Assembly: GCA_903926465.1 (NCBI GenBank)
Contig: CAIYJE010000095.1
Span: 1-64,000, forward strand
Source: an uncultured Planctomycetales bacterium
GTDB lineage: Bacteria > Planctomycetota > Planctomycetia > Isosphaerales > Isosphaeraceae
DNA length: 64,000 nt
Direction of reading: 5' to 3'
Part shown: positions 1 to 64,000 of the stretch, one piece after another
Position numbering within the stretch: position 1 is the stretch's first letter
How the letters are laid out: every line of letters begins with the position of its first letter
Program-made: the position numbers and the translations under genes
Notes under the pieces: generated by a model
Databases searched by the model: none
Seen by the model: only the letters and a program-made list of their open reading frames with translations
Told to the model about the DNA's origin: nothing

Positions 1-292
1 AAGCAATGCTCAACCTAAGAGCCACGTACCTGAACGAGGAGTGGGACAGGTTTTGGGGCTACCACATCGTTCAGGAAAACGACCGTCTATATGGGAGACT
101 TGGGAAAACCGGATAAAGCGGGACCGGTAGTTACACCCAAAGCAAAAGGTCCTCCTCCTCCAAATGGCGCCGAGAATGCTAGTATTGCTGAACGAGGATG
201 GCCGAAGCCTGAAAGGGGATTCTGGACCATTCATCCGGTATCCGTTGTTTCCCAAGCCATGCAACGATCAAGATTTGAAAGAGCACTGCACC

Positions 293-610
293 ATGAACCC
301 GCTTGAGTTCCACTGGGAGTTTCGCCAGAACGAGCGTCTGAACTCGCTGCTCAAGGAAGTGAATCGCCTCAAAAGTGTTGCGGAGCCAATCAAACTCCGG
401 CCGGCTGAAACGCCTGTCGCACCATCGCCTGCTGGGAACGCCGAGCTAGAACACCTTCGGTTTGAGGTGTCTGAACTCAAGCTCTTCATTGCCGTACTCG
501 TACAGATTCTGGAAACCAAGGGTATTGCAAACCCTGGCGAATTCATTGAGACGCTGGAGCATATTGCCAGCGAACTCCGCCCGGCAGCCTCAAGCAACCA
601 GAATGGCTGA
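293..610 (+). CDS. Small hypothetical protein with predicted coiled coil (105 aa)
   Basis: I do not recognise this family. The ATG at 293 gives a 105-residue acidic protein. Its first 25 residues form a charged helix with a heptad-like pattern (NERLNSLLKEVNRL). A Pro/Ala-rich linker at about 31-48 separates it from a second helical segment (ELEHLRFEVSELKLFIAVLV) with leucines at regular spacing, and the C-terminus is short and polar. There is no signal peptide and no known domain. The frame stays open upstream to 164, but the coiled-coil part begins at 293, so I chose the later ATG without a convincing ribosome site. It runs convergently to the membrane protein gene at 685-1770. It may be a small scaffolding or oligomerisation protein. 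No function is claimed. Confidence 0.5.
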   Translation: MNPLEFHWEFRQNERLNSLLKEVNRLKSVAEPIKLRPAETPVAPSPAGNAELEHLRFEVSELKLFIAVLVQILETKGIANPGEFIETLEHIASELRPAASSNQNG

Positions 611-684
611 GCATGAAGGCTCGCTGGGCCCAAGTGCCGGCAAGCCCTAGCCTCTCTGGTTTGCGATTCGTATGCCGCTGTGGC

Positions 685-1770
685 TCAGTCGAGATCGACT
701 TCGATCTCATCCCGGAACCGGTTCCGGATCACGATCTCTTCTTCAGGCTTCAGGGTAATAATTCGCCTCACCACCCGCGCCTCGGCCCGGCCGCAGTATG
801 GCAGGTAAGACCGTAGTTCCGCCTCTGTGCCGTAGAACAGTTCGTTTTTGTTGATACACAGCTTGATCGCCATCAGCCGGACCAGGGTCACGAACCCAAC
901 AATCATCAGCAACCGGAGTAAGCCCAGACTGACGGTGGAGCCACCGTGCGTGGTGGGAACGATGTTCGAGATCGAGCCCTTGAACAGTTTTTGGGGGAGG
1001 TTGGCAAACAAGACGTTCATCGAGAGGTCTGCAAAGAACAGCGTCCACTGCGGGGTGGAGGAAATCGGACCGTCAAAGTCTTTACTGAACGGTAAGTTGG
1101 GAGACGCGATCAGCGTTTCCAGCATCCCGCCGGCCAGGAACAAGCCTGCGGCCATGCCGATGTTGTAAAGCTCGACCTTACTCTTCTTGTAGGAATCTCT
1201 GAGCCAGCTTGGCCGGAACCACTGCAGCACAATGGCCATGGGAATCATGAGCGAGAGTAATAACCCAAGCGCCGCCAATGTGGTTGCCCCCCGAGATCCA
1301 AGGGTCAGCCCCAGCATCCGCATGCCCACGAATGGGAATGTGGCGATATACGAGAACGCCAGCATGGTAAACGGAATCATTCCCAGGATCAGAATTAACC
1401 GTCCCAGGTTGTACAGCAAAACATCCAAGAAGTAGCGGCGTTTGGAAGAATGCGCAACCGTTCCATCGGGCCCCACCTGTGGGGCACGTTTTTCAGGCAA
1501 CCAGAGCAGGCTCCGAAGCATTCGAAAGAAGTCGAACGCAAACGGCGCCTGGATCAGAATTTCCCACTCGTACAGCGCGTCTGGAGTTCGGACCGGGGTA
1601 TCTCGCCGATAGCTCTGACCAGAATCCGTGGGCAATGCAACAGCAACCGAGGCTGGCCGGGTAGAGACTGCCGTTGATTCTGTGGAGGCAGATTCTGTTG
1701 AGGAGATCGGCTCGGTTGCCAGCCCCTCCACATCCAGCTCATCGTTTGCCACGGAGTGCTCTTCGGTCAT
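685..1770 (-). CDS. Hypothetical multi-pass membrane protein (361 aa)
   Basis: This protein has no recognisable enzyme motif. Residues 1-75 are an acidic Ser/Thr/Glu-rich cytoplasmic stretch. Hydrophobic segments follow at about 105-130 (LGRLILILGMIPFTMLAF), 145-175, 190-210 and 275-300, so four or five membrane spans are likely. The C-terminal 55 residues are charged (EEEIVIRNRFRDEIEVDLD) and probably cytoplasmic. The frame extends upstream to 1902, but the added residues are Arg-rich and look non-coding, so the ATG at 1770 is preferred; a weak AGAAG lies about 11 bases before it. It lies downstream of the BMC operon on the same strand, separated by a gap of over 560 bases holding a strong hairpin, so it is probably a separate unit. 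Confidence 0.6.
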   Translation of the reverse strand: MTEEHSVANDELDVEGLATEPISSTESASTESTAVSTRPASVAVALPTDSGQSYRRDTPVRTPDALYEWEILIQAPFAFDFFRMLRSLLWLPEKRAPQVGPDGTVAHSSKRRYFLDVLLYNLGRLILILGMIPFTMLAFSYIATFPFVGMRMLGLTLGSRGATTLAALGLLLSLMIPMAIVLQWFRPSWLRDSYKKSKVELYNIGMAAGLFLAGGMLETLIASPNLPFSKDFDGPISSTPQWTLFFADLSMNVLFANLPQKLFKGSISNIVPTTHGGSTVSLGLLRLLMIVGFVTLVRLMAIKLCINKNELFYGTEAELRSYLPYCGRAEARVVRRIITLKPEEEIVIRNRFRDEIEVDLD

Positions 1771-2337
1771 GCCAGCATTTCTTCTGCGAGAGTTGCCAGT
1801 TGGTCCCAGATCGGCCCTGGCCTGAGTTGGCAACCTGGCTGTGTTCGCTGAGAAATCCCTATCCCTCAACCGGTGGGAATCCGTGAACCGGCCAGGGTTC
1901 ATGAATGCCCTGGCAGAGATCGAGCTTGCTTAACCACCAGTCTACGAAAGAAACCTCGAAAGGCTCCAGGTAAAGCATCGGCCCGCATGGCTTTCCAGAT
2001 CGTTAAAGAATCACAAAAGCAACGCGGAATTGTTCAGATTGGGTAAGTTTGACTGGTTGGAGCAATTACAATGGTTGTACCCAGGCTGAGCCAGCATGCT
2101 GAACCTTGGTTGGGGGGAGATGCCTGGTCAGAGGACTGAAGGCTCACCCGGCAGGGCTCTTTGAGGGTTTAGCTTTTCGTTTCACACCGCTTGGCCAGGC
2201 CAAACCCAACGCAAACACATTCAGTAGAGTCAGCTGCTTTTTTTGGGGGCTTTACTCCCCCCCAAAAAACGTAGCTTCAAAACGAGCGATTCGTGCTTGT
2301 CTCAGACAGCCAATGGCAAGGCAAAACGCGAACCGCT
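1771..2337. other. Intergenic region downstream of the BMC operon
   Basis: No convincing gene is seen here. The region holds a strong hairpin at 2238-2269. Just after it comes a short stretch (about 2264-2282, AAAAAACGTAGCTTCAAAAC) resembling the 'GCGACTTCAAAGC' module also found near 15125, 24435 and 28020. The apparent open frame at 2106-2483 runs through both and is judged non-coding. Confidence 0.5.
2238..2269 (-). terminator. Hairpin, probable terminator of the BMC operon
   Basis: Seven T plus five G (2238-2249), a 7-base loop, then seven C plus six A (2257-2269) form a near-perfect stem of 11-12 base pairs. It lies 69 bases past the stop of the last BMC operon gene. Its symmetry would let it work in either direction. 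Confidence 0.55.
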
Positions 2338-3684
2338 TTAGCTCAGGCCCAGTCTCTGGCGGTGGTACGCCAGTCGCTGGTGGACATCCATGCGAGAGAA
2401 GTCAGGTAGGCCATCGGCCCGTTGCGGGAACCCACTGGTGCGTGTTTCTACAGACTGGAGCGGGTTTGCCACAACCGGCCTGAGTGACGACGACTCGGTC
2501 ACCAGCCCGTGATGGCCGTTGCGAGATGGGTACGCGTAAGCCGGAGCGGCAACCGCCTGCGGGAAGGGCAGGGCTGGTGCCGGCGGCGCTACCGCCACCT
2601 GTGTAACCGGCGCAGGGGCAGGAGCAGCCGGCGGCACAGCCACACGCGTGGTGGTTCCGCCATAGCTCATGGAATTTACCTGCTGCTGGAGGTCTTCTTC
2701 CAGGGAGCGGTGCGGGCGAATGTGCAAGCGTTCCAGCACCGCGTGATAGGCTTTTACAGCTTCCACCGGGCCAAGCTGGCCATCCGCAATCAACCTGAGA
2801 AACTGCACGAAGGCAAGCTGGTTCTCGGCGTTGTTGATCTTACGCCCGTACAGCGCAACCTTGGCGCCATACGTTTTCGCATCATGGAGAAGCTGGAAGG
2901 CATCTCGCGTGGTGCCGGCCGCGCCACCCAGAATTCCCACCACCAGGTGCGGGTCATACGCCACAAGTTGCTCAAGCGCACGCGGACCATGATAGACGAT
3001 CTTCAAGAAGACTGGCCGCCCGGGGCCCGCCACGCCGGCCAGCATTCTGGCAATCATGTCGTTGGTGAAGTCGGCCAGTTTTGCAGGGTCAATCACACCT
3101 GGCAAATTTGGGTCGAAGACTTCCAGGAAGTACCGGAACCCCTTGTATTCCGCCTCGCGCCGGAAGTCGTGGAACCGCTGCAGGGTCTCATAATCGAGGT
3201 CGAGCCGGTTATTAAACGTCACGCTGTAGAGACCAAGGTTGGCCCCAAGCGTTCGCTCTCCGGGCTCGCATTGCACGTGGCCGCACTGAATCTCATCAAT
3301 GCCGGCCGATCGGAATGGCCGAGCCCCCTCAGTCGCATACGTAGACCCACGGGCCAGGTGGACGTCGGTGGTATCGTTGGCCCGGGCTGCCGGCGTTATC
3401 TGCGAGTTTTCAAACAAGCGCTCTTCGATGGTCAGCTTGTAGTTTGTGGACGAAGACATGAGCATGATATCCACCAGCCCCTGACGGGTGATCTGGCGGA
3501 TCTGCTCACGATACTCGGCTAAAGTCTTGAACCGGAGTTCACCCGAATGGGCTTCCGGAGACTGACCAGGCGCACCAATACCAAACGCCATGTCGGCGTC
3601 TTTGGCGTCTGCCAGAATGAATTCCCGGCACCCGTGCGGGTTGGCGTGAATTGCCGCGAGTTTCAGATCGAGACTTTTCGGCAT
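2338..3684 (-). CDS. TIM-barrel, class I aldolase-like protein with C-terminal encapsulation-peptide-like tail
   Basis: This is the last gene of the BMC operon, starting 7 bases after the dehydrogenase stop. The start at 3684 (448 aa) is favoured because the upstream frame overlaps that gene. Residues 1-335 look like a phosphate-binding TIM barrel of the DeoC/LacD/DhnA group. FLKIVYHG (226-233) offers a candidate Schiff-base lysine, K228. ILGGAAGTTRDA (251-262) and ALYGRKI (277-283) resemble the paired phosphate-binding Gly motifs of those aldolases. Residues 345-425 are a Pro/Ala-rich linker. The last 20 residues (RMDVHQRLAYHRQRLGLS) form an amphipathic helix, the layout of BMC encapsulation peptides. 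It is therefore probably lumen cargo. The catalytic role is inferred and the substrate is unknown; it could act on a sugar phosphate of the fucose/rhamnose route. Confidence 0.7.
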   Translation of the reverse strand: MPKSLDLKLAAIHANPHGCREFILADAKDADMAFGIGAPGQSPEAHSGELRFKTLAEYREQIRQITRQGLVDIMLMSSSTNYKLTIEERLFENSQITPAARANDTTDVHLARGSTYATEGARPFRSAGIDEIQCGHVQCEPGERTLGANLGLYSVTFNNRLDLDYETLQRFHDFRREAEYKGFRYFLEVFDPNLPGVIDPAKLADFTNDMIARMLAGVAGPGRPVFLKIVYHGPRALEQLVAYDPHLVVGILGGAAGTTRDAFQLLHDAKTYGAKVALYGRKINNAENQLAFVQFLRLIADGQLGPVEAVKAYHAVLERLHIRPHRSLEEDLQQQVNSMSYGGTTTRVAVPPAAPAPAPVTQVAVAPPAPALPFPQAVAAPAYAYPSRNGHHGLVTESSSLRPVVANPLQSVETRTSGFPQRADGLPDFSRMDVHQRLAYHRQRLGLS

Positions 3685-3691
3685 TGCCACG

Positions 3692-4765
3692 TCAGGACCC
3701 CTTGCGGCCGTAGCCGCCGTAGCTTGCTGCCTGGCCGCCAAGCCCCATGGTTACACGAACCTGTCGGGGTTCACTGGCCACAGGCGTAGCAGCCGCGCGG
3801 CCAGCGTTTGGCCTACCGCCCGATTTGGCAGCCGCGTTCGACTGGTACACGGCCTCAATGGTTTCCTTGAGAACCTGGCCAGAGTGCTGAAGGGCCGAGA
3901 TTTCCTTGGGCCACAGGTCGATTTCCAGGACCTGCTCAACCCCGCCACGCCCAACCACCGTGGGAACAGAGAGGGCCACATCTCGCAGGCCATAGGCACC
4001 GTTGAGAACCGAGCCCACCGGTAGAATTCGGCGCGAGTCCAGGGCGATGGCGTGAACCACTTCCGCAATCGAAACACCCACGGCGAAGCCCGCGCCCCCC
4101 TTGAGCTTGATCACCTCCGCGCCACTTCCCTTGGTTCGCTTGAACAACTCTTCCGCCAGGGTGGGGGTCCAGCCTGGGAACTTGTCCAGGGGCAGACCGG
4201 CCGCCTGCGCCGCCGACCACACGGGGACCATGCTATCACCATGCTCACCCAGAATGGTGGCCGTAACCTGGGTGGCGGGCAACTTGAGAGCGTCGGCAAT
4301 CAAAGAGCGGAACCGAGACGAGTCCAGCGTGGTCCCCAGCCCAATCACCTGCTTGGTCGGCAGCCCAAGCTGACCGGCGGCCAGGTAGGTCAGCACGTCC
4401 ACCGGGTTGGAGACCACCAGAACAATGGCCTCTTTCTTGAGCCCAGCGGCCTTGACCTGGGCCAGAATGTCCAGGAACAAGATCACGTTGCGGTTGATCA
4501 GGTCCAGCCGGCTCTCGTCTGGCTTGCGCCTCAGGCCGGCCGTGATGCAGATCAGATCGCTCTGGGGAATCAGTTCATAAGAGCCAGACCGGATCCGCTG
4601 ATCGGCCACGAATGGCGAGCCGTGCATCAAGTCAAGCGCCTGGCCCCGCACCAGGTCGGCATTGAGGTCCAGCAGGTTGATCTCGCTCACAATCCCGCCA
4701 AGCTGGAGTGCGTAACCCGCGCAGCTACCAACCAGGCCGCCACCACCAATGATACTAACTTTCAT
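3692..4765 (-). CDS. NAD-dependent lactate/malate dehydrogenase family protein
   Basis: This is a 2-hydroxyacid dehydrogenase of the LDH/MDH superfamily (357 aa from ATG 4765). The Rossmann glycine loop is IIGGGGLVGS (5-14), and Asp33 in LLDLNADL fits NAD specificity. The catalytic His lies in GEHGDSMVP. The substrate loop reads AGLRRKPDESR: Arg80 sits where LDH has Gln102 and MDH has its specificity Arg, and Arg86 is the conserved carboxylate-binding Arg. A homologous gene in published planctomycete BMC loci is called lactate dehydrogenase, but this residue looks malate-type. A Gly/Ala-rich tail of about 50 residues (from 308) exceeds the usual length; it has no clear amphipathic helix. It lies 43 bases after the ThuA-like gene and just before the TIM-barrel gene, and is probably used for NAD(H) turnover linked to lactaldehyde oxidation. 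Confidence 0.85.
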   Translation of the reverse strand: MKVSIIGGGGLVGSCAGYALQLGGIVSEINLLDLNADLVRGQALDLMHGSPFVADQRIRSGSYELIPQSDLICITAGLRRKPDESRLDLINRNVILFLDILAQVKAAGLKKEAIVLVVSNPVDVLTYLAAGQLGLPTKQVIGLGTTLDSSRFRSLIADALKLPATQVTATILGEHGDSMVPVWSAAQAAGLPLDKFPGWTPTLAEELFKRTKGSGAEVIKLKGGAGFAVGVSIAEVVHAIALDSRRILPVGSVLNGAYGLRDVALSVPTVVGRGGVEQVLEIDLWPKEISALQHSGQVLKETIEAVYQSNAAAKSGGRPNAGRAAATPVASEPRQVRVTMGLGGQAASYGGYGRKGS

Positions 4766-4808
4766 GAGCTTGCTCCTCAGCATGAACCTGTACGTTTCAG
4801 GAATGGAA

Positions 4809-5744
4809 TCAGTGATGATTGGCTTGTTCCGCGGCGAGCCAGCGGACGGCGTTTTCCAGGACTTTCAAGGTTTCTGCCTGCGTGAATACCGGATAAGTTT
4901 CGTGGCCGGGCCGGAAGTAGAACACTTGCCCAAGCCCCACCCGCCACAGGCAACCCGAGCGGAACTGTTCTCCGGAATCCCACTTCTCTTCAAAAATCAC
5001 CACATCGGGTTCCGGCACCTGAAACGGCTCGTCATACATCTCGGTTTCGGGCAGGTCAAACGCTCTTGGCAGGCCGGCGGCAATGGGATGATTGGGACGA
5101 AGCACCGTCAAGTGGCTGGGCTTTCCGTCTTCCTGCCAGGCGCCAATGGAGCAGGCAGGCCAGAGGAGCTTGATCACCACCTCATGATCTGGGCTGAGCG
5201 AGGTCTCATAGCTTGGCGTGATCGGCGTCCCCTTCTTTCGAACCGAGTCTGGACCAGGGTCGGTCATCTCGATTCGGACCGTGCCCGGTCCAGAGCCGGC
5301 CAGGGCGGCCAGTTCAATAGCCTTTTGCATCGACTTCAACCGCATCGCCTCGATGAACGGTTTTGAAGAGAGCCCCGAGTGCAGCGGAATGAGCGCCAGC
5401 TTGCCCGCGGCAATTCTGGTCAAAATCCGCTTGGCAGTCTCGCTTGAGATCTCGCCATGCCTCAGGTGTCCCCACCAGATCAAGACATCGGCATTTTCCA
5501 GATTGTCCTGAGAGAGCCCTTGCTCAGGGTCATCAATGCCAACCGACTGGACCTCAATCCCCGGCCGTTGCGCCAGTTGCTCAGCCACCCAGTCTCCCAG
5601 GAAGCCTGGATAGGCCTGCTTCTGTTCCTTCTGGCGTTCGTCCCACACCAGCACGCGCACCGCTGTAGGGGTATCGGCGGCCCTTGCCAGATGTGGCACA
5701 GCCAGAACGAACGACAGAGCGATCAGGAAACGAGCAGCAGGCAT
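4809..5744 (-). CDS. ThuA-like secreted protein
   Basis: This is a ThuA-fold (glutamine amidotransferase-like) protein of 311 aa. The start at 5744 has AAGGAG 9-10 bases upstream and gives a clear signal peptide (MPAARFLIALSFVLAVPHLARA). Family features are VLVWDE near the mature N-terminus, DVLIWWGHLRHGEIS, LIPLHSGL and GLGQVFYFRPGHETYPVF near the C-terminus. ThuA proteins are linked to trehalose/keto-sugar handling, but their chemistry is poorly settled. It sits inside the BMC operon, between the aldolase (101-base gap) and the dehydrogenase. A predicted export signal means it cannot be a lumen enzyme, so it may handle a sugar outside the cytoplasm before uptake. Its functional link to the BMC is inferred only from gene order. 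Confidence 0.8.
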   Translation of the reverse strand: MPAARFLIALSFVLAVPHLARAADTPTAVRVLVWDERQKEQKQAYPGFLGDWVAEQLAQRPGIEVQSVGIDDPEQGLSQDNLENADVLIWWGHLRHGEISSETAKRILTRIAAGKLALIPLHSGLSSKPFIEAMRLKSMQKAIELAALAGSGPGTVRIEMTDPGPDSVRKKGTPITPSYETSLSPDHEVVIKLLWPACSIGAWQEDGKPSHLTVLRPNHPIAAGLPRAFDLPETEMYDEPFQVPEPDVVIFEEKWDSGEQFRSGCLWRVGLGQVFYFRPGHETYPVFTQAETLKVLENAVRWLAAEQANHH

Positions 5745-5845
5745 GAGCAAAAGCTCCTTGACAAATGTTCGTTGAGCGGCCATTTCAAGCCAAGGGGCTG
5801 GCACCGTGCAGGCCAGGTGCCGGCCCCCCATTCTGAAACAGCGTT

Positions 5846-6832
5846 TTAGCGAGCCTGTCCGTTCATGGCCAGCATCACCTGGTTGGTGATGCGCTGGACG
5901 AGTGTCTCAAACGCGGGGTCGTTTGCAGAAATGGCCGGCGCGGCCTGAGCGGGTGCTGGGGCCTCGGTTTTGCAACCGCAGGCATGGCTGGCGTTGGGGT
6001 CGCCGTGGGGTTCCAGCAACGAGGAGACCAGGCCAGGGCCGTCTGGGCGACCGAGCAGCTTGGGCGGAATGATGGCGTGGTGTTCTGGCTTGAACTGGGT
6101 GTACCCCTCTCGGAACATGCTGTTGCCGCAGAGGTCGCAGTTTTCCAGGCCTTTTTCAAGCCGTACGTCACGGATACCCAGGCTTGGCTTGAGCTTGAGC
6201 AGTTCCGCGGCCTTGGCGTCTGAGTAGAAATTCACAGAGCCAAGCTGCTTGGTCAGGATCAAGATCCGGCAGTAGGCGTCAATGATTTCGGTCTTGAAGT
6301 AGGCATCCATCAGGTCGGTACCGGCCGTGATCGTGCCGTGGTTCGCCAGCAGGACCACGTCGGTGTCTTTGATGTACGGGATGACCGTATCCGCAAACTT
6401 CTGTCCGCCTGGGGTCTCGTACGGGGTAATGGCTACCTCGCCCAGAAACACCTCGAACTCCGGCATGGTGCACTTCGGAATTGGTTCGTGGGCAACCGCA
6501 AAGGCGGTGGCGTGTGGCGGATGGCAGTGAACGCATGAGCGAATGTCAGGACGATGCTTCATGATGGTCAGGTGGAGCAAGATCTCGCTCGATCGCTTGC
6601 GCTGGCCTGAGAGCTGCTTGCCGTCCATGTCTACAACGCACAGGTCGTCGGGCTTCATGTAGCCCTTGGAGACTCGCGTGGGAGTACACAGCACTCGATT
6701 TTCATCGAGCCGCAGGCTGATGTTGCCGTCATTGGCGGCAGCAAAGCCCTTGTTGTAGATCCGGCGGCCAATCTCACACATTTCCTCACGAAGCTTCCAC
6801 TCGTTCATTGAGGAATTCGTATATCCAGCCAT
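5846..6832 (-). CDS. Class II aldolase (fuculose/rhamnulose-1-phosphate aldolase type) with C-terminal encapsulation peptide
   Basis: This enzyme probably splits L-fuculose- or L-rhamnulose-1-phosphate into DHAP and L-lactaldehyde inside the microcompartment. ATG 6832 lies 9 bases after AAGGAG; the ATG at 6841 abuts that site and is disfavoured. Class II aldolase signatures are present: NDGNIS (34-39), SSEILLH with catalytic-type Glu83, VHCHPPH with metal ligands His102/His104, and ANHGT with His165. The protein has 328 aa against about 215 for FucA. The extra C-terminal part holds a cysteine pair (CDLCG, 232-236), a second one (ACGCK, 284-288), an Ala/Pro linker (290-303) and a terminal amphipathic helix (305-328, AFETLVQRITNQVMLAMN) typical of encapsulation peptides. 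The BMC-P gene 51 bases upstream and the ThuA-like gene downstream place it in the BMC operon. Confidence 0.9.
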   Translation of the reverse strand: MAGYTNSSMNEWKLREEMCEIGRRIYNKGFAAANDGNISLRLDENRVLCTPTRVSKGYMKPDDLCVVDMDGKQLSGQRKRSSEILLHLTIMKHRPDIRSCVHCHPPHATAFAVAHEPIPKCTMPEFEVFLGEVAITPYETPGGQKFADTVIPYIKDTDVVLLANHGTITAGTDLMDAYFKTEIIDAYCRILILTKQLGSVNFYSDAKAAELLKLKPSLGIRDVRLEKGLENCDLCGNSMFREGYTQFKPEHHAIIPPKLLGRPDGPGLVSSLLEPHGDPNASHACGCKTEAPAPAQAAPAISANDPAFETLVQRITNQVMLAMNGQAR

Positions 6833-6883
6833 TGCGTTCATCTCCTTTTCAAGGGTATCAAGCCGTTGATTGATCGGTCTGGT

Positions 6884-7165
6884 TCAGCTCACAGTGACGT
6901 TGTCGAGAATGCAGGCGTTGTAGGCATCTATGGGTACTTTGGTTGTGCCGAAGGGGTTGGCGGCTTCCCGCCCTTCACTGAATCCGATGATTGACCCCAT
7001 GCCGGCCCCCAGTTCATCAAAGACCACGAGTTCCTCACCCCGTTGCGCTGAACCCGACCGAAGCGCCTCGAGGGGCAGCGGACGGGTAATCAGCAGCCGG
7101 CCAGGTGTCAGGTTCGCGTGGTGCCTTGAAAGCGTAACGCGTCCAATCACTTCCCCGATCCGCAT
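6884..7165 (-). CDS. BMC-P (EutN/CcmL-type) pentameric shell vertex protein
   Basis: This 93-residue EutN_CcmL family protein caps shell vertices. It begins MRIGEVIGRVTLSRHHANL, followed by GRLLITRPL, EELVVFDELGAGMGSIIGFSEG and IDAYNACILDNVTV, the usual order of the family. The start at 7165 has AGGAG 7 bases upstream. The gene begins inside the 3' end of the RpiB-like gene, overlapping it by 131 bases in another frame. It is one of three BMC-P paralogues in the operon, matching the three pentamer genes known from Planctomycetes-Verrucomicrobia BMC loci. The aldolase gene follows after 51 bases. Confidence 0.9.
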   Translation of the reverse strand: MRIGEVIGRVTLSRHHANLTPGRLLITRPLPLEALRSGSAQRGEELVVFDELGAGMGSIIGFSEGREAANPFGTTKVPIDAYNACILDNVTVS

Positions 7166-7844
7166 CGGTTTTCTCCTGCACAGGCTTTTCGAGGTCAGCC
7201 GGTACTCTGGGAGTACCATGACGCTGGTAGATTTCGGCCAGTTGAACAAGCTGAGGAGTGGACGCGTTCTGTGGCTCTAACACCAGAACGTTGGGGCTCA
7301 AATCGGTAAGTGCCCGTTGTAAGGTCAACACATCAAAAGCCGAAGCTGCCCGCACGCCAGGCACCTGGCAAGCTTTCCAGCAGGCCAGAGCGCCGGATGT
7401 GGAAACGATCAGGGCTCCACGATCCTGGGATTCGGCAGCCCAGCGGGCACCGGCTTCGGGGCTCTGGCCCAGGTCTTGCCAGGGCCTGGAGGCTAAGAAC
7501 AGGGTGCGTTGGATGGCCTGGGTTTGGGCCGTGTGCTTCTCAATCACCAGGCCCCACGTGCCAGACGGGGCCGCCGATGCCGCGCTTCCCCACTCCACGG
7601 TAATGCCGCGCTGCTTCAAAAGGTCATGGGCCAGGGGGGTTACCACGGTTCCCGGCACAACCAGAACGCGACGGACCTGTTCATCAAACGACCGCGCCTC
7701 TCGTAGCGCCAGTAACCGGCCAGGAAACGTCAGCGTGGAGGGCTCGCCAGAAGTTGGAGCCGCAGCAGGGGCGTACACACGTGCCAGTTCGGCCAGCACG
7801 GCCCTTACCGCAAACTCAACTTCTCCGGCCGTCGGGTGGTTCAT
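7035..7844 (-). CDS. RpiB-like protein of unknown function, candidate BMC cargo
   Basis: The protein has 269 aa from ATG 7844, which shares one base with the stop of the preceding BMC-P gene (TGATG coupling). Residues 1-22 form an amphipathic helix (AGEVEFAVRAVLAELARVY) followed by an Ala/Pro/Ser linker, like an N-terminal encapsulation peptide. Residues 58-84 contain RRVLVVPGTVVTPLAHDLL. Residues 140-210 resemble the core of ribose-5-phosphate isomerase B/LacAB: DRGALIVSTSGALACWK matches the 'GILVCGTG' loop, VPGVRAA matches 'NKxPGIRA', and PNVLVLEPQN matches 'NVLALG'. The catalytic Cys of RpiB appears replaced: the loop reads STSG. The last 45 residues overlap the next BMC-P gene, have unusual composition (Pro/Ala/Arg), and may reflect a frameshift or a true overlap. 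Function is unknown; sugar-phosphate binding is an inference. Confidence 0.75.
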   Translation of the reverse strand: MNHPTAGEVEFAVRAVLAELARVYAPAAAPTSGEPSTLTFPGRLLALREARSFDEQVRRVLVVPGTVVTPLAHDLLKQRGITVEWGSAASAAPSGTWGLVIEKHTAQTQAIQRTLFLASRPWQDLGQSPEAGARWAAESQDRGALIVSTSGALACWKACQVPGVRAASAFDVLTLQRALTDLSPNVLVLEPQNASTPQLVQLAEIYQRHGTPRVPADLEKPVQEKTDADRGSDWTRYAFKAPREPDTWPAADYPSAAPRGASVGFSATG

Positions 7845-8095
7845 CAGTCTGGCAGCCCCATCACACTCCATCGCCCCGGCGTATTCTTTCCGAGTAGTCC
7901 CTGCAAAACCGCGCCGTCGTTGGTTACCAGAATCCGGTCGCCGCGCCCCGCGCCCAGGCGGTCGAACACCAGCACCGGCTCACCATCAGGCGCGCCTGTG
8001 GCCATTTCCAGTTGAACCACCAGCAACCGTTCCCCCTGGAACGATGGGTGCTTCACCGTGGCCGTTGCTGTGCCGACAACCAGACCGATCTGCAT
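7844..8095 (-). CDS. BMC-P (EutN/CcmL-type) pentameric shell vertex protein
   Basis: This 83-residue EutN_CcmL protein begins MQIGLVVGTATATVKHPSFQ, then GERLLVVQLE, EPVLVFDRLGAGRGDRILVTNDG and a short tail ending SVMGLPD. Length and motif order match pentameric shell subunits. It follows the aldehyde dehydrogenase gene after 90 bases that contain a strong hairpin. Its stop codon overlaps the start of the RpiB-like gene by one base, so those two are probably translationally coupled. Confidence 0.9.
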   Translation of the reverse strand: MQIGLVVGTATATVKHPSFQGERLLVVQLEMATGAPDGEPVLVFDRLGAGRGDRILVTNDGAVLQGLLGKNTPGRWSVMGLPD

Positions 8096-8140
8096 GGCGA
8101 AAAAACCTCAGATTCACAGAGCCGCTGGGAAAATGAAAAC

Positions 8141-8178
8141 CGGGGACAGGCTCTGAGCAAGCCTCAGAGCCGGTCCCG
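8141..8178 (-). terminator. Intercistronic hairpin, possible partial terminator
   Basis: The stem pairs GGCTCTGAG (8149-8157) with CTCAGAGCC (8163-8171) around a 5-base loop. Outer pairing of CGGGGAC (8141-8147) with GTCCCG (8173-8178) extends it. On the minus strand it is followed by a U-rich stretch (GGUUUUCAUUUU). It lies inside the BMC operon, between the aldehyde dehydrogenase and the second BMC-P gene, so it may reduce rather than end transcription, or it may be a processing/stability stem. Confidence 0.6.
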
Positions 8179-8185
8179 CTGGCGA

Positions 8186-9595
8186 TCAAATGAAACGCAT
8201 GGAACCCACAATTGCGGTCCGTCTTTGACGGGTGAACGTGCTGGGCGTGGTTACCCCTTCGCCGGTTGGGCCGGCAATGGAGAACGAGCCAACGGCCGGG
8301 GCTGAGAGACCCGCCGTGCTGGGTCCGTTGACCACAAAGATTGTGCAGTTCATGATTCGACCCATCCGTTGCATGACCGCGGTGTCTCGCGAGTGCAGGA
8401 TGGCGGTATGGCCGAAGCCATGCTCAGACTGCCTGGCCAGATCAATGGCCCGTTCCACGTCGCTCACGCGGACGAACGGTACGAACGGCATCATTTGTTC
8501 TTCTTGAACGAATGGATGATCCGCGCCAGTCTCTCCGAAAAGAATTTGCGTTCCCTTGGGAATGGCCACGCCGGCGGCCTGGGCCAGAACCTCTGGGTCT
8601 TTGCCCACGAAGTCTTTGTTGACGTGTGGCTTGCGATCTTCGCCAATCACGAAGGCGGCCTTGGTGAGTGCCTCAACCTGGGTTGGGCTCAGGCGGAACC
8701 CGCCGAACCGACCCATGGCGTCTAGCAGCTTGTCAAACACCTCAGCCACGGCGAAAACCTGCTTCTCACCAATGCAGAGCAAGTTGTTATCAAAAGCAGC
8801 GCCGGCGATAATCGACTTCGCAGCCCCTTCGATACAGGCGGTGGCATCCACAACCACGGGAGGGTTTCCCGGCCCGGCCACCACCGCACGTCTAGAGCTC
8901 CCCAGCGCGGCCCTGGCCACGGCGGGCCCACCAGTTACCACCAGCAGCCTGACCCCCTTATGGGCGAACAGAGCCTGGGCGGTTTCCAGAGTTGGGGGAT
9001 GGACAATCGTAAGCAGGTTGTCGATGCCGATCGCATCCACAATGGCCCGGTTGAATCGCTGAACCCCTTCGGCGGCAATATGTTGCCCCGATGGGTGAGC
9101 ATTGAAAACCACCGTGTTTCCCGCCGCCAGCATGTTAATGGCGTTGCAGGCCAGCGTGGGCAGGCTGTGCGTGACAGGCGTGACCGACCCGATCACACCA
9201 AACGGGGCGAAGTCTGTGAGCGTGAGCCCGCCATCGCCCGAGTCTGAAAGCGTACGCAGGTTTTCAACCCCAGGGATGGCTGGAATGAAAACGTTCAGCT
9301 TGGCGATCTTGTGATCAAGCCGGCCGATTTTCGTCTCGTCTAGTTCCTTGCGGCCAAGCTCTTCGGCATGATCAAAGCAAATCTGCTTGATCACGCGAAC
9401 AGCCTTGTCGCGGTCGGCCATGGGCCGTTTCCGGAACTCCTGGAACGCCTCTTCGGCTGCGGCAACCGCCTGATCGACGGTGGAGAAAACCCCGGACGTG
9501 CCGGAAGCCTTGCCACCGGCAGGGGTACCCGGGCCTCCCATCTGGGAAAGCACCTGCTGGACGACATTACGGATCAGGTCTTCTGTCAACTGCAT
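8186..9595 (-). CDS. CoA-acylating aldehyde dehydrogenase (PduP/EutE-like) with N-terminal encapsulation peptide
   Basis: This enzyme oxidises the toxic aldehyde (lactaldehyde in the known pathway) to acyl-CoA with NAD, inside the shell. It has 469 aa. The N-terminal helix LTEDLIRNVVQQVLSQM (3-19), followed by a Gly/Pro/Ala-rich linker (20-36), is a classic encapsulation peptide. The catalytic domain has TDFAPFGVIGSVTPVTHSLP (127-146), FNAHPSG (164-170) and the nucleophile region AFDNNLLCIGEKQV with Cys274. This matches the acylating group (PduP, EutE) rather than ordinary acid-forming ALDHs. It lies 79 bases after a BMC-P gene and upstream of an intercistronic hairpin. The acyl-CoA would pass to the PduL-type phosphotransacylase at 12297-13001, which regenerates CoA. 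Confidence 0.95.
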   Translation of the reverse strand: MQLTEDLIRNVVQQVLSQMGGPGTPAGGKASGTSGVFSTVDQAVAAAEEAFQEFRKRPMADRDKAVRVIKQICFDHAEELGRKELDETKIGRLDHKIAKLNVFIPAIPGVENLRTLSDSGDGGLTLTDFAPFGVIGSVTPVTHSLPTLACNAINMLAAGNTVVFNAHPSGQHIAAEGVQRFNRAIVDAIGIDNLLTIVHPPTLETAQALFAHKGVRLLVVTGGPAVARAALGSSRRAVVAGPGNPPVVVDATACIEGAAKSIIAGAAFDNNLLCIGEKQVFAVAEVFDKLLDAMGRFGGFRLSPTQVEALTKAAFVIGEDRKPHVNKDFVGKDPEVLAQAAGVAIPKGTQILFGETGADHPFVQEEQMMPFVPFVRVSDVERAIDLARQSEHGFGHTAILHSRDTAVMQRMGRIMNCTIFVVNGPSTAGLSAPAVGSFSIAGPTGEGVTTPSTFTRQRRTAIVGSMRFI

Positions 9596-9674
9596 GGCGT
9601 CACCCGGCGGTATTTCGGTTCAATAGATCCGAGAGAACACGTGAAAGACTGTTGATTTGTCAGGCGAACCTGGG

Positions 9675-9992
9675 TCATGGATTTTCCGAAGAGCGGAAGA
9701 TGACCGAGCCGCCGAGGTCAACCGAGTCAACCAGGCCAATGACCACGGCGTCGATGGGTAGCTTGTCTGTTTCAGGCGTGAGCCTGGCGCTTGAACCCTG
9801 GCAAACCAGTACCATTTCACCCTGCCCGGCTCCCAGGGTATCCACCACCACAAAGGTGCGGCCGGTGGGAACCAGGCGATCTTTTGCCTTATCGTCAACC
9901 CGGTAGGGCTCCACAATGAGCAGCTTGTGTCCGGTCATGGAGGCAACCTTCTGAGTGGCCACCATACTGCCGGTCACGCGAGCAATGAACAT
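9675..9992 (-). CDS. BMC-P (EutN/CcmL-type) pentameric shell vertex protein
   Basis: This 105-residue EutN_CcmL protein has MFIARVTGSMVATQKVASM, HKLLIVEPYRVD, RTFVVVDTLGAGQGEMVLVCQGSS and PIDAVVIGLVDSVDL, then a short polar tail. It is the longest and most canonical of the three BMC-P paralogues. It begins 33 bases after the acetate kinase-like gene and precedes the aldehyde dehydrogenase gene. Confidence 0.93.
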   Translation of the reverse strand: MFIARVTGSMVATQKVASMTGHKLLIVEPYRVDDKAKDRLVPTGRTFVVVDTLGAGQGEMVLVCQGSSARLTPETDKLPIDAVVIGLVDSVDLGGSVIFRSSENP

Positions 9993-10025
9993 CGAGCCCT
10001 CCGGGCAATGGCGTGTCGAAACAGG

Positions 10026-11225
10026 TCAGGACCCAGCCGAGAAGAGCAGGTCACGCGTTTGGCGAGCAACCACGATCTCTTCATTGGTTGGAACAACCCA
10101 GACAGGGACCCGTGAGGATGGGGTGCTGATCACCGTCTCTCCACCACGGGTTGCTTGATTCTTTTCGGTATCGAGCGAGATTCCGAACCACTCAAGATTA
10201 CGCAGGACCGCCGAGCGGATGGTGCTGGAGTTCTCTCCAATTCCGGCCGTGAAAACGATGGCGTCGGCCCCATCGAGTTCAAACAGGAACGCACCCACGT
10301 AGTGGCGAATGGACTGCACGAAGAGGTCGATGGCTAGCTGAGCGCGGGCATTGCCGGCCTCGGCGGCCTGCTCAATATCCCGCAGGTCTCGGCCTGCTCC
10401 GCCAACCCCTTCTAGCCCCGAATGATTGGCAAGTGTATTCAACGCTTGTTCAAGCGTGAGGCCGGTCTCTTTGAGGATGACCGGAAGTGCGAAGACGTCA
10501 AACTCGCCAACGCGGTTATTGTGAGGGAGCCCGGTCTGGGGGCTCATTCCCATGCTGGTGGCAATCGACTGGCCGTTGCGGATGGCACATACCGACGAGC
10601 TGCCCCCAAGGTGACAAGAGATCAGCTTGAGGTCTGTTCGGCCCAGCAGTTCGGGCATGCGCCAGGAGATGAAGCGATGGCTTGCACCATGAAAGCCCCA
10701 CTTGCGAACCCCCATGGCGGTCCAGGCGTCTGGAATCGCGTAGCGTCCGGTGGCCTCGGGGATGGTCTGGTGGAAGTCTGTTTCAAAGGCGGCCACCAGC
10801 GGCAGCGAGGGGAAGCGTTTGGCCAGGGTGCGCATGGCCTGGATGTAAGGCGGATTATGCGCGGGGGCCACGCTGGAGAATGCCTCCATGGAGGCCAGCA
10901 AAGATTCATCGACCCTGTGCACGTGGTGGTGGTCTTTACTGTGCACCGCCTTGAACCCGATGGCCGCCACTTCGCTTGCAGAGCGAAGCACGCCCACACC
11001 AGGCTCAGAGAGAGTATCCAGGCAGATTTGCATCGCCACGCCATGATCCACAATGGCCGTGGTCAGCTCTCGCTCACCGCCGGGCCAGGTAATCTTGACG
11101 CGGGCCTCAGTGGATCCGATACGCTCGACGGCCCCCCGAGCCAGTAACGGCTCGCCGGGGGCGCCCAGATCGTACAGTCGGAACTTGAAGCTGGTGCTAC
11201 CCAGGTTGGCCACCAGAATTCGCAT
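10026..11225 (-). CDS. ackA: Acetate kinase-like acyl-phosphate kinase (divergent AckA)
   Basis: This is an ASKHA-fold kinase that would convert the acyl phosphate made by PduL into acid plus ATP. The 399 aa fit AckA length. The phosphate loop NLGSTSFKFRLYDLG (7-21) replaces canonical NAGSSSLKF. FETDFHQTIPEATGRYAIP matches FDTAFHQTMP, SCHLGGSSSVCAI matches HLGNGASI, and EGVGGAGRDLRDIE and FTAGIGENSS are clear. Several catalytic-region residues differ from ordinary AckA: the 'GHRVVHGGE' segment reads GFKAVHSKD, so the acetate-binding Arg (Arg91 in Methanosarcina AckA) is Lys92, and 'LMMGTRSGDIDP' reads LPHNNRVGEFDV. No encapsulation peptide is visible. These changes suggest a different acyl group, possibly lactyl phosphate, but that is inference. 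It sits between BMC-H and BMC-P genes. Confidence 0.88.
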   Translation of the reverse strand: MRILVANLGSTSFKFRLYDLGAPGEPLLARGAVERIGSTEARVKITWPGGERELTTAIVDHGVAMQICLDTLSEPGVGVLRSASEVAAIGFKAVHSKDHHHVHRVDESLLASMEAFSSVAPAHNPPYIQAMRTLAKRFPSLPLVAAFETDFHQTIPEATGRYAIPDAWTAMGVRKWGFHGASHRFISWRMPELLGRTDLKLISCHLGGSSSVCAIRNGQSIATSMGMSPQTGLPHNNRVGEFDVFALPVILKETGLTLEQALNTLANHSGLEGVGGAGRDLRDIEQAAEAGNARAQLAIDLFVQSIRHYVGAFLFELDGADAIVFTAGIGENSSTIRSAVLRNLEWFGISLDTEKNQATRGGETVISTPSSRVPVWVVPTNEEIVVARQTRDLLFSAGS

Positions 11226-11267
11226 GGGTCTTTGAACCTTCCGTCAAGCGGGCAAGGTTGTTTGGAA

Positions 11268-11540
11268 TCAACCGATAAATGCCGCGACCACCGCGGGATC
11301 GGGGCGGGGAATCACGTGGGCTGCACGCAGTTCACCAATGCGGCCAGCCGCCTCGGCCGCCGCTTCCACGGCGGCACGTACGCTGCTGACGTCGCCTCGA
11401 AAGATCACACTGACCAGGCCGCCGTCAAGCCGGATGACCGTACTTGCCAGCTCAACATTTGCAGCTTTCAACGCCGCGTCGATGGCGGTGATGATGCTGA
11501 CCAGGCCGACCGTTTCGACCAGGCCGATTGCGCCGTTCAT
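11268..11540 (-). CDS. BMC-H hexameric shell protein (third of three)
   Basis: This 90-residue BMC domain protein forms flat hexamer tiles. It reads [40 protein letters not shown], then RGDVSSVRAAVEAAAEAAGR and AHVIPRPDPAVV. The pore loop is LDGGLV, with an acidic residue before the Gly pair, unlike the other two BMC-H copies here. The usual 'ETKGL' is ETVGL. It starts 23 bases after the middle BMC-H gene and is followed, 42 bases on, by the acetate kinase-like gene. Confidence 0.95.
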   Translation of the reverse strand: MNGAIGLVETVGLVSIITAIDAALKAANVELASTVIRLDGGLVSVIFRGDVSSVRAAVEAAAEAAGRIGELRAAHVIPRPDPAVVAAFIG

Positions 11541-11563
11541 AAGAATGGACTCCAGGGCTCAGA

Positions 11564-11881
11564 TCATTGGAGGAAGATGGTCAGAACGGCCGGATCTGGC
11601 CGAGGAATCACATGCGCGCTCACCAGTTCGCCAACGCGGCTTGCCGCTTCAGCGCCCGCTTCAATGGCGGCCCGCACGCTGCCCACATCTCCGCGAACCA
11701 TTGTGGTGATGAAGCCGCCACCCACCTGCACCTTGCCTGCCAGCAGCACGTTGGCCGCCTTCAGCATGGCGTCGGTCGCCTCGATCATGCCAACCAGACC
11801 CTTGGTCTCGATGAGCCCGAGCGCGTCTCCGGTGGGAGTGTACGACACCGGTCGCGAACTTTTGCTATCTGCTACGGCCAT
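11564..11881 (-). CDS. BMC-H hexameric shell protein (second of three)
   Basis: This BMC domain protein has 105 aa with a 19-residue Ser/Thr-rich N-terminal extension before GDALGLIETKGLVGMIEATD. It continues [40 protein letters not shown] and AHVIPRPDPAVLTIFLQ. The pore loop is VGGGFI. The start at 11881 has AAGGAG 7 bases upstream. It lies 15 bases after the first BMC-H gene and 23 before the third, so the three hexamer genes form one cluster near the front of the operon, as expected for the most abundant shell parts. Confidence 0.95.
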   Translation of the reverse strand: MAVADSKSSRPVSYTPTGDALGLIETKGLVGMIEATDAMLKAANVLLAGKVQVGGGFITTMVRGDVGSVRAAIEAGAEAASRVGELVSAHVIPRPDPAVLTIFLQ

Positions 11882-11896
11882 GGTTCGCTCCTTGAC

Positions 11897-12205
11897 TTAC
11901 TTGGACGCTGGTGTGGACTTCTTGCCAAAACTGAGCACGCCCGCCAGGTCGCCGTGCGGGCGAGGGATCACCTGCACGCTAACAACCTCGCCAATCCGGC
12001 TGGCTGCTGCGGAACCGGCATCAACCGCCGCCTTCACCGCCGCCACATCTCCCACCACGAATGCCGTAACCAGGCCGCTACCGACCTTGTCCCAGCCAGC
12101 CAGCTCAACGTTGGCGGCCTTCAGCATGGCGTCCGTAGCTTCCACCAGGGCCACAAAGCCCTTGGTTTCAATCATTCCCAACGCTTCCATTGACGAACTG
12201 GCCAT
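11897..12205 (-). CDS. BMC-H hexameric shell protein (first of three)
   Basis: This is a 102-residue BMC domain protein: [40 protein letters not shown], then [20 protein letters not shown] and [14 protein letters not shown]. The pore loop is VGSGLV, the commonest motif in the family. The start at 12205 has an AGAGGT site 8 bases upstream; the frame is open to 12271, but the added residues are not part of the fold. The C-terminus has a short basic tail ([10 protein letters not shown]). It is the first shell gene after the phosphotransacylase, separated by 91 bases. Confidence 0.95.
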
Positions 12206-12296
12206 CAGTCGACCTCTCATTTCCAGAACAAAGGTAAGTAAGTCAGTTTCAGACCGTGCTTCCAACCCCATAACCCGCGGGTGATTCCTTGCTCAA

Positions 12297-13001
12297 TCAA
12301 ACGCTGGCCTTGACCAGCCGCACATTCTTGGCGTGCGGCAGGTCCAGGGCGTTTGCCTCGTCCGTATCAATGTGTACTTCAAGCTTCCAGTCCGGATTGG
12401 TTCGGACGAGCAGGTTTTTGAGCAACCCAGAGCAGGGCCCGTCTACGCTCAGGTCCATGCGGTCCAGATGTTTCACACCGTAAAAGTCGGCGTCTTTCTG
12501 ACCCATGTGAACGTGACGTTCGGCCCGGATGACCCCGTTTTCCAGCATGAGTGACCCGGCCGGCCCCACAATCAAGGCCCCCGGTGTTCCTACAATGTCA
12601 CCCGAAAGTCGCACCGGCAGATCGAGCCCCAGGCTGATCGCGTCTGTGAACGCAAGTTCCACCTGGCTGAACTTCCGGCAAGGGCCCAGAATTCGAACGC
12701 CGGGAATCATCCGCTGCCGGGGCCCAACAATGGCAATCGTTTCGTTCGAAGCAAAATCGGTGTCTTGATACAGCCGCTTCATCACCGTGAGCTGATACCC
12801 CTTGCCGAACAGGATATCCACATGCTCTTGAGTAAGGTGACAGTGTCGCGCAGAGATGTTGACCACCAGGTTGGGCGAATAGCCGGCCTGGGGATGTGCC
12901 GCCGGAGCAGGGCCCCCCGGACCTGCGCCAGCAACAAACTGCTGCTCAAGGATGTTGCGGATGATCGATTCAACCAGTGGTCGCATTGCCGCATTGCTCA
13001 T
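12297..13001 (-). CDS. pduL: PduL-type phosphotransacylase with N-terminal encapsulation peptide
   Basis: This enzyme moves the acyl group from CoA to phosphate, recycling CoA within the shell. It has 234 aa. The N-terminal helix MRPLVESIIRNILEQQF (6-22), followed by an Ala/Gly/Pro linker to about 42, is an encapsulation peptide. Two PTAC (PF06130-type) domains follow. SARHCHLTQEHVDILFGKGY supplies His zinc ligands in the first, RAERHVHMGQKDADFYGV supplies further ones in the second, and SGDIVGTPGALIVGP lies between them. It overlaps the deoR stop by 4 bases (ATGA) and has a GAGG site 8 bases before its start. It acts between the aldehyde dehydrogenase and the acetate kinase-like enzyme. Confidence 0.95.
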   Translation of the reverse strand: MSNAAMRPLVESIIRNILEQQFVAGAGPGGPAPAAHPQAGYSPNLVVNISARHCHLTQEHVDILFGKGYQLTVMKRLYQDTDFASNETIAIVGPRQRMIPGVRILGPCRKFSQVELAFTDAISLGLDLPVRLSGDIVGTPGALIVGPAGSLMLENGVIRAERHVHMGQKDADFYGVKHLDRMDLSVDGPCSGLLKNLLVRTNPDWKLEVHIDTDEANALDLPHAKNVRLVKASV

Positions 13002-13807
13002 TGTGAGTTCCTCGCCTCTTCGGGCTGGACAAGCCGGGGCTTGACGTCTGACGGGGCAACATGCAGAAGTACGCCCGCGTTCTCAATCTGACGGCGGTCT
13101 TCGGGGCTAACCCCCTCATCGACTACCAGGTGCTGAATCTTTTCCAGGCCGCAAAGCTTCGTAAGAGCCTGCTTTCCGAATTTTGTGTGATCTGCCACCA
13201 GCACAACCTGATGCGCTGATTTCATCATCGCTTGCTCGGTTTCCACCAGCAGCAAGTTGGAGTTGTAGATGCCATCGGCCATGATTCCGCCGGCACCCAT
13301 GAACAAGGTATGCACCCTGATCTTCTCCAAGCAGCCGATCGCAATGGGCCCCAGGGCAACCCCGGTTCTTGGATAAACAAAACCGCCAATCAGAATCAGG
13401 TCGGTGTCTTTGTGGGGTGCCAGAAGCTGAGCGATGGGCAGGCTATTGGTCACCACCTGCACGGTTCGGCCCACCAGCGCCTTGGCCACTTCCAATGTGG
13501 TGGTGCCGCCGTCAAGCAGCACCGTGTCTCCATCTTGAACCAGGCTCGCGGCAAATCGACCGATGGATCGTTTCTCGGCAATGGCCGTGTCGGCCCGATC
13601 TTCAAAGGCTGGCATCAGTTCGCGGGTCTCTGCTCCCACCACCGCTCCGCCGTGGGTTCGCCGGATGACGCCCCCTTGTTCAAGTGCTTCCAGGTCTCTG
13701 CGAATCGTACTCTCAGAAACCCCCACGGCCGCAACAAGATCCTCTAGCGCGGCAAAGCCCCGCTTCTGAATCAGGTCGAGCAATGTTTGACGCCGGGTTT
13801 CCAGCAC
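12998..13807 (-). CDS. DeoR-family transcriptional regulator of the BMC operon
   Basis: This 269-residue DeoR-family protein leads the operon. Its N-terminal winged helix covers residues 1-57, with recognition region LEDLVAAVGVSESTIRRDLE and the family signature GGVIRRTHGGAV. The C-terminal DeoRC sensor domain includes DGDTVLLDGGTTTLEVAKAL, VVTNSLPIAQLL, LILIGGFVYPRTGVALGP, DGIYNSNLLLVETEQAMM and VLVADHTKFGKQALTKL, a fold related to sugar-phosphate isomerases that normally senses a phosphorylated sugar. It probably represses the operon until fuculose-, rhamnulose- or a related phosphate builds up. The operon starts with its own regulator, so autoregulation is likely. A DeoR regulator is a known part of planctomycete BMC loci. 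It is divergent from mutM across a 187-base gap. Confidence 0.93.
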   Translation of the reverse strand: MLETRRQTLLDLIQKRGFAALEDLVAAVGVSESTIRRDLEALEQGGVIRRTHGGAVVGAETRELMPAFEDRADTAIAEKRSIGRFAASLVQDGDTVLLDGGTTTLEVAKALVGRTVQVVTNSLPIAQLLAPHKDTDLILIGGFVYPRTGVALGPIAIGCLEKIRVHTLFMGAGGIMADGIYNSNLLLVETEQAMMKSAHQVVLVADHTKFGKQALTKLCGLEKIQHLVVDEGVSPEDRRQIENAGVLLHVAPSDVKPRLVQPEEARNSQ

Positions 13808-13837
13808 GCACGATCTCCGTCAGGCTTTTTGGCCGGT

Positions 13838-13877
13838 TTCAGTCAATAGTTTGCAGTCTCTGTCATCTTCAGTCAAT
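13838..13877 (-). promoter_or_regulatory. Candidate operator/promoter of the BMC operon: TTCAGTCAAT direct repeat
   Basis: The 10-base sequence TTCAGTCAAT occurs at 13838-13847 and again at 13868-13877, exactly 30 bases apart (about three helical turns), 31-70 bases upstream of the deoR start. On the minus strand each copy reads ATTGACTGAA and contains TTGACT, which could serve as a -35 box. Direct repeats in phase with the helix suit binding of a DeoR-type oligomer. No experimental motif is known to me for this regulator. Confidence 0.4.
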
Positions 13878-13994
13878 TGCCTGCTTGGTTTTTCTCGTAG
13901 CTTTTGGTGGGCAGTGACTGGTTGTGGCCGGTAGGTGCCAGGTATCGCGTTTTCAGCATCAGCTTCCGTAGAATTTGGGACCTGGAGAAAACTG

Positions 13995-14864
13995 ATGCCT
14001 GAACTGCCGGAAGTGGAGACGATGGTGCGGGGGTTAAGGCCTGTGATGGCTGGCAAAACGCTGGCCAGCATTCAGGTTTTGGACCCGCACATGCTGGTGG
14101 AATGCACCGCAAGCGAGCTGGAATCCAGGGTTACGGCCGCGCACGTAGAAAGTGTCCACAGGCGTGGGAAGTGGGTGGTATTCACGTTCGATGACCCAGC
14201 AGGGTTAATCGTCATTGAGCCCCGCATGACGGGAGGATTTTGGCTAATTCCTCCAGAACGACCTGACCACGTGCGCCTGATGTTCACGGTGAGAGGGCGG
14301 CGTGATCCCGTCTGGTTTTGCGATACGCGACGACTGGGCAAGATTCACTGGTTCCGGGATTCTGGGGAGGCTCAAGCGGCCTTCCAGCGATCTCACGGGC
14401 CCGACGCCTTGGAAATTGGCCTCGAAGAACTCTCTGGCCGACTGGGTAAGACAGGCCGGGCGATCAAACCGGCCCTGATGGACCAGAAGCTGTTGGCGGG
14501 GATCGGGAATATCTATGCCGATGAAATTCTGTTCAGAGCCCGGATTCACCCGTCTCGCGTTGCGTCTGGCCTGACCAAGTCGGAACTGGAACGCTTGCAG
14601 CCGGCAATCGGGCAGGTTCTGGAAGAGGCGATCAAGGCGGAAGGGTCCAGCTTTGATGCCGGTTACCGCACGGTTCTTGGCCTGGAGGGGGGATTTCTGG
14701 CCCAAAACGCGATGTACGGTCGTGGCAACCAGCCGTGCCCATGTTGCGGAGGCCCGATCCAGAAAACCAGGATCCCCGGCCTGATTGGCAGGCCGACCCA
14801 CTTTTGCCCCCACTGTCAGCCCCTACGAGTGAACAAAAAGGCCGCGACCAAGCGCAAAGCCTGA
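13995..14864 (+). CDS. mutM: Formamidopyrimidine-DNA glycosylase (Fpg/MutM)
   Basis: This enzyme removes 8-oxoguanine and other oxidised purines from DNA and nicks the abasic site. It has 289 aa from ATG 13995, chosen because the catalytic N-terminus must be MPELPEVETMVRGL after Met removal (Pro1 nucleophile, then Glu); CTGGAG lies 7-8 bases upstream. The catalytic Lys lies in RRGKWVVFTF. The helix-two-turn-helix appears in LLAGIGNIYADEILFRARIH. The C-terminal zinc finger CPCC...FCPHC is complete. A short basic tail (VNKKAATKRKA) follows. It is a monocistronic housekeeping gene, divergent from the BMC operon. Confidence 0.96.
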   Translation: MPELPEVETMVRGLRPVMAGKTLASIQVLDPHMLVECTASELESRVTAAHVESVHRRGKWVVFTFDDPAGLIVIEPRMTGGFWLIPPERPDHVRLMFTVRGRRDPVWFCDTRRLGKIHWFRDSGEAQAAFQRSHGPDALEIGLEELSGRLGKTGRAIKPALMDQKLLAGIGNIYADEILFRARIHPSRVASGLTKSELERLQPAIGQVLEEAIKAEGSSFDAGYRTVLGLEGGFLAQNAMYGRGNQPCPCCGGPIQKTRIPGLIGRPTHFCPHCQPLRVNKKAATKRKA

Positions 14865-14970
14865 TCACAGACGAATACCGTGAGCGGCCTTTGTGCTTCC
14901 TGGGGTTTTGCTGGGCACAACGCCGGAAATATGAGCCCGACGCGTGAGCGAGGGATTCTGCTTCTGATAC

Positions 14971-15076
14971 GAGCCCGAAGCGGTAGCGAGTGGATCTCTT
15001 GGGGCTTTACTTGGTTCGGGCCGCAACCTTTGATCAACAGACATTCACAAAGAATCCCTCGCTCACGCGTCGGGCT
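14971..15076 (+). repeat. Dispersed intergenic element, copy A (about 106 bp)
   Basis: The left end reads GAGCCCGAAGCGGTAGCGAG and the right end is its imperfect inverted copy ending GCTCACGCGTCGGGCT. The core holds 'GATCTCTTGGGGCTT' and 'CAACCTTTGATCAACAGACA'. The reverse complement is found again at 24248-24350 and a diverged form at 27782-27888. Half-copies of the ends flank it (about 14936-14959 and 15136-15197). It lies in the 566-base gap 14865-15430 between mutM and the histidine kinase; no gene is seen in that gap. Confidence 0.75.
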
Positions 15077-15430
15077 ATCAGGAGCATCCCGTCCGCTGCT
15101 TTTTTTTGCGGGCTCTGATCCCACAAGCGCGACTTCAAAGCTTTCGCTTCGGGCTCGTACTCGAATAGGAGATCCACTCACTTGCGCTTCGGTCTCGAAT
15201 AAGAGCAACCAGGCGGCCATCGCTTCCGGTCATCAAGCCCTTACGGAATTGCCTGGAATGGCTTCCCTTTTGCATCTCTCGAACCCGTTCCAGGTCGCTC
15301 TGGTCCAAAATTGGGCGATCGGGTAGCTTTAACTTTCCTGACCGCTACACCTTTTGATTGGACGGAACTTCTTAGAGTTAGCTCGGCGGTCGATTATGGA
15401 CGTACCCCAGGGCCCCAGGGGGAACGACTT

Positions 15431-17305
15431 GTGTCGTACCGTACCTTCAAACATCTGCTTGGTGAGACCAGCCTCGAGCGTAAATGCCGCTTCATTTTTG
15501 GAGGCGGCATTCTGCTCTTGGTCACCATGAGCTTCTACTGGTACGGTCAAAAGACCGAGAGCCTGGTTCTAGGCCAGAAGACGGAAGCTGCACGCATTGT
15601 TGTGGGCCCGATCATTCGCAAACTGCACCTCGAAAAAGATTTGAGCAGCCTGGGTCGAGATCTGGTGAATGAGCTTTCCGACGATGCCTCTTCGCTTAAC
15701 GATAATCCCAGCTATAAGTCCAGAATTATCTGGGGCTTAAGCGCAGACGATCGGCTTTCCAAGCCTGACGAATTTGAGCAAAAGAAGCTCACCGAGTTTC
15801 TGCGGGCCGCCAGCCGGCAAGAAATGGCGCCCCGAGAAGTGGTGGCCGCGGCACCCATTCGCCCCATGTCGTTTGCAGACGGCACCCCAACGTTTGAAGG
15901 GCGTCGCAAGCCGGGCTCACTCGAATATCAGTATGTGGAAGCCGTGCTCTACAAGCCGTCTTGCCTGTACAAGTGCCATAACCAGTATCGCAAAGATGCC
16001 AGCGACAAGCTGACCATGCCCAAGGCCTACGATCTGGCCACCGTGGTGTCTGTCTCTTTGCCCATGGAACAGACGAACAAAGATATTCACCGCAACCGCG
16101 CCATCCTCATTTCCACCGCGCTCGTTACCGCCATTCTGGCCATGGTTGCCTCGTACGTCATTGTTCGCTACGTCATCGTCAAGCCGGTGAAGCACCTCAG
16201 AGACGTTTCAGACGCCATTGCAGCCGGCAAGCTGAATATTCGCAGCCAGATTCACACCGGTGACGAGTTTGAAGAACTCTCTCACGCGTTCAACCGGATG
16301 TTGCATAACCTGGTGGCCATGCAGCAGGAACTGCGAGATGTGAATGGTGACCTGGATAAGAAGGTCGACGAACTGGCCCAGGCCAACCTGGCACTTTACG
16401 AACTCTACAAGATCAAGAGCGACTTCCTGGCCACCATGAGCCACGAGCTACGCACGCCGCTGAACTCGATTATTGGCTTTTCCGAGGTCTTGACCTCCAA
16501 TGACCAGCTCAATGATCGTCAGCGCAGGTATGCCAGCAACATTCTGACGTCTGGCAAGATGTTGCTGGTGATGATCAATGACATTCTTGACCTGGCCAAG
16601 ATTGAGAGTGGCAAGATGGAGATCCACGTCGAGGACTTCTCGGTCCGAGACGTTTGTGAGTCTCTGTCAAACCTCATGCGTCCAATGGCTGAAAAGAAGG
16701 GGCTAGACCTGAACTGCGACCTGGATGACGCCATTCCGTTGCTTCGCCAGGACCCCGGCAAATTGCGTCAGATTGTGTACAACCTGCTGTCCAATTCGAT
16801 CAAGTTCACTCCCGAGGGGGGCTGCGTTACGCTCTCGGCCCGGGCCGACGGCAAGCAGGTGGTCATTGCCGTTACCGATACAGGAATCGGAATTGCCGAG
16901 GAAGACCGGGAACGGATCTTTGAGAAGTTCCGTCAAGCCGGAGCCACTCGCGCAGCGGAAGGGGTGCTGGTGCGTGAGCATGAGGGGACCGGCCTGGGTC
17001 TCTCGATCGTTCGCGAACTCACCCGTTTGCTGGGTGGCGATGTGACCCTGGAGAGTGATCTGGGGAAAGGCTCAACCTTCACGGTTCGGCTGCCTTTGCA
17101 GTTGAACGCACACCGAAACATTTCGGTGGCTATCAGTGATCAGTCGGTAGACCTTTCCAAGGCCCGCCGCGTTGATCCCCGGCCAGCATCCTTGGTTCAG
17201 CCGCTGGTCTCTAAACCCCATGAGTCCACGGGGGCTCGCCGGCCTGGAGCCGACCAAACCGGGTACACGGGCAATCCACCGAAGAGTTTGCCCCAGGCCT
17301 CTTGA
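15431..17305 (+). CDS. Membrane sensor histidine kinase with extracytoplasmic CX3CH motif
   Basis: This hybrid-free sensor kinase has 624 aa from GTG 15431, which has AGGGGG 9 bases upstream; the frame is open to a TTG at 15311 but lacks a site there. Transmembrane helix 1 is at about 22-38 and helix 2 at about 224-248, enclosing a DUF3365-like sensor domain of about 185 residues. That domain contains PSCLYKCHNQ: Cys178, Cys182 and His183 in a CX3CH pattern, suggesting haem or metal binding. Then come HAMP (about 245-297), a coiled coil (298-325), HisKA with phospho-acceptor His338 (FLATMSHELRTPLNS), and HATPase_c motifs NLLSNSIKFTPEGG, DTGIGIAEEDRERIF and GTGLGLSIVREL. A disordered tail of about 55 residues ends the protein. 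No response regulator gene is adjacent, so the partner is unknown. Confidence 0.9.
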   Translation: MSYRTFKHLLGETSLERKCRFIFGGGILLLVTMSFYWYGQKTESLVLGQKTEAARIVVGPIIRKLHLEKDLSSLGRDLVNELSDDASSLNDNPSYKSRIIWGLSADDRLSKPDEFEQKKLTEFLRAASRQEMAPREVVAAAPIRPMSFADGTPTFEGRRKPGSLEYQYVEAVLYKPSCLYKCHNQYRKDASDKLTMPKAYDLATVVSVSLPMEQTNKDIHRNRAILISTALVTAILAMVASYVIVRYVIVKPVKHLRDVSDAIAAGKLNIRSQIHTGDEFEELSHAFNRMLHNLVAMQQELRDVNGDLDKKVDELAQANLALYELYKIKSDFLATMSHELRTPLNSIIGFSEVLTSNDQLNDRQRRYASNILTSGKMLLVMINDILDLAKIESGKMEIHVEDFSVRDVCESLSNLMRPMAEKKGLDLNCDLDDAIPLLRQDPGKLRQIVYNLLSNSIKFTPEGGCVTLSARADGKQVVIAVTDTGIGIAEEDRERIFEKFRQAGATRAAEGVLVREHEGTGLGLSIVRELTRLLGGDVTLESDLGKGSTFTVRLPLQLNAHRNISVAISDQSVDLSKARRVDPRPASLVQPLVSKPHESTGARRPGADQTGYTGNPPKSLPQAS

Positions 17306-17452
17306 GCGCGGTTCCACGCTTGCCGATCTGCGGGTCTGCGATTACCCTGATTGTTAGAAACCGTGTGTTCATACGGTTGCCAGTGGATGCCCCTTGGCTC
17401 AACTGGTGATTGATCTGTTTTCTGAAGCTCTTTTGAAGAAGGATCTGGATTC

Positions 17453-17983
17453 ATGTCCGATGCGCGCAAAGGTGAAGTGGCGATGAAGGGGAACCCTGTC
17501 GAGCTGGCAGGTCCAAAACTGAAGGCCGGCGACCACGCACCGAACTTTGAGTGTGTGGGCGAGGGGCTCAGCATTGTCACCCTGGCCGAGACTCCCAAGA
17601 AGCCTCGCCTGTTCAGCGTTGTGCCGTCGCTTGATACGCCGGTCTGCAACATTCAGACCAAGCGGTTCTCCAAGGAACTGGCCGAGCTGGGCGACAGCGT
17701 GGAGGCGTACACGGTAAGCCTGGACCTTCCGTTTGCCATGAAGCGATTCTGTGGCGCCGAAGGGGTGAGCAATATCGTGAACCTGTCGGACGTCCGGAAC
17801 CACTCGTTCGGCAAGAATTATGGCGTGCTGATCACCAGCCTGCCAATTCCGCTACTGTGTCGGGCCCTGTTCGTCGTCGACGCCCACGGGGCGATCACCC
17901 ACGTCGAATACGTTTCTGAAATTGCCAGCGAGCCCAATTATGACGCCGCTCTGGCAGCGCTCAAGGCCGCGGCCAAAGCCTGA
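17453..17983 (+). CDS. tpx: Thiol peroxidase (Tpx, atypical 2-Cys peroxiredoxin)
   Basis: This enzyme reduces hydrogen and lipid peroxides using thioredoxin. It has 176 aa. The fold begins with VELAGPKLKAGDHAPNFECV. The peroxidatic Cys sits in SVVPSLDTPVCNIQTKRF and the resolving Cys in FAMKRFCGAEGVSNIVNLSD, the Tpx-specific spacing. The catalytic Thr and Arg are conserved (LDTPVC; LLCRALFVVD). The protein is cytoplasmic with no signal peptide. It is monocistronic with a strong terminator right after it (18022-18059). It lies 147 bases after the histidine kinase on the same strand, so co-transcription is possible. Confidence 0.96.
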   Translation: MSDARKGEVAMKGNPVELAGPKLKAGDHAPNFECVGEGLSIVTLAETPKKPRLFSVVPSLDTPVCNIQTKRFSKELAELGDSVEAYTVSLDLPFAMKRFCGAEGVSNIVNLSDVRNHSFGKNYGVLITSLPIPLLCRALFVVDAHGAITHVEYVSEIASEPNYDAALAALKAAAKA

Positions 17984-18021
17984 TCGAATCGGTTCTTGAT
18001 TCATCGATTGCAAAAAAAAAT

Positions 18022-18059
18022 AAAGCACGGCAGGGCCCACGGCCTGCTGTGCTTTTTTT
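18022..18059 (+). terminator. Rho-independent terminator of tpx
   Basis: AAAGCACGGCAGG (18022-18034) pairs with CCTGCTGTGCTTT around an 8-base loop with one mismatch, followed by a run of T. It begins 39 bases after the tpx stop. Confidence 0.9.
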
Positions 18060-18169
18060 ATCAGGTTGAAAATGGTTCTTCATACCGATCCGGGAGCGCA
18101 AGCTTTGAACTGGAAGTTCTTGTTATCCGGTCAGGTCTGTCACCCATTTGCGTTAACCGGAACAGGCGC

Positions 18170-19312
18170 TCACAGCCTGATGAATATCTTGCGGCTGTAC
18201 ATCCACCAGGCGATGAACACGGTAAGGGCTAGCTCGACAAGTACGAGTACCAGGCCGGCGTAGTCGCCCAGGTAAAGTCGGCTCAGGTCGCCGCCCACGA
18301 ATCGTTGGGCAATCTTTCCGATATCCACCAGGTTGTGAATCATATAAATGCTGATCGAATTCATGCCGATCCAGATGAACGGCTGGGCCCAGCCTCTGAG
18401 CTTCCAGACATCAACCACCAGATAGAACAGGGCGAGCAGGATCGCACTATAGCCGCCGGCCACAAGGACAAACGACGAGGTCCAGAGCTTCTTGATGATG
18501 GGGAACTGGTAGCTCCAAACATAGCCGAGGACCAGCGAGATAGCCCCCGCCGCCAGCAGAGTGACAACCTTGTTTCGGCTCTTCTCGTTTTTGAGGAATA
18601 CGCCCGCAAACATGCCCAGCAAGCAAGTGGCAATGGCTGGCAAATTGCTCAGTAATCCCTCGGGATCGTGGTCCCCGTCCCACTTGCGCAAAGGCAAGTA
18701 CATTTTGTCGACCCAGTTTGTAAGGTTCTGACCCTCGTCGAAATGGCCGGCACCAATACCAGGCACGGGCACGAACGTGAGCAGTGCCCAGTAACCCACC
18801 AGAATTCCCGCGCAGGCGATCACTCGCCCGCGTTGCTCCAGGAACGTGAAGATCAGGCCGGCGAAGAGAGTTGCAATCGCAAAGCGCTGAAGCACCCCCA
18901 TCAGGCGGATCTTCTCGAACGGGGTGCCGAACCCGCCGTAATAGAAAACGCCCAGTACATAAAGCAGTAATGCGCGTCTGACGATGCGCCAGACCGCAGC
19001 GGCTTTACCTTCCTGCTCAATCACCCGGCTCAGCGAAAAGACCAGCGAAACGCCAGAGATGAAGACGAACAGCGGGAAGAGCAGGTCTTCGAAGTGGAAT
19101 CCCTGCCATTCCACATGTTCCATTTGAATGCCAAGCTTCTGCAAGATCGGGCTAGCATTGACCTTTTGAAGGGCTGCAATCAACGCTTCGCCGCCCACAA
19201 TACAGAACATGTCAAACCCGCGCAGGGCGTCGAGCGAAACGAGGCGGGCGGGCTTGGAGGTGCCAGGGGCTGGGCCAGTCGATTCAGGAGACAGGGGCAA
19301 GGGGTCTTGCAT
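18170..19312 (-). CDS. HGSNAT-like/DUF5009 multi-pass membrane acetyltransferase family protein
   Basis: This 380-residue membrane protein resembles the heparan-alpha-glucosaminide N-acetyltransferase (HGSNAT)/YeiB-like group common in Bacteroidetes and Planctomycetes. The signature start RLVSLDALRGFDMFCIVGGE (23-42) is followed by FHFEDLLFPLFVFISGVSLV, RIVRRALLLYVLGVFYYGG, RLMGVLQRFAIATLFAGLI and WIGMNSISIYMIHNLVDIG. About 10 membrane spans are seen. A Pro-rich N-terminal cytoplasmic segment (1-20) comes first. It may transfer an acetyl group across the membrane to an extracytoplasmic amino sugar, but the bacterial substrate is not known. No clear ribosome site precedes ATG 19312. The M24 peptidase gene lies 78 bases upstream on the same strand, so they may be co-transcribed. 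Confidence 0.85.
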   Translation of the reverse strand: MQDPLPLSPESTGPAPGTSKPARLVSLDALRGFDMFCIVGGEALIAALQKVNASPILQKLGIQMEHVEWQGFHFEDLLFPLFVFISGVSLVFSLSRVIEQEGKAAAVWRIVRRALLLYVLGVFYYGGFGTPFEKIRLMGVLQRFAIATLFAGLIFTFLEQRGRVIACAGILVGYWALLTFVPVPGIGAGHFDEGQNLTNWVDKMYLPLRKWDGDHDPEGLLSNLPAIATCLLGMFAGVFLKNEKSRNKVVTLLAAGAISLVLGYVWSYQFPIIKKLWTSSFVLVAGGYSAILLALFYLVVDVWKLRGWAQPFIWIGMNSISIYMIHNLVDIGKIAQRFVGGDLSRLYLGDYAGLVLVLVELALTVFIAWWMYSRKIFIRL

Positions 19313-19390
19313 GGCGTTCTTGGTCTACCAAAATGGGTTTCGGGGTTGGCTCAAGAAATGACAGAAGAGGTCGCATCCACAGATCGACCA

Positions 19391-20524
19391 TTATAGACGG
19401 AGTTCATGTTTGGACAGCGTCAGATAACCGGTCTCGGTCACAACGTAGTTCCGCTCGATCCGAACTCCCCCTTCAAGATCGTTCGGGAAGAGACTTGGTT
19501 CCAGGGTGATCACATCACCAGACTGAAGCGTTTCATCACTCTCCGCCACGATATAAGGGGCTTCCGGGTGCCCCAGGCCGAGCCCGTGCCCGGCATGCCC
19601 GGGAGTGTCTGAGCGGAGTCCGCAGGTTGCGTACTGCGCACGGATCGCCTGGTCAATCTCTCGGCAGGGTGTTCCCGGCCTGAGCAGCTTCTCACCCACT
19701 TCAAGCGCCTGCAGGCAAGCGTTGAAAACCTGGATTTGCCGTGCGGTCGGTTCCCCCACGCAGAACGTGCTGGCGATATCGCCGCGGTAGCCACCCACGA
19801 TCACGGAAAAGTCCAGGATGAACAGATCACCAGATTGGAGTGGGTGCAGGGTGGGTCGTGTATCGGGTTTCGAGGCTCTTGCGCCGGTTGCGAAATCTCC
19901 GTAGATGGTCAGCGGGCGGCCAATCGTCTGACGAGCCGCGCGCTCAACCGCGTGAAAGACGTCAAGTTCGGTGGCGCCCACCTGGGCCGCTTCTCGGCCG
20001 GCCACCATGCCGGCTTCGCCAGCCTGCACCGCTTGGCGTAGGGTCTCAATTTCATCGTGGTCTTTGGTCCGACGCAGCCCCCAAAGCAGCCCATCGATTG
20101 CCGTGATCTGCAAGCTGGGCCTGGCCAACCTCATCCGGCTGATCAGGGCCTCTGGCACGCACGCGTCTGTGCCGAGCCGCTCTGGCAACTGGTTCCCCAG
20201 GGTTCTGATCACGGAGCCGATCTGAAAGGGACGGCGTGAGGAGGCCGACCGGCGCGCTTCATACCAAACCGGGGCCACAACTTCGTCAACAAACGCCTCA
20301 CGCAAAAATGGCTCAAGCAGGTTGTCGCCCACCAGGGTGACATGGTCTGGCCGCAGCACGGCCATGGGCCCAGCCTCATTCATCCGGAAACTGAACGGAC
20401 CCGGGGCAAACCCTGTGAAATACGCCAACGCTTCTGGAGAAGCCACCAGCACGGCATCGCATGTGCCGTCTAGCTGGTCCCAGAGCTTCTGACGTCTGGC
20501 GCGGCATCCGACCTCGGTGATCAT
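19391..20524 (-). CDS. M24 family Xaa-Pro peptidase
   Basis: This is a cytoplasmic dinuclear-metal aminopeptidase of the Xaa-Pro dipeptidase/aminopeptidase P type, 377 aa. The N-terminal creatinase-like domain covers about 1-150. The pita-bread catalytic domain follows, with the five metal ligands in order: Asp238 (FILDFSVIVGG), Asp249 (YRGDIASTF), His313 (GHAGHGLGLGHPEAPYI), Glu342 (ITLEPSLF) and Glu357 (GVRIERNYVV). It would release N-terminal residues preceding proline, helping peptide turnover. The precise bond preference (PepP or PepQ) cannot be told from sequence. The DUF1080 gene ends 58 bases upstream. Confidence 0.93.
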   Translation of the reverse strand: MITEVGCRARRQKLWDQLDGTCDAVLVASPEALAYFTGFAPGPFSFRMNEAGPMAVLRPDHVTLVGDNLLEPFLREAFVDEVVAPVWYEARRSASSRRPFQIGSVIRTLGNQLPERLGTDACVPEALISRMRLARPSLQITAIDGLLWGLRRTKDHDEIETLRQAVQAGEAGMVAGREAAQVGATELDVFHAVERAARQTIGRPLTIYGDFATGARASKPDTRPTLHPLQSGDLFILDFSVIVGGYRGDIASTFCVGEPTARQIQVFNACLQALEVGEKLLRPGTPCREIDQAIRAQYATCGLRSDTPGHAGHGLGLGHPEAPYIVAESDETLQSGDVITLEPSLFPNDLEGGVRIERNYVVTETGYLTLSKHELRL

Positions 20525-20582
20525 CGTGTTTTCTTCTTTTCCGGGGCCGGATGCTGTGCATCGCTCAAAAAGTGAACATCAA

Positions 20583-21263
20583 TCAGTTCTTGCTGGGAAC
20601 GATCCAGATATTTCGATACTCAACCAGGTTGCCGTGATCCTGGAGCAGCAGGGGGCCATCAACGCCCGGCTTATCGCCCAGGCCACCGGGCGTAGGATTG
20701 ATCTTGGCGTCATCAATGATGTTCACGCCGTTGTGCAGCACCGACACATGGGCCTGCTCAACAACCTTGCCATCCTTCACCACGGCCTTCTTGAAGGTGA
20801 TATCGTAGGTCTGCCATTCCATTGGCTTCTTGCAGGCATTCACGCGTGGAACGACTTGCTGGTAGATACCACCGCAGTCATTGCTCTCAGACTTCAGGCC
20901 ATAAGAATCAAGCACCTGAAGCTCATGGACGCCGCCCAGGTACACACCGCTGTTGCCACGGGCCTGCCCCTTGGCGTCTGGCATGTAGGGGGTGCGGAAT
21001 TCCAGGTGCATTGTGAAGTCTCCAAAATTCTTGGAGGTCACGGCATCACCCTTGCCTGGTGCCACAACCAGAGCACCGTCTTTGAGGGTCCAGGCCGTGG
21101 GCTTGCCGTCGCGGCCAACCCAGCCGTCCAGCGTTTTACCATCGAACAAGACAACGGCTCCCTCGGGCGGCTTGGCACCCAGGGTTTTATCGTTGGGCGT
21201 GTCCTGAGCAACCACCGAAGCCAGAGGCAGGAAGAGTAGCAAACTTGAAACAAGCGATTTCAT
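20583..21263 (-). CDS. DUF1080 (3-keto-disaccharide hydrolase-like) secreted protein, 226 aa
   Basis: This DUF1080/LamG-like jelly-roll protein has a signal peptide (MKSLVSSLLLFLPLASVVAQ). The family motifs are VLFDGKTLDGWVGRDGKPTA, WTLKDGALVVAPGKGDAVTS, FGDFTMHLEFRTPYM, GNSGVYLGGVHELQVLDSYG and a C-terminal GPLLLQDHGNLVEYRNIWI. DUF1080 proteins are hugely expanded in planctomycetes. Some have been shown to act on 3-keto-glycosides, but most are untested. It is secreted, so it probably acts on extracellular or periplasmic saccharides. A GGGAG site lies 11 bases before the ATG at 21263. A second DUF1080 paralogue is at 44335-44919. Confidence 0.9.
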   Translation of the reverse strand: MKSLVSSLLLFLPLASVVAQDTPNDKTLGAKPPEGAVVLFDGKTLDGWVGRDGKPTAWTLKDGALVVAPGKGDAVTSKNFGDFTMHLEFRTPYMPDAKGQARGNSGVYLGGVHELQVLDSYGLKSESNDCGGIYQQVVPRVNACKKPMEWQTYDITFKKAVVKDGKVVEQAHVSVLHNGVNIIDDAKINPTPGGLGDKPGVDGPLLLQDHGNLVEYRNIWIVPSKN

Positions 21264-21532
21264 GGCGAGAGTGCTCCCGATTCAGAATCAAGCAGGGGAT
21301 TGAACAAGAATGTTCTGAACCTGCCAGTGTACTGGACTAGCAGCCGGGAGCAACCACCCGCCTTTTTTTCAAGGGACCGGGCGGAGTTACCCCCTTGCGT
21401 ACCACCCTGGGTCTGGGTTTACTGGGTCAATGACACTTGTCGTGGCCCGGTGGTCGGGCACGAGCGGTCACCATCTCTTTCTTTGCTTAGGCACCCGGCC
21501 GAATTCTCGGCCCCAGACCATGGAGGATGGCC

Positions 21533-24046
21533 ATGCTTGGTCCGCTTCGAGCACGCGCACTGGCGATTGTGTCTTTGGTCGTATTGCTGTTCTCGGCTTC
21601 GGCACAGGCCTGGCAGGTCGCACCTGCCGCCGGCGAGAAACCGCTCGCCAGTTATCTGCCAGAGAAAAACTTGCTCTTTTTGGTGGAGTGGGACGGGCTG
21701 GCACGCCACTCGAAAGAATGGGACGCCACGGCGGCCCACAAGATGCTCAGTGAGACCTCGCTGGGCAAAATGCTGCGGGAAACCGTGGTTCAAACCTGGG
21801 AAGGGTTCCGGGCCGGTAATCCGCAGGTTCCGCCGCTTTCAGGCGATCAGATCACCGGCCTGGCCGGGCACTTGCTGCGTCAGGGCTTTTTGATTGGTGT
21901 TTGTGGGTCGAGCTTTCAGGATCAACCAGAGGCGGTCTCTCTGGTCATTCGTGACGCGAAAACCAACCCCGTTTTCACGCAGCTCCTGGAAGGCAGCCCG
22001 CTGGGGCCCAATGCCGGCGGCATGAAGAAAGAGCTGAATGGACGGACCTCCTACCGCTTCGGCCCCACCGAATACTGGTTTGAGGGAAACGATTTCGTGC
22101 TTTCCATGGTTTCTGGCGAAACGAGCCCCACCCTTCGGGCCTTCCTGGGTGAGATTCCGTCTGCCGTTAATCATCCGAGCCGAAAGCATATGTTTGATAA
22201 TCCCGATCTGCTTAGCCCGGTTGGCTGGGGATTTGTTGATGCCACCAAGGTGCCAATTCAAGATCCCAAAGCCAAGCAAATGCTTGCCGGGATCAAAACG
22301 GCCGGGTTCCGCTGGGGGCTTAAGGGGCAGGCCCTGGTGACCCAGATTGGTGTGGAAACTGTTGAGCCCAAGGGAAGCTTGCTCAGCTTCCTGGATCAAC
22401 CACCGCTGGATATCGCAAAGCTTCCACCGGTTCCGGCCCAGGCCGAGAACTACACCTTGTTTTCCGTGTCGCCGGCTGCCACTTATGACAAGCTGATTCG
22501 CTTTGCGAGGCAGAATGATCCGGCGCTGCCAGACCAGATTGTGGGGCAGCTTGGCATGGTCCAGCAACGGCTGGGAATTGATCTGAAGCGTGACCTGGCC
22601 GACCAGCTTGGCCCAGCCATGGCGGCGTTCAGTTTGCCGTCCAAAAGCCAAGGGTCGATTGGCGGCGGAATGCTCGACCTCTGGTTCTTCCTGCCCAAGG
22701 GAGCGCTCGTAGTTGGCGTCAAAGACCGGGCCACGTTTGCAACGACCCTGGAAAAGCTGATGAACTCGGTGAACCGTGAGCTTTCTGCCTTGGGGGGGAT
22801 GTTTGTGGGTCGAGGTCAGGGCGTGAGAGCGGATTCCACTCAACATGCGGAGTTCCGCAAGCTCAAGGGGGAGGAAATTGCCTACACCCTGGCCATTCCG
22901 CCGGCCGTGCTACCCACACCAGGCAGCCTGCACCTGACCGTGATGCTGGGTAAGGAGAACCTGGTCATTGCTACCACGCCAGACGTGGCACGTTCCGTGC
23001 TCAAGGCCGAGGGGAACGGCAAACCTGCGGGGTTAACGGAGCTGCCAGCAGGCACGACCGTTTTCTCACGTACGGATCCCAGAGACTCGCTGCCGGAACT
23101 GCTGGTCAATATTCCATCGGCGGTCCAGGTTCTGGGGGCCATGATCACCAACCAGCAAAGAGGTATTGCGGGCCTGGCTCCCCACGATGGAATGCCGGCC
23201 GGCGATCAAGCCCCGGTGGGTAATTTTGCCTTGAAGCTTGACCCAGACCTGATCCCCGATACCGACGCCCTGCGCGGGTATTTGTTCCCCAAGGTCAGCA
23301 CCCTGGCCGTCACGGAGCGCACGATTGTCTTCACCACAACCGAAGCGTTTCCAGCCCCGGATGTGTCTATGGGGGCCGGCACCAGCGCCCCGGTTTTGGT
23401 CGCACTTCTGTTGCCAGCAGTCCAGTCGGCCCGTGAGGCAGCCAGACGCGCCCAGTGTACGAATAACCTCAAGATGATTGGCCTGGCCATGCACAACTAC
23501 GCCGATGTCAACGGCGGGTTTCCAGGCAATATCTGTGATAAGAACGGCAAGCCGCTCTTGAGCTGGCGGGTGGCCATTTTGCCGTACATTGAGCAGCAGG
23601 CCCTTTATAACAAGTTCCATCTCGATGAACGCTGGGACAGCCCCCATAACATCGAGCTTTCCAGGTATGTCGTCAAGACGTACGCCTGCCCCAGCAGACC
23701 GTTCGACAACGCCAAGCCCGAGACTCACTATCGGACGTTTGTTGGAAATGGCGCTCTGTTCGAAAACGGTCAGAATCCCAAGATTGCCATGGTCACCGAC
23801 GGTACCTCAAACACCATTATGGTGGCTGAGACGCAAGAGGGAGTTCTTTGGACCAAGCCCGATGACATTGAGTTCAATCCAGAGAACCCAGGCCAGATGT
23901 TCGGCATTGGCTCGCCCCATTCTGGTGGCGCCAATGTCTTGTTCGCCGATGGCTCTGTACGGTTCATCATCAATACGATCAACCTGGAGGTTCTGAAAGC
24001 GTTGATCACGCGGGCCGGCGGTGAAGTTGTGGGCGGAAACTATTGA
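21533..24046 (+). CDS. Secreted two-part protein: DUF3352-like N-terminal region fused to DUF1559
   Basis: The protein has 837 aa from ATG 21533, which lies 6 bases after GGAGG (the ATG at 21527 abuts that site). A signal peptide occupies 1-25 (ARALAIVSLVVLLFSASAQA). Residues 30-600 form a large domain with YLPEKNLLFLVEWDGLARHS, YTLFSVSPAATYDKLIRFAR and GSLHLTVMLGKENLVIATTP, resembling the DUF3352-type proteins of planctomycetes. Residues about 618-837 are a DUF1559 domain: VALLLPAVQSAREAARRAQC, TNNLKMIGLAMHNYADVNGG, LSWRVAILPYIEQQALYNKF, VTDGTSNTIMVAETQEG and the C-terminal HSGGANVLFADGSVRFI. DUF1559 normally starts with a type IV prepilin leader; here that leader is gone and the hydrophobic helix is internal. 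Role unknown, probably cell surface. A strong terminator follows. Confidence 0.85.
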   Translation: MLGPLRARALAIVSLVVLLFSASAQAWQVAPAAGEKPLASYLPEKNLLFLVEWDGLARHSKEWDATAAHKMLSETSLGKMLRETVVQTWEGFRAGNPQVPPLSGDQITGLAGHLLRQGFLIGVCGSSFQDQPEAVSLVIRDAKTNPVFTQLLEGSPLGPNAGGMKKELNGRTSYRFGPTEYWFEGNDFVLSMVSGETSPTLRAFLGEIPSAVNHPSRKHMFDNPDLLSPVGWGFVDATKVPIQDPKAKQMLAGIKTAGFRWGLKGQALVTQIGVETVEPKGSLLSFLDQPPLDIAKLPPVPAQAENYTLFSVSPAATYDKLIRFARQNDPALPDQIVGQLGMVQQRLGIDLKRDLADQLGPAMAAFSLPSKSQGSIGGGMLDLWFFLPKGALVVGVKDRATFATTLEKLMNSVNRELSALGGMFVGRGQGVRADSTQHAEFRKLKGEEIAYTLAIPPAVLPTPGSLHLTVMLGKENLVIATTPDVARSVLKAEGNGKPAGLTELPAGTTVFSRTDPRDSLPELLVNIPSAVQVLGAMITNQQRGIAGLAPHDGMPAGDQAPVGNFALKLDPDLIPDTDALRGYLFPKVSTLAVTERTIVFTTTEAFPAPDVSMGAGTSAPVLVALLLPAVQSAREAARRAQCTNNLKMIGLAMHNYADVNGGFPGNICDKNGKPLLSWRVAILPYIEQQALYNKFHLDERWDSPHNIELSRYVVKTYACPSRPFDNAKPETHYRTFVGNGALFENGQNPKIAMVTDGTSNTIMVAETQEGVLWTKPDDIEFNPENPGQMFGIGSPHSGGANVLFADGSVRFIINTINLEVLKALITRAGGEVVGGNY

Positions 24047-24077
24047 GCATGCCGCTGGAACGGATTGCTGAATCTTT

Positions 24078-24108
24078 GGGCCAGGGGGAAACCCCTGGCC
24101 CTTTTTTT
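24078..24108 (+). terminator. Rho-independent terminator of the DUF1559 fusion gene
   Basis: GGGCCAGGGG (24078-24087) pairs perfectly with CCCCTGGCCC (24092-24101) across a GAAA tetraloop, followed by seven T. It is 32 bases past the stop. Confidence 0.95.
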
Positions 24109-24247
24109 GTATTTTCATAATCACTCAGTCAAATGCCGTGAAAGGCGGGGTTCCAGTGTTCTTTCTTGAAGAGCCTGGATCGTGAGTGACGGGTTGCGCT
24201 TTTGGGACCAGAGCCCGCGAAATCGCAGCGGATGCGGTTCTCCTCAC

Positions 24248-24350
24248 AGCCCGACGCATGAGCGATGGAATTTTAGTGAATGTCTGTTGATCAGAGGTTA
24301 CGGCTAGAGCAAAGAGAAGCCCCAAGAGATCCACTCGCTAGCGATTTTTT
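24248..24350 (-). repeat. Dispersed intergenic element, copy B (reverse of copy A)
   Basis: This is the reverse complement of copy A with high similarity over about 85 bases: AGCCCGACGCATGAGCGATG at one end, GTCTGTTGATCAGAGGTTAC in the core, and CCCCAAGAGATCCACTCGCT near the other end. Further end-like and 'GCAGCTTCAAAGC' fragments lie at about 24416-24450. It sits in the gene-free gap 24109-24739 with the inverted repeat at 24572-24648. Confidence 0.75.
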
Positions 24351-24571
24351 ATCGTATTCGGATATGAAGTTACGTTGACGCCTTGGGCTCGTATTTCCGG
24401 CGGGTTGCCTTGTAAAACCCCAGAAGGCGCAGCTTCAAAGCTCACGCTCTGGGCTCTGTTCAAATCCTTACGCGCATCCACTTCCGGTTCGGTTTTTGGA
24501 CCACTTTTTATAGCGGTTAACATTTGCGTTGCAAACAGAGTGAGCGCCTTTCCTGGTGTTCCTTTTCCGAA

Positions 24572-24648
24572 TGTAAGACAGCCGCCCTCGGCTGTCTCTG
24601 GATTCCTGGTCCGTTACGAAGATGACAGCCGAGGGCGGCTGTCTTACA
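24572..24648. repeat. 25-bp perfect inverted repeat (ACAGCCG family)
   Basis: The arms 24572-24596 and 24624-24648 are perfect inverted copies, each containing ACAGCCGCCCTCGGCTGT or its complement, around a 27-base spacer. A related single arm with shared flanking sequence (GTGCAACCCAAT, TGTGAA) is at 39524-39573, and the matching flank here is at about 24696-24723. Confidence 0.85.
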
Positions 24649-24739
24649 TCGAACGAAGATCAAGACACGGAGGCGTGAGACTAAGCAAATCCTTTCGTGT
24701 GCGACCCAATCGTGAACCGCTATAAATTCGGTCGTATCT

Positions 24740-25549
24740 TTACGAATTCTGCTTCTCGTCTAGCTGGGCCACCCTGAGCTGATCAAATGGCGTGAAGTAA
24801 TGCCGTAACCGCAGCGAGAGCAGCAGCAATGAGCTCAGGCAAACGGTGCCAGAAATTCCGATGTAGATCAGAATCTGGTAACGAAGGGCGACGGTTGGAT
24901 TGGCCCCCTGAAGCAACTGGCCGGTCATCATGCCGGGAATGGCCACGATTCCGGCAATCATCATGCTATTGATGGTGGGCGTGAGCGCAGCATGGATGGC
25001 CGCCTTGATCGCTTCGTGGGCCGCCTGCCGAGTGGTGGCACCAAGCGCTAACCGCTGTTCGACCAGATCGCGGTTTTGTCGCAGTTCGCTATCCAGCCGC
25101 TCGGCCGCCAAGGTCACACCGCTAACGCTGTTGCCCAGTAACATTCCCAGCAGTGGAATCATCACCTGTGGACTGTACCACGGGCTAACCCCCAGCGCCA
25201 GCTTGACCGCCAGGCCCATGACCACTGCCACCACAAGCGCCAGGGTTATTAACACTTCAACCCTGAGCAGCCACGAGCCCGATCTTTGTCGCGCGTTCAC
25301 GGTGCTGGCTGAAACCACCAGCATTACCGCCGCCATCCCCAGGACAACCCAGGGGCTCGTGGTGGAAAAGACCCAGCCAAGAACCAGGCCAAGGGCAAGC
25401 AACTGCAGCACCATGCGCGTGGTAGCAATAATCAGGGGCCGGACCAGCCCAAGTTGCTGCCGGGCCAAGATCAGAATACCCACCGCCAGCGGGATCGCCA
25501 GCGCCAGGATGCCAGGCCAGTTCGGTGTGATTCCGTCGTGCGCGTTCAA
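24740..25549 (-). CDS. fetB: FetB-like (UPF0014) ABC transporter permease
   Basis: This is the permease partner of the ABC ATPase upstream. The preferred start is TTG 25549, which overlaps the ATPase stop by 4 bases (TTGA) and has GGGAG 8 bases before it; this gives 269 aa, close to E. coli FetB. The upstream open frame to 25708 lies within the ATPase gene and is rejected. Seven hydrophobic segments are visible, among them ILALAIPLAVGILIL, MVLQLLALGLVLGWVF and VEVLITLALVVAVVMGL. Family motifs are MIPLLGMLLGNSVSGVTLAA, LALGATTRQAAHEAIKAAIH and MMIAGIVAIPGMMTGQLLQG. E. coli FetAB exports iron and helps peroxide resistance; the substrate here is inferred by homology only. Confidence 0.92.
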   Translation of the reverse strand: MNAHDGITPNWPGILALAIPLAVGILILARQQLGLVRPLIIATTRMVLQLLALGLVLGWVFSTTSPWVVLGMAAVMLVVSASTVNARQRSGSWLLRVEVLITLALVVAVVMGLAVKLALGVSPWYSPQVMIPLLGMLLGNSVSGVTLAAERLDSELRQNRDLVEQRLALGATTRQAAHEAIKAAIHAALTPTINSMMIAGIVAIPGMMTGQLLQGANPTVALRYQILIYIGISGTVCLSSLLLLSLRLRHYFTPFDQLRVAQLDEKQNS

Positions 25550-26358
25550 GAGTTTGCTCCCGTTGTCCGTTCGCTCGACGCGCGTTCTAGCCACTCGGTC
25601 TGCTGCTTTTCCAGTACCAGGCCAATAGGCCCCTGGTCCACAACACGCCCCTCCTTCATCACAATCACGGTCTCTCCCAGTAGAGGGGCCAGGTCGGGCT
25701 GATGACAAACCGCGATTGTGCGAATGCCGGTTTCCTGGCTGAGCCTTTGAAGCGAGTGGGCAACCGTTCTTGCCATTTCAGGGTCGAGCGAGGCGGTTGG
25801 CTCATCCAGGGCCAGAATCTCAGGTCTCGCTTGAAGCGCCACCGCAATAAGTAACCGCTGCCTCTCGCCGCCAGACAAACTTGCCGCGTCTCGATCCAGC
25901 GTGATCCCCTTCAAGCCGACGTGTTCTAGATTCTCAACCAGTGTGGCGTCTGCGGGTGTTGAAAGCTTTTTTAACATCCAAGGATAAAGCAGATTCTCAC
26001 GCACAGAGCCGGGCAGGGGGCGGGGCGTTTGGAACACCATGCCAATGGAACGTCTGACCAGCCAGATCGGAAACTCTGTGAGAGGGTGATCGCCAATTCG
26101 AACTTCGCCACTTGTCGGATCTTCAAGCCGGTTCAGCAGGCGAAGCAGCGTGCTTTTGCCAGAGCCTGAAGCCCCAACAATGACATAACGCTTTCCAGGC
26201 TCGAACGTCAGATCAATGCCGTGGAGGATCTCCGTTGAACCCCGGCTCAACTTGACCTGGCTCAACCGCAGCGGCTCTCCGCGCGGCCATGATTTCTCAT
26301 TCTGAAATCGACGGGCCCAGCCAGACCGTCCATCCGCCCCTTGCGAGAACAGACTCAT
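25546..26358 (-). CDS. fetA: FetA-like ABC transporter ATP-binding protein
   Basis: This ABC ATPase has 270 aa from ATG 26358, chosen because GGTGG lies 5 bases upstream; the upstream frame to 26538 runs into the divergent gene. Motifs are Walker A GASGSGKST, Q-loop VFQTPRPLPGSV, signature LSGGERQRLLIA, Walker B ILALDEPTASLDPE and H-switch VCHQPDLAPLL. It is coupled to the permease by a 4-base overlap, so the two form one transporter, probably for metal export. The first about 30 residues before RLSQVKLSRG are a nonconserved extension. It is divergent from the zinc-ribbon GTPase gene across 54 bases. Confidence 0.92.
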   Translation of the reverse strand: MSLFSQGADGRSGWARRFQNEKSWPRGEPLRLSQVKLSRGSTEILHGIDLTFEPGKRYVIVGASGSGKSTLLRLLNRLEDPTSGEVRIGDHPLTEFPIWLVRRSIGMVFQTPRPLPGSVRENLLYPWMLKKLSTPADATLVENLEHVGLKGITLDRDAASLSGGERQRLLIAVALQARPEILALDEPTASLDPEMARTVAHSLQRLSQETGIRTIAVCHQPDLAPLLGETVIVMKEGRVVDQGPIGLVLEKQQTEWLERASSERTTGANS

Positions 26359-26412
26359 TGGCACCACCATGAAGAAACCGACTTCCACGGAATTTTGACT
26401 CTGGTTCGAAAC

Positions 26413-27705
26413 ATGGCCGTTCGCCTCAAGCCTCGGGATCGTCTGGTCTGCCCACGCTGTCTTGGGAGCTTTACTGTCTCTCAGCGCCTGGTTCGGTGTG
26501 GCAAGGGATGCGGGTTCGGCAGCCAGGTACCCGGTCAACTGCTGTCCTCAAGCCCTGTCCAGTCTGCGGAAGATGCCCACGCGCCTTCGGCCCAAGCCTT
26601 CGAATACGGAAAAGGGGCAACACTCAGCGGGCTCGCCAGAACACGCGACTGGTTTCGATCTGAAGCCGTTGCCGCCTGTCCATCGTGTGGCTCCAGCCCG
26701 GCCGTTTGGGTTTGCCCGGTTTGCAGAGCAGACCTTCCCACAGAAGAGTCTGTTCAGCAGGTGGCCGACGCCGTGCTGATGGGGCCGGCTGGGGCCGGCA
26801 AGTCCACGTACCTGGCGGTTGCCCTGACCGAGCTGGAGAAACATGGCAATCGACAAGGATTTCTTCTGGACCCGGCTGATGAATCCACTCGAAATCGGTT
26901 CTCCTCAAGGTACACCGAACCAGCCTATGGTCTGGATCAAATCCCTCCCTCAAGAACCCCGCCCACACCATCTTACCAAGAGAAACCCGAAGTAAGCCTG
27001 TCTCCCTTGATGTTCAGGATCCGTGGGACCGCAGGTGGACCAGAAGGAAAAAGTAGAACGAGCTGGCTGTCACTGTTCGATTCGGCCGGAATTGACTGGG
27101 AACAGCGCAGGGATTTATGGGCCGAGAATGCCGGCTTTCTGGAACGATCGAACGGGATAATGCTCATGATCGATCCCACAAGAATCGTCACGGTCAGGGA
27201 AGAACTTCGTCGCCGTGCCGGGCGGTATCAAACGGTGCCGGGTTTGGACGAGCGAATTGAGCGCCGACCGATTCACCTGGCCGATGAAGTTCGAGGGCTC
27301 GGAATGGTCATGGAACGGGCCAGTCGCAAGCTACCATTTGATCAGCCCGTTGCGGTTGTTTTGAGCAAACTTGATATCTGGGGGCAGGTTGCTGAGCCTG
27401 GAACGGTGCTTGCTGAAATGGCGGACCATGGGGCGATCGATCTGCCCTGGACCGAAGCCATTGAAATGCGGGTGCATGAAGAGATTGAAGCCTTGCTGGT
27501 TCGCTGGACGGGCGAGGCGTTTCTTCAGCAACTGGAGCACAAGTTTCCGAAGCATCGATTCTTTGCGATCTCTGCGCTCGGTATTGGAGCAGCCGTTTAC
27601 CCGACATCTGCCCCGCATCCAGCCGGGCCCTGGATCACACGCCCGCTGCGGTGGCTGCTTGAGAATCAGGGGCTGCTCTTGCCTGAGTGGGCTCCCGAAA
27701 AATGA
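26413..27705 (+). CDS. Zinc-ribbon P-loop GTPase-like protein (430 aa)
   Basis: Two zinc-ribbon-like cysteine sets open the protein: CPRC (13-16) with RCGKGC (28-33), and CPSC (89-92) with CPVC (101-104). A GTPase-like domain follows: P-loop MGPAGAGKST (123-132), a Walker B/G3 segment LSLFDSAGIDWEQ, and a G4-like VVLSKLDIWG. The C-terminal part is helical with Trp-rich ends. The arrangement resembles the zinc-ribbon-linked 'double-GTPase' (DO-GTPase) families described in bacterial conflict systems, but I cannot confirm membership. No signal peptide or membrane span is seen. The ATG at 26413 begins just before the first zinc ribbon; no clear ribosome site is seen and the frame is open from 26341. 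Its neighbours, the divergent FetAB and the repeat-rich region, give no functional hint. Confidence 0.7.
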   Translation: MAVRLKPRDRLVCPRCLGSFTVSQRLVRCGKGCGFGSQVPGQLLSSSPVQSAEDAHAPSAQAFEYGKGATLSGLARTRDWFRSEAVAACPSCGSSPAVWVCPVCRADLPTEESVQQVADAVLMGPAGAGKSTYLAVALTELEKHGNRQGFLLDPADESTRNRFSSRYTEPAYGLDQIPPSRTPPTPSYQEKPEVSLSPLMFRIRGTAGGPEGKSRTSWLSLFDSAGIDWEQRRDLWAENAGFLERSNGIMLMIDPTRIVTVREELRRRAGRYQTVPGLDERIERRPIHLADEVRGLGMVMERASRKLPFDQPVAVVLSKLDIWGQVAEPGTVLAEMADHGAIDLPWTEAIEMRVHEEIEALLVRWTGEAFLQQLEHKFPKHRFFAISALGIGAAVYPTSAPHPAGPWITRPLRWLLENQGLLLPEWAPEK

Positions 27706-27781
27706 TCGCCACGTGAAAGGACGGACTTGCGGGATCAGATGTGTTATAGGCGACTTGACCCACCGGTGAAGTGGAAATACA

Positions 27782-27888
27782 AGCCCGTAACGCAAGCGAG
27801 TGGATTCTGTGTCCATGACCGTTTATCACGGGTTGCGGCCGGAACAAGGAATTGCCCCAAGAGATCCACTCGCTCGCGCTTCGGGCTC
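27782..27888 (-). repeat. Dispersed intergenic element, copy C (diverged)
   Basis: The ends are AGCCCGTAACGCAAGCGAGT and ACTCGCTCGCGCTTCGGGCT, an imperfect inverted pair. The core keeps GGGTTGCGGCCGGAACAAGG and GCCCCAAGAGATCCAC in the orientation of copy B. A further half copy follows (27909-27941) and a 'GCGCCACTTCAAAAC' module lies at about 28017. The gap 27706-28083 holds no gene. Confidence 0.65.
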
Positions 27889-28083
27889 TTATTCGGAGAG
27901 GATCCCCAGCCCAAGAGATCCACTCGCTGCCACTTCAGGCTCGTATGCGGAGAAGAAGCCAACGCTGATGCGCTTGGCTCATATTTCAGGTGCCTTGCCC
28001 AGAAAGACTCCAAGAAGCGCCACTTCAAAACTTGGAATTGGCGTTTGGATCGGACACCAAAACGTGACACGACCGATTCAAGT

Positions 28084-29316
28084 TCAGACCGGGCCGTTGT
28101 GGTGATCTCGCGTGAGCTGGTACAGCTTGGTCATCAGACGTGCCGTTGTGTTTTTGAACGGTGCCACGGCGTCGAGCACGCCGGGGTGGACGAGCGCCTG
28201 ATGAAAGGCGCGACAGAGCTGGATCCGTTGATCGAACCGATGGTGCCAGGCTCGCTGATATTGCGGCTGCAAACTGGTATCCGCGAGGCTGGGTGTCAAA
28301 GCCTTCAGCAGATAGGGCTCCAGCAGTTCCGCCCCAAGCAGGGCCATGGTCATTCCCTGTCCACCCAGCGGGTCTACGGTCCCCTGGCTATCTCCCACGT
28401 AGAAGATGCCCGGTACGTTGGGGGTTGACACCTGAACGTGTACGGCGGCCACCGTTTTCCAGGGCGATGCCTCTTGCCGCGCCTCCCAGAGTTTTGCAAG
28501 CGTGGCATTTCCTGCAAAAACCCGGTCCGAGAGCCGCATAAGATCGCCCCGGTCCTGCTTCAAGTCTGACTCTTTGAGCAGGCCACACAGGTTATTGAGC
28601 CCGCCCTGAATCTGGCAGGTTCCCACATACCCGCCGCGCACCAGGTGCAACCCCACCGTTTCCGGTGGCTCGCCACCATTCGCATCTGGAGCCAGGTGGC
28701 ACTTGAGTCCAAAATGGCCGGGCCGGCCCCGGCTCCGAATTCGCACCTTGCCCGTTTCTTTGACCAGCGAGGAATGCCGACCATTGGCTGCCACCACGGC
28801 CTTGGCTCGGAACTCAACCCGGCCAGAGTCTGTGCGTGCACTTACCCCCACAACTCGGCCCTCCTCGATCAGCGGGCCTGAAACCCGGGCCGGGCAACAT
28901 AGCTCGACTCCAGCCCCAATCGCCGTATCCAAAATCAACTGGTCTAGCAGGGCCCGACTCAGGCCCAGGGCATGCCGACCATCGGGGCCCGCCACCGTGG
29001 CTTCCAGCAGCGAACCACGCGGCGTGGTGAGCCGAAGCCGACGCATGGTGTGGCCCTTGAGCGTTTCAAGTGCGGGGCCAAGACCCAGGTTTTCCAGTAA
29101 TTCCACCCCCTCGGGGCTCAGGTACTCTCCACACAATTTCTGCCTGGGAAACCGGTGAGACTCCAGCAGCACCACCCGCACGCCACGCCTTGCCAGCCGT
29201 AGCGCCAGAGATCCGCCCGCCAGACCGGCTCCCACAATGGCCACATCAAAGTCAGCCAGTTCCAGGTCTTGGTTCGGTTCGCCCGCTTCACGCAGGGTTG
29301 CTGGTTCCTGACTCAT
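28084..29316 (-). CDS. FAD-dependent oxidoreductase (geranylgeranyl reductase-like)
   Basis: This is the third gene of a coupled operon; ATG 29316 overlaps the methyltransferase stop by 4 bases (ATGA), with GGGAG upstream, giving 410 aa. The FAD-binding motif is DVAIVGAGLAGGSLALRLAR, with an Asp/Glu-ended strand (VVLLESHRFPRQKLCGEYLS). The second FAD motif is FYVGDSQGTVDPLGGQGMTM. The family covers geranylgeranyl reductases, halogenases and PHBH-type monooxygenases; PxxKxCGE in the first part favours the reductase/FixC side. It probably reduces or oxidises the product made by the ketosynthase and methylated by the middle protein. There is no signal peptide. The product is unknown. Confidence 0.85.
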   Translation of the reverse strand: MSQEPATLREAGEPNQDLELADFDVAIVGAGLAGGSLALRLARRGVRVVLLESHRFPRQKLCGEYLSPEGVELLENLGLGPALETLKGHTMRRLRLTTPRGSLLEATVAGPDGRHALGLSRALLDQLILDTAIGAGVELCCPARVSGPLIEEGRVVGVSARTDSGRVEFRAKAVVAANGRHSSLVKETGKVRIRSRGRPGHFGLKCHLAPDANGGEPPETVGLHLVRGGYVGTCQIQGGLNNLCGLLKESDLKQDRGDLMRLSDRVFAGNATLAKLWEARQEASPWKTVAAVHVQVSTPNVPGIFYVGDSQGTVDPLGGQGMTMALLGAELLEPYLLKALTPSLADTSLQPQYQRAWHHRFDQRIQLCRAFHQALVHPGVLDAVAPFKNTTARLMTKLYQLTRDHHNGPV

Positions 29317-30050
29317 CGGTTTTGCTCCCGCTGGGTTTGACGGCGGCCCACCAGGGCAAGCTGGAACCCCGCATATCTGCGTACCGACCATTCAAATTCT
29401 TCAACGTGCCGGGCCGCCTCCAGCAACTCTTTGGGCAGAAAGCCGCGCCTGACCGAGAGCGGCCCATCGAACCGCACCAGCGGGTTCCGCGTGAACACCC
29501 GGCTCCAGGCCACAAAACCGGCGTAGGCCAGCCAGTCTCGTTTAATGTCCAGAACCAGAACGCGAGATCGGCTCACTCTGCCCATTTCCGCCAGCAGTTT
29601 CACCAGCGCAGGGCCACTGAAATGATGGGCAAACTTGATGGCGCAAACCAGGTCGCAACAACGATCGGGCAGGGGGAGTTGCAGGGCATCGGCCTGCAGT
29701 GCAAAGAGCCTGTCTTGTCTGGCCATCGCCAAGGGAATTGGGTCTCGATCAACCGCCAGGGCGTGGGGGCTGTGGCCAAGCTTCTTGAGCATCTGGTTGG
29801 CCTCCAACATCAGGTCTCCGGAACCAGCGCCCAGGTCGAGCAGTGTCAGAGCCTGAGGGAGTTTTTCTTCCTTCGTCCATGAACGCAGTTCACGTCTAAG
29901 AACCCAGCCTGCTCCGAAGAACTGCCGGTTCACGGTGCGCAAAACCTGGTGCGCTTCGCGAACGAGTTCTGGTTCCAGGCCTGGCTGGTCCATCTGCTCG
30001 GGTTCTTCAGAGCGCTTTGGGGTCCAGAATGCTTGCTGGCGATTGCTCAT
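29313..30050 (-). CDS. SAM-dependent methyltransferase (class I)
   Basis: This protein has 245 aa. SAM-binding motif I is LTLLDLGAGSGDLM, followed by acidic motif II in ALAVDRDPIPLAMA, ALQADALQLPLPDRCCDLVC and IKFAHHFSGPALVKLLAEMG. The C-terminal half has a hydrophobic segment (WLAYAGFVAWSRVFT) often seen in methyltransferases that act on lipidic acceptors. It overlaps the ketosynthase stop by 4 bases (ATGA) and its own stop overlaps the FAD enzyme start by 4, so all three are made together. It probably O- or C-methylates the ketosynthase product. The substrate is not known. Confidence 0.88.
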   Translation of the reverse strand: MSNRQQAFWTPKRSEEPEQMDQPGLEPELVREAHQVLRTVNRQFFGAGWVLRRELRSWTKEEKLPQALTLLDLGAGSGDLMLEANQMLKKLGHSPHALAVDRDPIPLAMARQDRLFALQADALQLPLPDRCCDLVCAIKFAHHFSGPALVKLLAEMGRVSRSRVLVLDIKRDWLAYAGFVAWSRVFTRNPLVRFDGPLSVRRGFLPKELLEAARHVEEFEWSVRRYAGFQLALVGRRQTQREQNR

Positions 30051-31342
30051 GATTCACCCGCCAGACCGGCCCGGTTCAGAAAGCCGGCCTTGGAGATGAC
30101 GAGCGCGGAATTTTTGGAACCAAATCCCATGCAGTTGCAAAGCGCGGTTTCTGCCGGGGTCACTCTTGCCTGGTGGGGGATCAGGTCTAGTTCGCAGCCG
30201 GGGTCTGTTTCGTCCAGGTTCAGGGTTGGTGGCAGAAAGCCTTGGGCCAGTCCAAGCCAGGTTGCGGCCATTCCGGCGGCACCACAAGCCCCTTGGGGGT
30301 GCCCGATCAGACTCTTTGTGGACGACATGGGAACTTTTGCAACCTTGTCTCCAAACACGCGCTGCATGACGGTAATCTCAACCCGGTCGTTCAGCGGGGT
30401 GGCGGTCCCATGCAAATTCACGTAGCCCATATCTTCTGGGCGAAGACCCGCATCAGAGAGTGCCAGCTGGATGGCGCGTACCGGCTCTTCGAGATCGGGT
30501 GACATGGAGACTCGGTGCCAGGCATCGCACGTGCTTGCATAGCCAAGCACCTCTCCCAGAATGGGTGCGCCCCGATTTTGGGCATGCTCATAATCTTCGA
30601 GTACGAACATCCAGGACCCTTCGGAAAGCACAAAGCCATCGCGATCTTTTGCGAATGGACGGCTTGCGCGTTCGGGCTCGGCGTTCCACTTGTGGCTAGT
30701 AATTCCCATGAGATCAAAGCCCTTCATGATCCCAGGCGCAATTGGTGCATCAGAGCCGCCGGCAAGCACCAGCGGGCTCTCTCCGTAACGGATCCGACGA
30801 AACGCATAGCCCACTGCGTCTGAACTACTGGTGCATCCTGTTGAAATCACGTGCGAGGGGCCTCGGAGCCCCAGTGAGATGGAGAGTTCCGAGGCGATGT
30901 TTCCAGGTGTGCCGGCCGGAACCGCGAGTGCGCTGGCTCTGGCCATTTTGCCTGAAAAATAATCTTCATAAAGCTCTTCGACGTGCGCGATTCCGCCGCC
31001 GCCGGTTCCAAGAATTACGCCGATATCACGCCGGGTCGGCAGGTCGAGATTGGCGGGGTCCAGGCCAGCCTCGCAAAGCGCTTCTCGGGCAGCGATGATG
31101 GCCAGTGGGGCGGTACGGCTGACGGCCCTGAGGTGCCGCTTTTCCATGACCTCGGAAAGGTCAAGACCACGCACCAGGCCGGCCACCTTGCTCTTCAGGT
31201 GCGCGGTATCGAACTCCAGAATGGATTTGATGCCCGATCGCCCGTGCCGGTTCGCCTCACCATAGGCCACCTTACCAATAGCGTTGGGGCTAACCACTCC
31301 GATTCCCGTGACCACTACCCTGCGCAGTCTGATCGTTCGCAT
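30047..31342 (-). CDS. Beta-ketoacyl synthase (FabF-like, secondary-metabolite type)
   Basis: This KAS I/II-fold enzyme extends acyl chains by decarboxylative condensation. It has 431 aa from ATG 31342 (GAGAG upstream). The complete catalytic triad is visible: Cys170 in VISTGCTSSSDAVGYAF, His311 in YVNLHGTATPLND and His348 in SLIGHPQGACGAAG. Compared with FabF it has SLIGHPQG instead of SMTGHLLG and an unusual GCTSSSD around the nucleophile. That and its coupling to a methyltransferase and a FAD reductase suggest a dedicated pathway and not bulk fatty acid synthesis. No acyl carrier protein or malonyl transferase is encoded nearby. It leads the operon; its promoter would lie in the gap 31343-31587. 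Confidence 0.9.
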   Translation of the reverse strand: MRTIRLRRVVVTGIGVVSPNAIGKVAYGEANRHGRSGIKSILEFDTAHLKSKVAGLVRGLDLSEVMEKRHLRAVSRTAPLAIIAAREALCEAGLDPANLDLPTRRDIGVILGTGGGGIAHVEELYEDYFSGKMARASALAVPAGTPGNIASELSISLGLRGPSHVISTGCTSSSDAVGYAFRRIRYGESPLVLAGGSDAPIAPGIMKGFDLMGITSHKWNAEPERASRPFAKDRDGFVLSEGSWMFVLEDYEHAQNRGAPILGEVLGYASTCDAWHRVSMSPDLEEPVRAIQLALSDAGLRPEDMGYVNLHGTATPLNDRVEITVMQRVFGDKVAKVPMSSTKSLIGHPQGACGAAGMAATWLGLAQGFLPPTLNLDETDPGCELDLIPHQARVTPAETALCNCMGFGSKNSALVISKAGFLNRAGLAGES

Positions 31343-31587
31343 GAAGCTCTCACTGGCCCGCAACTCCAACCAGGGCCAATCGCTCTGGTTATTCTGACGT
31401 CGCGGATGATCAGAAACGAATATAGCACCAGTTGAGCCAGGTTACGGATATTGCTTGTGCAAATATTCACGGCTTGCATTTTGTGCTGTGCGGAATTCGT
31501 CTTCTGACCAATCCGCAAGCGTTCCGCAGAGCGAGGAAATGCTGGGGATGGGTCACATCCCCCGCGTGATTAAACGGGGCCGACCCT

Positions 31588-33918
31588 TCAAGGTCGGTTC
31601 CCGTGTTCAATCTTGTACGTCTGGCTGCCCAGGTTCACGGTCACCGGCTCTTCAAACGTCAGATACTGGTTCATCTCTGGCGTTTGCTTGCGAGCCAGTT
31701 CAAAGTAGGCATCGCTGAATTGCTCAAGCGTTTGGGCCTGCTTCTCTTGCTCGTCGGTCACCGTAGAGTCCACCCAGCGCTTGCCACGCTTGAAGAAGGT
31801 CTTGGAGCCAACCCTTCGCACGTTCTCGGCAACTTGCACTCGGCCCTGGGCATCTTCCGCAAAAACAGAGAGAGCGTTCGCAGCCGGCTTTGCCGCAAAC
31901 ATCGGTGCAGACATGGCAACAGAGCCGCCGCTGCTAGATCCAGCCGAAAGTGCAGGCCGGCCCCCCAAAGCCACCGGTCCGGCTGGCGCATTGGCCGGTT
32001 GGCGGCCCATACGGTCAACCAGGAACTCATCGTTTGAGCTGGCTCGGTCTGAGTTCAGGAACCGGCCCTTGGCGGCCCGCTGCGAAACGCCCGATGGCCC
32101 TTGAGCCTCATGAAGTTGCTTGAGCTGCTCGCCCGCTCTGCGCCTGAGGTCGGTCACCACATTCAAATCCACCCGCTCGTCCGCCAAAAACGAGGTGTAG
32201 GGGGTCAGAATTCCATACTTCTTGCTCAGTTCCACCAGTTCATCGGTCAGTTCTTTGCTGGCCCCATGCAGGTCGATCTGATCAATCAAGAAGCCCACCC
32301 TGCGCATAGCCCAAAGGGTTTCCGCAAACCGGTGCGAACTTCCCTCACCCTCCTTGGCCAGTTCGACCGGAAACTCATACCGCTTGGACTCGGAGCCAAC
32401 CTTCCCTTCCAGTATCAGCTTGCTGGGCCTGGAGTCTTTGTAACGGCCAACCCAGACCACCTGCCCCCCCTCAAACAGGTCAGGTAGATCGCGGGGGTAA
32501 GAGCGGTTCACGTCGACCCCTTCAAGCGTCAGCTTCAGGCTGGAAAGGACGGGGCTGGTGAGCTTCCTGAAGAAGCTGGAAACCTTGGCCTCAATATCTT
32601 CTTCTGGGCGAACGTAGTCGCTGGTGCCGCCGTTGCCGCCGCTGAGCCGATCCAAGAGCCGAGCGTTGACGTCATTACCAACACCAAACACGAACAGGCG
32701 GGCGTGCGCCTCATTGGCGGCGGCGGCATGCTGGGCGATGGTGGCTTCGTTGGTGTCGCCGGCCGTTGGCAATCCATCCGTCAGGAACAGAACGTAGCTC
32801 GGCCGTGACCGGTCCTGGACTTGCTTGAGCGCAGACTTCATCGCCTCATCAATGTTCGTGCTTCCGCCCGGATAGATATTGTCCACGTACTTCAAAGCCG
32901 CCGCTTTGGTTTCGGCCGTCAGCCGTTGCAACTCTGGCTGGTAGGTATCGACCCGATCATCGTAGGTCAGGATGTTGAAGGTGTCTCCCTCGCGGAGGTT
33001 CTCAAGCACAAACTTCAAGGCATTGCGTGCCTGTTCAATCTTTTTGCCGGTCATTGAGCCAGAGCGATCGAGCACGAAGATGACGGTCTTGCTGGGCAGC
33101 TCGGCATTTGCGTTTGAAACTTCCGGGCTGGCCAGGACCAGGGCATATCCGTCTTCCCCTGCGCTTGGGCGATAGCTGAGCACCGAGGCCCCCACCGGAC
33201 CGGAGGCCAGCGTGTACACGAGCAGAAAATCCGTGGTCGGTACCACGTTGGATTGTTCGGATTTGACCACGGCCTCACGGTCTCCGGTCCTGCTGATCTC
33301 CAGGGCCATGGGGCTGTAAATTGACTTGATAGGCTCCTGGCTCTCCAGACGCACAGCGATGTTCAGCTTCTGGACCGGTTTTTTCGTGTATTTTTGTGCG
33401 GTGAATGGATAGCTGAACTCCACGACATCGCGATTGCGCGGGCAGAGCCTGGTGTATCGAAACGTCACCGTACGATCAGCGCCCGGGGGAATGGGAAAAA
33501 CGGAGGTACGCACCAGCCCCTGGCCCATGTATTCGAGCAGTGCGGGGTCGCGCTTGGAGCGAACAATCTCTTCATAAATCTTACGCGCCTCGTCTTTGGG
33601 TAAAACCTTGGCGGTCAGTTCCTTGCCATCCACCAGCAGCACCATGTTCTGAATTGCCCCGTCGTCTGGAAGCGGAAAGAGGTATTCGGCGTCGATCTGG
33701 AAAGAGCCCGGGTTATGAAAGGTCTGGGCAATCTGAACCTCGGCCACCTGATCCTTGATCTTGGCGTCGATCTGGATCGATTTCACTTCATAGACGCCAG
33801 ACACTGGCACATTGGGACGGCGATCAACGATCAGGCCCTGGCCACGCGCAATCAAGGCCGGAGCCAGAAGGCTGATGGCTGATAGGCAGAGGCTCAAGGT
33901 CAAGCGAGTCCTGATCAT
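31588..33918 (-). CDS. Secreted VIT and von Willebrand A domain protein
   Basis: This is a 776-residue protein resembling inter-alpha-trypsin inhibitor heavy chains. GGAGG lies 8 bases before ATG 33918. The signal peptide is at 1-27 (LTLSLCLSAISLLAPALIARG). The VIT domain (about 35-170) has SIQIDAKIKDQVAEVQIAQT, FHNPGSFQIDAEYLFPLPDD and DEARKIYEEIVRSKRDPALL. The VWA domain (about 275-450) has a complete MIDAS: TVIFVLDRSGSMTGKK (DxSxS), YPGGSTNIDEA (Thr-equivalent loop) and FLTDGLPTAGD. Residues 590-690 are a low-complexity Ala/Ser/Gly-rich linker before a short conserved C-terminal domain (VGSKTFFKRGKRWVDSTVTD). Planctomycetes carry many such proteins, presumed to bind other surface proteins in a metal-dependent way. 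The function is inferred. Confidence 0.93.
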   Translation of the reverse strand: MIRTRLTLSLCLSAISLLAPALIARGQGLIVDRRPNVPVSGVYEVKSIQIDAKIKDQVAEVQIAQTFHNPGSFQIDAEYLFPLPDDGAIQNMVLLVDGKELTAKVLPKDEARKIYEEIVRSKRDPALLEYMGQGLVRTSVFPIPPGADRTVTFRYTRLCPRNRDVVEFSYPFTAQKYTKKPVQKLNIAVRLESQEPIKSIYSPMALEISRTGDREAVVKSEQSNVVPTTDFLLVYTLASGPVGASVLSYRPSAGEDGYALVLASPEVSNANAELPSKTVIFVLDRSGSMTGKKIEQARNALKFVLENLREGDTFNILTYDDRVDTYQPELQRLTAETKAAALKYVDNIYPGGSTNIDEAMKSALKQVQDRSRPSYVLFLTDGLPTAGDTNEATIAQHAAAANEAHARLFVFGVGNDVNARLLDRLSGGNGGTSDYVRPEEDIEAKVSSFFRKLTSPVLSSLKLTLEGVDVNRSYPRDLPDLFEGGQVVWVGRYKDSRPSKLILEGKVGSESKRYEFPVELAKEGEGSSHRFAETLWAMRRVGFLIDQIDLHGASKELTDELVELSKKYGILTPYTSFLADERVDLNVVTDLRRRAGEQLKQLHEAQGPSGVSQRAAKGRFLNSDRASSNDEFLVDRMGRQPANAPAGPVALGGRPALSAGSSSGGSVAMSAPMFAAKPAANALSVFAEDAQGRVQVAENVRRVGSKTFFKRGKRWVDSTVTDEQEKQAQTLEQFSDAYFELARKQTPEMNQYLTFEEPVTVNLGSQTYKIEHGNRP

Positions 33919-34085
33919 GGGTCATCCCTCCAGAAAAAAATGTGCGATTCAATAGCACAATCTTATGCCAATGCGGTGCCAGAGGCCGGTTCACCCGACT
34001 GTCATTCTGGCGATCACTCCCTGAATGAACACGATTGACCCCAAGTTTTGTTCCAGGGTTTTTCAGATATTTCGTCTGTATGGCG

Positions 34086-34119
34086 AATAAAAAAGGCCGG
34101 GTTTCGCTGGAAACCGGCC
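34086..34119 (-). terminator. Probable terminator of the VOC-domain gene
   Basis: GGCCGG and GTTTC (34095-34105) pair with GAAACCGGCC (34110-34119) with one bulged G around a 4-base loop. On the minus strand this is followed by TTTTTTATT. It lies about 40 bases past the stop at 34156. Confidence 0.8.
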
Positions 34120-34155
34120 GTTGGATGGAACGAGTTGGTCTGGGCGTAACTGGAC

Positions 34156-34539
34156 TCAGGTCTGGCAGAGGCCGATGAGGTTGCCGCAGGTGTCATCAAA
34201 CACGGCGATGGTAACCGGCCCGGCTTGAGTGGGGGCAGACCGGAACTGGACGCCCAGTTTCAGTAACCGCTGATACTCCTGGTCGATGTTATCTACAAAG
34301 AAGGCCGTGAACGGAATTCCCTGCTCGTGGAGCGCTTTCTGAAAGGTTTGGGCTGCAGGATTGATGTTGGGCTCAAGCGCGAGTTCGATTTCCGACGGTC
34401 CTTCCGGCGAAACTACGGTCAACCACTTGAACTGACCAACCGGGAATTCTGTTTTCTTCACAAAGCCTAAAATCTCTGTGTAAAACTTCAGGGCCTTGTC
34501 CTGATCATCCACCATCACGCTGGTCAACTTGATCTTCAT
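34156..34539 (-). CDS. VOC-superfamily (glyoxalase-like) protein
   Basis: This 127-residue vicinal-oxygen-chelate fold protein has two beta-alpha-beta-beta-beta modules. The first is IKLTSVMVDDQDKALKFYTE with FKWLTVVSPEGPSEIELALE; the second is IPFTAFFVDNIDQEYQRLLK with VTIAVFDDTCGNLIGLCQT. The N-terminal metal ligand His of typical glyoxalases is replaced (KLTSVMV), so enzymatic activity is doubtful; resistance- and dioxygenase-like relatives share this form. It is monocistronic with its own terminator. Confidence 0.88.
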   Translation of the reverse strand: MKIKLTSVMVDDQDKALKFYTEILGFVKKTEFPVGQFKWLTVVSPEGPSEIELALEPNINPAAQTFQKALHEQGIPFTAFFVDNIDQEYQRLLKLGVQFRSAPTQAGPVTIAVFDDTCGNLIGLCQT

Positions 34540-35148
34540 ACTTGCTTCCGCGGATTACCTTTGAAACCGGGTCAGGGACCATGAAACCGAGTGTAACCGT
34601 AGCCAACGGGTCGTGCGATGCCGATCGGACCGGGAGTCGGACGGTACCTGAATCCGTTTGCGAACGGGTGGAGCAGGGGGGGGGCTGCCAAGTTTGGAAC
34701 CTACTCAGCCGAATTCCTTGAAAACCTTCGGGACAAGTTGTCTTGAGCCGTGGTGGGGTGTTTCACGATAGCCCAGGTCGTAGCCATGGCAACCGGAAAG
34801 CACTGCAATACTTCTTGTTTTCAGGGTCTTGAGCCCTATCGGGGCGACCCAATAAGGCTTGAACCGTCCTGGAAGGCCAAGGACTTTTTTGGAGTCGTAT
34901 TTCTAAACCAGGGCTGCGTCCAGGGCTATCTTGAAACGGTCCTTCAGTCCTTGAAAACAAGACATTTTGCTTGCATCACGAAATTGGGCTGAATAGTTGC
35001 CCACGGTTGAATTCTTTCGAGACCTCGGCCAAAGTCTGGCGTTGACAGCCCCCGTGGTCCCGCATAGTTTATCTGGGCTACCAGGATTTTCCGACATCCG
35101 GACGAGTCGGCGTCGATCCGGGGACGCCCGGATTCACGGAACCAAGGC
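34540..35148. other. Intergenic region with an imperfect inverted repeat
   Basis: No gene is convincing over these 609 bases. CTTGTTTTCA at 34814-34823 is matched in reverse by TGAAAACAAG at 34952-34961, and the flanks extend the similarity to about 13 of 16 bases. Two related segments inside (GCTTGAACCGTCC, CTTGAAACGGTCC) also match. This may be the remnant of a small mobile element or a structured RNA. Confidence 0.35.
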
Positions 35149-36357
35149 ATGGCAGCCACGTTGGTCGAGGGACCGGCCATCACTGCTCGAACAGCCGCGT
35201 CACCACTCACACTGGTGGTTGCTGACGCTTCATGGTACTCCACGGCCCACTTGTTCGGCTCGCTTCAGCGGCCCGGCCTGTCCACGCTGTTACTTCAGTG
35301 CCTTGACTTTCGCAATGCCCTTCAGCGTGGCTGGATGCCCTGGCAGTGGTCTCGGCAACTTGAGCAACCTCGCGCTGGCCTCTGGCAGCAAGAGCTGGTG
35401 CTACCCAGCGGCTGGATGAAGACGTTTCCCCAGTGGGGCATGCGGCCGATCGGCCGAGCGGTCACCGATTGGCGGGCTCAGTTTGCCCCGCAAGGCCCAC
35501 TGGCGCTGGTGATGACGTACCCCCACTATCTTCATCTCAGGGATCTGCTGAGGCCCGATTTCACGATTTACTACAACATCGACGACTATTCCCAGTACTG
35601 GCCTCACCGGGCTGAAAATGTCAACCGCCTGGAGCGAGCCGCGGTCGAGCAGGCCGACCTCACGGTTTGCGTGTCCCGCAAGCGGGCCGACCAGCTCAGA
35701 GGTTTCGGAGCCAACTCGGCCGACCGTGTCCGGCACCTGCCTCATGGAACGCCCATTAACAGTGTGGCGCAGGTTGCCTGGGAGCAGCCAGCCCCGCCGC
35801 CCGCAGATCTGGCCCAGATCCCAGGCCCCTATCTCGGCTACATCGGGACCCTGGAAGACCGCGTAGACTGGGAATTACTGGATCAACTGGCAGCCGCCCG
35901 GCCAGATACCTCGCTGATCCTGATCGGTAAGCCCCACCGTGATTCGCCCGGCAGAAAGCCCACCTGGCAAATCACTCGCCGCCGCTGCCTGGAACGCCCC
36001 AACGTGCATCTGCTCGGCTGGCGACCTCAGCAGGTGCTGAACGACTACATTGCCGCCTTCCATGTGTGCATGATCCCATACCTGGTCGATCACCCGTTCA
36101 ATCAGGTGTGCAGTCCCACCAAGATCATGGATTACATGGGTTCTGGCCGGCCCATGGTCTCAACCGCCCTGCCTGAGTGCATGCTTCATATCGAGCGGTT
36201 CGATGTGGCGGGAACAACCGCCGGCTTCCTGGACGCAATCCAGGAGATTCTGAGCCACCGTACAGACGATGGCCGGGCTCAGCTTCGTCACGCGTTCGCC
36301 CTGGAAAATCGCTGCGATCGCGTGGCGGAACGCCTGCTTGGCCACCTTGGGCTCTAA
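35149..36357 (+). CDS. Glycosyltransferase (GT-B fold, GT4-like)
   Basis: This is a 402-residue cytoplasmic glycosyltransferase. The N-terminal half includes VADASWYSTAHLFGSLQRPG, LVMTYPHYLHLRDLLRPDFT and IYYNIDDYSQYW, the 'DDY' region typical of TuaH/teichuronic acid-type transferases. The C-terminal donor-binding half has PYLGYIGTLEDRVDWELLDQ, TSLILIGKPHRDSPG, RPNVHLLGWRPQQVLNDYIA and NQVCSPTKIMDYMGSGRPMV, whose Lys and acidic residues bind a nucleotide sugar. It probably builds a cell-surface polysaccharide. It precedes the MFS transporter gene by 158 bases on the same strand. Confidence 0.9.
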   Translation: MAATLVEGPAITARTAASPLTLVVADASWYSTAHLFGSLQRPGLSTLLLQCLDFRNALQRGWMPWQWSRQLEQPRAGLWQQELVLPSGWMKTFPQWGMRPIGRAVTDWRAQFAPQGPLALVMTYPHYLHLRDLLRPDFTIYYNIDDYSQYWPHRAENVNRLERAAVEQADLTVCVSRKRADQLRGFGANSADRVRHLPHGTPINSVAQVAWEQPAPPPADLAQIPGPYLGYIGTLEDRVDWELLDQLAAARPDTSLILIGKPHRDSPGRKPTWQITRRRCLERPNVHLLGWRPQQVLNDYIAAFHVCMIPYLVDHPFNQVCSPTKIMDYMGSGRPMVSTALPECMLHIERFDVAGTTAGFLDAIQEILSHRTDDGRAQLRHAFALENRCDRVAERLLGHLGL

Positions 36358-36515
36358 AGAACCGAGCAGAACGACAATTACCGGCAAGTCAGTTCTGGCA
36401 CGCCCCTTGCGCACGGGGTAAAGTTGGCTGATCCTCGCCAGTGTTGAGCCCCCATTCCCTGGGCTTCTCTCGCCAACTGGCTCGCCCCTGCCTGTTCGTT
36501 CCTCAGGACTCGCCC

Positions 36516-37739
36516 ATGAGTGCTCCGACGATCGCCAAGCTCTGCGTGATGATGTTCCTTCAGTACTTCGTCTGGGGGATCTGGTTACCGATCTTACCGC
36601 TGAAGCTCGGAACCCTCGGTCTGAACCCGAATCAGATCTCCATGATCATGGCCTGCTACGGCTTTGGCGCCATCCTCGGCCCATTCGTCATCGGTCAAAT
36701 CGCCGACCGTTACGTGGCCGCCCAACGCGTGCTTTCCGCGGTTCACATCATTGGCGGTATGATGCTCATTTATGCATCGACCCTGACCACGTACTGGCCG
36801 ATCTTCCTGACGCTCTTCATCTATTGCAACCTGTACATGCCCACGATGGGCCTCTCAAACGCCATCGCGTTCAAGGCGCTTGGGGAAGCGAACGCCAAGT
36901 ATTTTGCCTGGGTTCGGAACCTGGGAACCATTGGCTGGATTGCGGCTGGCTTCTTCTTCACCTGGTACCTCTACAACTTCAAGCCCGAAGGCGTGCTTGA
37001 GTGCTTCAAGCTGGCTGGGTACGTCTCTATTGCCTACGGCGTGTTTAGCTGGTTCCTGCCTCATACCCCGCCAACCCCTGCCAAGGCCACGGACCCTGTT
37101 GATAAGAAGTCGACCCTGATTGAGAGCCTCGAACTGCTCAAGAATCCGTCTTTTGCCGTTCTCGTCTTCACGGCCGGCGTGATCGGTATCATGCTCGCCT
37201 TCTACTTCGGTTGCGAAGGGACTTTCCTCACCGATAAGGTCGGGATCAAAGAGGAAGAAGTCGGGTCCTACATGGCAATCGGCCAGATTGCCGAAATGCT
37301 CGTCATGTTCCTGGTCCCCTTCGCCATCACAAAGCTCGGCGTGAAGAACACGATGATTCTGGGTGCCCTGTTCTGGGCGGCCCGATTCGGTCTCTCAATC
37401 CTGGGCCAGCCACAGTGGTTGATGATTTCGACCATCGCCTTCCATGGCTTCTGCTTCGGGTTCTTCTTCGTGGTCGCGTTCATGTTCGTGGACAAGGCTG
37501 CCTCGGCCGATATCAAGTCCACGGCCCAGAACCTGCTCGTCTTCGTGGTTTACGGGCTCGGTACGGTTGTGGGGAACCTCCTGGTTGGCCCGCTGCGAAC
37601 CGCGTTTGGGAACAACTGGGCGGCCATCTGGGCCGGCCCATTCGTACTGACCCTGCTCGCCATTGCGGCGTTTGCCCTCTTCTTCAATCCCAAGGAGATT
37701 GGCGAGGCAGAGAACCTCAGCGGCGCATCGCACCACTGA
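36516..37739 (+). CDS. MFS transporter, nucleoside:H+ symporter-like
   Basis: This is a 407-residue major facilitator protein with about 12 spans; AGGA lies 8 bases before ATG 36516 and the upstream frame (36441) is not hydrophobic. It opens with MMFLQYFVWGIWLPILPLKL, then ISMIMACYGFGAILGPFVIG with QIADRY (the MFS loop 2-3 signature), WVRNLGTIGWIAAGFFFTWY and, after a central loop (about 190-210), AFMFVDKAASADIKSTAQNL. The FVWG start and the loop match the nucleoside transporter/'NHS' subfamily that is frequent in planctomycetes, where it often imports sugars or nucleosides. The substrate is uncertain. A perfect 13-bp hairpin follows. Confidence 0.88.
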   Translation: MSAPTIAKLCVMMFLQYFVWGIWLPILPLKLGTLGLNPNQISMIMACYGFGAILGPFVIGQIADRYVAAQRVLSAVHIIGGMMLIYASTLTTYWPIFLTLFIYCNLYMPTMGLSNAIAFKALGEANAKYFAWVRNLGTIGWIAAGFFFTWYLYNFKPEGVLECFKLAGYVSIAYGVFSWFLPHTPPTPAKATDPVDKKSTLIESLELLKNPSFAVLVFTAGVIGIMLAFYFGCEGTFLTDKVGIKEEEVGSYMAIGQIAEMLVMFLVPFAITKLGVKNTMILGALFWAARFGLSILGQPQWLMISTIAFHGFCFGFFFVVAFMFVDKAASADIKSTAQNLLVFVVYGLGTVVGNLLVGPLRTAFGNNWAAIWAGPFVLTLLAIAAFALFFNPKEIGEAENLSGASHH

Positions 37740-37761
37740 CGTTCGAAAGCATGTTTCCAGG

Positions 37762-37790
37762 GGTCCGGGTGGATTTCATCCACCCGGACC
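37762..37790 (+). terminator. 13-bp perfect hairpin after the MFS gene
   Basis: GGTCCGGGTGGAT pairs perfectly with ATCCACCCGGACC across a 3-base TTC loop, 23 bases past the stop. The T tract after it is weak (TTCGGTTT), so termination is probable but not certain. It could also serve the convergent desaturase gene. Confidence 0.6.
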
Positions 37791-37914
37791 TTCGGTTTGC
37801 TAGCGGCCCGATTAAGCCTTCAATCCACGCAGTTTACCGTGGTAAGTTCAGCGGAGCCGGGCCAGGGGCGCGGTAAATACCAGAATTGGTGCCGCTGTCA
37901 GATGTGGCTGGTGG

Positions 37915-39417
37915 CTACCGGCCGGCAGGAAAGTCGCGGGCAATTCGGGCGGCCGTGATCTTGCCGCCTTGAACCACCATGGGTAGCCCAGGGCCAGGCT
38001 GAACCGATCCACCCACCAGGTACAGGCCTGGAATATCGGGCCTGTAGTTGATGGGGCGAAAGCTCCCTTGCAGCACGTTGTGCTTGGGGCTTAGACCATA
38101 AATCGATCCCCGGAATGACAGGAACTTCTTCTGCCAGTCGGCCGGGCCGGTAATGGTCATCGTTTGGATCGATTCTCGTAAGCCTGGCAGCCCCGCCTCT
38201 TCCAGCCGGTTCAGGATCTTCTCTGCAAAGCGTTCCTGGAAGTCGGCCGGTAAAGGATGCGCGGGGTCGAGCGCGGGCACACTGATCACGATGAACGGAT
38301 TGCATCCGCCGGGAATGGCGTCTTGGGGGTCGGTGTCTGAAGTGGTGTTCACATAAATGGGTGGATCTGCTGGATACTCTTTGCGAACAAAGAGTTCTTG
38401 GTAGACATGCTCAGACCCTTTGGTAAGCACCAGCAGGTGGTGCTTGAGGTTTGGCCAGGTTCGGTTGCACCCAAGCTGAAGCGTAAAGAACGAGACCGCT
38501 GGGTCTGCGTCCTCCGCGCGCAGGGCTTCTACCTCGGGAGTAAAACCTCGCCCTCCATGCAGCATTTGGTAGGTGGGCACGAGGTCGCAATTGGAAACGA
38601 TAATCTTGGCGTCGATGAATCCGGCCGAGGTTGCCACGCCACGCACTTGGCCCGTGGAATCGAGCTCAATTCGCTCAACATCGGTTTGGGTCTGGATATC
38701 GACACCGCGTTCACGGCAGGCTCTCGCGATGGCCAGCGGAATGGCGTGAACCCCTCCTACTGGATACCAGACACCTTCGCGGATGATGGTCCAGGGGATG
38801 ATTGCCAGCGAGGCTGGAGCGGTGCGTGGCTCGAAACCTGAGAAGGTCGGGAAGCCGTAGAGCAGTTCGTGGACTCTGGGAGACCGGAAGTACTGGTCGA
38901 GAAGGGCCGCGTATCCCAGGTTGGGAGAGATGGTGGCCGCCGAGAGCATTAACCGGGAGAAGAAGACCTTGCTCCAGCCGTCGATGATCCGGTCACAGTA
39001 GGAATGCCCAAGTCTGCGAGCAAACTTATCGACCCGTTTCATGAACCGATGCAGCCCTTCGCCGTCTGCCGGTTCGATGGCACCAAAGGCCGAGGCCAAA
39101 CCCGCTTCGCCAGCAGGCACGTCAATCGCAGTGCCATCACTAAGCACCACCCGGAAGGCTGGGTCCAGCCGCCTCATGGTCAGGTAAGCGTCTGGATCCA
39201 GGCCGCTCGCCTTGAATAGCTCGCGGTAAACCCAGTTCAAGACGATGATGCTTGGCCCCTCGTCCCATCGGAATCCAGCTTCAACTCGCTGGCTTGCCTT
39301 GCCACCAATCTCGGTGTGCCGTTCACACACCGTCACGTCATAGCCGTGCCGCCTTAACTCAAGTGCCGTTGCCAGGCCACCTACGCCACCACCAACCACT
39401 ACGACCTTCCGAGCCAT
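37915..39417 (-). CDS. Phytoene desaturase-like (CrtI/CrtN family) FAD oxidoreductase
   Basis: This 500-residue carotenoid-type amine-oxidase-fold flavoprotein has an FAD-binding N-terminus VVVVGGGVGGLATALELRRH, then VTVCERHTEIGGKASQRVEA and FRWDEGPSIIVLNWVYRELF. The conserved C-terminal FAD motif is PGLYLVGGSVQPGPGLPMVV. GSIYGLSPKHNVLQGSFRPI is typical of carotenoid desaturases/isomerases. AAGGA lies 10 bases before the ATG. Many planctomycetes make carotenoids, and this enzyme would desaturate or isomerise the C30/C40 backbone. No crtB-like synthase is nearby, so it could instead act on another polyene. It is convergent with the MFS gene. Confidence 0.9.
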   Translation of the reverse strand: MARKVVVVGGGVGGLATALELRRHGYDVTVCERHTEIGGKASQRVEAGFRWDEGPSIIVLNWVYRELFKASGLDPDAYLTMRRLDPAFRVVLSDGTAIDVPAGEAGLASAFGAIEPADGEGLHRFMKRVDKFARRLGHSYCDRIIDGWSKVFFSRLMLSAATISPNLGYAALLDQYFRSPRVHELLYGFPTFSGFEPRTAPASLAIIPWTIIREGVWYPVGGVHAIPLAIARACRERGVDIQTQTDVERIELDSTGQVRGVATSAGFIDAKIIVSNCDLVPTYQMLHGGRGFTPEVEALRAEDADPAVSFFTLQLGCNRTWPNLKHHLLVLTKGSEHVYQELFVRKEYPADPPIYVNTTSDTDPQDAIPGGCNPFIVISVPALDPAHPLPADFQERFAEKILNRLEEAGLPGLRESIQTMTITGPADWQKKFLSFRGSIYGLSPKHNVLQGSFRPINYRPDIPGLYLVGGSVQPGPGLPMVVQGGKITAARIARDFPAGR

Positions 39418-39523
39418 CCCGTTGAATCCTTTCGTGAGGTAACAGGGCTACTGCCTGATGGATCGATCAGGTCTTCTTGCAATTCATGAATGGGGTGCAC
39501 ACAGGAACAAACAACCCCAAGAT

Positions 39524-39573
39524 ACAGCCGGGGGCGGCTGTCCTACACGTGCAACCCAATTGTGAATGACTAT
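39524..39573 (+). repeat. ACAGCCG-family repeat, single-arm copy
   Basis: The sequence ACAGCCGGGGGCGGCTGTCC is followed by TACACGTGCAACCCAATTGT and GAATGACTAT. The first part matches an arm of the inverted repeat at 24572-24648, and the second matches the flank at about 24696-24723. It lies between phhB and the desaturase gene. Confidence 0.7.
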
Positions 39574-39580
39574 CGAAGCG

Positions 39581-39943
39581 TTAGTCTTTGAGTTTGATGG
39601 GAACCTTGTCGATTTTCGCGGCCAGAATGAAGTCATTCTCGGTAAGCCCGCCAACGGCGTGCGTCCAGACCTCCATCATCACGGTGCGGTATCCTGTGAG
39701 GTGCATGTCCGGGTGATGTCCCTCATCTTCGGCCAGGAACGCAACCCGGTTCAGGAACTCCATGGCGGCCATGAAATGCTTGCAGGTCCATTCCCTGTAG
39801 ATGCGGTGGCCGTGGGGAGAGAGGGTCCAACCCGGCAGCGAGTGCAACAGTCTCAACACGTCTCCCTGGCTGAGCAGCGGAACGCCGCCCTCGCAGGCCA
39901 GGCACTTCTTGGAAGCGAGCTCGTCGTGCATGGAAGGGGGCAT
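39581..39943 (-). CDS. phhB: Pterin-4a-carbinolamine dehydratase
   Basis: This enzyme dehydrates 4a-hydroxytetrahydrobiopterin, recycling the cofactor of aromatic amino acid hydroxylases. It has 120 aa; AAGGA lies 7 bases before ATG 39943. The family core is visible: LPGWTLSPHGHRIYREWTC, FMAAMEFLNRVAFLAEDEGH with the double-His motif GHHPDMHLTGYRTVMMEVWT, then HAVGGLTENDFILAAKID. No phenylalanine hydroxylase is in the window, so its partner is elsewhere or the role differs. The panB gene ends 97 bases upstream. Confidence 0.94.
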   Translation of the reverse strand: MPPSMHDELASKKCLACEGGVPLLSQGDVLRLLHSLPGWTLSPHGHRIYREWTCKHFMAAMEFLNRVAFLAEDEGHHPDMHLTGYRTVMMEVWTHAVGGLTENDFILAAKIDKVPIKLKD

Positions 39944-40040
39944 GATGATTTCCTTTTTCTATCGAATGGTTCAATCGTGACCAGGAGCTGGAATGTGCGA
40001 AACCGATGCCAGTATTTGCTTCGAATTGGCGTTTCAAGGA

Positions 40041-40862
40041 TCAGGAAAAGCTTTCACGGTCAGTTGGAAAGCGTCGGTGTGTAACGTCGTCTACATAGGC
40101 CCGAGCGGCATCTCGAATGGTTGTGGCAAGCTCTGCATACTTGCGTGCAAACCTCGGCTGGAAGGAATCAAGCATTCCAAGCAGGTCATGCAAGACCAGG
40201 ACCTGGCCATCACAGCCAACCCCCGCGCCAATTCCAATGGTCGGCACGGCGATTGCTTTGGTTACCTCTATGGCCAGCGGTGCGGGAATACACTCAAGGA
40301 CCACGGCAAAGGCTCCAGCGTCGGCAACCGCTCGCGCATCGTCGAGCAGGGCCTCCTGGTCTCGCTGAACCTTGTACCCGCCCAGGCGATGCACCGATTG
40401 AGGCATCAGGCCGATGTGCCCCATCACCGGAATGCCAGCATTGACCAGTGCCGAGATGGTGGGAGCGAAGGCTCGGCCCCCCTCCAGTTTGACGGCACGA
40501 CATCGCGTTTCTTTGAGTAGCCGGCCGGCCGCGCGAACGGCGTCGGTTACCGAGGGCTGGTAGCTCATGAACGGCAGGTCGGCCACCACCAGTGCCCGGC
40601 GGGCGGCGCGGGCTACCATTTCGGTGTGGTAGACCATTTGATCCAGGGTCACGGGCAGCGTGGTCTCGTGACCTTGCACGGCCGTTCCCAGTGAATCTCC
40701 AACCAGCAGGCAATCCACGCCGCCTTCGTCAAGCAGCCGGGCGGTTGGAAAGTCATAGGCGGTCAAAACGGAGATCGGACGCCCCTGAGCCTTCCAGCGT
40801 GCAAAGTCTGGGAGTGTGACGGGCCGGGTCGGTTCCGATGTTTCAGCCTTCGTTGTCGGCAT
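40041..40862 (-). CDS. panB: 3-methyl-2-oxobutanoate hydroxymethyltransferase (PanB)
   Basis: This enzyme makes ketopantoate from 2-oxoisovalerate and methylene-tetrahydrofolate, the first step to pantothenate and CoA. It has 273 aa. Metal and substrate motifs are ISVLTAYDFPTARLLDEGGV, LLVGDSLGTAVQGHETTLPV, DLPFMSYQ, AVKLEGG, PVMGHIGLMPQSVHRLGGYK, VLECIPAPLA and IGIGAGVGCDGQVLVLHDLL. All the usual blocks are present. It overlaps the end of the GT39-like gene by 20 bases and is probably co-transcribed with it and with the acyltransferase, although the three have no obvious joint function. Confidence 0.97.
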   Translation of the reverse strand: MPTTKAETSEPTRPVTLPDFARWKAQGRPISVLTAYDFPTARLLDEGGVDCLLVGDSLGTAVQGHETTLPVTLDQMVYHTEMVARAARRALVVADLPFMSYQPSVTDAVRAAGRLLKETRCRAVKLEGGRAFAPTISALVNAGIPVMGHIGLMPQSVHRLGGYKVQRDQEALLDDARAVADAGAFAVVLECIPAPLAIEVTKAIAVPTIGIGAGVGCDGQVLVLHDLLGMLDSFQPRFARKYAELATTIRDAARAYVDDVTHRRFPTDRESFS

Positions 40863-42369
40863 GATCTGGCTCGGTCAGTTTCAACAGAAGCAGGCCGGGT
40901 TCCTGAAAAATCACCCGGTCAACGGAGCTGGGGTCGCCGGGAAACTCAGGGGTGGGGCCCCTGGGATCGGCCATCTCCGCGAAGTATCGAGCGCCACGAA
41001 GATGATACCATGAGATGAGCTTTGCGGGCGTGGCCTTCTCTTGTTTCATTTCAACCCCCCACTCACCCAGGGCACGCTTGACGGCGGCCGGATTCCATTC
41101 CATCCGCATCCCTCTGCGATTGGCGGCGTAGATCACGGCTTCTCGACCAATCATCAGAGCATCGCCAGGAATCGCCTGGCCCAGTTTCAAACCACGCTCC
41201 TGAAATTGCACCCACTCTGGTGGCGTGGTCCAGGTAGTCCGTGCATGGTAAATGCTGGTCCCCAGCAGCGTGAGCATCAGGAAACCACTGATCAGGCCAC
41301 CACCGTATCCAGGCCTGAGCCGCCGAACGCACGCCAGCCCCTCAACGGCAGCCGCTGCCACGGCCGGCGCCAGCAATAGCCAGTAATACTCGTGGTGCAG
41401 CTTGCCGGCCACCAGCACCAGAATTCCCGATGCACCCAGGGCCCAAAGCCTCCAGAGCTTGACCCCTTGGCCCTTCCAAAGGCCCCACGCCGCCAGGACC
41501 ACTCCCAACGTTGAGAACGCCCTGACCACGCCGAACCTGAAAATCCAGTGTGCAGTCTCCATGGAAAACCACGATCTCGGTTCGAGCACACTGAGCCAGA
41601 CCGAGGCATTAACCGTTGAAGCGGTGGCTCCCACACTCATGCAACGCGCAGCATGCACGTACCAGAAACAGGCCGGGATCAGCAGCGAGCCCAAAATCAG
41701 GACCAGCGCCACAATTCGACGGCGCACGTCGAGCTGGGGGACCGTTTGGAGCCGCTGCCAGATGAGCCAACCCGCAGGCAACAGAGCGAAAATCCAGAGC
41801 ACCTTCACGGCCAGGCCAGTTGCCAGTGTCAGCCAGGCCAGGTCGGCACGTACGGCTCCACCCTTCACACGCCAGCGATCCCAGAGCATGGTCCCAGTAA
41901 GTACCAGCCCTAGCGCCAGCGCGTCGGGCTGAAAGGCCCTTCCGTAGCGCACCGTGACAGGCATGGCCGCAAAGATCAAGGTTGCCGTGGATGCCTGCCA
42001 CGCACCGGCCTGACGCCTGACAAGGAGGTAGAGCGACACGCCGCCCAGGCCGATTGCGAGCCCAGAAACCGCACGGCCGGCCGCCTCCAGAGAGATGGGA
42101 AGCCACCTGGCCAGCAGCACCACCGCCTCTTGATAGATGGGAGGCTCAACCAGGAACAGGCTGGGAAACGGGGCGGTATCAAGCTGCGGAAAGAGGAACC
42201 CCGAGCCTCGCTCCAGGTTCCGCGCAACCATGGCCGAAGGGATTTGCCGGCCCACGTAGTTTTCTACAATGGGCTGGTCAATGGCCAGCAGTCGGATGGC
42301 CAGGGTGAAGCAGAACAGCCCGATCAGCCAGCAACGCTCGCGCATGGGAAGTTGCTGATCAGTAGGCAT
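40843..42369 (-). CDS. Multi-pass membrane glycosyltransferase, GT39/ArnT-like
   Basis: This protein of about 508 aa has an N-terminal hydrophobic segment and roughly 10-12 spans, ending in a soluble domain of about 100 residues. It fits the GT-C fold of polyprenyl-phosphate-sugar transferases. A loop after the first span carries QPIVENYVGRQIPSAMVARN, where GT-C enzymes keep acidic residues, then RGSGFLFPQLDTAPFPSLFL and VEPPIYQEAVVLLARWL. Candidate starts are 42426, 42369 and 42345; none has a clear ribosome site. 42369 is taken because it begins just inside the acyltransferase end. It overlaps that gene by 11 bases and panB by 20. Donor and acceptor are unknown. Confidence 0.8.
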   Translation of the reverse strand: MPTDQQLPMRERCWLIGLFCFTLAIRLLAIDQPIVENYVGRQIPSAMVARNLERGSGFLFPQLDTAPFPSLFLVEPPIYQEAVVLLARWLPISLEAAGRAVSGLAIGLGGVSLYLLVRRQAGAWQASTATLIFAAMPVTVRYGRAFQPDALALGLVLTGTMLWDRWRVKGGAVRADLAWLTLATGLAVKVLWIFALLPAGWLIWQRLQTVPQLDVRRRIVALVLILGSLLIPACFWYVHAARCMSVGATASTVNASVWLSVLEPRSWFSMETAHWIFRFGVVRAFSTLGVVLAAWGLWKGQGVKLWRLWALGASGILVLVAGKLHHEYYWLLLAPAVAAAAVEGLACVRRLRPGYGGGLISGFLMLTLLGTSIYHARTTWTTPPEWVQFQERGLKLGQAIPGDALMIGREAVIYAANRRGMRMEWNPAAVKRALGEWGVEMKQEKATPAKLISWYHLRGARYFAEMADPRGPTPEFPGDPSSVDRVIFQEPGLLLLKLTEPDHADNEG

Positions 42370-43144
42370 CGGGTGCGCCGGGGGTCTTACCCTGAAATCT
42401 GGCCCGGATTCGGGCGTAACGCTCATTCATCGAGGTAGGACCGCGCAAAAGGATGGTGAAGCGATCTGGGTCTTGCGACTGCACGTCGGTTCCAAGCGCA
42501 TCCAGTTCTTCGGTCACCCGCTGCGCCCAGTCGGTGAGGATCGTTGCGCGCTCCTGACGTTCGACCCAGACCGGCGTGCCGAAGCGCACGAACACCTCTG
42601 GTTTTTGCTCCTGCCAGAACTCGAACTTTAATGCCACGGGAACGATGCGTAACCGACCTGCCGTATTGAGCAGAGCGCGCAATCCAGGCTGGAAAACCAG
42701 CGGCCTGTCATTGTTGGGTGCCACCAGTCCCTGGGGGAACACCCAGATGCCGGCCCGCCGGCGAGCCAGCAGTTCTACGGTGTATCGCAAGGACTCGCGG
42801 AGTGAGCTGGGGTTGGCCCGGTCTACCGAGTAGGCACCAATGCGCTGGAAGAAGCGGAATCGACGCAGATTGAAATGCTCCATCATCCCGTAGCCGTCGA
42901 CTGGAATTGACTCATTGAGGGTATGTGCCAGAAACACATCCCACCAGCAAGAGTGGTTGGCGGCAAAGATGAGGCCCGAATCATCAGCGTCCAGTTCCGC
43001 ACGCAAGCGATCGAGCCCTTGCACTCGAACGGCGTGAAAGTTCTTGCGAACCGACCGCACGATCATCTGATGGACGGCCATCCTTGGCCAGCCATGCTTG
43101 TAGGCCCGCACAATCCCGCTGTCGGTTCCCCTTTCCCTTGTCAT
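42359..43144 (-). CDS. PlsC-like 1-acyl-glycerol-3-phosphate acyltransferase family protein
   Basis: This 261-residue acyltransferase has GGGAG 5 bases before ATG 43144. The catalytic motif is AANHSCWWDVF (NHxxxxD; the usual sequence has NHxSxxD), and the glycerophosphate-binding block is IWVFPQGLVAPNND where typical PlsC has FPEGTRS; Gln replaces Glu. There is no clear long transmembrane helix, so it is probably a peripheral membrane enzyme. The variant second block suggests an unusual acceptor, perhaps a lipid-linked glycan, and it is co-transcribed with a GT-C glycosyltransferase. Confidence 0.85.
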   Translation of the reverse strand: MTRERGTDSGIVRAYKHGWPRMAVHQMIVRSVRKNFHAVRVQGLDRLRAELDADDSGLIFAANHSCWWDVFLAHTLNESIPVDGYGMMEHFNLRRFRFFQRIGAYSVDRANPSSLRESLRYTVELLARRRAGIWVFPQGLVAPNNDRPLVFQPGLRALLNTAGRLRIVPVALKFEFWQEQKPEVFVRFGTPVWVERQERATILTDWAQRVTEELDALGTDVQSQDPDRFTILLRGPTSMNERYARIRARFQGKTPGAPDAY

Positions 43145-43229
43145 AGATCTCCCTGTCAGGGCTTGGAATCCGGCTGGGGCAAACCGCGCCGGAGTTGTGT
43201 CCGGCAGCGGCTGCGGTGAATGGTTTCTG

Positions 43230-44201
43230 TTACTGAGACCATGCGGTGGGAACGCGATCCCAGCGATGCGATCTCATCTTTTGCATCAGGACGGGGTCAA
43301 GAGCGGGTCGACCACTCACGCCGCAATTTGCTTCGACATTGCGCAGTTTTCTCATTCCTGGAATGATGGTGGTTACGTCTGGGTTCTGGAGAATCCACCT
43401 TAGCGCCAGTTCGGGCATGGTCATTCCTGGCGGAATATCCTTGAGGAGCTGTTCCGCCCGCTCCACGCTGGCCTTCAGATTTTCTGGGTTGAAGTAGCCG
43501 TTCCGCCAATCTCCGTCTGGCCAGCGTGTGTCGGCGTTCAGGGTGCCGGTCAGAGTTCCTTCGTCAAATGGCACGCGTGCGATCACCGCCACGTTTTTCT
43601 CTCGACAGAGCGGGAAGAGGGCATCTTCGGGCGCCTGATCGAACAGGTTGTAAATCACTTGCACGGAATCAACATGGCCAGATAGCACCGCTCCCATGCC
43701 GTTCCATGGCTCCCAGCGGTTCACGCTCACTCCAAAGCCGCCAATAACTCCCTCTCGCTTGAGGTCGTCAATGGCTCGCTGCCAGGTTTCATCATGCGCC
43801 CAGGCGTCTTCCCAGACATGGCACTGCTGGAGGTCAATATGGTCCAGGCCTAGATTTTCCAGGCTCTTGTGCGTCATCTCGCGGATGTAGTTTGCCGGAA
43901 ACACATCGGCCAGCGCAAACCCACGCTGAGATGGCCAGGTCCGGTTCTTGGGTGGAATTTTGGTGGCCACCCGCAGCTTGCGGCTCTTGTGCGCCTTGAT
44001 CAGCGCTCCCAGCATGGTCTCGCTATGGCCTTCGCCGTAGGCGTAAGCCGTGTCAAAGAAATTGCAGCCCAGCTCCACGGCCTTTTCCAGAGAATGCCGG
44101 GTTTCCGCATCATCGGCGCCTGACCAGCCGGCCAACCCCCACATTCCGTAACCCACCTCACTGACGTTCCAGCCCAGCCGACCAAATTGCCGAGATTCCA
44201 T
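43230..44201 (-). CDS. Aldo/keto reductase
   Basis: This NAD(P)H-dependent TIM-barrel reductase has 323 aa from ATG 44201, where GGAGGAGC lies 7 bases upstream. It begins MESRQFGRLGWNVSEVGYGM. The catalytic tetrad is visible as Asp in NFFDTAYAYGEGHSE with Tyr four or five residues on, Lys in VATKIPP, and His in LQQCHVWED. The coenzyme-binding end has TTIIPGMRKLRNVEAN. It lies downstream of a possible start region and is followed by no gene on the same strand within 85 bases. The substrate is unknown; it resembles the YghZ/Tas-like subfamily. Confidence 0.92.
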   Translation of the reverse strand: MESRQFGRLGWNVSEVGYGMWGLAGWSGADDAETRHSLEKAVELGCNFFDTAYAYGEGHSETMLGALIKAHKSRKLRVATKIPPKNRTWPSQRGFALADVFPANYIREMTHKSLENLGLDHIDLQQCHVWEDAWAHDETWQRAIDDLKREGVIGGFGVSVNRWEPWNGMGAVLSGHVDSVQVIYNLFDQAPEDALFPLCREKNVAVIARVPFDEGTLTGTLNADTRWPDGDWRNGYFNPENLKASVERAEQLLKDIPPGMTMPELALRWILQNPDVTTIIPGMRKLRNVEANCGVSGRPALDPVLMQKMRSHRWDRVPTAWSQ

Positions 44202-44251
44202 CAACCCGCTCCTCCGCGTTCGCAGCCCGTGCATTGTTCAATCGAAATTTC

Positions 44252-44293
44252 AAAAAGAGGAACCAGCGCCCCGAGTTCGAGGTGCTGGTCCCC
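44252..44293 (-). terminator. Terminator after the second DUF1080 gene
   Basis: GGAACCAGCGCC (44259-44270) pairs with GGTGCTGGTCC (44281-44291), with one G-T pair, around a 10-base loop. On the minus strand it is followed by TCTTTTTG. It is about 42 bases past the stop at 44335. Confidence 0.85.
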
Positions 44294-44334
44294 GTTCTGA
44301 ATGAGCGATCATCGGGTATTCACACCCAAAAAGA

Positions 44335-44919
44335 TCAAAGTTCTTTGATATAGATGTTGCGGAATTCCAGCGGGTTACCATGGTGCTGGAGTTCGATCGT
44401 ACCCATGTTCGGAATTGGAGTCTTGTAATCGGGGTAGTGCTCAAGCGGCACCTCGTCTACCACCTTTTCTCCGTTGAGGAACACGGTCACTTTGTCCCCC
44501 TTCATGATGATCCGAAAGGTGTTCCACTCGCCGATCGGCTTATCGGCAACCTTGGTTGGCGTGCTCTTGCCAACCTTATTGTTGTACAGCCCGCCAGAAC
44601 CAACGTCCGGGCGATCCCAGATCTGGATCTGCGGCAAGCCACGAACGTAGATGCCAGAGTCTGCATCCTTGCCAATCTTCCAGTCCACATACATGTCAAA
44701 GTTGCCGTAGTTCTTGCCGGACCGGAGGCTGTCTCCCTTGCCGTCGTACTGAAGAATGCCGTCGCGGACAGTCCAGTGCTTGGGGGCGTCGTGCTCGTCG
44801 GTCTTCCATCCGGTCAAGTCTTTGCCATTGAAAAGCGCAACATAGCCGGCGGGCGGCGTGTTGAGCTTTCCTTCCTGTCCAATGGTAGCCAGAGCCAGGG
44901 TGCAGGCCAGAATCAGCAT
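44335..44919 (-). CDS. DUF1080 (3-keto-disaccharide hydrolase-like) secreted protein, 194 aa
   Basis: This DUF1080 protein has a very short signal-like N-terminus (MLILACTLALATIGQ). Its motifs are YVALFNGKDLTGWKTDEHDA, HWTVRDGILQYDGKGDSLRS, GNFDMYVDWKIGKDADSGIY, VRGLPQIQIWD and a C-terminal GTIELQHHGNPLEFRNIYIK. GAGG lies 9 bases before ATG 44919. It is shorter than the paralogue at 20583-21263 and only about one-third similar. It is probably exported and acts on saccharides. Its own terminator follows. Confidence 0.9.
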   Translation of the reverse strand: MLILACTLALATIGQEGKLNTPPAGYVALFNGKDLTGWKTDEHDAPKHWTVRDGILQYDGKGDSLRSGKNYGNFDMYVDWKIGKDADSGIYVRGLPQIQIWDRPDVGSGGLYNNKVGKSTPTKVADKPIGEWNTFRIIMKGDKVTVFLNGEKVVDEVPLEHYPDYKTPIPNMGTIELQHHGNPLEFRNIYIKEL

Positions 44920-45051
44920 GGTGGGTGCCTCTTGCGTGTGGGGGTGAATCGGTACGGGTGGCTGGCCAAAACCAGCAACCTCGTCTGTCCAGTTAAGCGG
45001 ATGCGGGCAAGCTTGTCAGCAGTTCTGTGCCGTAACCGGATCATTTCGAGG

Positions 45052-45708
45052 TCAGGGAGCCAGGGCCTGAGCCACATCTCGCCAGCGGCTAAAAGGCCGG
45101 AAAGGCTCTCCACGCTCGCCGAGAGCCTGGGCCAGGTCTCCCCTGGCAAACCGCAGGCCAGAATCGGTCAGGAGCGCGGCTTCCAGGTCTGGGTAGCCGT
45201 CTCCGGCAAAGGCAATGGTGGCTCCAGCCGTTTGGTAATGCCTGACCACGCCAGCCTTGTCGATCCCGTTTTCGGTTGAGAAATAGGGCGAACCGGCCGG
45301 TCGTTCCATGACCAGCCTGCCATCGATCACGGTTCCATCGTTGGCATGAACCGTGAGCATGACACCAGCCTGGTTCAGAAGCCGATCGATGTACCAGCGG
45401 CAGCCGGCCGAGACAATTTCCACCTTCCAGCCGTGTTCGTGCAACTGGTTTAGACAGCCTTTGAGTTCCGGTTCCAAGTGCATCTGGCTCGTCAGCGACC
45501 AGAGGGCCTCTTCGCCGGGCGCGGCGGCCGCGAAGATGTTCCGCAGGGCATCAAAATGGGTCATCTGGCCGGTTCGATAGGCCGTCCAGTAGTCCGAGGC
45601 GTCTCCCTTCAGGTAGCGATCTCGAAAAACCTGATAAAAGTCGTTCTGGGTCAGGGTGCCATCAAAATCCGAGATCAAGACCCGAGCAGGCGAAGCCGGC
45701 AGCGGCAT
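45052..45708 (-). CDS. HAD-family phosphatase (SerB/MtnX-like)
   Basis: This 218-residue HAD superfamily hydrolase has AAGGTGG 8 bases before ATG 45708; the frame extends to 45789, but that part includes the hairpin sequence. Catalytic motif I is ISDFDGTLTQ (nucleophile and acid/base Asp). Motif II Ser lies in VEIVSAGCRWYIDRLLNQAG, motif III Lys in GIDKAGVVRHYQ, and motif IV in IAFAGDGYPDLEAALLTD. This is the phosphoserine phosphatase/2-hydroxy-3-keto-5-methylthiopentenyl-1-phosphate phosphatase group. The substrate is not clear from the sequence. The DUF1080 gene starts 132 bases downstream. Confidence 0.88.
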   Translation of the reverse strand: MPLPASPARVLISDFDGTLTQNDFYQVFRDRYLKGDASDYWTAYRTGQMTHFDALRNIFAAAAPGEEALWSLTSQMHLEPELKGCLNQLHEHGWKVEIVSAGCRWYIDRLLNQAGVMLTVHANDGTVIDGRLVMERPAGSPYFSTENGIDKAGVVRHYQTAGATIAFAGDGYPDLEAALLTDSGLRFARGDLAQALGERGEPFRPFSRWRDVAQALAP

Positions 45709-45732
45709 TGGGTGGCCACCTTGAAAAGGGAA

Positions 45733-45775
45733 GGGCGGGCGAGTTACCGGTGATGATAACTCGTCCGCCCCATTT
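45733..45775. terminator. Strong intergenic hairpin between the aquaporin and HAD genes
   Basis: GGGCGGGCGAGTTA (45733-45746) pairs with TAACTCGTCCGCCC (45757-45770), all but one position, around a 10-base loop. The plus strand then has CATTTTT and the minus strand TTCCCTTTT. It lies 32 bases after the aquaporin stop and just before the HAD start, so it probably terminates the aquaporin transcript. Confidence 0.7.
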
Positions 45776-45802
45776 TTACGTTCGATCAATTCACCGGCAC
45801 GA

Positions 45803-46477
<675 letters not shown>

Positions 46478-46847
46478 TCAATGGGAAAATAGAAAATCTG
46501 CGCAGTCTGGGATGCTCGGGCGGACAGTTTGCCTGAAGGACACGTGAGCATACGTCTAGCAAACGTTCACCGAATGTTCATCCCTGAATCGTTTGGCGCA
46601 GGACCCCTTGTGGCTAGTACACCAATCAACCCCGGAAGTCAAGCAGAACACGATTCAAAAACCGTCTGAGCTACGATTCCGGTGTACAGTGTTCGTGTGC
46701 TTGCCTGATGCTGCGGTGGTGTGATATGGTCGCGAAGGAGTCTTTGTTGAGGGTGACTCTGTCCGGGCCAGGGAAGTGGGTCTGGGCTGGAACGATCAAT
46801 GGGCCAGGCTGGTGTTGGCCCAACGCCAGGAGCGAGAATCACGATCG

Positions 46848-49331
46848 ATGGCAAGGCGCAGGAGGACGGACGGGGACAGCCCAGGACGGCGTCCTGATCA
46901 CAATGTGGAATGTGTTTCGCTGGCCGAGGCCACGCGGACCCGGTATCTGAATTACGCGCTCAGCGTGATCACATCACGAGCGTTGCCGGATGTTCGCGAC
47001 GGACTCAAGCCGGTTCAGAGGCGTATCTTGTACGCCATGTGGGCTGACCTTCGAGCCACCGCGGACGCTCGCTTTGTGAAATGTGCGGCCGTGGTGGGCG
47101 AGGTGATGAAGAGCTATCACCCTCACGGTGACACCTCGATTTATGATGCCCTGGTGAGAATGGCGCAATCATTCTCTTTGCGGCTTCCGCTGGTTGAAGG
47201 GTACGGGAACTTTGGTTCGATTGACGGCGACCCACCAGCCGCCATGCGGTACACCGAGTGCCGGCTTTCAAGGGCGGCTGGGGCCTTGCTTTCGGAACTT
47301 GGCCAGAAAACGGTCAACTTTCGACCAAACTATGCCTCAACCACCGAAGAGCCGGTGGTCCTGCCTGCGCAAATTCCCAACTTGCTGGTGAACGGCACCG
47401 CGGGCATTGCCGTGGGCATGGCCACCAACATTCCGCCGCATAACCTGGGCGAGGTTACCAAGGCGTTGCTCGCTCTGCTCGATAGCAATCGGGATCTGCC
47501 GATCGAGAAGATCCTCAAGCATATTCAAGGGCCAGACTTCCCAACCGGCGGCGTGATTCTGAACACGCACGAAGAGATTCAGCAGATCTACGGCAATGGC
47601 CAGGGTGGAATCCGGCTTCGGGGCACTTATGAGCCTGATCCAGACAAGCCGCACCAGGTGTTCATTACCGCCATTCCCTATGGTATTGAGAAGGATGCGC
47701 TTGTTGAGCGCATTGGGGAACTGATTGGCAAGGGGCAAGTTCCCCAGCTTGTGAATGTGAAGGACCTGAGTACCGAAGACGTTCGAATTGTTCTGGAGTT
47801 GCGACCTGGCGCCAGTGCCGAAGCCGCCCTGGCTTACCTTTTCAAGCACACTCCGCTTCAGACCAACTTCAACGTCAACCTGACCTGTCTTCTGCCCGCT
47901 GAAGAAGGCGAGGTACAGGTTCCTGCGCGGCTCGACCTGAAGAGCATCTTGATGCACTTCCTCGACTTCCGCATGGAAGTTGTCACGCGTCGCTTGCGGT
48001 TCGAGCTTGAGAATTTGCTGCACAGGATTCATATTCTCGAAGGTTTTGCAATTGTCTTCGATAACCTGGACGAGGCGATCCGGATTATTCGAGCCAGCGA
48101 CGGCAAGGCCGACGCCGCCCCCAAGCTGATCAAGCGATTTGTGCTGAGCGATATTCAGGCTGACGCCATCCTGGAAACCAAGCTGTACCGGCTGGGTAAA
48201 CTGGAGATCCAGGATATCCGTGACGAACTTGCGGAACGGGAGGCCAGAGCGGCGGAGGTTACCCGGTTGCTGGCGGATGACGAGGGGCGCTGGAAGATTG
48301 TGCGGGGCGAGATCAAGGAGGTCTCACGGTTGTATGCCGACGACCGACGGACCCTGATCCAGCCGATGACCACCGCCGCCGTGGAGTTCCGGGCTGAAGA
48401 TTATATTGTGGATGAGGATGCCTGGTTAATTGTGACCAGGGAGGGTTGGATAAAGCGTCAGAAATCGTTCACGGATATCCCCTCGATCCGGGTCCGGGAT
48501 GAAGACCATGTGGGTTGGGTATTTCGCTCCCGGGCCAGGCAGACTGTCACCTTCTTCACAGACCGGGGCATGGCGTACACGGCCAGGGCGAATGACCTGC
48601 CGCTGACCACGGGGCATGGCGAACCGATTCAGAAGATCTTCTCGCTGGAAGATCAGGAACGGGTGATCGGCGTGATCTGCCATGATCCCAGGTGCTTACC
48701 GGTTCATGGTGTTGAGGCTGCTCCGGTTGCCACGGGCACTGGACTTCAGGCGGTGCTTCCTGGTGAACCAGGTTCTGCCGCCGCCAAGAATAGCAGTGGG
48801 GAAGGACCGACGTCTGCTGGGGGGCTTCCTGCCCCGCCTTATGCCGTGGCGATGACAGCCGGTGGCAAGGTCTTGAGGTTCGCCATTACCCCTCTGGCCA
48901 CTCCTTCCACCAAGAAAGGCCGGGCAGTTGTCCGGCTGGATGCTGCCGTGAAAGGGGATGCGGTGGTGGGCATTGAGCCCAGCGACGGCAGCGAGAGGGT
49001 GCTGCTGGCAACGCGCATGGCGCGAGTGCTGGTATTCTCTGTCACAGATGTGAACGTGGTCTCTGCGGCTGCGCGTGGAGTGACGGCCATCAAGCTCGAC
49101 CCGCGTGATCGGGTGATTGGCTTCGGCCTCTGTAATCCCGATCGAAAACGGGATGGGATCACCGTGCGTACCAACCGCGGTGCAACTCAAAAAGTCTCTG
49201 CCTCAAAGTACCCGCTTACCGGACGGGGCGGCAAAGGTTACGGCATTCTTCAAAAGGTAACCATTGACGCAATTGTTACCGACGAAGTTGAACCTGTTCC
49301 ACCCATGGATCAGGTCAGCGAAACCGTGTGA
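46848..49331 (+). CDS. parC: DNA topoisomerase type IIA, subunit A (ParC/GyrA family)
   Basis: This breaks and rejoins DNA as the A subunit of a type II topoisomerase. It has 827 aa from ATG 46848. [33 protein letters not shown] and [18 protein letters not shown] form the breakage-reunion start. The catalytic Tyr is Tyr135 in [29 protein letters not shown] and [11 protein letters not shown] also match. The C-terminal beta-pinwheel is present, but the GyrA box QRRGGRG is missing from its normal place after GWIKRQKSF; the only similar string, GRGGKG, is near the C-terminus. An Ala/Gly/Ser-rich insert lies at about 625-665. This favours ParC (topoisomerase IV-like) over gyrase. It is followed directly by the B subunit gene. 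Confidence 0.9.
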
Positions 49332-49339
49332 GGATGAAC

Positions 49340-51253
49340 ATGGCCACAGGCTCGTATTCCGCCGATTCGATCACAGTTCTCGAAGGGCTTGAGGCCGTTC
49401 GTCGTCGTCCCGGCATGTACATTGGCGGTGTGGATAAAACCGGTTTCCACCACCTGATCTGGGAAATTGTTGATAACGCCATCGACGAGGCGATGAACGG
49501 GCACGCTACACGCATTGGGGTGACGTTGCATGCCGATGGCAAGACCGTTTCGGTCTCAGATAATGGTCGCGGCATCCCCGTTGATCGCCACTCCAAAACT
49601 GGCAAATCCGCGCTCGAGGTGATTTTTACTACCCTTCATGCCGGCGGCAAATTTGATAACGATGCCTACAAGGTGGCAGGCGGTTTGCACGGCGTGGGTG
49701 CCAGTGTTGTGAACGCGCTAAGCAAAAGCCTGATCGCCGAGGTGCGCCGGAACGGGTTCCTTTACATCCAGAAGTACCGGCGTGGAAAACCGCTGGGCGA
49801 TGTGGAAAAGGGGGCCCCAGCGCGTGGGACTGGCACCACCGTCACGTACACGCCAGATCCTGAAATCTTTGGTGAGCAGGTCTATGACCCGGTCATGATC
49901 GCCGAGCGGCTTGAGGTAAAAACTTACCTCAACCGTGGCCTGGTCATTGAGTTCAATGATCTCAAACTCAAGACCCAGGTGGAATACCGGCACGACGGCG
50001 GTGTGGCCGACTTCCTGGACGCCGTCAACCTGCTCAGGAACGATATCAGGGTGGCGCCGGTTCCGTTCGTATATGAGCGAGATGATGACTTCCGGATGGC
50101 CGTTTCGTTCTGCTGGACGGAATCCACGGATGAATCTATCCAGTCCTTTGTGAACACCATTCCTACACGTGACGGTGGTACGCATGAACAGGGCCTGAGA
50201 GAGGCCATTACCACGGCCGTCAAACGCTATATCGCCACGCATGAACTTCTCAAAAAAGGACCGGATATCAAGGGTGAGGATATCCGTGAAGGGCTCACCG
50301 CCATCCTCTCGGTCTGTGTGCATGAGCCGCAATTCCAGGGTCAGACCAAAGGTCGGCTGAACAACCCCGAGGTCCGGTCTCTGGTTGAGACCTCGGTTCG
50401 GCCCGCGCTCGAAGGCTTTCTGCTCAAGAATCGCTCGGTGGGCGACGCCATTGCCCAGCGCGTGATTCAGGCAGCAAAGGCGCGTGAAGCCAGTCGAGCG
50501 GCCGCCAGCCTGGTGCGCAGAAAAACGCCCGTGGGTGGGCGTTTGAACCTGCCGGGCAAATTGCACGATTGCGATAGCACAAATCCTGACGAGTCTGAAC
50601 TGTTCATTGTTGAGGGCGACAGCGCAGGCGGGTCGGCCAAGCAGGGCCGCAACCGCGATACCCAGGCCATTCTGCCTCTCAAGGGAAAAGTGTTGAATGC
50701 AGAGCAGGCCGGTAAGGCCAAGGTGCTAGACAACAAGGAACTGACCGATATCGTCTGCGCCATGGGCTGCGGCCTGGATCGGGCTTATGACTCTAGCCGG
50801 TTGCGATATGGCAAGGTGATCCTTCTGACCGACGCTGATAGCGATGGCCACCACATTGCCACCTTGCTTCTGACGTTCTTTTACCGGCACCTTCCGGGGC
50901 TGATTGATGAGGGGCGGGTTTATCTTGCCTGTCCTCCACTGTTCAAGATTAACTACGGGAAAGAGACCTTCTGGGCCCTGACCGATGGTGAGCGGGATAA
51001 AATCTTGGCCAAGCTCCCCAAAAACGCCAAACCTACGGTGACTCGGTTCAAAGGCCTAGGCGAGATGCCGCATCAACTGCTGTATGAAACCACGCTTAAC
51101 CCGGAAAAGCGCAGGTTGATCCGCGTCACGGTTCCTGATGAAGACCGGCCGTACACTGAGAGCACGGTTTCCGAACTGATGGGGAAAGACCCTGAACCCC
51201 GCTATCGGTTCATCATGAATGAGGCGTACACCGCCCGCGATCTGGATATCTAG
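49340..51253 (+). CDS. parE: DNA topoisomerase type IIA, subunit B (ParE/GyrB family)
   Basis: This ATPase subunit has 637 aa from ATG 49340, with GAGG 6 bases upstream; an alternative GTG at 49328 overlaps the parC stop. The GHKL ATPase has DNAIDEAMNGHATRIGVTLH, SDNGRGIPVDRHSKTGKSAL, GGLHGVGASVVNALS and DGGTHEQG. The TOPRIM part has the EGDSAGG motif, LPLKGKVLNAEQA and LTDADSDGHHIATLL. The C-terminus matches PLFKINYGKE, KGLGEMPHQLLYETTLNPEK and YRFIMNEAYTARDLDI. The length fits ParE or a GyrB without the large proteobacterial insert. It is in one operon with parC; the pair is probably a topoisomerase IV. Confidence 0.93.
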   Translation: MATGSYSADSITVLEGLEAVRRRPGMYIGGVDKTGFHHLIWEIVDNAIDEAMNGHATRIGVTLHADGKTVSVSDNGRGIPVDRHSKTGKSALEVIFTTLHAGGKFDNDAYKVAGGLHGVGASVVNALSKSLIAEVRRNGFLYIQKYRRGKPLGDVEKGAPARGTGTTVTYTPDPEIFGEQVYDPVMIAERLEVKTYLNRGLVIEFNDLKLKTQVEYRHDGGVADFLDAVNLLRNDIRVAPVPFVYERDDDFRMAVSFCWTESTDESIQSFVNTIPTRDGGTHEQGLREAITTAVKRYIATHELLKKGPDIKGEDIREGLTAILSVCVHEPQFQGQTKGRLNNPEVRSLVETSVRPALEGFLLKNRSVGDAIAQRVIQAAKAREASRAAASLVRRKTPVGGRLNLPGKLHDCDSTNPDESELFIVEGDSAGGSAKQGRNRDTQAILPLKGKVLNAEQAGKAKVLDNKELTDIVCAMGCGLDRAYDSSRLRYGKVILLTDADSDGHHIATLLLTFFYRHLPGLIDEGRVYLACPPLFKINYGKETFWALTDGERDKILAKLPKNAKPTVTRFKGLGEMPHQLLYETTLNPEKRRLIRVTVPDEDRPYTESTVSELMGKDPEPRYRFIMNEAYTARDLDI

Positions 51254-51736
51254 GAATTGTAGCGATAGGCCGTGGTGCCTTGAGTTACACCTTTCCGTAC
51301 GATTGACCTCACTCCCGGTTGCTCAGTGGGCCGTTCTGCGGGGACGGCCCGGTGAGGTGGCACCTGTGATTTGTGTCATGGGCTTAGTGGATGGCGGGTC
51401 TTTTCGCAAGAGTGGTATGGGTCGCAAAGATTCTGACGATTATCGCCCCCTCTCTTTTGGAGGGGCGTATATGGCTTGCCGCACGGGCCTTCTGATGCCT
51501 GGCTCTTGGACGATCCAGGAAAACCGCAAGAATTTCCATGAATTCGGCACGTTCTTCAAGGCTCAGAATCCTTCAATCGCACTTGGTGGTGTGTCCGAGT
51601 TTAAGACTATGGAACTGTAGGACGTGCATTTTCGAGACCAGGATCGGGTCGCTTGCAGACACGGTCACGGGTCTCTTTCTACGAGTGTCCAAGACTCAGT
51701 TGCCACAGGTACCCCGGGTTCCCAGAGATCTTTCTC
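51254..51736. other. Intergenic region after parE
   Basis: No gene, RNA or strong repeat is seen in these 483 bases. The open frame at 51219-51620 has no recognisable domain and starts inside parE. A small weak hairpin (CGCCCC/GGGGCG, about 51446-51469) is present. Confidence 0.4.
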
Positions 51737-52126
51737 ATGAACTGTCTGGTAATTGCGCTGGCCTTGATGCAACAGGTGGCCTCTGGTCCAGACGTGAGCC
51801 CGCCCAGGGGGACCGGTGAGGATCTTACCCTGGTTAGCCCTGAACTGGTGCCCAACCAGGTGGTCTCTGGCTATCCGGTGGCACGGCAGCCGTCGTATTT
51901 AGCCACTCGATATCCGGCGACTTATCACCTTCCAGAGGCTCAGTTACCGCTCTATCCCGCGCGACTGCCGGATCCTAATCCTTCGCGATCACTCTGGTAC
52001 AGCGGCCGGTATGCTCCCTGGACTCTCGGGCACTGGCACTATCCCAGATATGTTGGAGGAAATGAGTCTTACCAAAACGGATTCCAAGAGTCATCATCGG
52101 GATGTTCTCATGGGTGTGGCAGATAA
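51737..52126 (+). CDS. Small secreted hypothetical protein, Pro/Tyr-rich (129 aa)
   Basis: The first 16 residues (MNCLVIALALMQQVAS) look like a short signal peptide. The rest is rich in Pro, Tyr, Arg and Ser (PVARQPSYLATRYPATYHLP, PLYPARLPDPNPSRSLWYSG) and ends with a Ser/Cys/His-rich tail (SSSGCSHGCGR). No known domain is seen. The open frame starts at 51653, but ATG 51737 gives the signal-like start. It is convergent to the Tad operon and may be a small surface or structural protein. The coding call rests on the signal-like start and its composition only. Confidence 0.5.
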   Translation: MNCLVIALALMQQVASGPDVSPPRGTGEDLTLVSPELVPNQVVSGYPVARQPSYLATRYPATYHLPEAQLPLYPARLPDPNPSRSLWYSGRYAPWTLGHWHYPRYVGGNESYQNGFQESSSGCSHGCGR

Positions 52127-52159
52127 TCCGTTTGGTCGACAACTTGTTTCATGAAATGC

Positions 52160-53167
52160 TTATTCCGCGGCCGCAGGTGTGATTTCGGTTGCTGTGGTGG
52201 GTAACCGGGAATTCCCTCGAAACGATTCCACTCTGGACGTGGATCGGTTCTGAAGTTCCTGAGTTTTTTGAACGCTGGCCCCACCTGTAATGAACTGATG
52301 GAACACCGGGCCGATCAGTACAATGGCCGCCGCAACGAACAGGCATGTGATCGTTGGGAATAACATCCAGAAACTGGTTCGGTTCGCCTGCGCTTCCGCA
52401 CGCTGCCGAGTCTGGAGCCGGTAACTACTGGCATACTCCAGCAAGGCGGAGGCGGCATCCGAGCCCACCCGTTCCGACTGCTTCATGATTGAGCAAAGAT
52501 TGCGAATGGCATCGGATGGAACGCGATCGGCTAGCTGATCCCAGCCTTTTTGCATGCTATGAAGCTGTGCAATTTGAAACACCCGGCGAAACTCTTCGGA
52601 GAGTTCCGGATAAGCGCGCCGCAAGGAGGTGGAAACCTTCCCAGCGGAATGGACAGGATCTAGGCCCGCTTGCAAACTAACGGCCATCAGGTCCATCGCA
52701 AGCGGCAGCCCTCTTGCGATGGCATGCCCACGCGCCTTGGCCTGCATCTCAATAATCAACCTCGGCAGGCTAAAAACCAGAATCAGGGCGATCAGGCCGC
52801 CCACCAGAACTGTCAAGAGCTGGGGATCGGGCACGATTACGCCAAGCAGCCCTGTAACTCCCAAGCACAGCAAGACCAGGAGGAACCGGATCGTACGAAA
52901 TTGTTCGAGGGCAAGCGGATGGTCATAGCCGGCCGTTCTGAGCACTTTCTGGAGCTCTTGCGTTGGATTGGACCCACGATTCAGGAACCGTGATCCTAGC
53001 GCATCGACCAGAGAATCCGGTAGCGAGAAACGAGTGCGCTCAACGGATTGGCCCTGAGACATCCGACGCAACCGGTCCCGCTCTGGATCGAGTAGCCGGT
53101 TCAGGTACAGGAAAAGTGGAACCGTAATTCCCACAAAAATCGTGCTCATCACGATAGGGCTATTCAT
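52160..53167 (-). CDS. tadC: TadC: type II secretion F-domain platform protein of the Tad pilus
   Basis: This integral inner-membrane platform protein has 335 aa and is the last gene of the Tad operon. The N-terminal span is at about 5-22; a second hydrophobic region lies at about 88-132 (LLVLLCLGVTGLLGVIV, LLTVLVGGLIALILVFSLP). The T2SSF domain has GLPLAMDLMAVSLQAGLDPV, PELSEEFRRVFQIAQL and ALLEYASSYRLQTRQRAEAQ, then the final hydrophobic pair LFPTITCLFVAAAIVLIGPV. A polar Thr/Ser-rich tail ends it. It works with TadB as the membrane base on which the ATPase TadA drives pilin extraction. TadB lies 28 bases upstream. Confidence 0.93.
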   Translation of the reverse strand: MNSPIVMSTIFVGITVPLFLYLNRLLDPERDRLRRMSQGQSVERTRFSLPDSLVDALGSRFLNRGSNPTQELQKVLRTAGYDHPLALEQFRTIRFLLVLLCLGVTGLLGVIVPDPQLLTVLVGGLIALILVFSLPRLIIEMQAKARGHAIARGLPLAMDLMAVSLQAGLDPVHSAGKVSTSLRRAYPELSEEFRRVFQIAQLHSMQKGWDQLADRVPSDAIRNLCSIMKQSERVGSDAASALLEYASSYRLQTRQRAEAQANRTSFWMLFPTITCLFVAAAIVLIGPVFHQFITGGASVQKTQELQNRSTSRVESFRGNSRLPTTATEITPAAAE

Positions 53168-53195
53168 CGTTCACTCGTGGTGTTTGCCATGGAAT

Positions 53196-54137
53196 TCAGA
53201 ACTTGACCCTGAGGATCGCGAGAAGCCAGAGCACGCCCACAATTTCCAGTAGAATCGAAATACCAAGCGCTACTTTCCCTTCGGGTGCCGACAAAAATGA
53301 GGTCAGAATCTCAGATTGAGGGGAAAGCGCATAAATCAGAAGAATGACCGGCTGAGCGGCGGAAATGAAGATCGCCGAAATCCGAGACATCGACGTGGCG
53401 GACTTCACCTGGAGCCGAAACTCATTGCGAGATCGGGCCGCCGTGGCAACCCGGTCTATCAGACGTGCAAGGTCTCCCCCAGTCGTCTGGTGCACCTGAA
53501 TCGTGGCAATCAACATATCCATGTCTTCGAGTTGCATCCTGTCTCCCATGGCCGTCAACGAATGAGAGACAGACAAGCCCAGATCGATCCGGTTCAACGC
53601 CCTCTGAAGTTCATCCTTGAGCGGTAGGTCGGTTTGCTCTGCGCAAAGCGCCAGGGACCGCTCCAAGCCGCTACCCGCCCTCATCGCCCGCGCCAGTAAA
53701 TAAAACGCGTCGGGGATCTGGTTCTGAAGCCGTCTTCGTCGGTTCCTTGCCAGCAGACTCAAGATGACCAAGGGAACAGAGAAACCGATGATCATCCCGA
53801 TGGCCGCCGCCGTGGTATCACTGAGTGCGAGACCGCTTGCAAGCCCACCGGCCGCCGACGAAAGCACGGCAATTCCCAGGAGGCGAGCGGGGCTGAGCTC
53901 AACACCAGCCCGGATGAGGGCGTCCGAGCAAAACGATTCCCAATAATCGTCGTTGCGGTCAACATCTTCGGTCGTTTGTAGCGGCAGGCCGCTGGCGTTC
54001 AGAAGGCGCCGGCGTAATTGGCGTTCGCTCACGAGTTGCCGGTAGAGCAGCGTTACCAGAAGAAGAAGCAAAAACCCAAAACCCAGCATCGCCAGGGGAT
54101 GATCCAGGAACCGAGAAAGCAGAGACTCAATGCTCAT
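53196..54137 (-). CDS. tadB: TadB: type II secretion F-domain platform protein of the Tad pilus
   Basis: This protein has 313 aa. The N-terminal span is LAMLGFGFLLLLLVTLLY; further hydrophobic regions are LLGIAVLSSAAGGLASGLAL, TAAAIGMIIGFSVPLVILSL and IFISAAQPVILLIYAL. The T2SSF core includes QIPDAFYLLARAMRAGSGLE, RSLALCAEQTDLPLKDELQR and MLIATIQVHQTTGGDLARLI. It is the paralogue of TadC and the two make the heteromeric base. The start overlaps the tadA stop by 4 bases (ATGA), so it is translationally coupled to the ATPase. Confidence 0.94.
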   Translation of the reverse strand: MSIESLLSRFLDHPLAMLGFGFLLLLLVTLLYRQLVSERQLRRRLLNASGLPLQTTEDVDRNDDYWESFCSDALIRAGVELSPARLLGIAVLSSAAGGLASGLALSDTTAAAIGMIIGFSVPLVILSLLARNRRRRLQNQIPDAFYLLARAMRAGSGLERSLALCAEQTDLPLKDELQRALNRIDLGLSVSHSLTAMGDRMQLEDMDMLIATIQVHQTTGGDLARLIDRVATAARSRNEFRLQVKSATSMSRISAIFISAAQPVILLIYALSPQSEILTSFLSAPEGKVALGISILLEIVGVLWLLAILRVKF

Positions 54138-55438
54138 CGCTTGCCACCTCCGCCCGACTCCAGAATCCGTTCTTCAAACAGCCCTGGAGGTAAGTTGATA
54201 CCTGCCACCGCGAGTTTCTCTAGAAAGCGTGGGGTTGCTCCACAGGCGTGAAAATCTCCGACGGCATGTCCATCAACAACGCCCGTCTGACGGAACTCGA
54301 ACAGGTCTCGCACCAAGTACTTGCGGTTCCGATAACCGAGAAGTTCCGAGATCCTGGACACTCGTCTTCGCCCACCCTGTAACCGAACAAGCTGGATGAT
54401 CACATCGAGCGCCGACCCGATCTGACGACGAGCAACCCCCATGGGAACTGTGACATCTCCGGCCGCCACCATCATTTCCAACCGGCTTAGTGCGTCTCGA
54501 GGGCCATTGGCGTGGATGGTCGTCATTGAGCCCTCATGGCCCGTATTCATGGCCGCAAGCATGTCAAACGCCTCGGGACCACGCACCTCGCCTACGATGA
54601 TCCGATCCGGTCTCATTCTTAAACTATTCCGGACGAGAACCCGCTGGCGAACCTCGCCGGCTCCCTCGATGTTTGGAGGGCGTGTTTCGAGCCGGACCAC
54701 GTGCGGCTGGCGAAGCTTCAATTCTGCGGTGTCCTCGATGGTCACCAGTCGCTCGTTGTTGGGAATGTAGCCAGAAAGGATATTCAGGAGGGTCGTTTTC
54801 CCCGTACCGGTGCCACCAGAAACCAGCAAGTTCAACCGCCCTCGCACGGCCGCCTGGAGCAGTATCAACATTTCCGAAACAAGGCTACCGCTCTCCAGCA
54901 GGTCATCCACTTCAAGCGTGGTGCCAAACCTCCGTATTGAAATCACGGGCCCGCCAATGGCCAGCGGCGGAATGATTGCGTTCACCCGAGAGCCGTCAGG
55001 CAACCGAGCGTCGACCATGGCCGAAGATTCATCAATTCTCCGTCCAACCCGGGCTGCGATCCGTTGAATCACCTGGATGACATGGGCATCATTGGCAAAG
55101 ATCGTCGAGGTCTTTTCAAGGACTCCGTTGCGTTCGATATAAACCTGATCAGGGCCATTGACCAGGATGTCTGTGATGCTCGGATCGCTCATGTACCGTT
55201 CGAGTGGACCAACTCCAAACACTTCATCCAGGACGCCGGCCACCACCGATTCGCGCTGGAGATCGGTGAGCAAGAACTTGGTCTGGCGAACGAATTTGTG
55301 GACCCGCTCTCGAACCTGATCGCGGAGCTGATCAGGGCCTTGAGACTCGATCCGGCGAAGGTCAAGGTTCTCAACCACCTGCCGGTGGATCTCGACCTTC
55401 AGTCGCTCGATCTCACGATCCAGTTCTCCAGCAGACAT
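54134..55438 (-). CDS. tadA: TadA/CpaF: secretion ATPase of the Tad pilus
   Basis: This hexameric ATPase has 434 aa and powers Flp pilus assembly. The N-terminal domain has an amphipathic start and the '[20 protein letters not shown]' region. Walker A is [18 protein letters not shown], the Asp box [12 protein letters not shown], Walker B-like [20 protein letters not shown] and the His box [20 protein letters not shown]. It matches TadA/CpaF closely. The tadZ gene ends 47 bases upstream and tadB starts inside the last codons, which fits production of the engine and its base together. Confidence 0.97.
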
Positions 55439-55485
55439 CTCAACACACCGTCATTCGTAGGTGGGAATAGGTAAAAGTAAAAACG

Positions 55486-56640
55486 TTAGCGAGGACTTGC
55501 AATCTGGCTGGCGATTCTTGCCAGTTCTCGGGTGATACTTGAAAAGCGGCTGATCTGCTTGAGCGGAACGCCACGATTTCTTGAAGCGTTTACCTGTGCC
55601 GGGGAATTCACAAGTACACCTGTGGGACTCATTCCAAGCGCATCTGCTGCCGATCGAGAGTCCAGTGTTCCCCGTTCTCCTTGGCGATTGAAGATCAGCT
55701 TGATGCGTGAAGTGCTCACGCCTCGCTGGAGTAATTCGCCCAAAAGGCGTTGAGTGAGATGAATGCCAGGCACGTCGAGCCTGCAAACCACGAATACCGA
55801 ATCTGAGATCCGGATCGCTTCCAGATTGCCGGTTGTCCGTTGGTTGGACAGGTCCAAGATCGAGTGCTGATAGGTCACCCGAAACAGAGTCATCAATTGG
55901 CGAACCTGTTCGGCCGAAAGCTCCGTCGATTGCAATGAGCCAGGCGCTTCAAGCAGAAGTTCCACTCCCGCGGAATGAGAGACCATTGCCTGGCGAACAA
56001 GTGTGGCGTCTAGAAGGTGAGACCGCCTCGCGATCGAGGACAAAGTCGAGTCAGGGTGTTGATCCAAGATCAAGGCAAGCTGCGGTGTAGACGCTCCGAG
56101 TTCGGTAAGGGAGACACGACCTGGAGAACCACCGGCCAGCGCAAACGCCAGCCCAGCAGCAATTGTGGTCACGCCGGTCCCTGGCTGAGCCGAGAGAATA
56201 CAGTGAAGTTGCCCCTGTGCATAATTGGATTCGCGCCGCAAGGCGATCCGTTGAAATGTTTCGCCCAGGCGTTGCATCAACTGTTCGTTGTCTGTCTCAT
56301 AGTTGATGTAATCCTCAGCGCCGTTGCGGAGCAAGTCGATCATGACCGACGATTCCGTATGCGGACCGACCACGATAGCAGGAATACCCAGGCGTGTGGC
56401 TTCGCTCAAGTAATGCCGGGCATTCTTCAGGGCTTCATGGCAGTAAAGGATCAACGCATCTGGTCGACTGGTCGCAAGTGCTCTGTTCAATTCCGAGAAC
56501 GGGATACAACTGGCCGCTTCGCAACGAGCCCCCACGCCATGCAGTTTCTCACGGAGCGATAACAGCCCTATGTCTGATTCATGACCATACGCCACAATTA
56601 ATTGCAACAGACTCGGTTCCGCAACAGCATCGGAAATCAT
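55486..56640 (-). CDS. tadZ: TadZ/CpaE-like localisation ATPase
   Basis: This 384-residue protein has two domains. A receiver-like domain covers about 12-130 (LIVAYGHESDIGLLSLREKL, ALILYCHEALKNARHYL). A ParA/MinD-type domain follows from about 143. The P-loop reads LSAQPGTGVTTIAAGLAFAL: the Walker lysine is replaced (Val157), consistent with the atypical P-loop known in TadZ/CpaE. Later motifs SVFVVCRLDVPGIHLTQRLL and RIKLIFNRQGERGTLDSRSA fit the MinD-like fold. TadZ proteins mark the cell position where the pilus is built. Its start overlaps the TadG-like gene stop by 4 bases. Confidence 0.9.
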   Translation of the reverse strand: MISDAVAEPSLLQLIVAYGHESDIGLLSLREKLHGVGARCEAASCIPFSELNRALATSRPDALILYCHEALKNARHYLSEATRLGIPAIVVGPHTESSVMIDLLRNGAEDYINYETDNEQLMQRLGETFQRIALRRESNYAQGQLHCILSAQPGTGVTTIAAGLAFALAGGSPGRVSLTELGASTPQLALILDQHPDSTLSSIARRSHLLDATLVRQAMVSHSAGVELLLEAPGSLQSTELSAEQVRQLMTLFRVTYQHSILDLSNQRTTGNLEAIRISDSVFVVCRLDVPGIHLTQRLLGELLQRGVSTSRIKLIFNRQGERGTLDSRSAADALGMSPTGVLVNSPAQVNASRNRGVPLKQISRFSSITRELARIASQIASPR

Positions 56641-57839
56641 GGAAGCAACCGAACCTTTGCAACATAGGGGTTAAGTTGGACAGGTCCAAGTTCGCCTCTT
56701 TGCTTCGAACTCAGCTCTTTGCGTGTGATGGCGGTTGCTGACGAGAGCGAGGCCGGCTGGACCCTGATTCGTGTTGGCGACCCAAACTCAACCGCCACGA
56801 TCCGGGCGGTCATAAAGCCAGTGATCTCTACTGGCGATCCGAGTTCCGTAGATTCAATGGTGAGCGGCCAGATTCGCGCCTGCCCACTGCCACCGACCTG
56901 CTCAAGTGATTGCAACAGGTGCTCACGCTGGTTCGTGAATTCCGAACTCGTCATGGTTTTCAGCCGGGCCTGGGGACCAGCCAGCAGAATTTGACCTCCA
57001 AGTGAGGCCAGAGACGGCCTGTCGAGTCCGTCCACGATCTGACTGGACGTTTCAGTTGGAACGGTACAGACCAGAGGGATGGTGTTTAACTGGATTGTCA
57101 GTGTGATTTCTGGAAGGCCGTCTCCGGCATTGGGGTGGAAGCGTCCTTCTACGCCATCGAAGGCATACGCATCTTGAATGTCGCCAGAGATCAAGGCTTC
57201 CCAGCTCAATGGGTCTTTACCTGAAGGATCAGAACGTACAACCATGGGTACCATGGGAATATTCAGGCTTTGCTGGGGTCGGAAGCCTACGATTTCTCGA
57301 TCAATCTGTGCCATACTTCGAACCGAGAGATCCAGAGGACCGAATAAGAAGAGTTCAGGCAAAACGAGATGGAGTCCGTTCCCAGTCGACCCGCGACGAT
57401 AGCCGACGCCTTGCACCAGATCTGGAATGGGCTGGGAACTCGGTGTGCCCTGCAACAGGCTTGATTCTTCGAAGAAAAGATCAACCGCCGCGATTTGTGA
57501 GGTAGCGTGCTGCGCCGGGGTGATCAGGTTATTTGCCACGGCATACTTTCGACCTTCTGCGCGGGCTCTCTCAATGAGATGAGTACGAACATGAGGGTCG
57601 TCAATCAGTTGCTGGTCATCCGTCAGGGCAAGCGCCGCAGCCAGTACCGAAGACTCACATGCCGAATGCATTTGACCGCGAATGGTATACAAGGCCGCGA
57701 CATCAAGTGCCATCACCAGTGCAAGTAAAGCGAGTGCAAAGCACATCAGAAACAGCAGAGACATCGCGCCACGTCGATCCTCTTGGTGCGTGGAGAATTG
57801 GACGGTGTGACCTAGTTTTAAGTGATATCCCAGATTCAT
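56637..57839 (-). CDS. tadG: TadG-like pilus-associated protein
   Basis: This 400-residue protein has a basic N-terminus with DRRGAMSLLFLMCFALALLA, then a hydrophobic helix (about 25-48, LALVMALDVAALYTIRGQMH). This is the TadG/TadE-type N-terminal segment with a prepilin-like RRG junction but no Glu at the usual place. The remainder (50-400) is a soluble, probably periplasmic domain with no clear VWA MIDAS. Its stop overlaps the tadZ start by 4 bases, and the cpaB gene ends 42 bases upstream. It may act as a minor pilin or membrane tether. The name rests on the N-terminus and location. Confidence 0.75.
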   Translation of the reverse strand: MNLGYHLKLGHTVQFSTHQEDRRGAMSLLFLMCFALALLALVMALDVAALYTIRGQMHSACESSVLAAALALTDDQQLIDDPHVRTHLIERARAEGRKYAVANNLITPAQHATSQIAAVDLFFEESSLLQGTPSSQPIPDLVQGVGYRRGSTGNGLHLVLPELFLFGPLDLSVRSMAQIDREIVGFRPQQSLNIPMVPMVVRSDPSGKDPLSWEALISGDIQDAYAFDGVEGRFHPNAGDGLPEITLTIQLNTIPLVCTVPTETSSQIVDGLDRPSLASLGGQILLAGPQARLKTMTSSEFTNQREHLLQSLEQVGGSGQARIWPLTIESTELGSPVEITGFMTARIVAVEFGSPTRIRVQPASLSSATAITRKELSSKQRGELGPVQLNPYVAKVRLLP

Positions 57840-57881
57840 ACAAAAGGTTTCGGCAAAGGTGGAAGCAATGGGAACGCAAGG

Positions 57882-59093
57882 TTAATGATCCGACCCCGTG
57901 CGCACGGCCGCAGCCGCCGGCCTGAGGCCCGGCTGCTTGCTTATGGTTGGAGGGGTCGGCTTGCGAAATTGAAATTCGGTTCCGGAAGAATCCAGGGATG
58001 GATCTTTTGAGGATGTGGCCGGATTCAAATTCGCAGGATTGCCCTCCAAATCTGCCCGACTTTCACGACTAGCCTTCCGATTGGATGCCATATTCGTAAG
58101 CCGTCGCTCTGACGAAAACACCATATCATCCTGGCGACGAGTTCCATGATACTGCTCAATTCGAGTGATTTTAGGAGCAGGCGCGGGCTCGATGGCTTGA
58201 GGGGCCAGATTGAAGATCTCCTGGAGATTGCGATCACGAATGGGCTCTCCACTCGTCACAAAGTTCTCAACAATCTGCTGCTCTTTTTTGTAGGCCGCAC
58301 TCGAAGGATCGATGAATGAGACCCGGTGATGCTCAGGGCTCACAGGTTCGTCTTGCTGCGCGGCTTCCATTGCCTGATTTCTTGCAGACTCCAGTTCCTT
58401 GGCTTCGCTCTCTGGAATTGCGACCAGGCTAAATTCACCCTGATCTCGCGCAAAATCACAAACCGCTGCACGATATTCATTAGTCTCTATGGTAAAAGGG
58501 ACAGGCTTATCTGCCGGTAAGGCGCTATAAATGGGGCGTAATGTATTTCGCTTGAGAATGATCCGCGCATTGGGTACCAGCAGTACTCGCTGTGGACTAT
58601 CCTTCAAGCCTGGTCCGGTGATAACCGTTGAAAAATAGACATTGACCCAATCCCCCACCCGCAAAAGGCCTCCTGTCGAATCTTCGAGCTGGACCGAGAG
58701 ACTGACCGGACGCATATGCGGTGCAAGGCGTTCGGGAATTCCCTCAGGATTCTCAAACGGCTCAAGTTGATCCGTGCGGATCGGGGTATCGGCCAGAATA
58801 TTTTCGCCGGCAATTCGAAGGTAGACCGCCGACTCAATGGGCGGCAAATAATGATCCGTAAACCGTAGGTATTCACTTCGCTCTGTTGGCTTGAGCGTTC
58901 GAACCATCACTTGACGGGGCTCGATCAGATTCCCCTTCAAGATGTTCTGGTTCGCAACTAAGACTTTGACCGTCGGTTCCTCGGTGCCCGGCGCAGCTGG
59001 TGATCGGAATCGGTTCAATAGCCTGAAGGAAGAGACTCCAGCCAGTCCGATAACCGTCGTGACAAGCAACGCAAGAATGGTACTGGATCTCAT
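57882..59093 (-). CDS. cpaB: CpaB/RcpC: Tad pilus periplasmic assembly protein
   Basis: This 403-residue protein has a short N-terminal anchor (MRSSTILALLVTTVIGLAGV). The SAF domain region follows: VKVLVANQNILKGNLIEPRQ, RIAGENILADTPIRTDQL and RPVSLSVQLEDSTGGLLRVG with DWVNVYF. That is the conserved Flp pilus CpaB core. The C-terminal 150 residues are long, polar and Ser/Arg/Pro-rich, without a known domain. CpaB works with the secretin at the outer membrane. It lies between tadE and the TadG-like gene. Confidence 0.93.
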   Translation of the reverse strand: MRSSTILALLVTTVIGLAGVSSFRLLNRFRSPAAPGTEEPTVKVLVANQNILKGNLIEPRQVMVRTLKPTERSEYLRFTDHYLPPIESAVYLRIAGENILADTPIRTDQLEPFENPEGIPERLAPHMRPVSLSVQLEDSTGGLLRVGDWVNVYFSTVITGPGLKDSPQRVLLVPNARIILKRNTLRPIYSALPADKPVPFTIETNEYRAAVCDFARDQGEFSLVAIPESEAKELESARNQAMEAAQQDEPVSPEHHRVSFIDPSSAAYKKEQQIVENFVTSGEPIRDRNLQEIFNLAPQAIEPAPAPKITRIEQYHGTRRQDDMVFSSERRLTNMASNRKASRESRADLEGNPANLNPATSSKDPSLDSSGTEFQFRKPTPPTISKQPGLRPAAAAVRTGSDH

Positions 59094-59168
59094 GATTTAC
59101 ATTCGTTATGCGTCTGGTGATTCATGCAGGGTCTATGAAGAGAGTGAAGGTCGTTTTGAGCAGCTCAA

Positions 59169-59618
59169 TTATTCACGTCGCATCACGCTTCTTACGAAAC
59201 TCATCTGCTCTCCAAGACCCAAGAGATTCAGCGCCAGTCCGCTGAGCTGTTTGGACTTGAGCCCCACAACCACTTCGATCATGTCGCCAGATCGTGACTC
59301 GCTCAAACCAGAGGGAGTGATGATATCCAAAGCCAGATCGTCTGCAGTCTGGAGACCAAGGACCTGCATCACAACTCGATGAACCGCTTCAGGATTTCCA
59401 GTCAGTGCTGCAATCCGTACACCCTCGTGCCCGGCTGTTGCCAGTTTCTGTTTGCCATGCAAAAGCAGGCCTAGCTCCAGCAATGCAAAAACGATCAGAA
59501 TCACCAATGGTAAAACCAGTAGCAATTCCGCCGTAAGAATAAAGCCTTTGCGCGAAGCGCTAGGCCGCTTTCCTGGCCTTGTTCGCCTGCCACCATGGTT
59601 TTCTTTCTGAACGTCCAC
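59169..59618 (-). CDS. tadE: TadE-like minor pseudopilin
   Basis: This is a type IVb-like pseudopilin with 149 aa from GTG 59618 (AGGG 8 bases upstream); the frame continues to 59759, but the extra residues look non-coding. A 24-residue basic leader ends in SRKG; the mature part begins FILTAELLLVLPLVILIVFA. Glu31 is six residues after the Gly, one more than the usual +5. TadE proteins are processed by TadV and help pilus assembly. It starts the second block of the Tad operon, after a 640-base gap. Confidence 0.88.
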   Translation of the reverse strand: MDVQKENHGGRRTRPGKRPSASRKGFILTAELLLVLPLVILIVFALLELGLLLHGKQKLATAGHEGVRIAALTGNPEAVHRVVMQVLGLQTADDLALDIITPSGLSESRSGDMIEVVVGLKSKQLSGLALNLLGLGEQMSFVRSVMRRE

Positions 59619-60379
59619 GTGTTGAGCCCTTAATGAGTTGGGGCTTCGCCCAGAACAAAGAACTCCAATGCCGTGATCAGATCCGAACGATAGCACGAAA
59701 CAACGACGGGTCATGCCTTGATGGTTGATCTTAACTCCGACAAGATCCATCAGAAGCAAAGGCTGTCGTCATTGAACGGCTCCGCCCCCCAGGTTTCAAC
59801 TTATAGAAGTCAATCACTAAAAGCCGACCTGGGTAACTTCACAGCATCGCGGTCAAAGCCTCCAACTGCATCGCTGGAGTTCAGATTGTAACCAACATGA
59901 CGATTGTCCGAAAACCGAGCAGGGGCTGCCTGATGCATTCCGACAACAAGCAACAGAACGGATCTCGGGTTGGGCCCAAATCCACTCTGCCGAATAATTC
60001 GAATCATCAATAGCAAGATCAAGGGGCATTGGTACTTCAGGCCCAAGATGATCGCAATCGGCCAACCATTCGACAACCCGTCAAGAGATGAATAAACCTG
60101 GAACCGAGCTTTTACCGGACAAAAATTACGATGCGACTTCGATCGTTGGTCCACCAAACTCGATCTGGCAAGGGGCAACTCAATTCGGCCCAGACAAGTT
60201 CGACAAAGCCCGTTGAATCATTTGAAGAAGACAATAACCACAGATAAGAGTCGGCAAATTTCAACTAGGCTTGCAGTACATATAAAATAAGAAGCGTGAC
60301 GGAGAATCTCACCACGCTTCTAGTTCCAGTTCGATCGTCAGTGGAAATCGGCCGGGTGGAGCCGCCTGGTGAGGCAACT
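59619..60379. other. Intergenic region between tadE and the second flp gene
   Basis: No recognisable gene is present in these 761 bases, and the base composition is more AT-rich than the neighbours. An open frame at 59810-60178 (minus) has no known domain and no ribosome site that I can identify. The region may hold a promoter for the tadE-to-tadC block; no clear consensus was found. Confidence 0.4.
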
Positions 60380-60393
60380 CCCCCCCCCCCCCC
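60380..60393. repeat. Homopolymeric tract of 14 C
   Basis: Fourteen consecutive C on the plus strand (G on the coding strand of the minus-strand pilin gene) lie 8 bases past the Flp pilin stop codon at 60402. Runs of this length often vary by slippage, in the cell or in sequencing. Confidence 0.9.
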
Positions 60394-60401
60394 GAATTCA
60401 A

Positions 60402-60734
60402 TCAGTTTTGCGGATCGTCAAACACCGTCATGGGGGCGGCCGCAATGTTCTGAGTTGGCATCAAAGGGTAGATTTGGTTCAGGACATTTGTCCCGGCCGT
60501 ACCTGCGAGCGCGCCGTTTTGAGAGTAATTCCCTTCAATACCAGGGAAGTAGTACGACACATTCAGATAGGTAATCGCCTGGGCCAGTTCGGAGAGCTTG
60601 GAAGACACAGCATTTCGAACATAAGACAGTCCAACAACCAAGCCGATCACAAGGATGGTTGCCACAAGCAGGAATTCCGTAGAAATCAGCGCTCCCCGGT
60701 CATCATTCCACAGTTTCTTGAACATCTGAGACAT
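60402..60734 (-). CDS. flp: Flp-type pilin (copy nearer to tadE)
   Basis: This major-pilin candidate has 110 aa; AGGAG lies 6 bases before ATG 60734. The leader is MSQMFKKLWNDDRG and the mature part starts ALISTEFLLVATILVIGLVV with Glu20 six residues after Gly14. A C-terminal variable part (about 60-100) follows and the end is VFDDPQN. It is clearly a paralogue of the pilin at 61941-62294: leader position, LISTE core, SKLSEL and LNVSYYFPG motifs and the DDPQN end all match. It is longer than proteobacterial Flp (about 50-75 mature residues). The poly-C tract follows at once. Confidence 0.92.
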   Translation of the reverse strand: MSQMFKKLWNDDRGALISTEFLLVATILVIGLVVGLSYVRNAVSSKLSELAQAITYLNVSYYFPGIEGNYSQNGALAGTAGTNVLNQIYPLMPTQNIAAAPMTVFDDPQN

Positions 60735-61192
60735 CGAAGGCTCCTGGTGACCGAATTCGGCTCGCCGTTGACGCAATGCAACCAGTCCGCATTTTTCCGC
60801 AACGTAAACGGGGCACATGACTTTGAAATGACTGAAACTTGTCAGATTCCATGCACAGGAATCAGCAACGACGCTTTTGTTTCAAGATTCAGTCAATCGA
60901 CGAAATAAAGATAACCAAAAGCATCACTGTTTTTCCAAAAAAAAATCGGATTAGTCGATAATTATCAACATAAAGCACCCAAGTCTTCTATTTGATCTAG
61001 CGTGCACAAATTGCCTTTGGTTACATACCACCTACCAGTGCAAAACTATCATAAATGGGCTTGATTACAGGATATTCTTGATCGCAATGAGCGATAGCTG
61101 CAGAGATTTAGCCTAATAAAGACGCCACACAAGAAAAGAAATGGCAATAGATGGCCGTTTCCAAGCTCGTCGTTTAAGCTTTGCCGAGGCGC
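60735..61192. other. AT-rich upstream region of the flp gene
   Basis: No gene is seen in these 458 bases. The middle (60890-61130) is markedly AT-rich compared with the flanks, which suits a promoter for the downstream pilin gene and the uncoupling of the two pilins. No clear sigma consensus was identified. Confidence 0.45.
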
Positions 61193-61864
61193 CTATGACT
61201 GCCGGTGTACAGAATTTTGCGCAGGTTTGGATAAATTGCGATCGAACTCGGGTGGGTTGCTCGGCCTGGTGGAGATCAAGCTCCCACGCCATGCGACCAA
61301 AACGACGATCGCCGTCGAAATTGTCAGGGGCAGAGAGTAACTCACCCGCGTCCCTCGAATGCTGCCGGGGTTCGTAACGGTCCGGTTCCTCTGGTTGCTG
61401 GAATTCACGGGGGCTTTGGCAATTCGGTAGACCAAAACCAGGAAGAGCCACATACAGACCAGTGCGAATGATAAGGCCAAGATCACCAGTGATAGCACAG
61501 GAGTTAACCAGGTGGACAGGGCGGTGAAGAGCTTGACATCGCCGCCGCCACAGACACCCAGCAACCATAAAATCAGAAAAGCCAAGAACGCCAGAACTCC
61601 GCTGGCAACCGCCAGCAATACCGCATCCAGCGCACCCACGAATGGCCCTGGATTAGCCACAAGCCACACCGTCTGACCGTGCATCCCAAACCATGCACCT
61701 CTGACCGCACTCATGAAAAGCCCACCAAAGAGTAATCCGATCGAGATTGCCTTGGGAATCTGCAAAATTCGGCTATCGATGTAGGAGGCCAAACTCAGGC
61801 CCAGCATCAACAGTGCAAAGGTTATCCAGGCCAAGACGGGAGACGGAAATGCAACTTCTGTCAT
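61193..61864 (-). CDS. tadV: TadV/CpaA-type prepilin peptidase
   Basis: This inner-membrane aspartic protease has 223 aa and would cut the Flp and TadE leaders. The first catalytic Asp is Asp30 in LASYIDSRILQIPK, followed by AISIGLLFGGLFM. The second is Asp109 in GVCGGGDVKLFTAL (GxGD motif). About five to six spans are seen. The last about 45 residues (from 180) form a polar tail with no recognised domain. It lies 76 bases after one flp gene and upstream of the other, an unusual sandwich. Confidence 0.93.
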   Translation of the reverse strand: MTEVAFPSPVLAWITFALLMLGLSLASYIDSRILQIPKAISIGLLFGGLFMSAVRGAWFGMHGQTVWLVANPGPFVGALDAVLLAVASGVLAFLAFLILWLLGVCGGGDVKLFTALSTWLTPVLSLVILALSFALVCMWLFLVLVYRIAKAPVNSSNQRNRTVTNPGSIRGTRVSYSLPLTISTAIVVLVAWRGSLISTRPSNPPEFDRNLSKPAQNSVHRQS

Positions 61865-61940
61865 CTGCGAAAGACCACCTCGTTCGAACGTTGCTCAAAC
61901 TCATCGCCATTGATTCCAAACCGGCAGACTACCCCAGCCA

Positions 61941-62294
61941 TTAGTTTTGCGGGTCATCGGACACCATCACCGGTTCCACGGTCGGAGTGCCAGGTGGCAT
62001 CATTGATCGAACCTTATTCTCAACGGCTGTTCCACCCGTACCGGTCAGGTACGCACTCTGGCCCTGGTGTGGGCCTCGATTCGAGAACATTCCTTTCAGA
62101 CCAGGCAAGCTGTAAGAGATATTCAAAGACGAGAAAGAATGACTCAGTTCGGCGAGCTTGGAGGTTGATGCGGATCTGAGGGAACTCAAGCCGACCACAA
62201 TACCAATGACGAGGAGGGTTGCCACCAGCAACGATTCCGTGGAAATGAGTGAACCTTCGTCATCATTCCAAACTTCAACAATAAGGCCATTCAC
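61941..62294 (-). CDS. flp: Flp-type pilin (first gene of the minus-strand Tad operon)
   Basis: This Flp-type pilin has 117 aa from GTG 62294, with GGGAG about 9 bases upstream. The leader ends VWNDDEG (Gly14) and the mature part starts SLISTESLLVATLLVIGIVV, with Glu20 at the same non-canonical +6 position as in its paralogue. The C-terminus is variable with a GGTAVENKVRSMMPPGTP region and the end VSDDPQN. It begins the operon that runs to tadC and is divergent from the secretin gene at 62894. Two pilin genes may build mixed or alternative pili. Confidence 0.92.
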   Translation of the reverse strand: MNGLIVEVWNDDEGSLISTESLLVATLLVIGIVVGLSSLRSASTSKLAELSHSFSSLNISYSLPGLKGMFSNRGPHQGQSAYLTGTGGTAVENKVRSMMPPGTPTVEPVMVSDDPQN

Positions 62295-62893
62295 GGAATC
62301 AATCTCCCTGGAAATATGCCAGAAAAGAATCGGATCGAATATCTTGAACGGCTTGGGGCAACCTCAGGAAAAACAAACCCAAAAAGGTGATCCAGAAGGC
62401 GTCGCTCCGTCCGACCGCTTGAAATCTGGATGGCCTCAAGCACAATCACTGACGAGCAAACGCACCAAGCCTGCGTGCGAACGTACCGATTTGCTGACGG
62501 CGCAGAATCTAGTAACGGGGAAACTCACCTGAACATAAGAAATATCGCTAGAGCTGCGGCAATCTACGCGATGGAATCGACAGGTGATGAATTAAACCTA
62601 CGCGTGTGAATTCGATTGTGAGCTATTGAGGTTTTTTGGGATCTCGCGTCCGTGGTTTGCGGTTCCGGCGTGTATCGAGCACAAACGGCTAGACCGCCGG
62701 CGATTCTAGACAGGATTGAGCCACAGACATTCATGGCTTGACAGATTGACCCGGCTATTGATGATAGCCACACCAGTTCATGCCCAGATTGGACTCAGCT
62801 ACGTAGGCTAGACGCAAAATGATGTTGTGAAGGTCTGAATCGGTTCAAAGATGCACCGATTGACTGGTTCCCAAGATCCTGGCAAGGAAGCCA
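62295..62893. other. Divergent intergenic region between flp and the secretin gene
   Basis: No gene is seen in these 599 bases. It must contain the promoters of both the minus-strand Tad operon and the plus-strand secretin gene. The frame 62851-63282 on the plus strand is a shadow of the secretin gene. Confidence 0.55.
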
Positions 62894-64000
62894 ATGTCTT
62901 TTGTGAAGCCAAATCCAATCCTGATCGTCGTGCTTGGCTCTGCTTGCCTGGTGGGCTTAAACAGCGCCCGTCTGCTTGTATTTTCAGGGCCAAATCGCGA
63001 ACGACCCGCGGAACGACCGCCCAGTACGGCACTGGCCGACTCCTCCGAGTTTCATGCCACAAACTCGCAAGACGAAAAGCCGAATGCCGCAAAAAGCCGC
63101 AATGGCTTGCTCAGGAACCAGAAGCACCGGAGCCACGAATCAAGCGATCACGCCTCACGCGAATCCGGTTCCAAGCTGTTGCGGGAGAGCACAGCTCCCG
63201 CCAACAAACCTCTGCAGAGCCGGAGCTCCGACAACCATCTGGATCAAGCTCGGTTGCAGAGGAATTCCGATTCATTTCTTGAAGAAGCAACCCAGGCACT
63301 CGGGGTGACGACAACTGGCCAGCCCCACCCGGCACCTTTGGCCCGGCAAGATTCCCCTGAGAAGGCAACAGCCCAATCGCCGCCACAACTGGATTTTGGA
63401 TCTGGGACGACACCCGAACCTGTCGCCGGCGGAAACAGCAAGATTGAGGCTTTTGTCAACGAGGCAGCTCGGGCATTGCTCCCTCCGTCATCCAGCCTGG
63501 CACCAAGCCCGAATCAATCTGTGCTTGCTGAAGGCTTCGGTCAGAGATCCGACGGTCAGCCTCTCAATTCGCGGCAGCAACTGCGTGCTCAGTCTGCCTC
63601 AGAACGCATCGAGATTGCTGCAGCAGCACCTCCTTCCTTCAACGGGCAGCCTGGTCCTGTGCATGATCCGGGAACCAAGGCCGACAGCAACATTCGCGAT
63701 ACAGTGAGGGGCATCCCTTCGGTACCCCGCGTTGATCGAACCATCCGGAGAACCGTGGAAAACCAGGCGCCAGCCACGGACCTATCGCCGCTCGATCCTG
63801 AGCTGAAAGATCCCCAAAAACGAGCACTCGCAAAATTCATCGATGAGATTGATGCTGACCGGTTCGACCCATCCAAGATCTTCACACTTTATGTTGGCCT
63901 GCCACGGCTGATCAAATTCGATAAACAGCCGGTTCGAGTGCAGATCGGCGAGCGAGACCTGGTTGAGGGAACATTCCTGGGGACCGACGAGTACTCGATT
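62894..64000 (+). CDS. cpaC: CpaC/RcpA-like secretin of the Tad pilus, N-terminal part (cut by the window edge)
   Basis: An open frame from ATG 62894 (AAGGA 6 bases upstream) runs without a stop to the window end: 369 codons so far. Residues 5-27 (NPILIVVLGSACLVGLN) are a signal-anchor-like helix. Residues 30-310 are low complexity (Pro, Ser, Arg, Gln-rich) with two similar short motifs, SFLEEATQALG and AFVNEAARALL. From about 335 the sequence (FTLYVGLPRLIKFDKQPVRV, QIGERDLVEGTFLGTDEY) resembles the start of the pilus assembly N-terminal domain of CpaC/RcpA secretins. It is divergent from the Tad operon, and no other secretin gene is in the window. The assignment is moderate because only the beginning of the domain is visible. 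Confidence 0.7.
   Translation, partial: MSFVKPNPILIVVLGSACLVGLNSARLLVFSGPNRERPAERPPSTALADSSEFHATNSQDEKPNAAKSRNGLLRNQKHRSHESSDHASRESGSKLLRESTAPANKPLQSRSSDNHLDQARLQRNSDSFLEEATQALGVTTTGQPHPAPLARQDSPEKATAQSPPQLDFGSGTTPEPVAGGNSKIEAFVNEAARALLPPSSSLAPSPNQSVLAEGFGQRSDGQPLNSRQQLRAQSASERIEIAAAAPPSFNGQPGPVHDPGTKADSNIRDTVRGIPSVPRVDRTIRRTVENQAPATDLSPLDPELKDPQKRALAKFIDEIDADRFDPSKIFTLYVGLPRLIKFDKQPVRVQIGERDLVEGTFLGTDEYSI

Follow-up and report, generated by a model that had tools for sequence, protein, structure and literature searches.

For the breakdown of fucose and rhamnose, PVM BMCs have been credited with a single enzyme that generates the aldehyde, namely a class II aldolase. The window analysed here (the whole stretch of 64,000 nucleotides, from an uncultured Planctomycetales bacterium) holds an operon that carries this aldolase and ends in a further gene, ALD1, which the initial annotation had described as encoding an aldolase-like TIM barrel of no assigned function. 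What would a second aldolase do in such an operon, and would it act inside the shell? From the gene and its operon, the predicted fold, the conserved residues and the genomic associations, all of which were observed, we infer the activity, the substrate and the encapsulation. Our main reading, to which we give a probability of roughly 0.6, is that ALD1 is a class I (Schiff-base) ketose-1-phosphate aldolase and that the PVM version, probably encapsulated via its tail, is a second source of 2-hydroxyaldehyde.

The window operon is a Planctomycete PVM-type (fucose/rhamnose) BMC operon (Table 1). Its genes run in the order DeoR, PduL, three BMC-H, AckA, BMC-P, acylating aldehyde dehydrogenase (AldDH), BMC-P, RpiB-like, BMC-P, class II aldolase, ThuA, lactate/malate dehydrogenase (L/MDH) and ALD1. 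All of the components that mark a PVM-type locus were found (PF00596 aldolase, AldDH, PduL, AckA, L/MDH, BMC-H, BMC-P and DeoR), in agreement with the published composition of aldolase, AldDH, L/MDH, acetate kinase and DeoR (PMC4207490). The operon is intact and ALD1 closes it, as had been proposed, beginning seven bases after the end of the L/MDH gene at 3692. The reading frame 3684-2338 (-) has an ATG start and gives a product of 448 residues; because relatives share this start, with the common motif MxKSLD, a longer TTG frame from 3741 was rejected as the ALD1 gene. The host genome has a single copy. Within the operon, the RpiB-like gene (7035-7871) overlaps a BMC-P gene (6884-7249). The ThuA gene, which separates those for the class II aldolase and L/MDH, has homologues in just three other loci of ALD1 relatives (L003, L007 and L021), and the signal-peptide-like N-terminus of its product is odd for the operon of a cytosolic organelle. 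A near-perfect hairpin, TTTTTTTGGGGG-loop-CCCCCAAAAAA, lies just 3' of ALD1 at 2238-2269 and is a plausible operon-end terminator; it was not among the reports of a terminator scan.

Table 1. Features of ALD1 and its operon, with positions in the window unless another locus is named.
Feature	Position	Strand	Remark
ALD1, unnamed class I aldolase-like gene, 448 aa	2338..3684	-	last gene of BMC operon
TIM-barrel catalytic domain, residues 1-341	2662..3684	-	AlphaFold2 model
Strand-1 motif D26-A-K28-D29-A-D31	3592..3609	-	proposed general base and substrate-contact residues
E188, strand 5, invariant	3121..3123	-	proposed proton shuttle, as in LacD
K228, strand 6, invariant	3001..3003	-	proposed Schiff-base lysine
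G253-G254, after strand 7	2923..2928	-	predicted phosphate-binding motif; aligned with LsrF G226-G227
G280-R281, after strand 8	2842..2847	-	predicted phosphate-binding motif; aligned with LsrF G253-R254
Pro/Ala-rich linker, residues 342-426	2407..2661	-	mostly predicted disordered (AlphaFold2)
Conserved C-terminal helix PDFSRMDVHQRLAYHRQRLGLS	2341..2406	-	candidate encapsulation tag
Lactate/malate dehydrogenase	3692..4783	-	
ThuA-family protein	4809..5831	-	signal-peptide-like N-terminus; in some operons only
Class II aldolase (PvmN type)	5846..6841	-	PVM signature enzyme
BMC-P (EutN/CcmL) shell protein	6884..7249	-	
RpiB/LacA-like protein	7035..7871	-	weak NCBIfam match, E 6e-5
BMC-P shell protein	7844..8095	-	
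Acylating aldehyde dehydrogenase	8186..9595	-	
BMC-P shell protein	9675..9992	-	
Acetate kinase	10026..11225	-	
BMC-H shell protein	11268..11540	-	
BMC-H shell protein	11564..11881	-	
BMC-H shell protein	11897..12271	-	
PduL-type phosphotransacylase (PTAC)	12297..13001	-	
DeoR-family regulator	12998..13807	-	
CBM_4_9-containing protein	L157 8652-10259; L158 7897-9597		

No Pfam family matched ALD1 even at E 0.1, and NCBIfam assigned it to none, returning sub-threshold matches to ADH synthase alone over residues 227-313; for these two collections, the absence of an assigned function still holds. By profile, the ALD1 family is not a member of PF01791. We ran AlphaFold2 (AF2) on an alignment of 39 sequences, with the fold preset as the test of the aldolase proposal, and the prediction was indeed an eight-stranded (beta/alpha)8 TIM barrel (strands at 23-28, 73-76, 97-101, 150-156, 184-190, 226-229, 248-252 and 276-279; core pLDDT mostly above 90). 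The top structural matches to the model were all class I aldolases (VIA-align, Z 20-22), led by ADH synthase (ADHS, 2qji; Z 22.3, rmsd 3.2 over 254 residues) and including LsrF (4p2v, 21.2), sulfohexulose-1-phosphate aldolase (8tnf, 20.8), LacD (3mhg, 20.6) and YihT (7ag7, 20.2), with archaeal FBP aldolase also among the best. Foldseek agreed, with LacD as its best match (E 1.7e-10). DeoC structures were not in the 50 best fold matches, an absence that by itself excludes nothing. The initial annotation had written "DeoC/LacD-like"; the LacD or DHAP-type half of that label is the better supported and the DeoC half less so.

Sequence similarity to known aldolases is weak and confined to the C-terminal third. 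Direct searches of PDB sequences with ALD1 gave nothing useful and only a mixed-family profile reached LsrF, weakly, while an ALD1 profile had no significant match to YihT alone or FbaB alone. A profile of BMC and non-BMC relatives aligned to E. coli LsrF with E 1.3e-4, and the larger-profile score of 36.9 compares with a maximum of 21.0 in 30 shuffles and 11.8 for the reversed sequence. ALD1 is best described as representing an unnamed class I aldolase family, with a predicted fold and a probable mechanism close to those of LacD, YihT and LsrF.

Conservation points to the same chemistry. Across 123 relatives (110 Planctomycete and 13 proteobacterial sequences), 56 residues are invariant, and 29 of these sit at the C-terminal ends of strands, compared with 13 expected (p 3.5e-7). 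Strand 6 is the Schiff-base strand of class I aldolase barrels; K228, which had been singled out as a candidate Schiff-base lysine, lies within it at 226-229 and is invariant in 123/123 sequences. It matches LsrF K203 only with a one-residue gap placed after K228, and because the larger-profile alignment begins at residue 231, with K228 outside it, the equivalence rests mainly on strand position and invariance. On strand 1, D26, A27, K28, D29 and D31 are invariant in the family, and we propose D26 together with E188 as acid/base residues. The paired phosphate-binding Gly motifs suggested earlier were recovered as G253-G254 and as G280 with R281, and the residues aligned with them in LsrF, G226-G227 and G253-R254, bind the ligand phosphate (PMC2728841). 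The aldolase reading holds because of the TIM barrel, the class I aldolase matches, the invariant strand-6 lysine and the LsrF-aligned phosphate motifs. At the chosen threshold, BMC and non-BMC copies showed no fixed difference in the neighbourhood of the active site; the only such position was 55, which lies away from it.

The likely substrate class emerges from homologues outside BMC operons. A tblastn search of plasmids found proteins of about 340 residues and 37-50% identity in Rhizobiaceae and others, called "hypothetical" where annotated; homologues searched against Pfam at E 1 had no relevant family, and the idea that the rhizobial copies were IolC-type aldolase fusions (DUF2090) was dropped for want of a Pfam match. 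One type of sugar operon around them combines an ABC importer, ALD1, a PfkB kinase and a ROK regulator; several other records combine a GlpD-like dehydrogenase, FGGY kinase, importer, ALD1 and a sugar-sensing regulator, and at L122, which has the FGGY kinase, an FAD-dependent oxidoreductase occupies the GlpD position. In Lichenicola, the homologue stands beside DhaKL. Tail-less copies in Planctomycetota are likewise linked to kinases. PfkB adjoins ALD1 in L182, L184 and L190, and L164, L185, L188 and L191 have a divergent PfkB. The clearest kinase-linked locus without a tail is L172, where a D-lyxose/D-mannose isomerase (E 2.8e-47), a prokaryotic ketohexokinase (PF25270, E 1.8e-42), ALD1, an unknown protein and a GH38 alpha-mannosidase are encoded on one strand by overlapping or closely spaced genes. 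The simplest reading of this locus is a pathway from mannose through fructose and fructose-1-phosphate to DHAP and glyceraldehyde. Its unknown protein (7630-8592 (-), 321 residues), which adjoins ALD1, matched nothing in Pfam or NCBIfam. L183 has ALD1, an isomerase and a ketohexokinase, and L159 has ALD1, PfkB, a lyxose-isomerase-like protein and GH38. The kinases of L159 and L112 are just 23% identical, so the pairing of ALD1 with a kinase appears, on sequence grounds, to have arisen more than once. Such kinase and isomerase neighbours therefore indicate a ketose-1-phosphate aldolase that would release DHAP and an aldehyde.

This linkage to a ketose kinase comes from homologues outside BMC operons; the window operon itself lacks it. 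Kinases encoded in the host genome include a rhamnulokinase-like enzyme (453 bits, under the curated cut-off of 528), a xylulokinase, a glycerol kinase and a ribulokinase-like enzyme, and a search of the genome for PF25270 ketohexokinase found none. Because of the rhamnulokinase-like enzyme, rhamnulose-1-phosphate is a plausible intracellular substrate of ALD1, though one would expect the class II aldolase to act on it.

Whether ALD1 would act in the shell depends on its C-terminus. BMC cargo tags usually consist of a linker followed by a helix at the terminus, and the AF2 model of ALD1 shows this arrangement, with a helix at 434-444 (pLDDT about 92) after a disordered stretch at 342-415. The consensus of the conserved helix is PDFxxMxxxERLAYHRxRLxRxLG, and its HMM matches essentially ALD1 alone in each genome searched; a search for other proteins bearing a tail of this type gave none that was convincing. 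A C-terminal amphipathic helix on a Pro/Ala linker had been proposed, and the helix and the linker are there, with weak support for amphipathicity. The maximal 18-mer hydrophobic moment of the tail is 0.21, no better than shuffles, compared with 0.38 for a family consensus and 0.39-0.47 for the tags that AldDH, PduL and the class II aldolase carry in this operon. Unlike canonical encapsulation peptides, the tail is Arg/His-rich and of low hydrophobic moment. By analogy of layout, we regard it as a candidate encapsulation tag that probably carries ALD1 into the shell.

The tail tends to occur where BMC genes do, though not strictly. We analysed 96 Planctomycete ALD1 loci with flanks, of which 78 matched the tail HMM and 18 did not. 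BMC genes were nearby for 54/78 copies with a match and 3/18 without (Fisher p 8e-5), and a kinase was nearby for 1/78 and 9/18, respectively (p 3e-7), although both p-values are optimistic, as a short reading frame was the basis for picking the tail-less set and these loci also supplied several of the kinase queries. The three BMC-linked copies without a match (L054, L062 and L157) have shortened or divergent extensions, not missing ones. In Planctomycetota, the extension (the linker and a mostly conserved helix) is present on every full-length copy in a BMC operon and absent from 9/10 kinase-linked copies; proteobacterial non-BMC homologues also do without it. About 24 of the 78 tail-bearing copies have no BMC genes within 8 kb, satellite copies of this kind usually retaining the tail, and tail-less copies occur in PvmN-bearing genomes too. 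A search for conserved neighbours of the satellite loci found none, and a scan of viral contigs for the tail-less form gave no matches. The satellite copies at L048, L059, L063 and L162 adjoin sulfatase genes, which suggests sulfated polysaccharide degradation. The deep-branching PVM loci L157 and L158 are without L/MDH and encode, between class II aldolase and ALD1, a CBM_4_9-containing protein that looks secreted; a GlpD suspected at this position turned out to be that protein.

A quick maximum-likelihood tree was built from 85 rows of barrel sequence and rooted on Proteobacteria; most tail-less Planctomycete lineages lie near its base and four tail changes are needed, with weak deep support; one tail-less row (L170) is cut off by a contig end. 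The tree is consistent with an ancestor that was cytosolic and coupled to a kinase, that acquired its tail when it became part of the BMC, and whose descendants lost it again at least once (L184). We put forward tentatively that the organelle captured a ketohexokinase-coupled cytosolic aldolase by means of a new C-terminal helix, which would have widened the PVM range beyond L-fucose and L-rhamnose to further ketose-1-phosphates, with glyceraldehyde (from fructose-1-phosphate and the like) handled in the shell.

The proposed mechanism would run as follows. ALD1 would split ketose 1-phosphates, releasing dihydroxyacetone phosphate along with an aldehyde, with K228 forming an imine with the C2 carbonyl, GG253-254 and GR280-281 holding the C1 phosphate, and D26/E188 serving as acid/base residues. 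In non-BMC relatives, the cleavage would follow the step of a sugar kinase (ketohexokinase, PfkB, or FGGY with a GlpD-like dehydrogenase). In the PVM version, the disordered linker and C-terminal helix would carry the enzyme into the shell, where it would convert 6-deoxy-hexulose-1-phosphates to lactaldehyde or hexulose-1-phosphates to glyceraldehyde, and the AldDH, PduL and AckA of the operon would consume the resulting 2-hydroxyaldehyde. ALD1 in PVM operons is probably an accessory, second aldehyde-generating enzyme, and probably an encapsulated one.

Much of the same evidence could be accommodated by a ketose-1-phosphate aldolase that stays in the cytosol, with a tail for oligomerisation, stability or docking to the outer face of the shell and with co-transcription that just feeds sugar phosphates into the same regulon. 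Such an enzyme would explain why the tail departs from canonical amphipathicity, why many copies that bear it are found apart from BMC genes, and why the kinase/isomerase/GH38 operon at L159 keeps its tail. We nevertheless find it doubtful, given the cargo-tag layout and the presence of the extension on all full-length BMC-operon copies, as opposed to its absence from proteobacterial and nearly all kinase-linked ones.

Other chemistries on the same barrel were also weighed. ADHS and LsrF are the closest folds, and LsrF, with the same fold, is annotated as a thiolase, so ALD1 might be another kind of Schiff-base enzyme: an LsrF-like thiolase, an ADH-synthase-like transaldolase, or an epimerase working by retro-aldol and aldol steps (e.g. 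fuculose-1-P <-> rhamnulose-1-P). This is improbable in our view, since the repeated linkage to ketohexokinase, PfkB and FGGY kinases is the pattern of a simple ketose-phosphate lyase and E188 on strand 5 would, judging from sequence, resemble LacD and YihT rather than the Tyr of ADHS. An analogue of deoxyribose-phosphate aldolase (DeoC), yielding acetaldehyde and glyceraldehyde-3-phosphate, would recall the SPU-type BMCs, which pair a DeoC-type PF01791 aldolase with an RpiB isomerase (PMC8217296), and the window operon does hold an RpiB-like gene. With no DeoC match in any family search and no deoxyribose genes beside any homologue examined, we consider it very improbable. Encapsulated cleavage of ketose 1-phosphates remains our preferred reading.

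We found at least 564 relatives of ALD1 in genome contigs, conserved beyond chance; the best 80 of these all come from Planctomycetota or bin-labelled MAGs (54-73% identity). Strong matches occurred in 31/392 Planctomycetota genomes, 30 of them also with PvmN, which had strong matches in about 45 of the 392. Within the host's own class, 27/40 PvmN-bearing genomes have ALD1 and 13/40 do not; a second sample gave 180/298 genomes of the class and 41/45 of the host's own family. With ALD1 in about 60% of sampled class genomes, many such organelles would have a second input if it is a second aldolase. The experimental characterisation of PVM BMCs was done in Planctopirus limnophila. A genome that is probably from this species (G321) has a whole PVM operon with L/MDH last and no ALD1; because the experimental organism thus probably lacks the gene, a role for ALD1 could not show up there. 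This absence, the kinase and isomerase neighbours and the link between tail and BMC operon are the new observations of this study. As a pair, the tailed (BMC) and tail-less (kinase-linked) forms amount to a natural experiment in the recruitment of an enzyme as organelle cargo; the tail, if a tag, is an unusual one.

Among known systems, LsrF (3-hydroxy-5-phosphonooxypentane-2,4-dione thiolase) and ADH synthase are the main families with detectable, if weak, sequence similarity to ALD1, and they share with it the TIM barrel, the strand-6 lysine and the GG and GR phosphate motifs. ALD1 differs from them in its strand-5 E188, extra inter-strand elements, C-terminal linker and helix, and genomic setting, at about 15% structural identity. 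LacD, a tagatose-1,6-bisphosphate aldolase and the best Foldseek match, acts on bisphosphates and is 11-14% identical. YihT and sulfohexulose-1-phosphate aldolase have the ALD1 fold (Z 20.2 and 20.8) without detectable sequence similarity. YihT follows a PfkB kinase and cleaves a 6-substituted ketose-1-phosphate to DHAP and sulfolactaldehyde, the logic that we propose for ALD1 too, but it belongs to PF01791 (PMC9594981), which ALD1 does not match. The DeoC-type aldolase of SPU BMCs is likewise a BMC-associated class I TIM barrel (PMC8217296) but is a PF01791 member of another BMC type, with deoxyribose-5-phosphate as its proposed substrate. The PvmN-type aldolase of the same operon would likewise give DHAP and an aldehyde from ketose-1-phosphates; it is an unrelated class II enzyme (PF00596) and occurs in genomes without ALD1.
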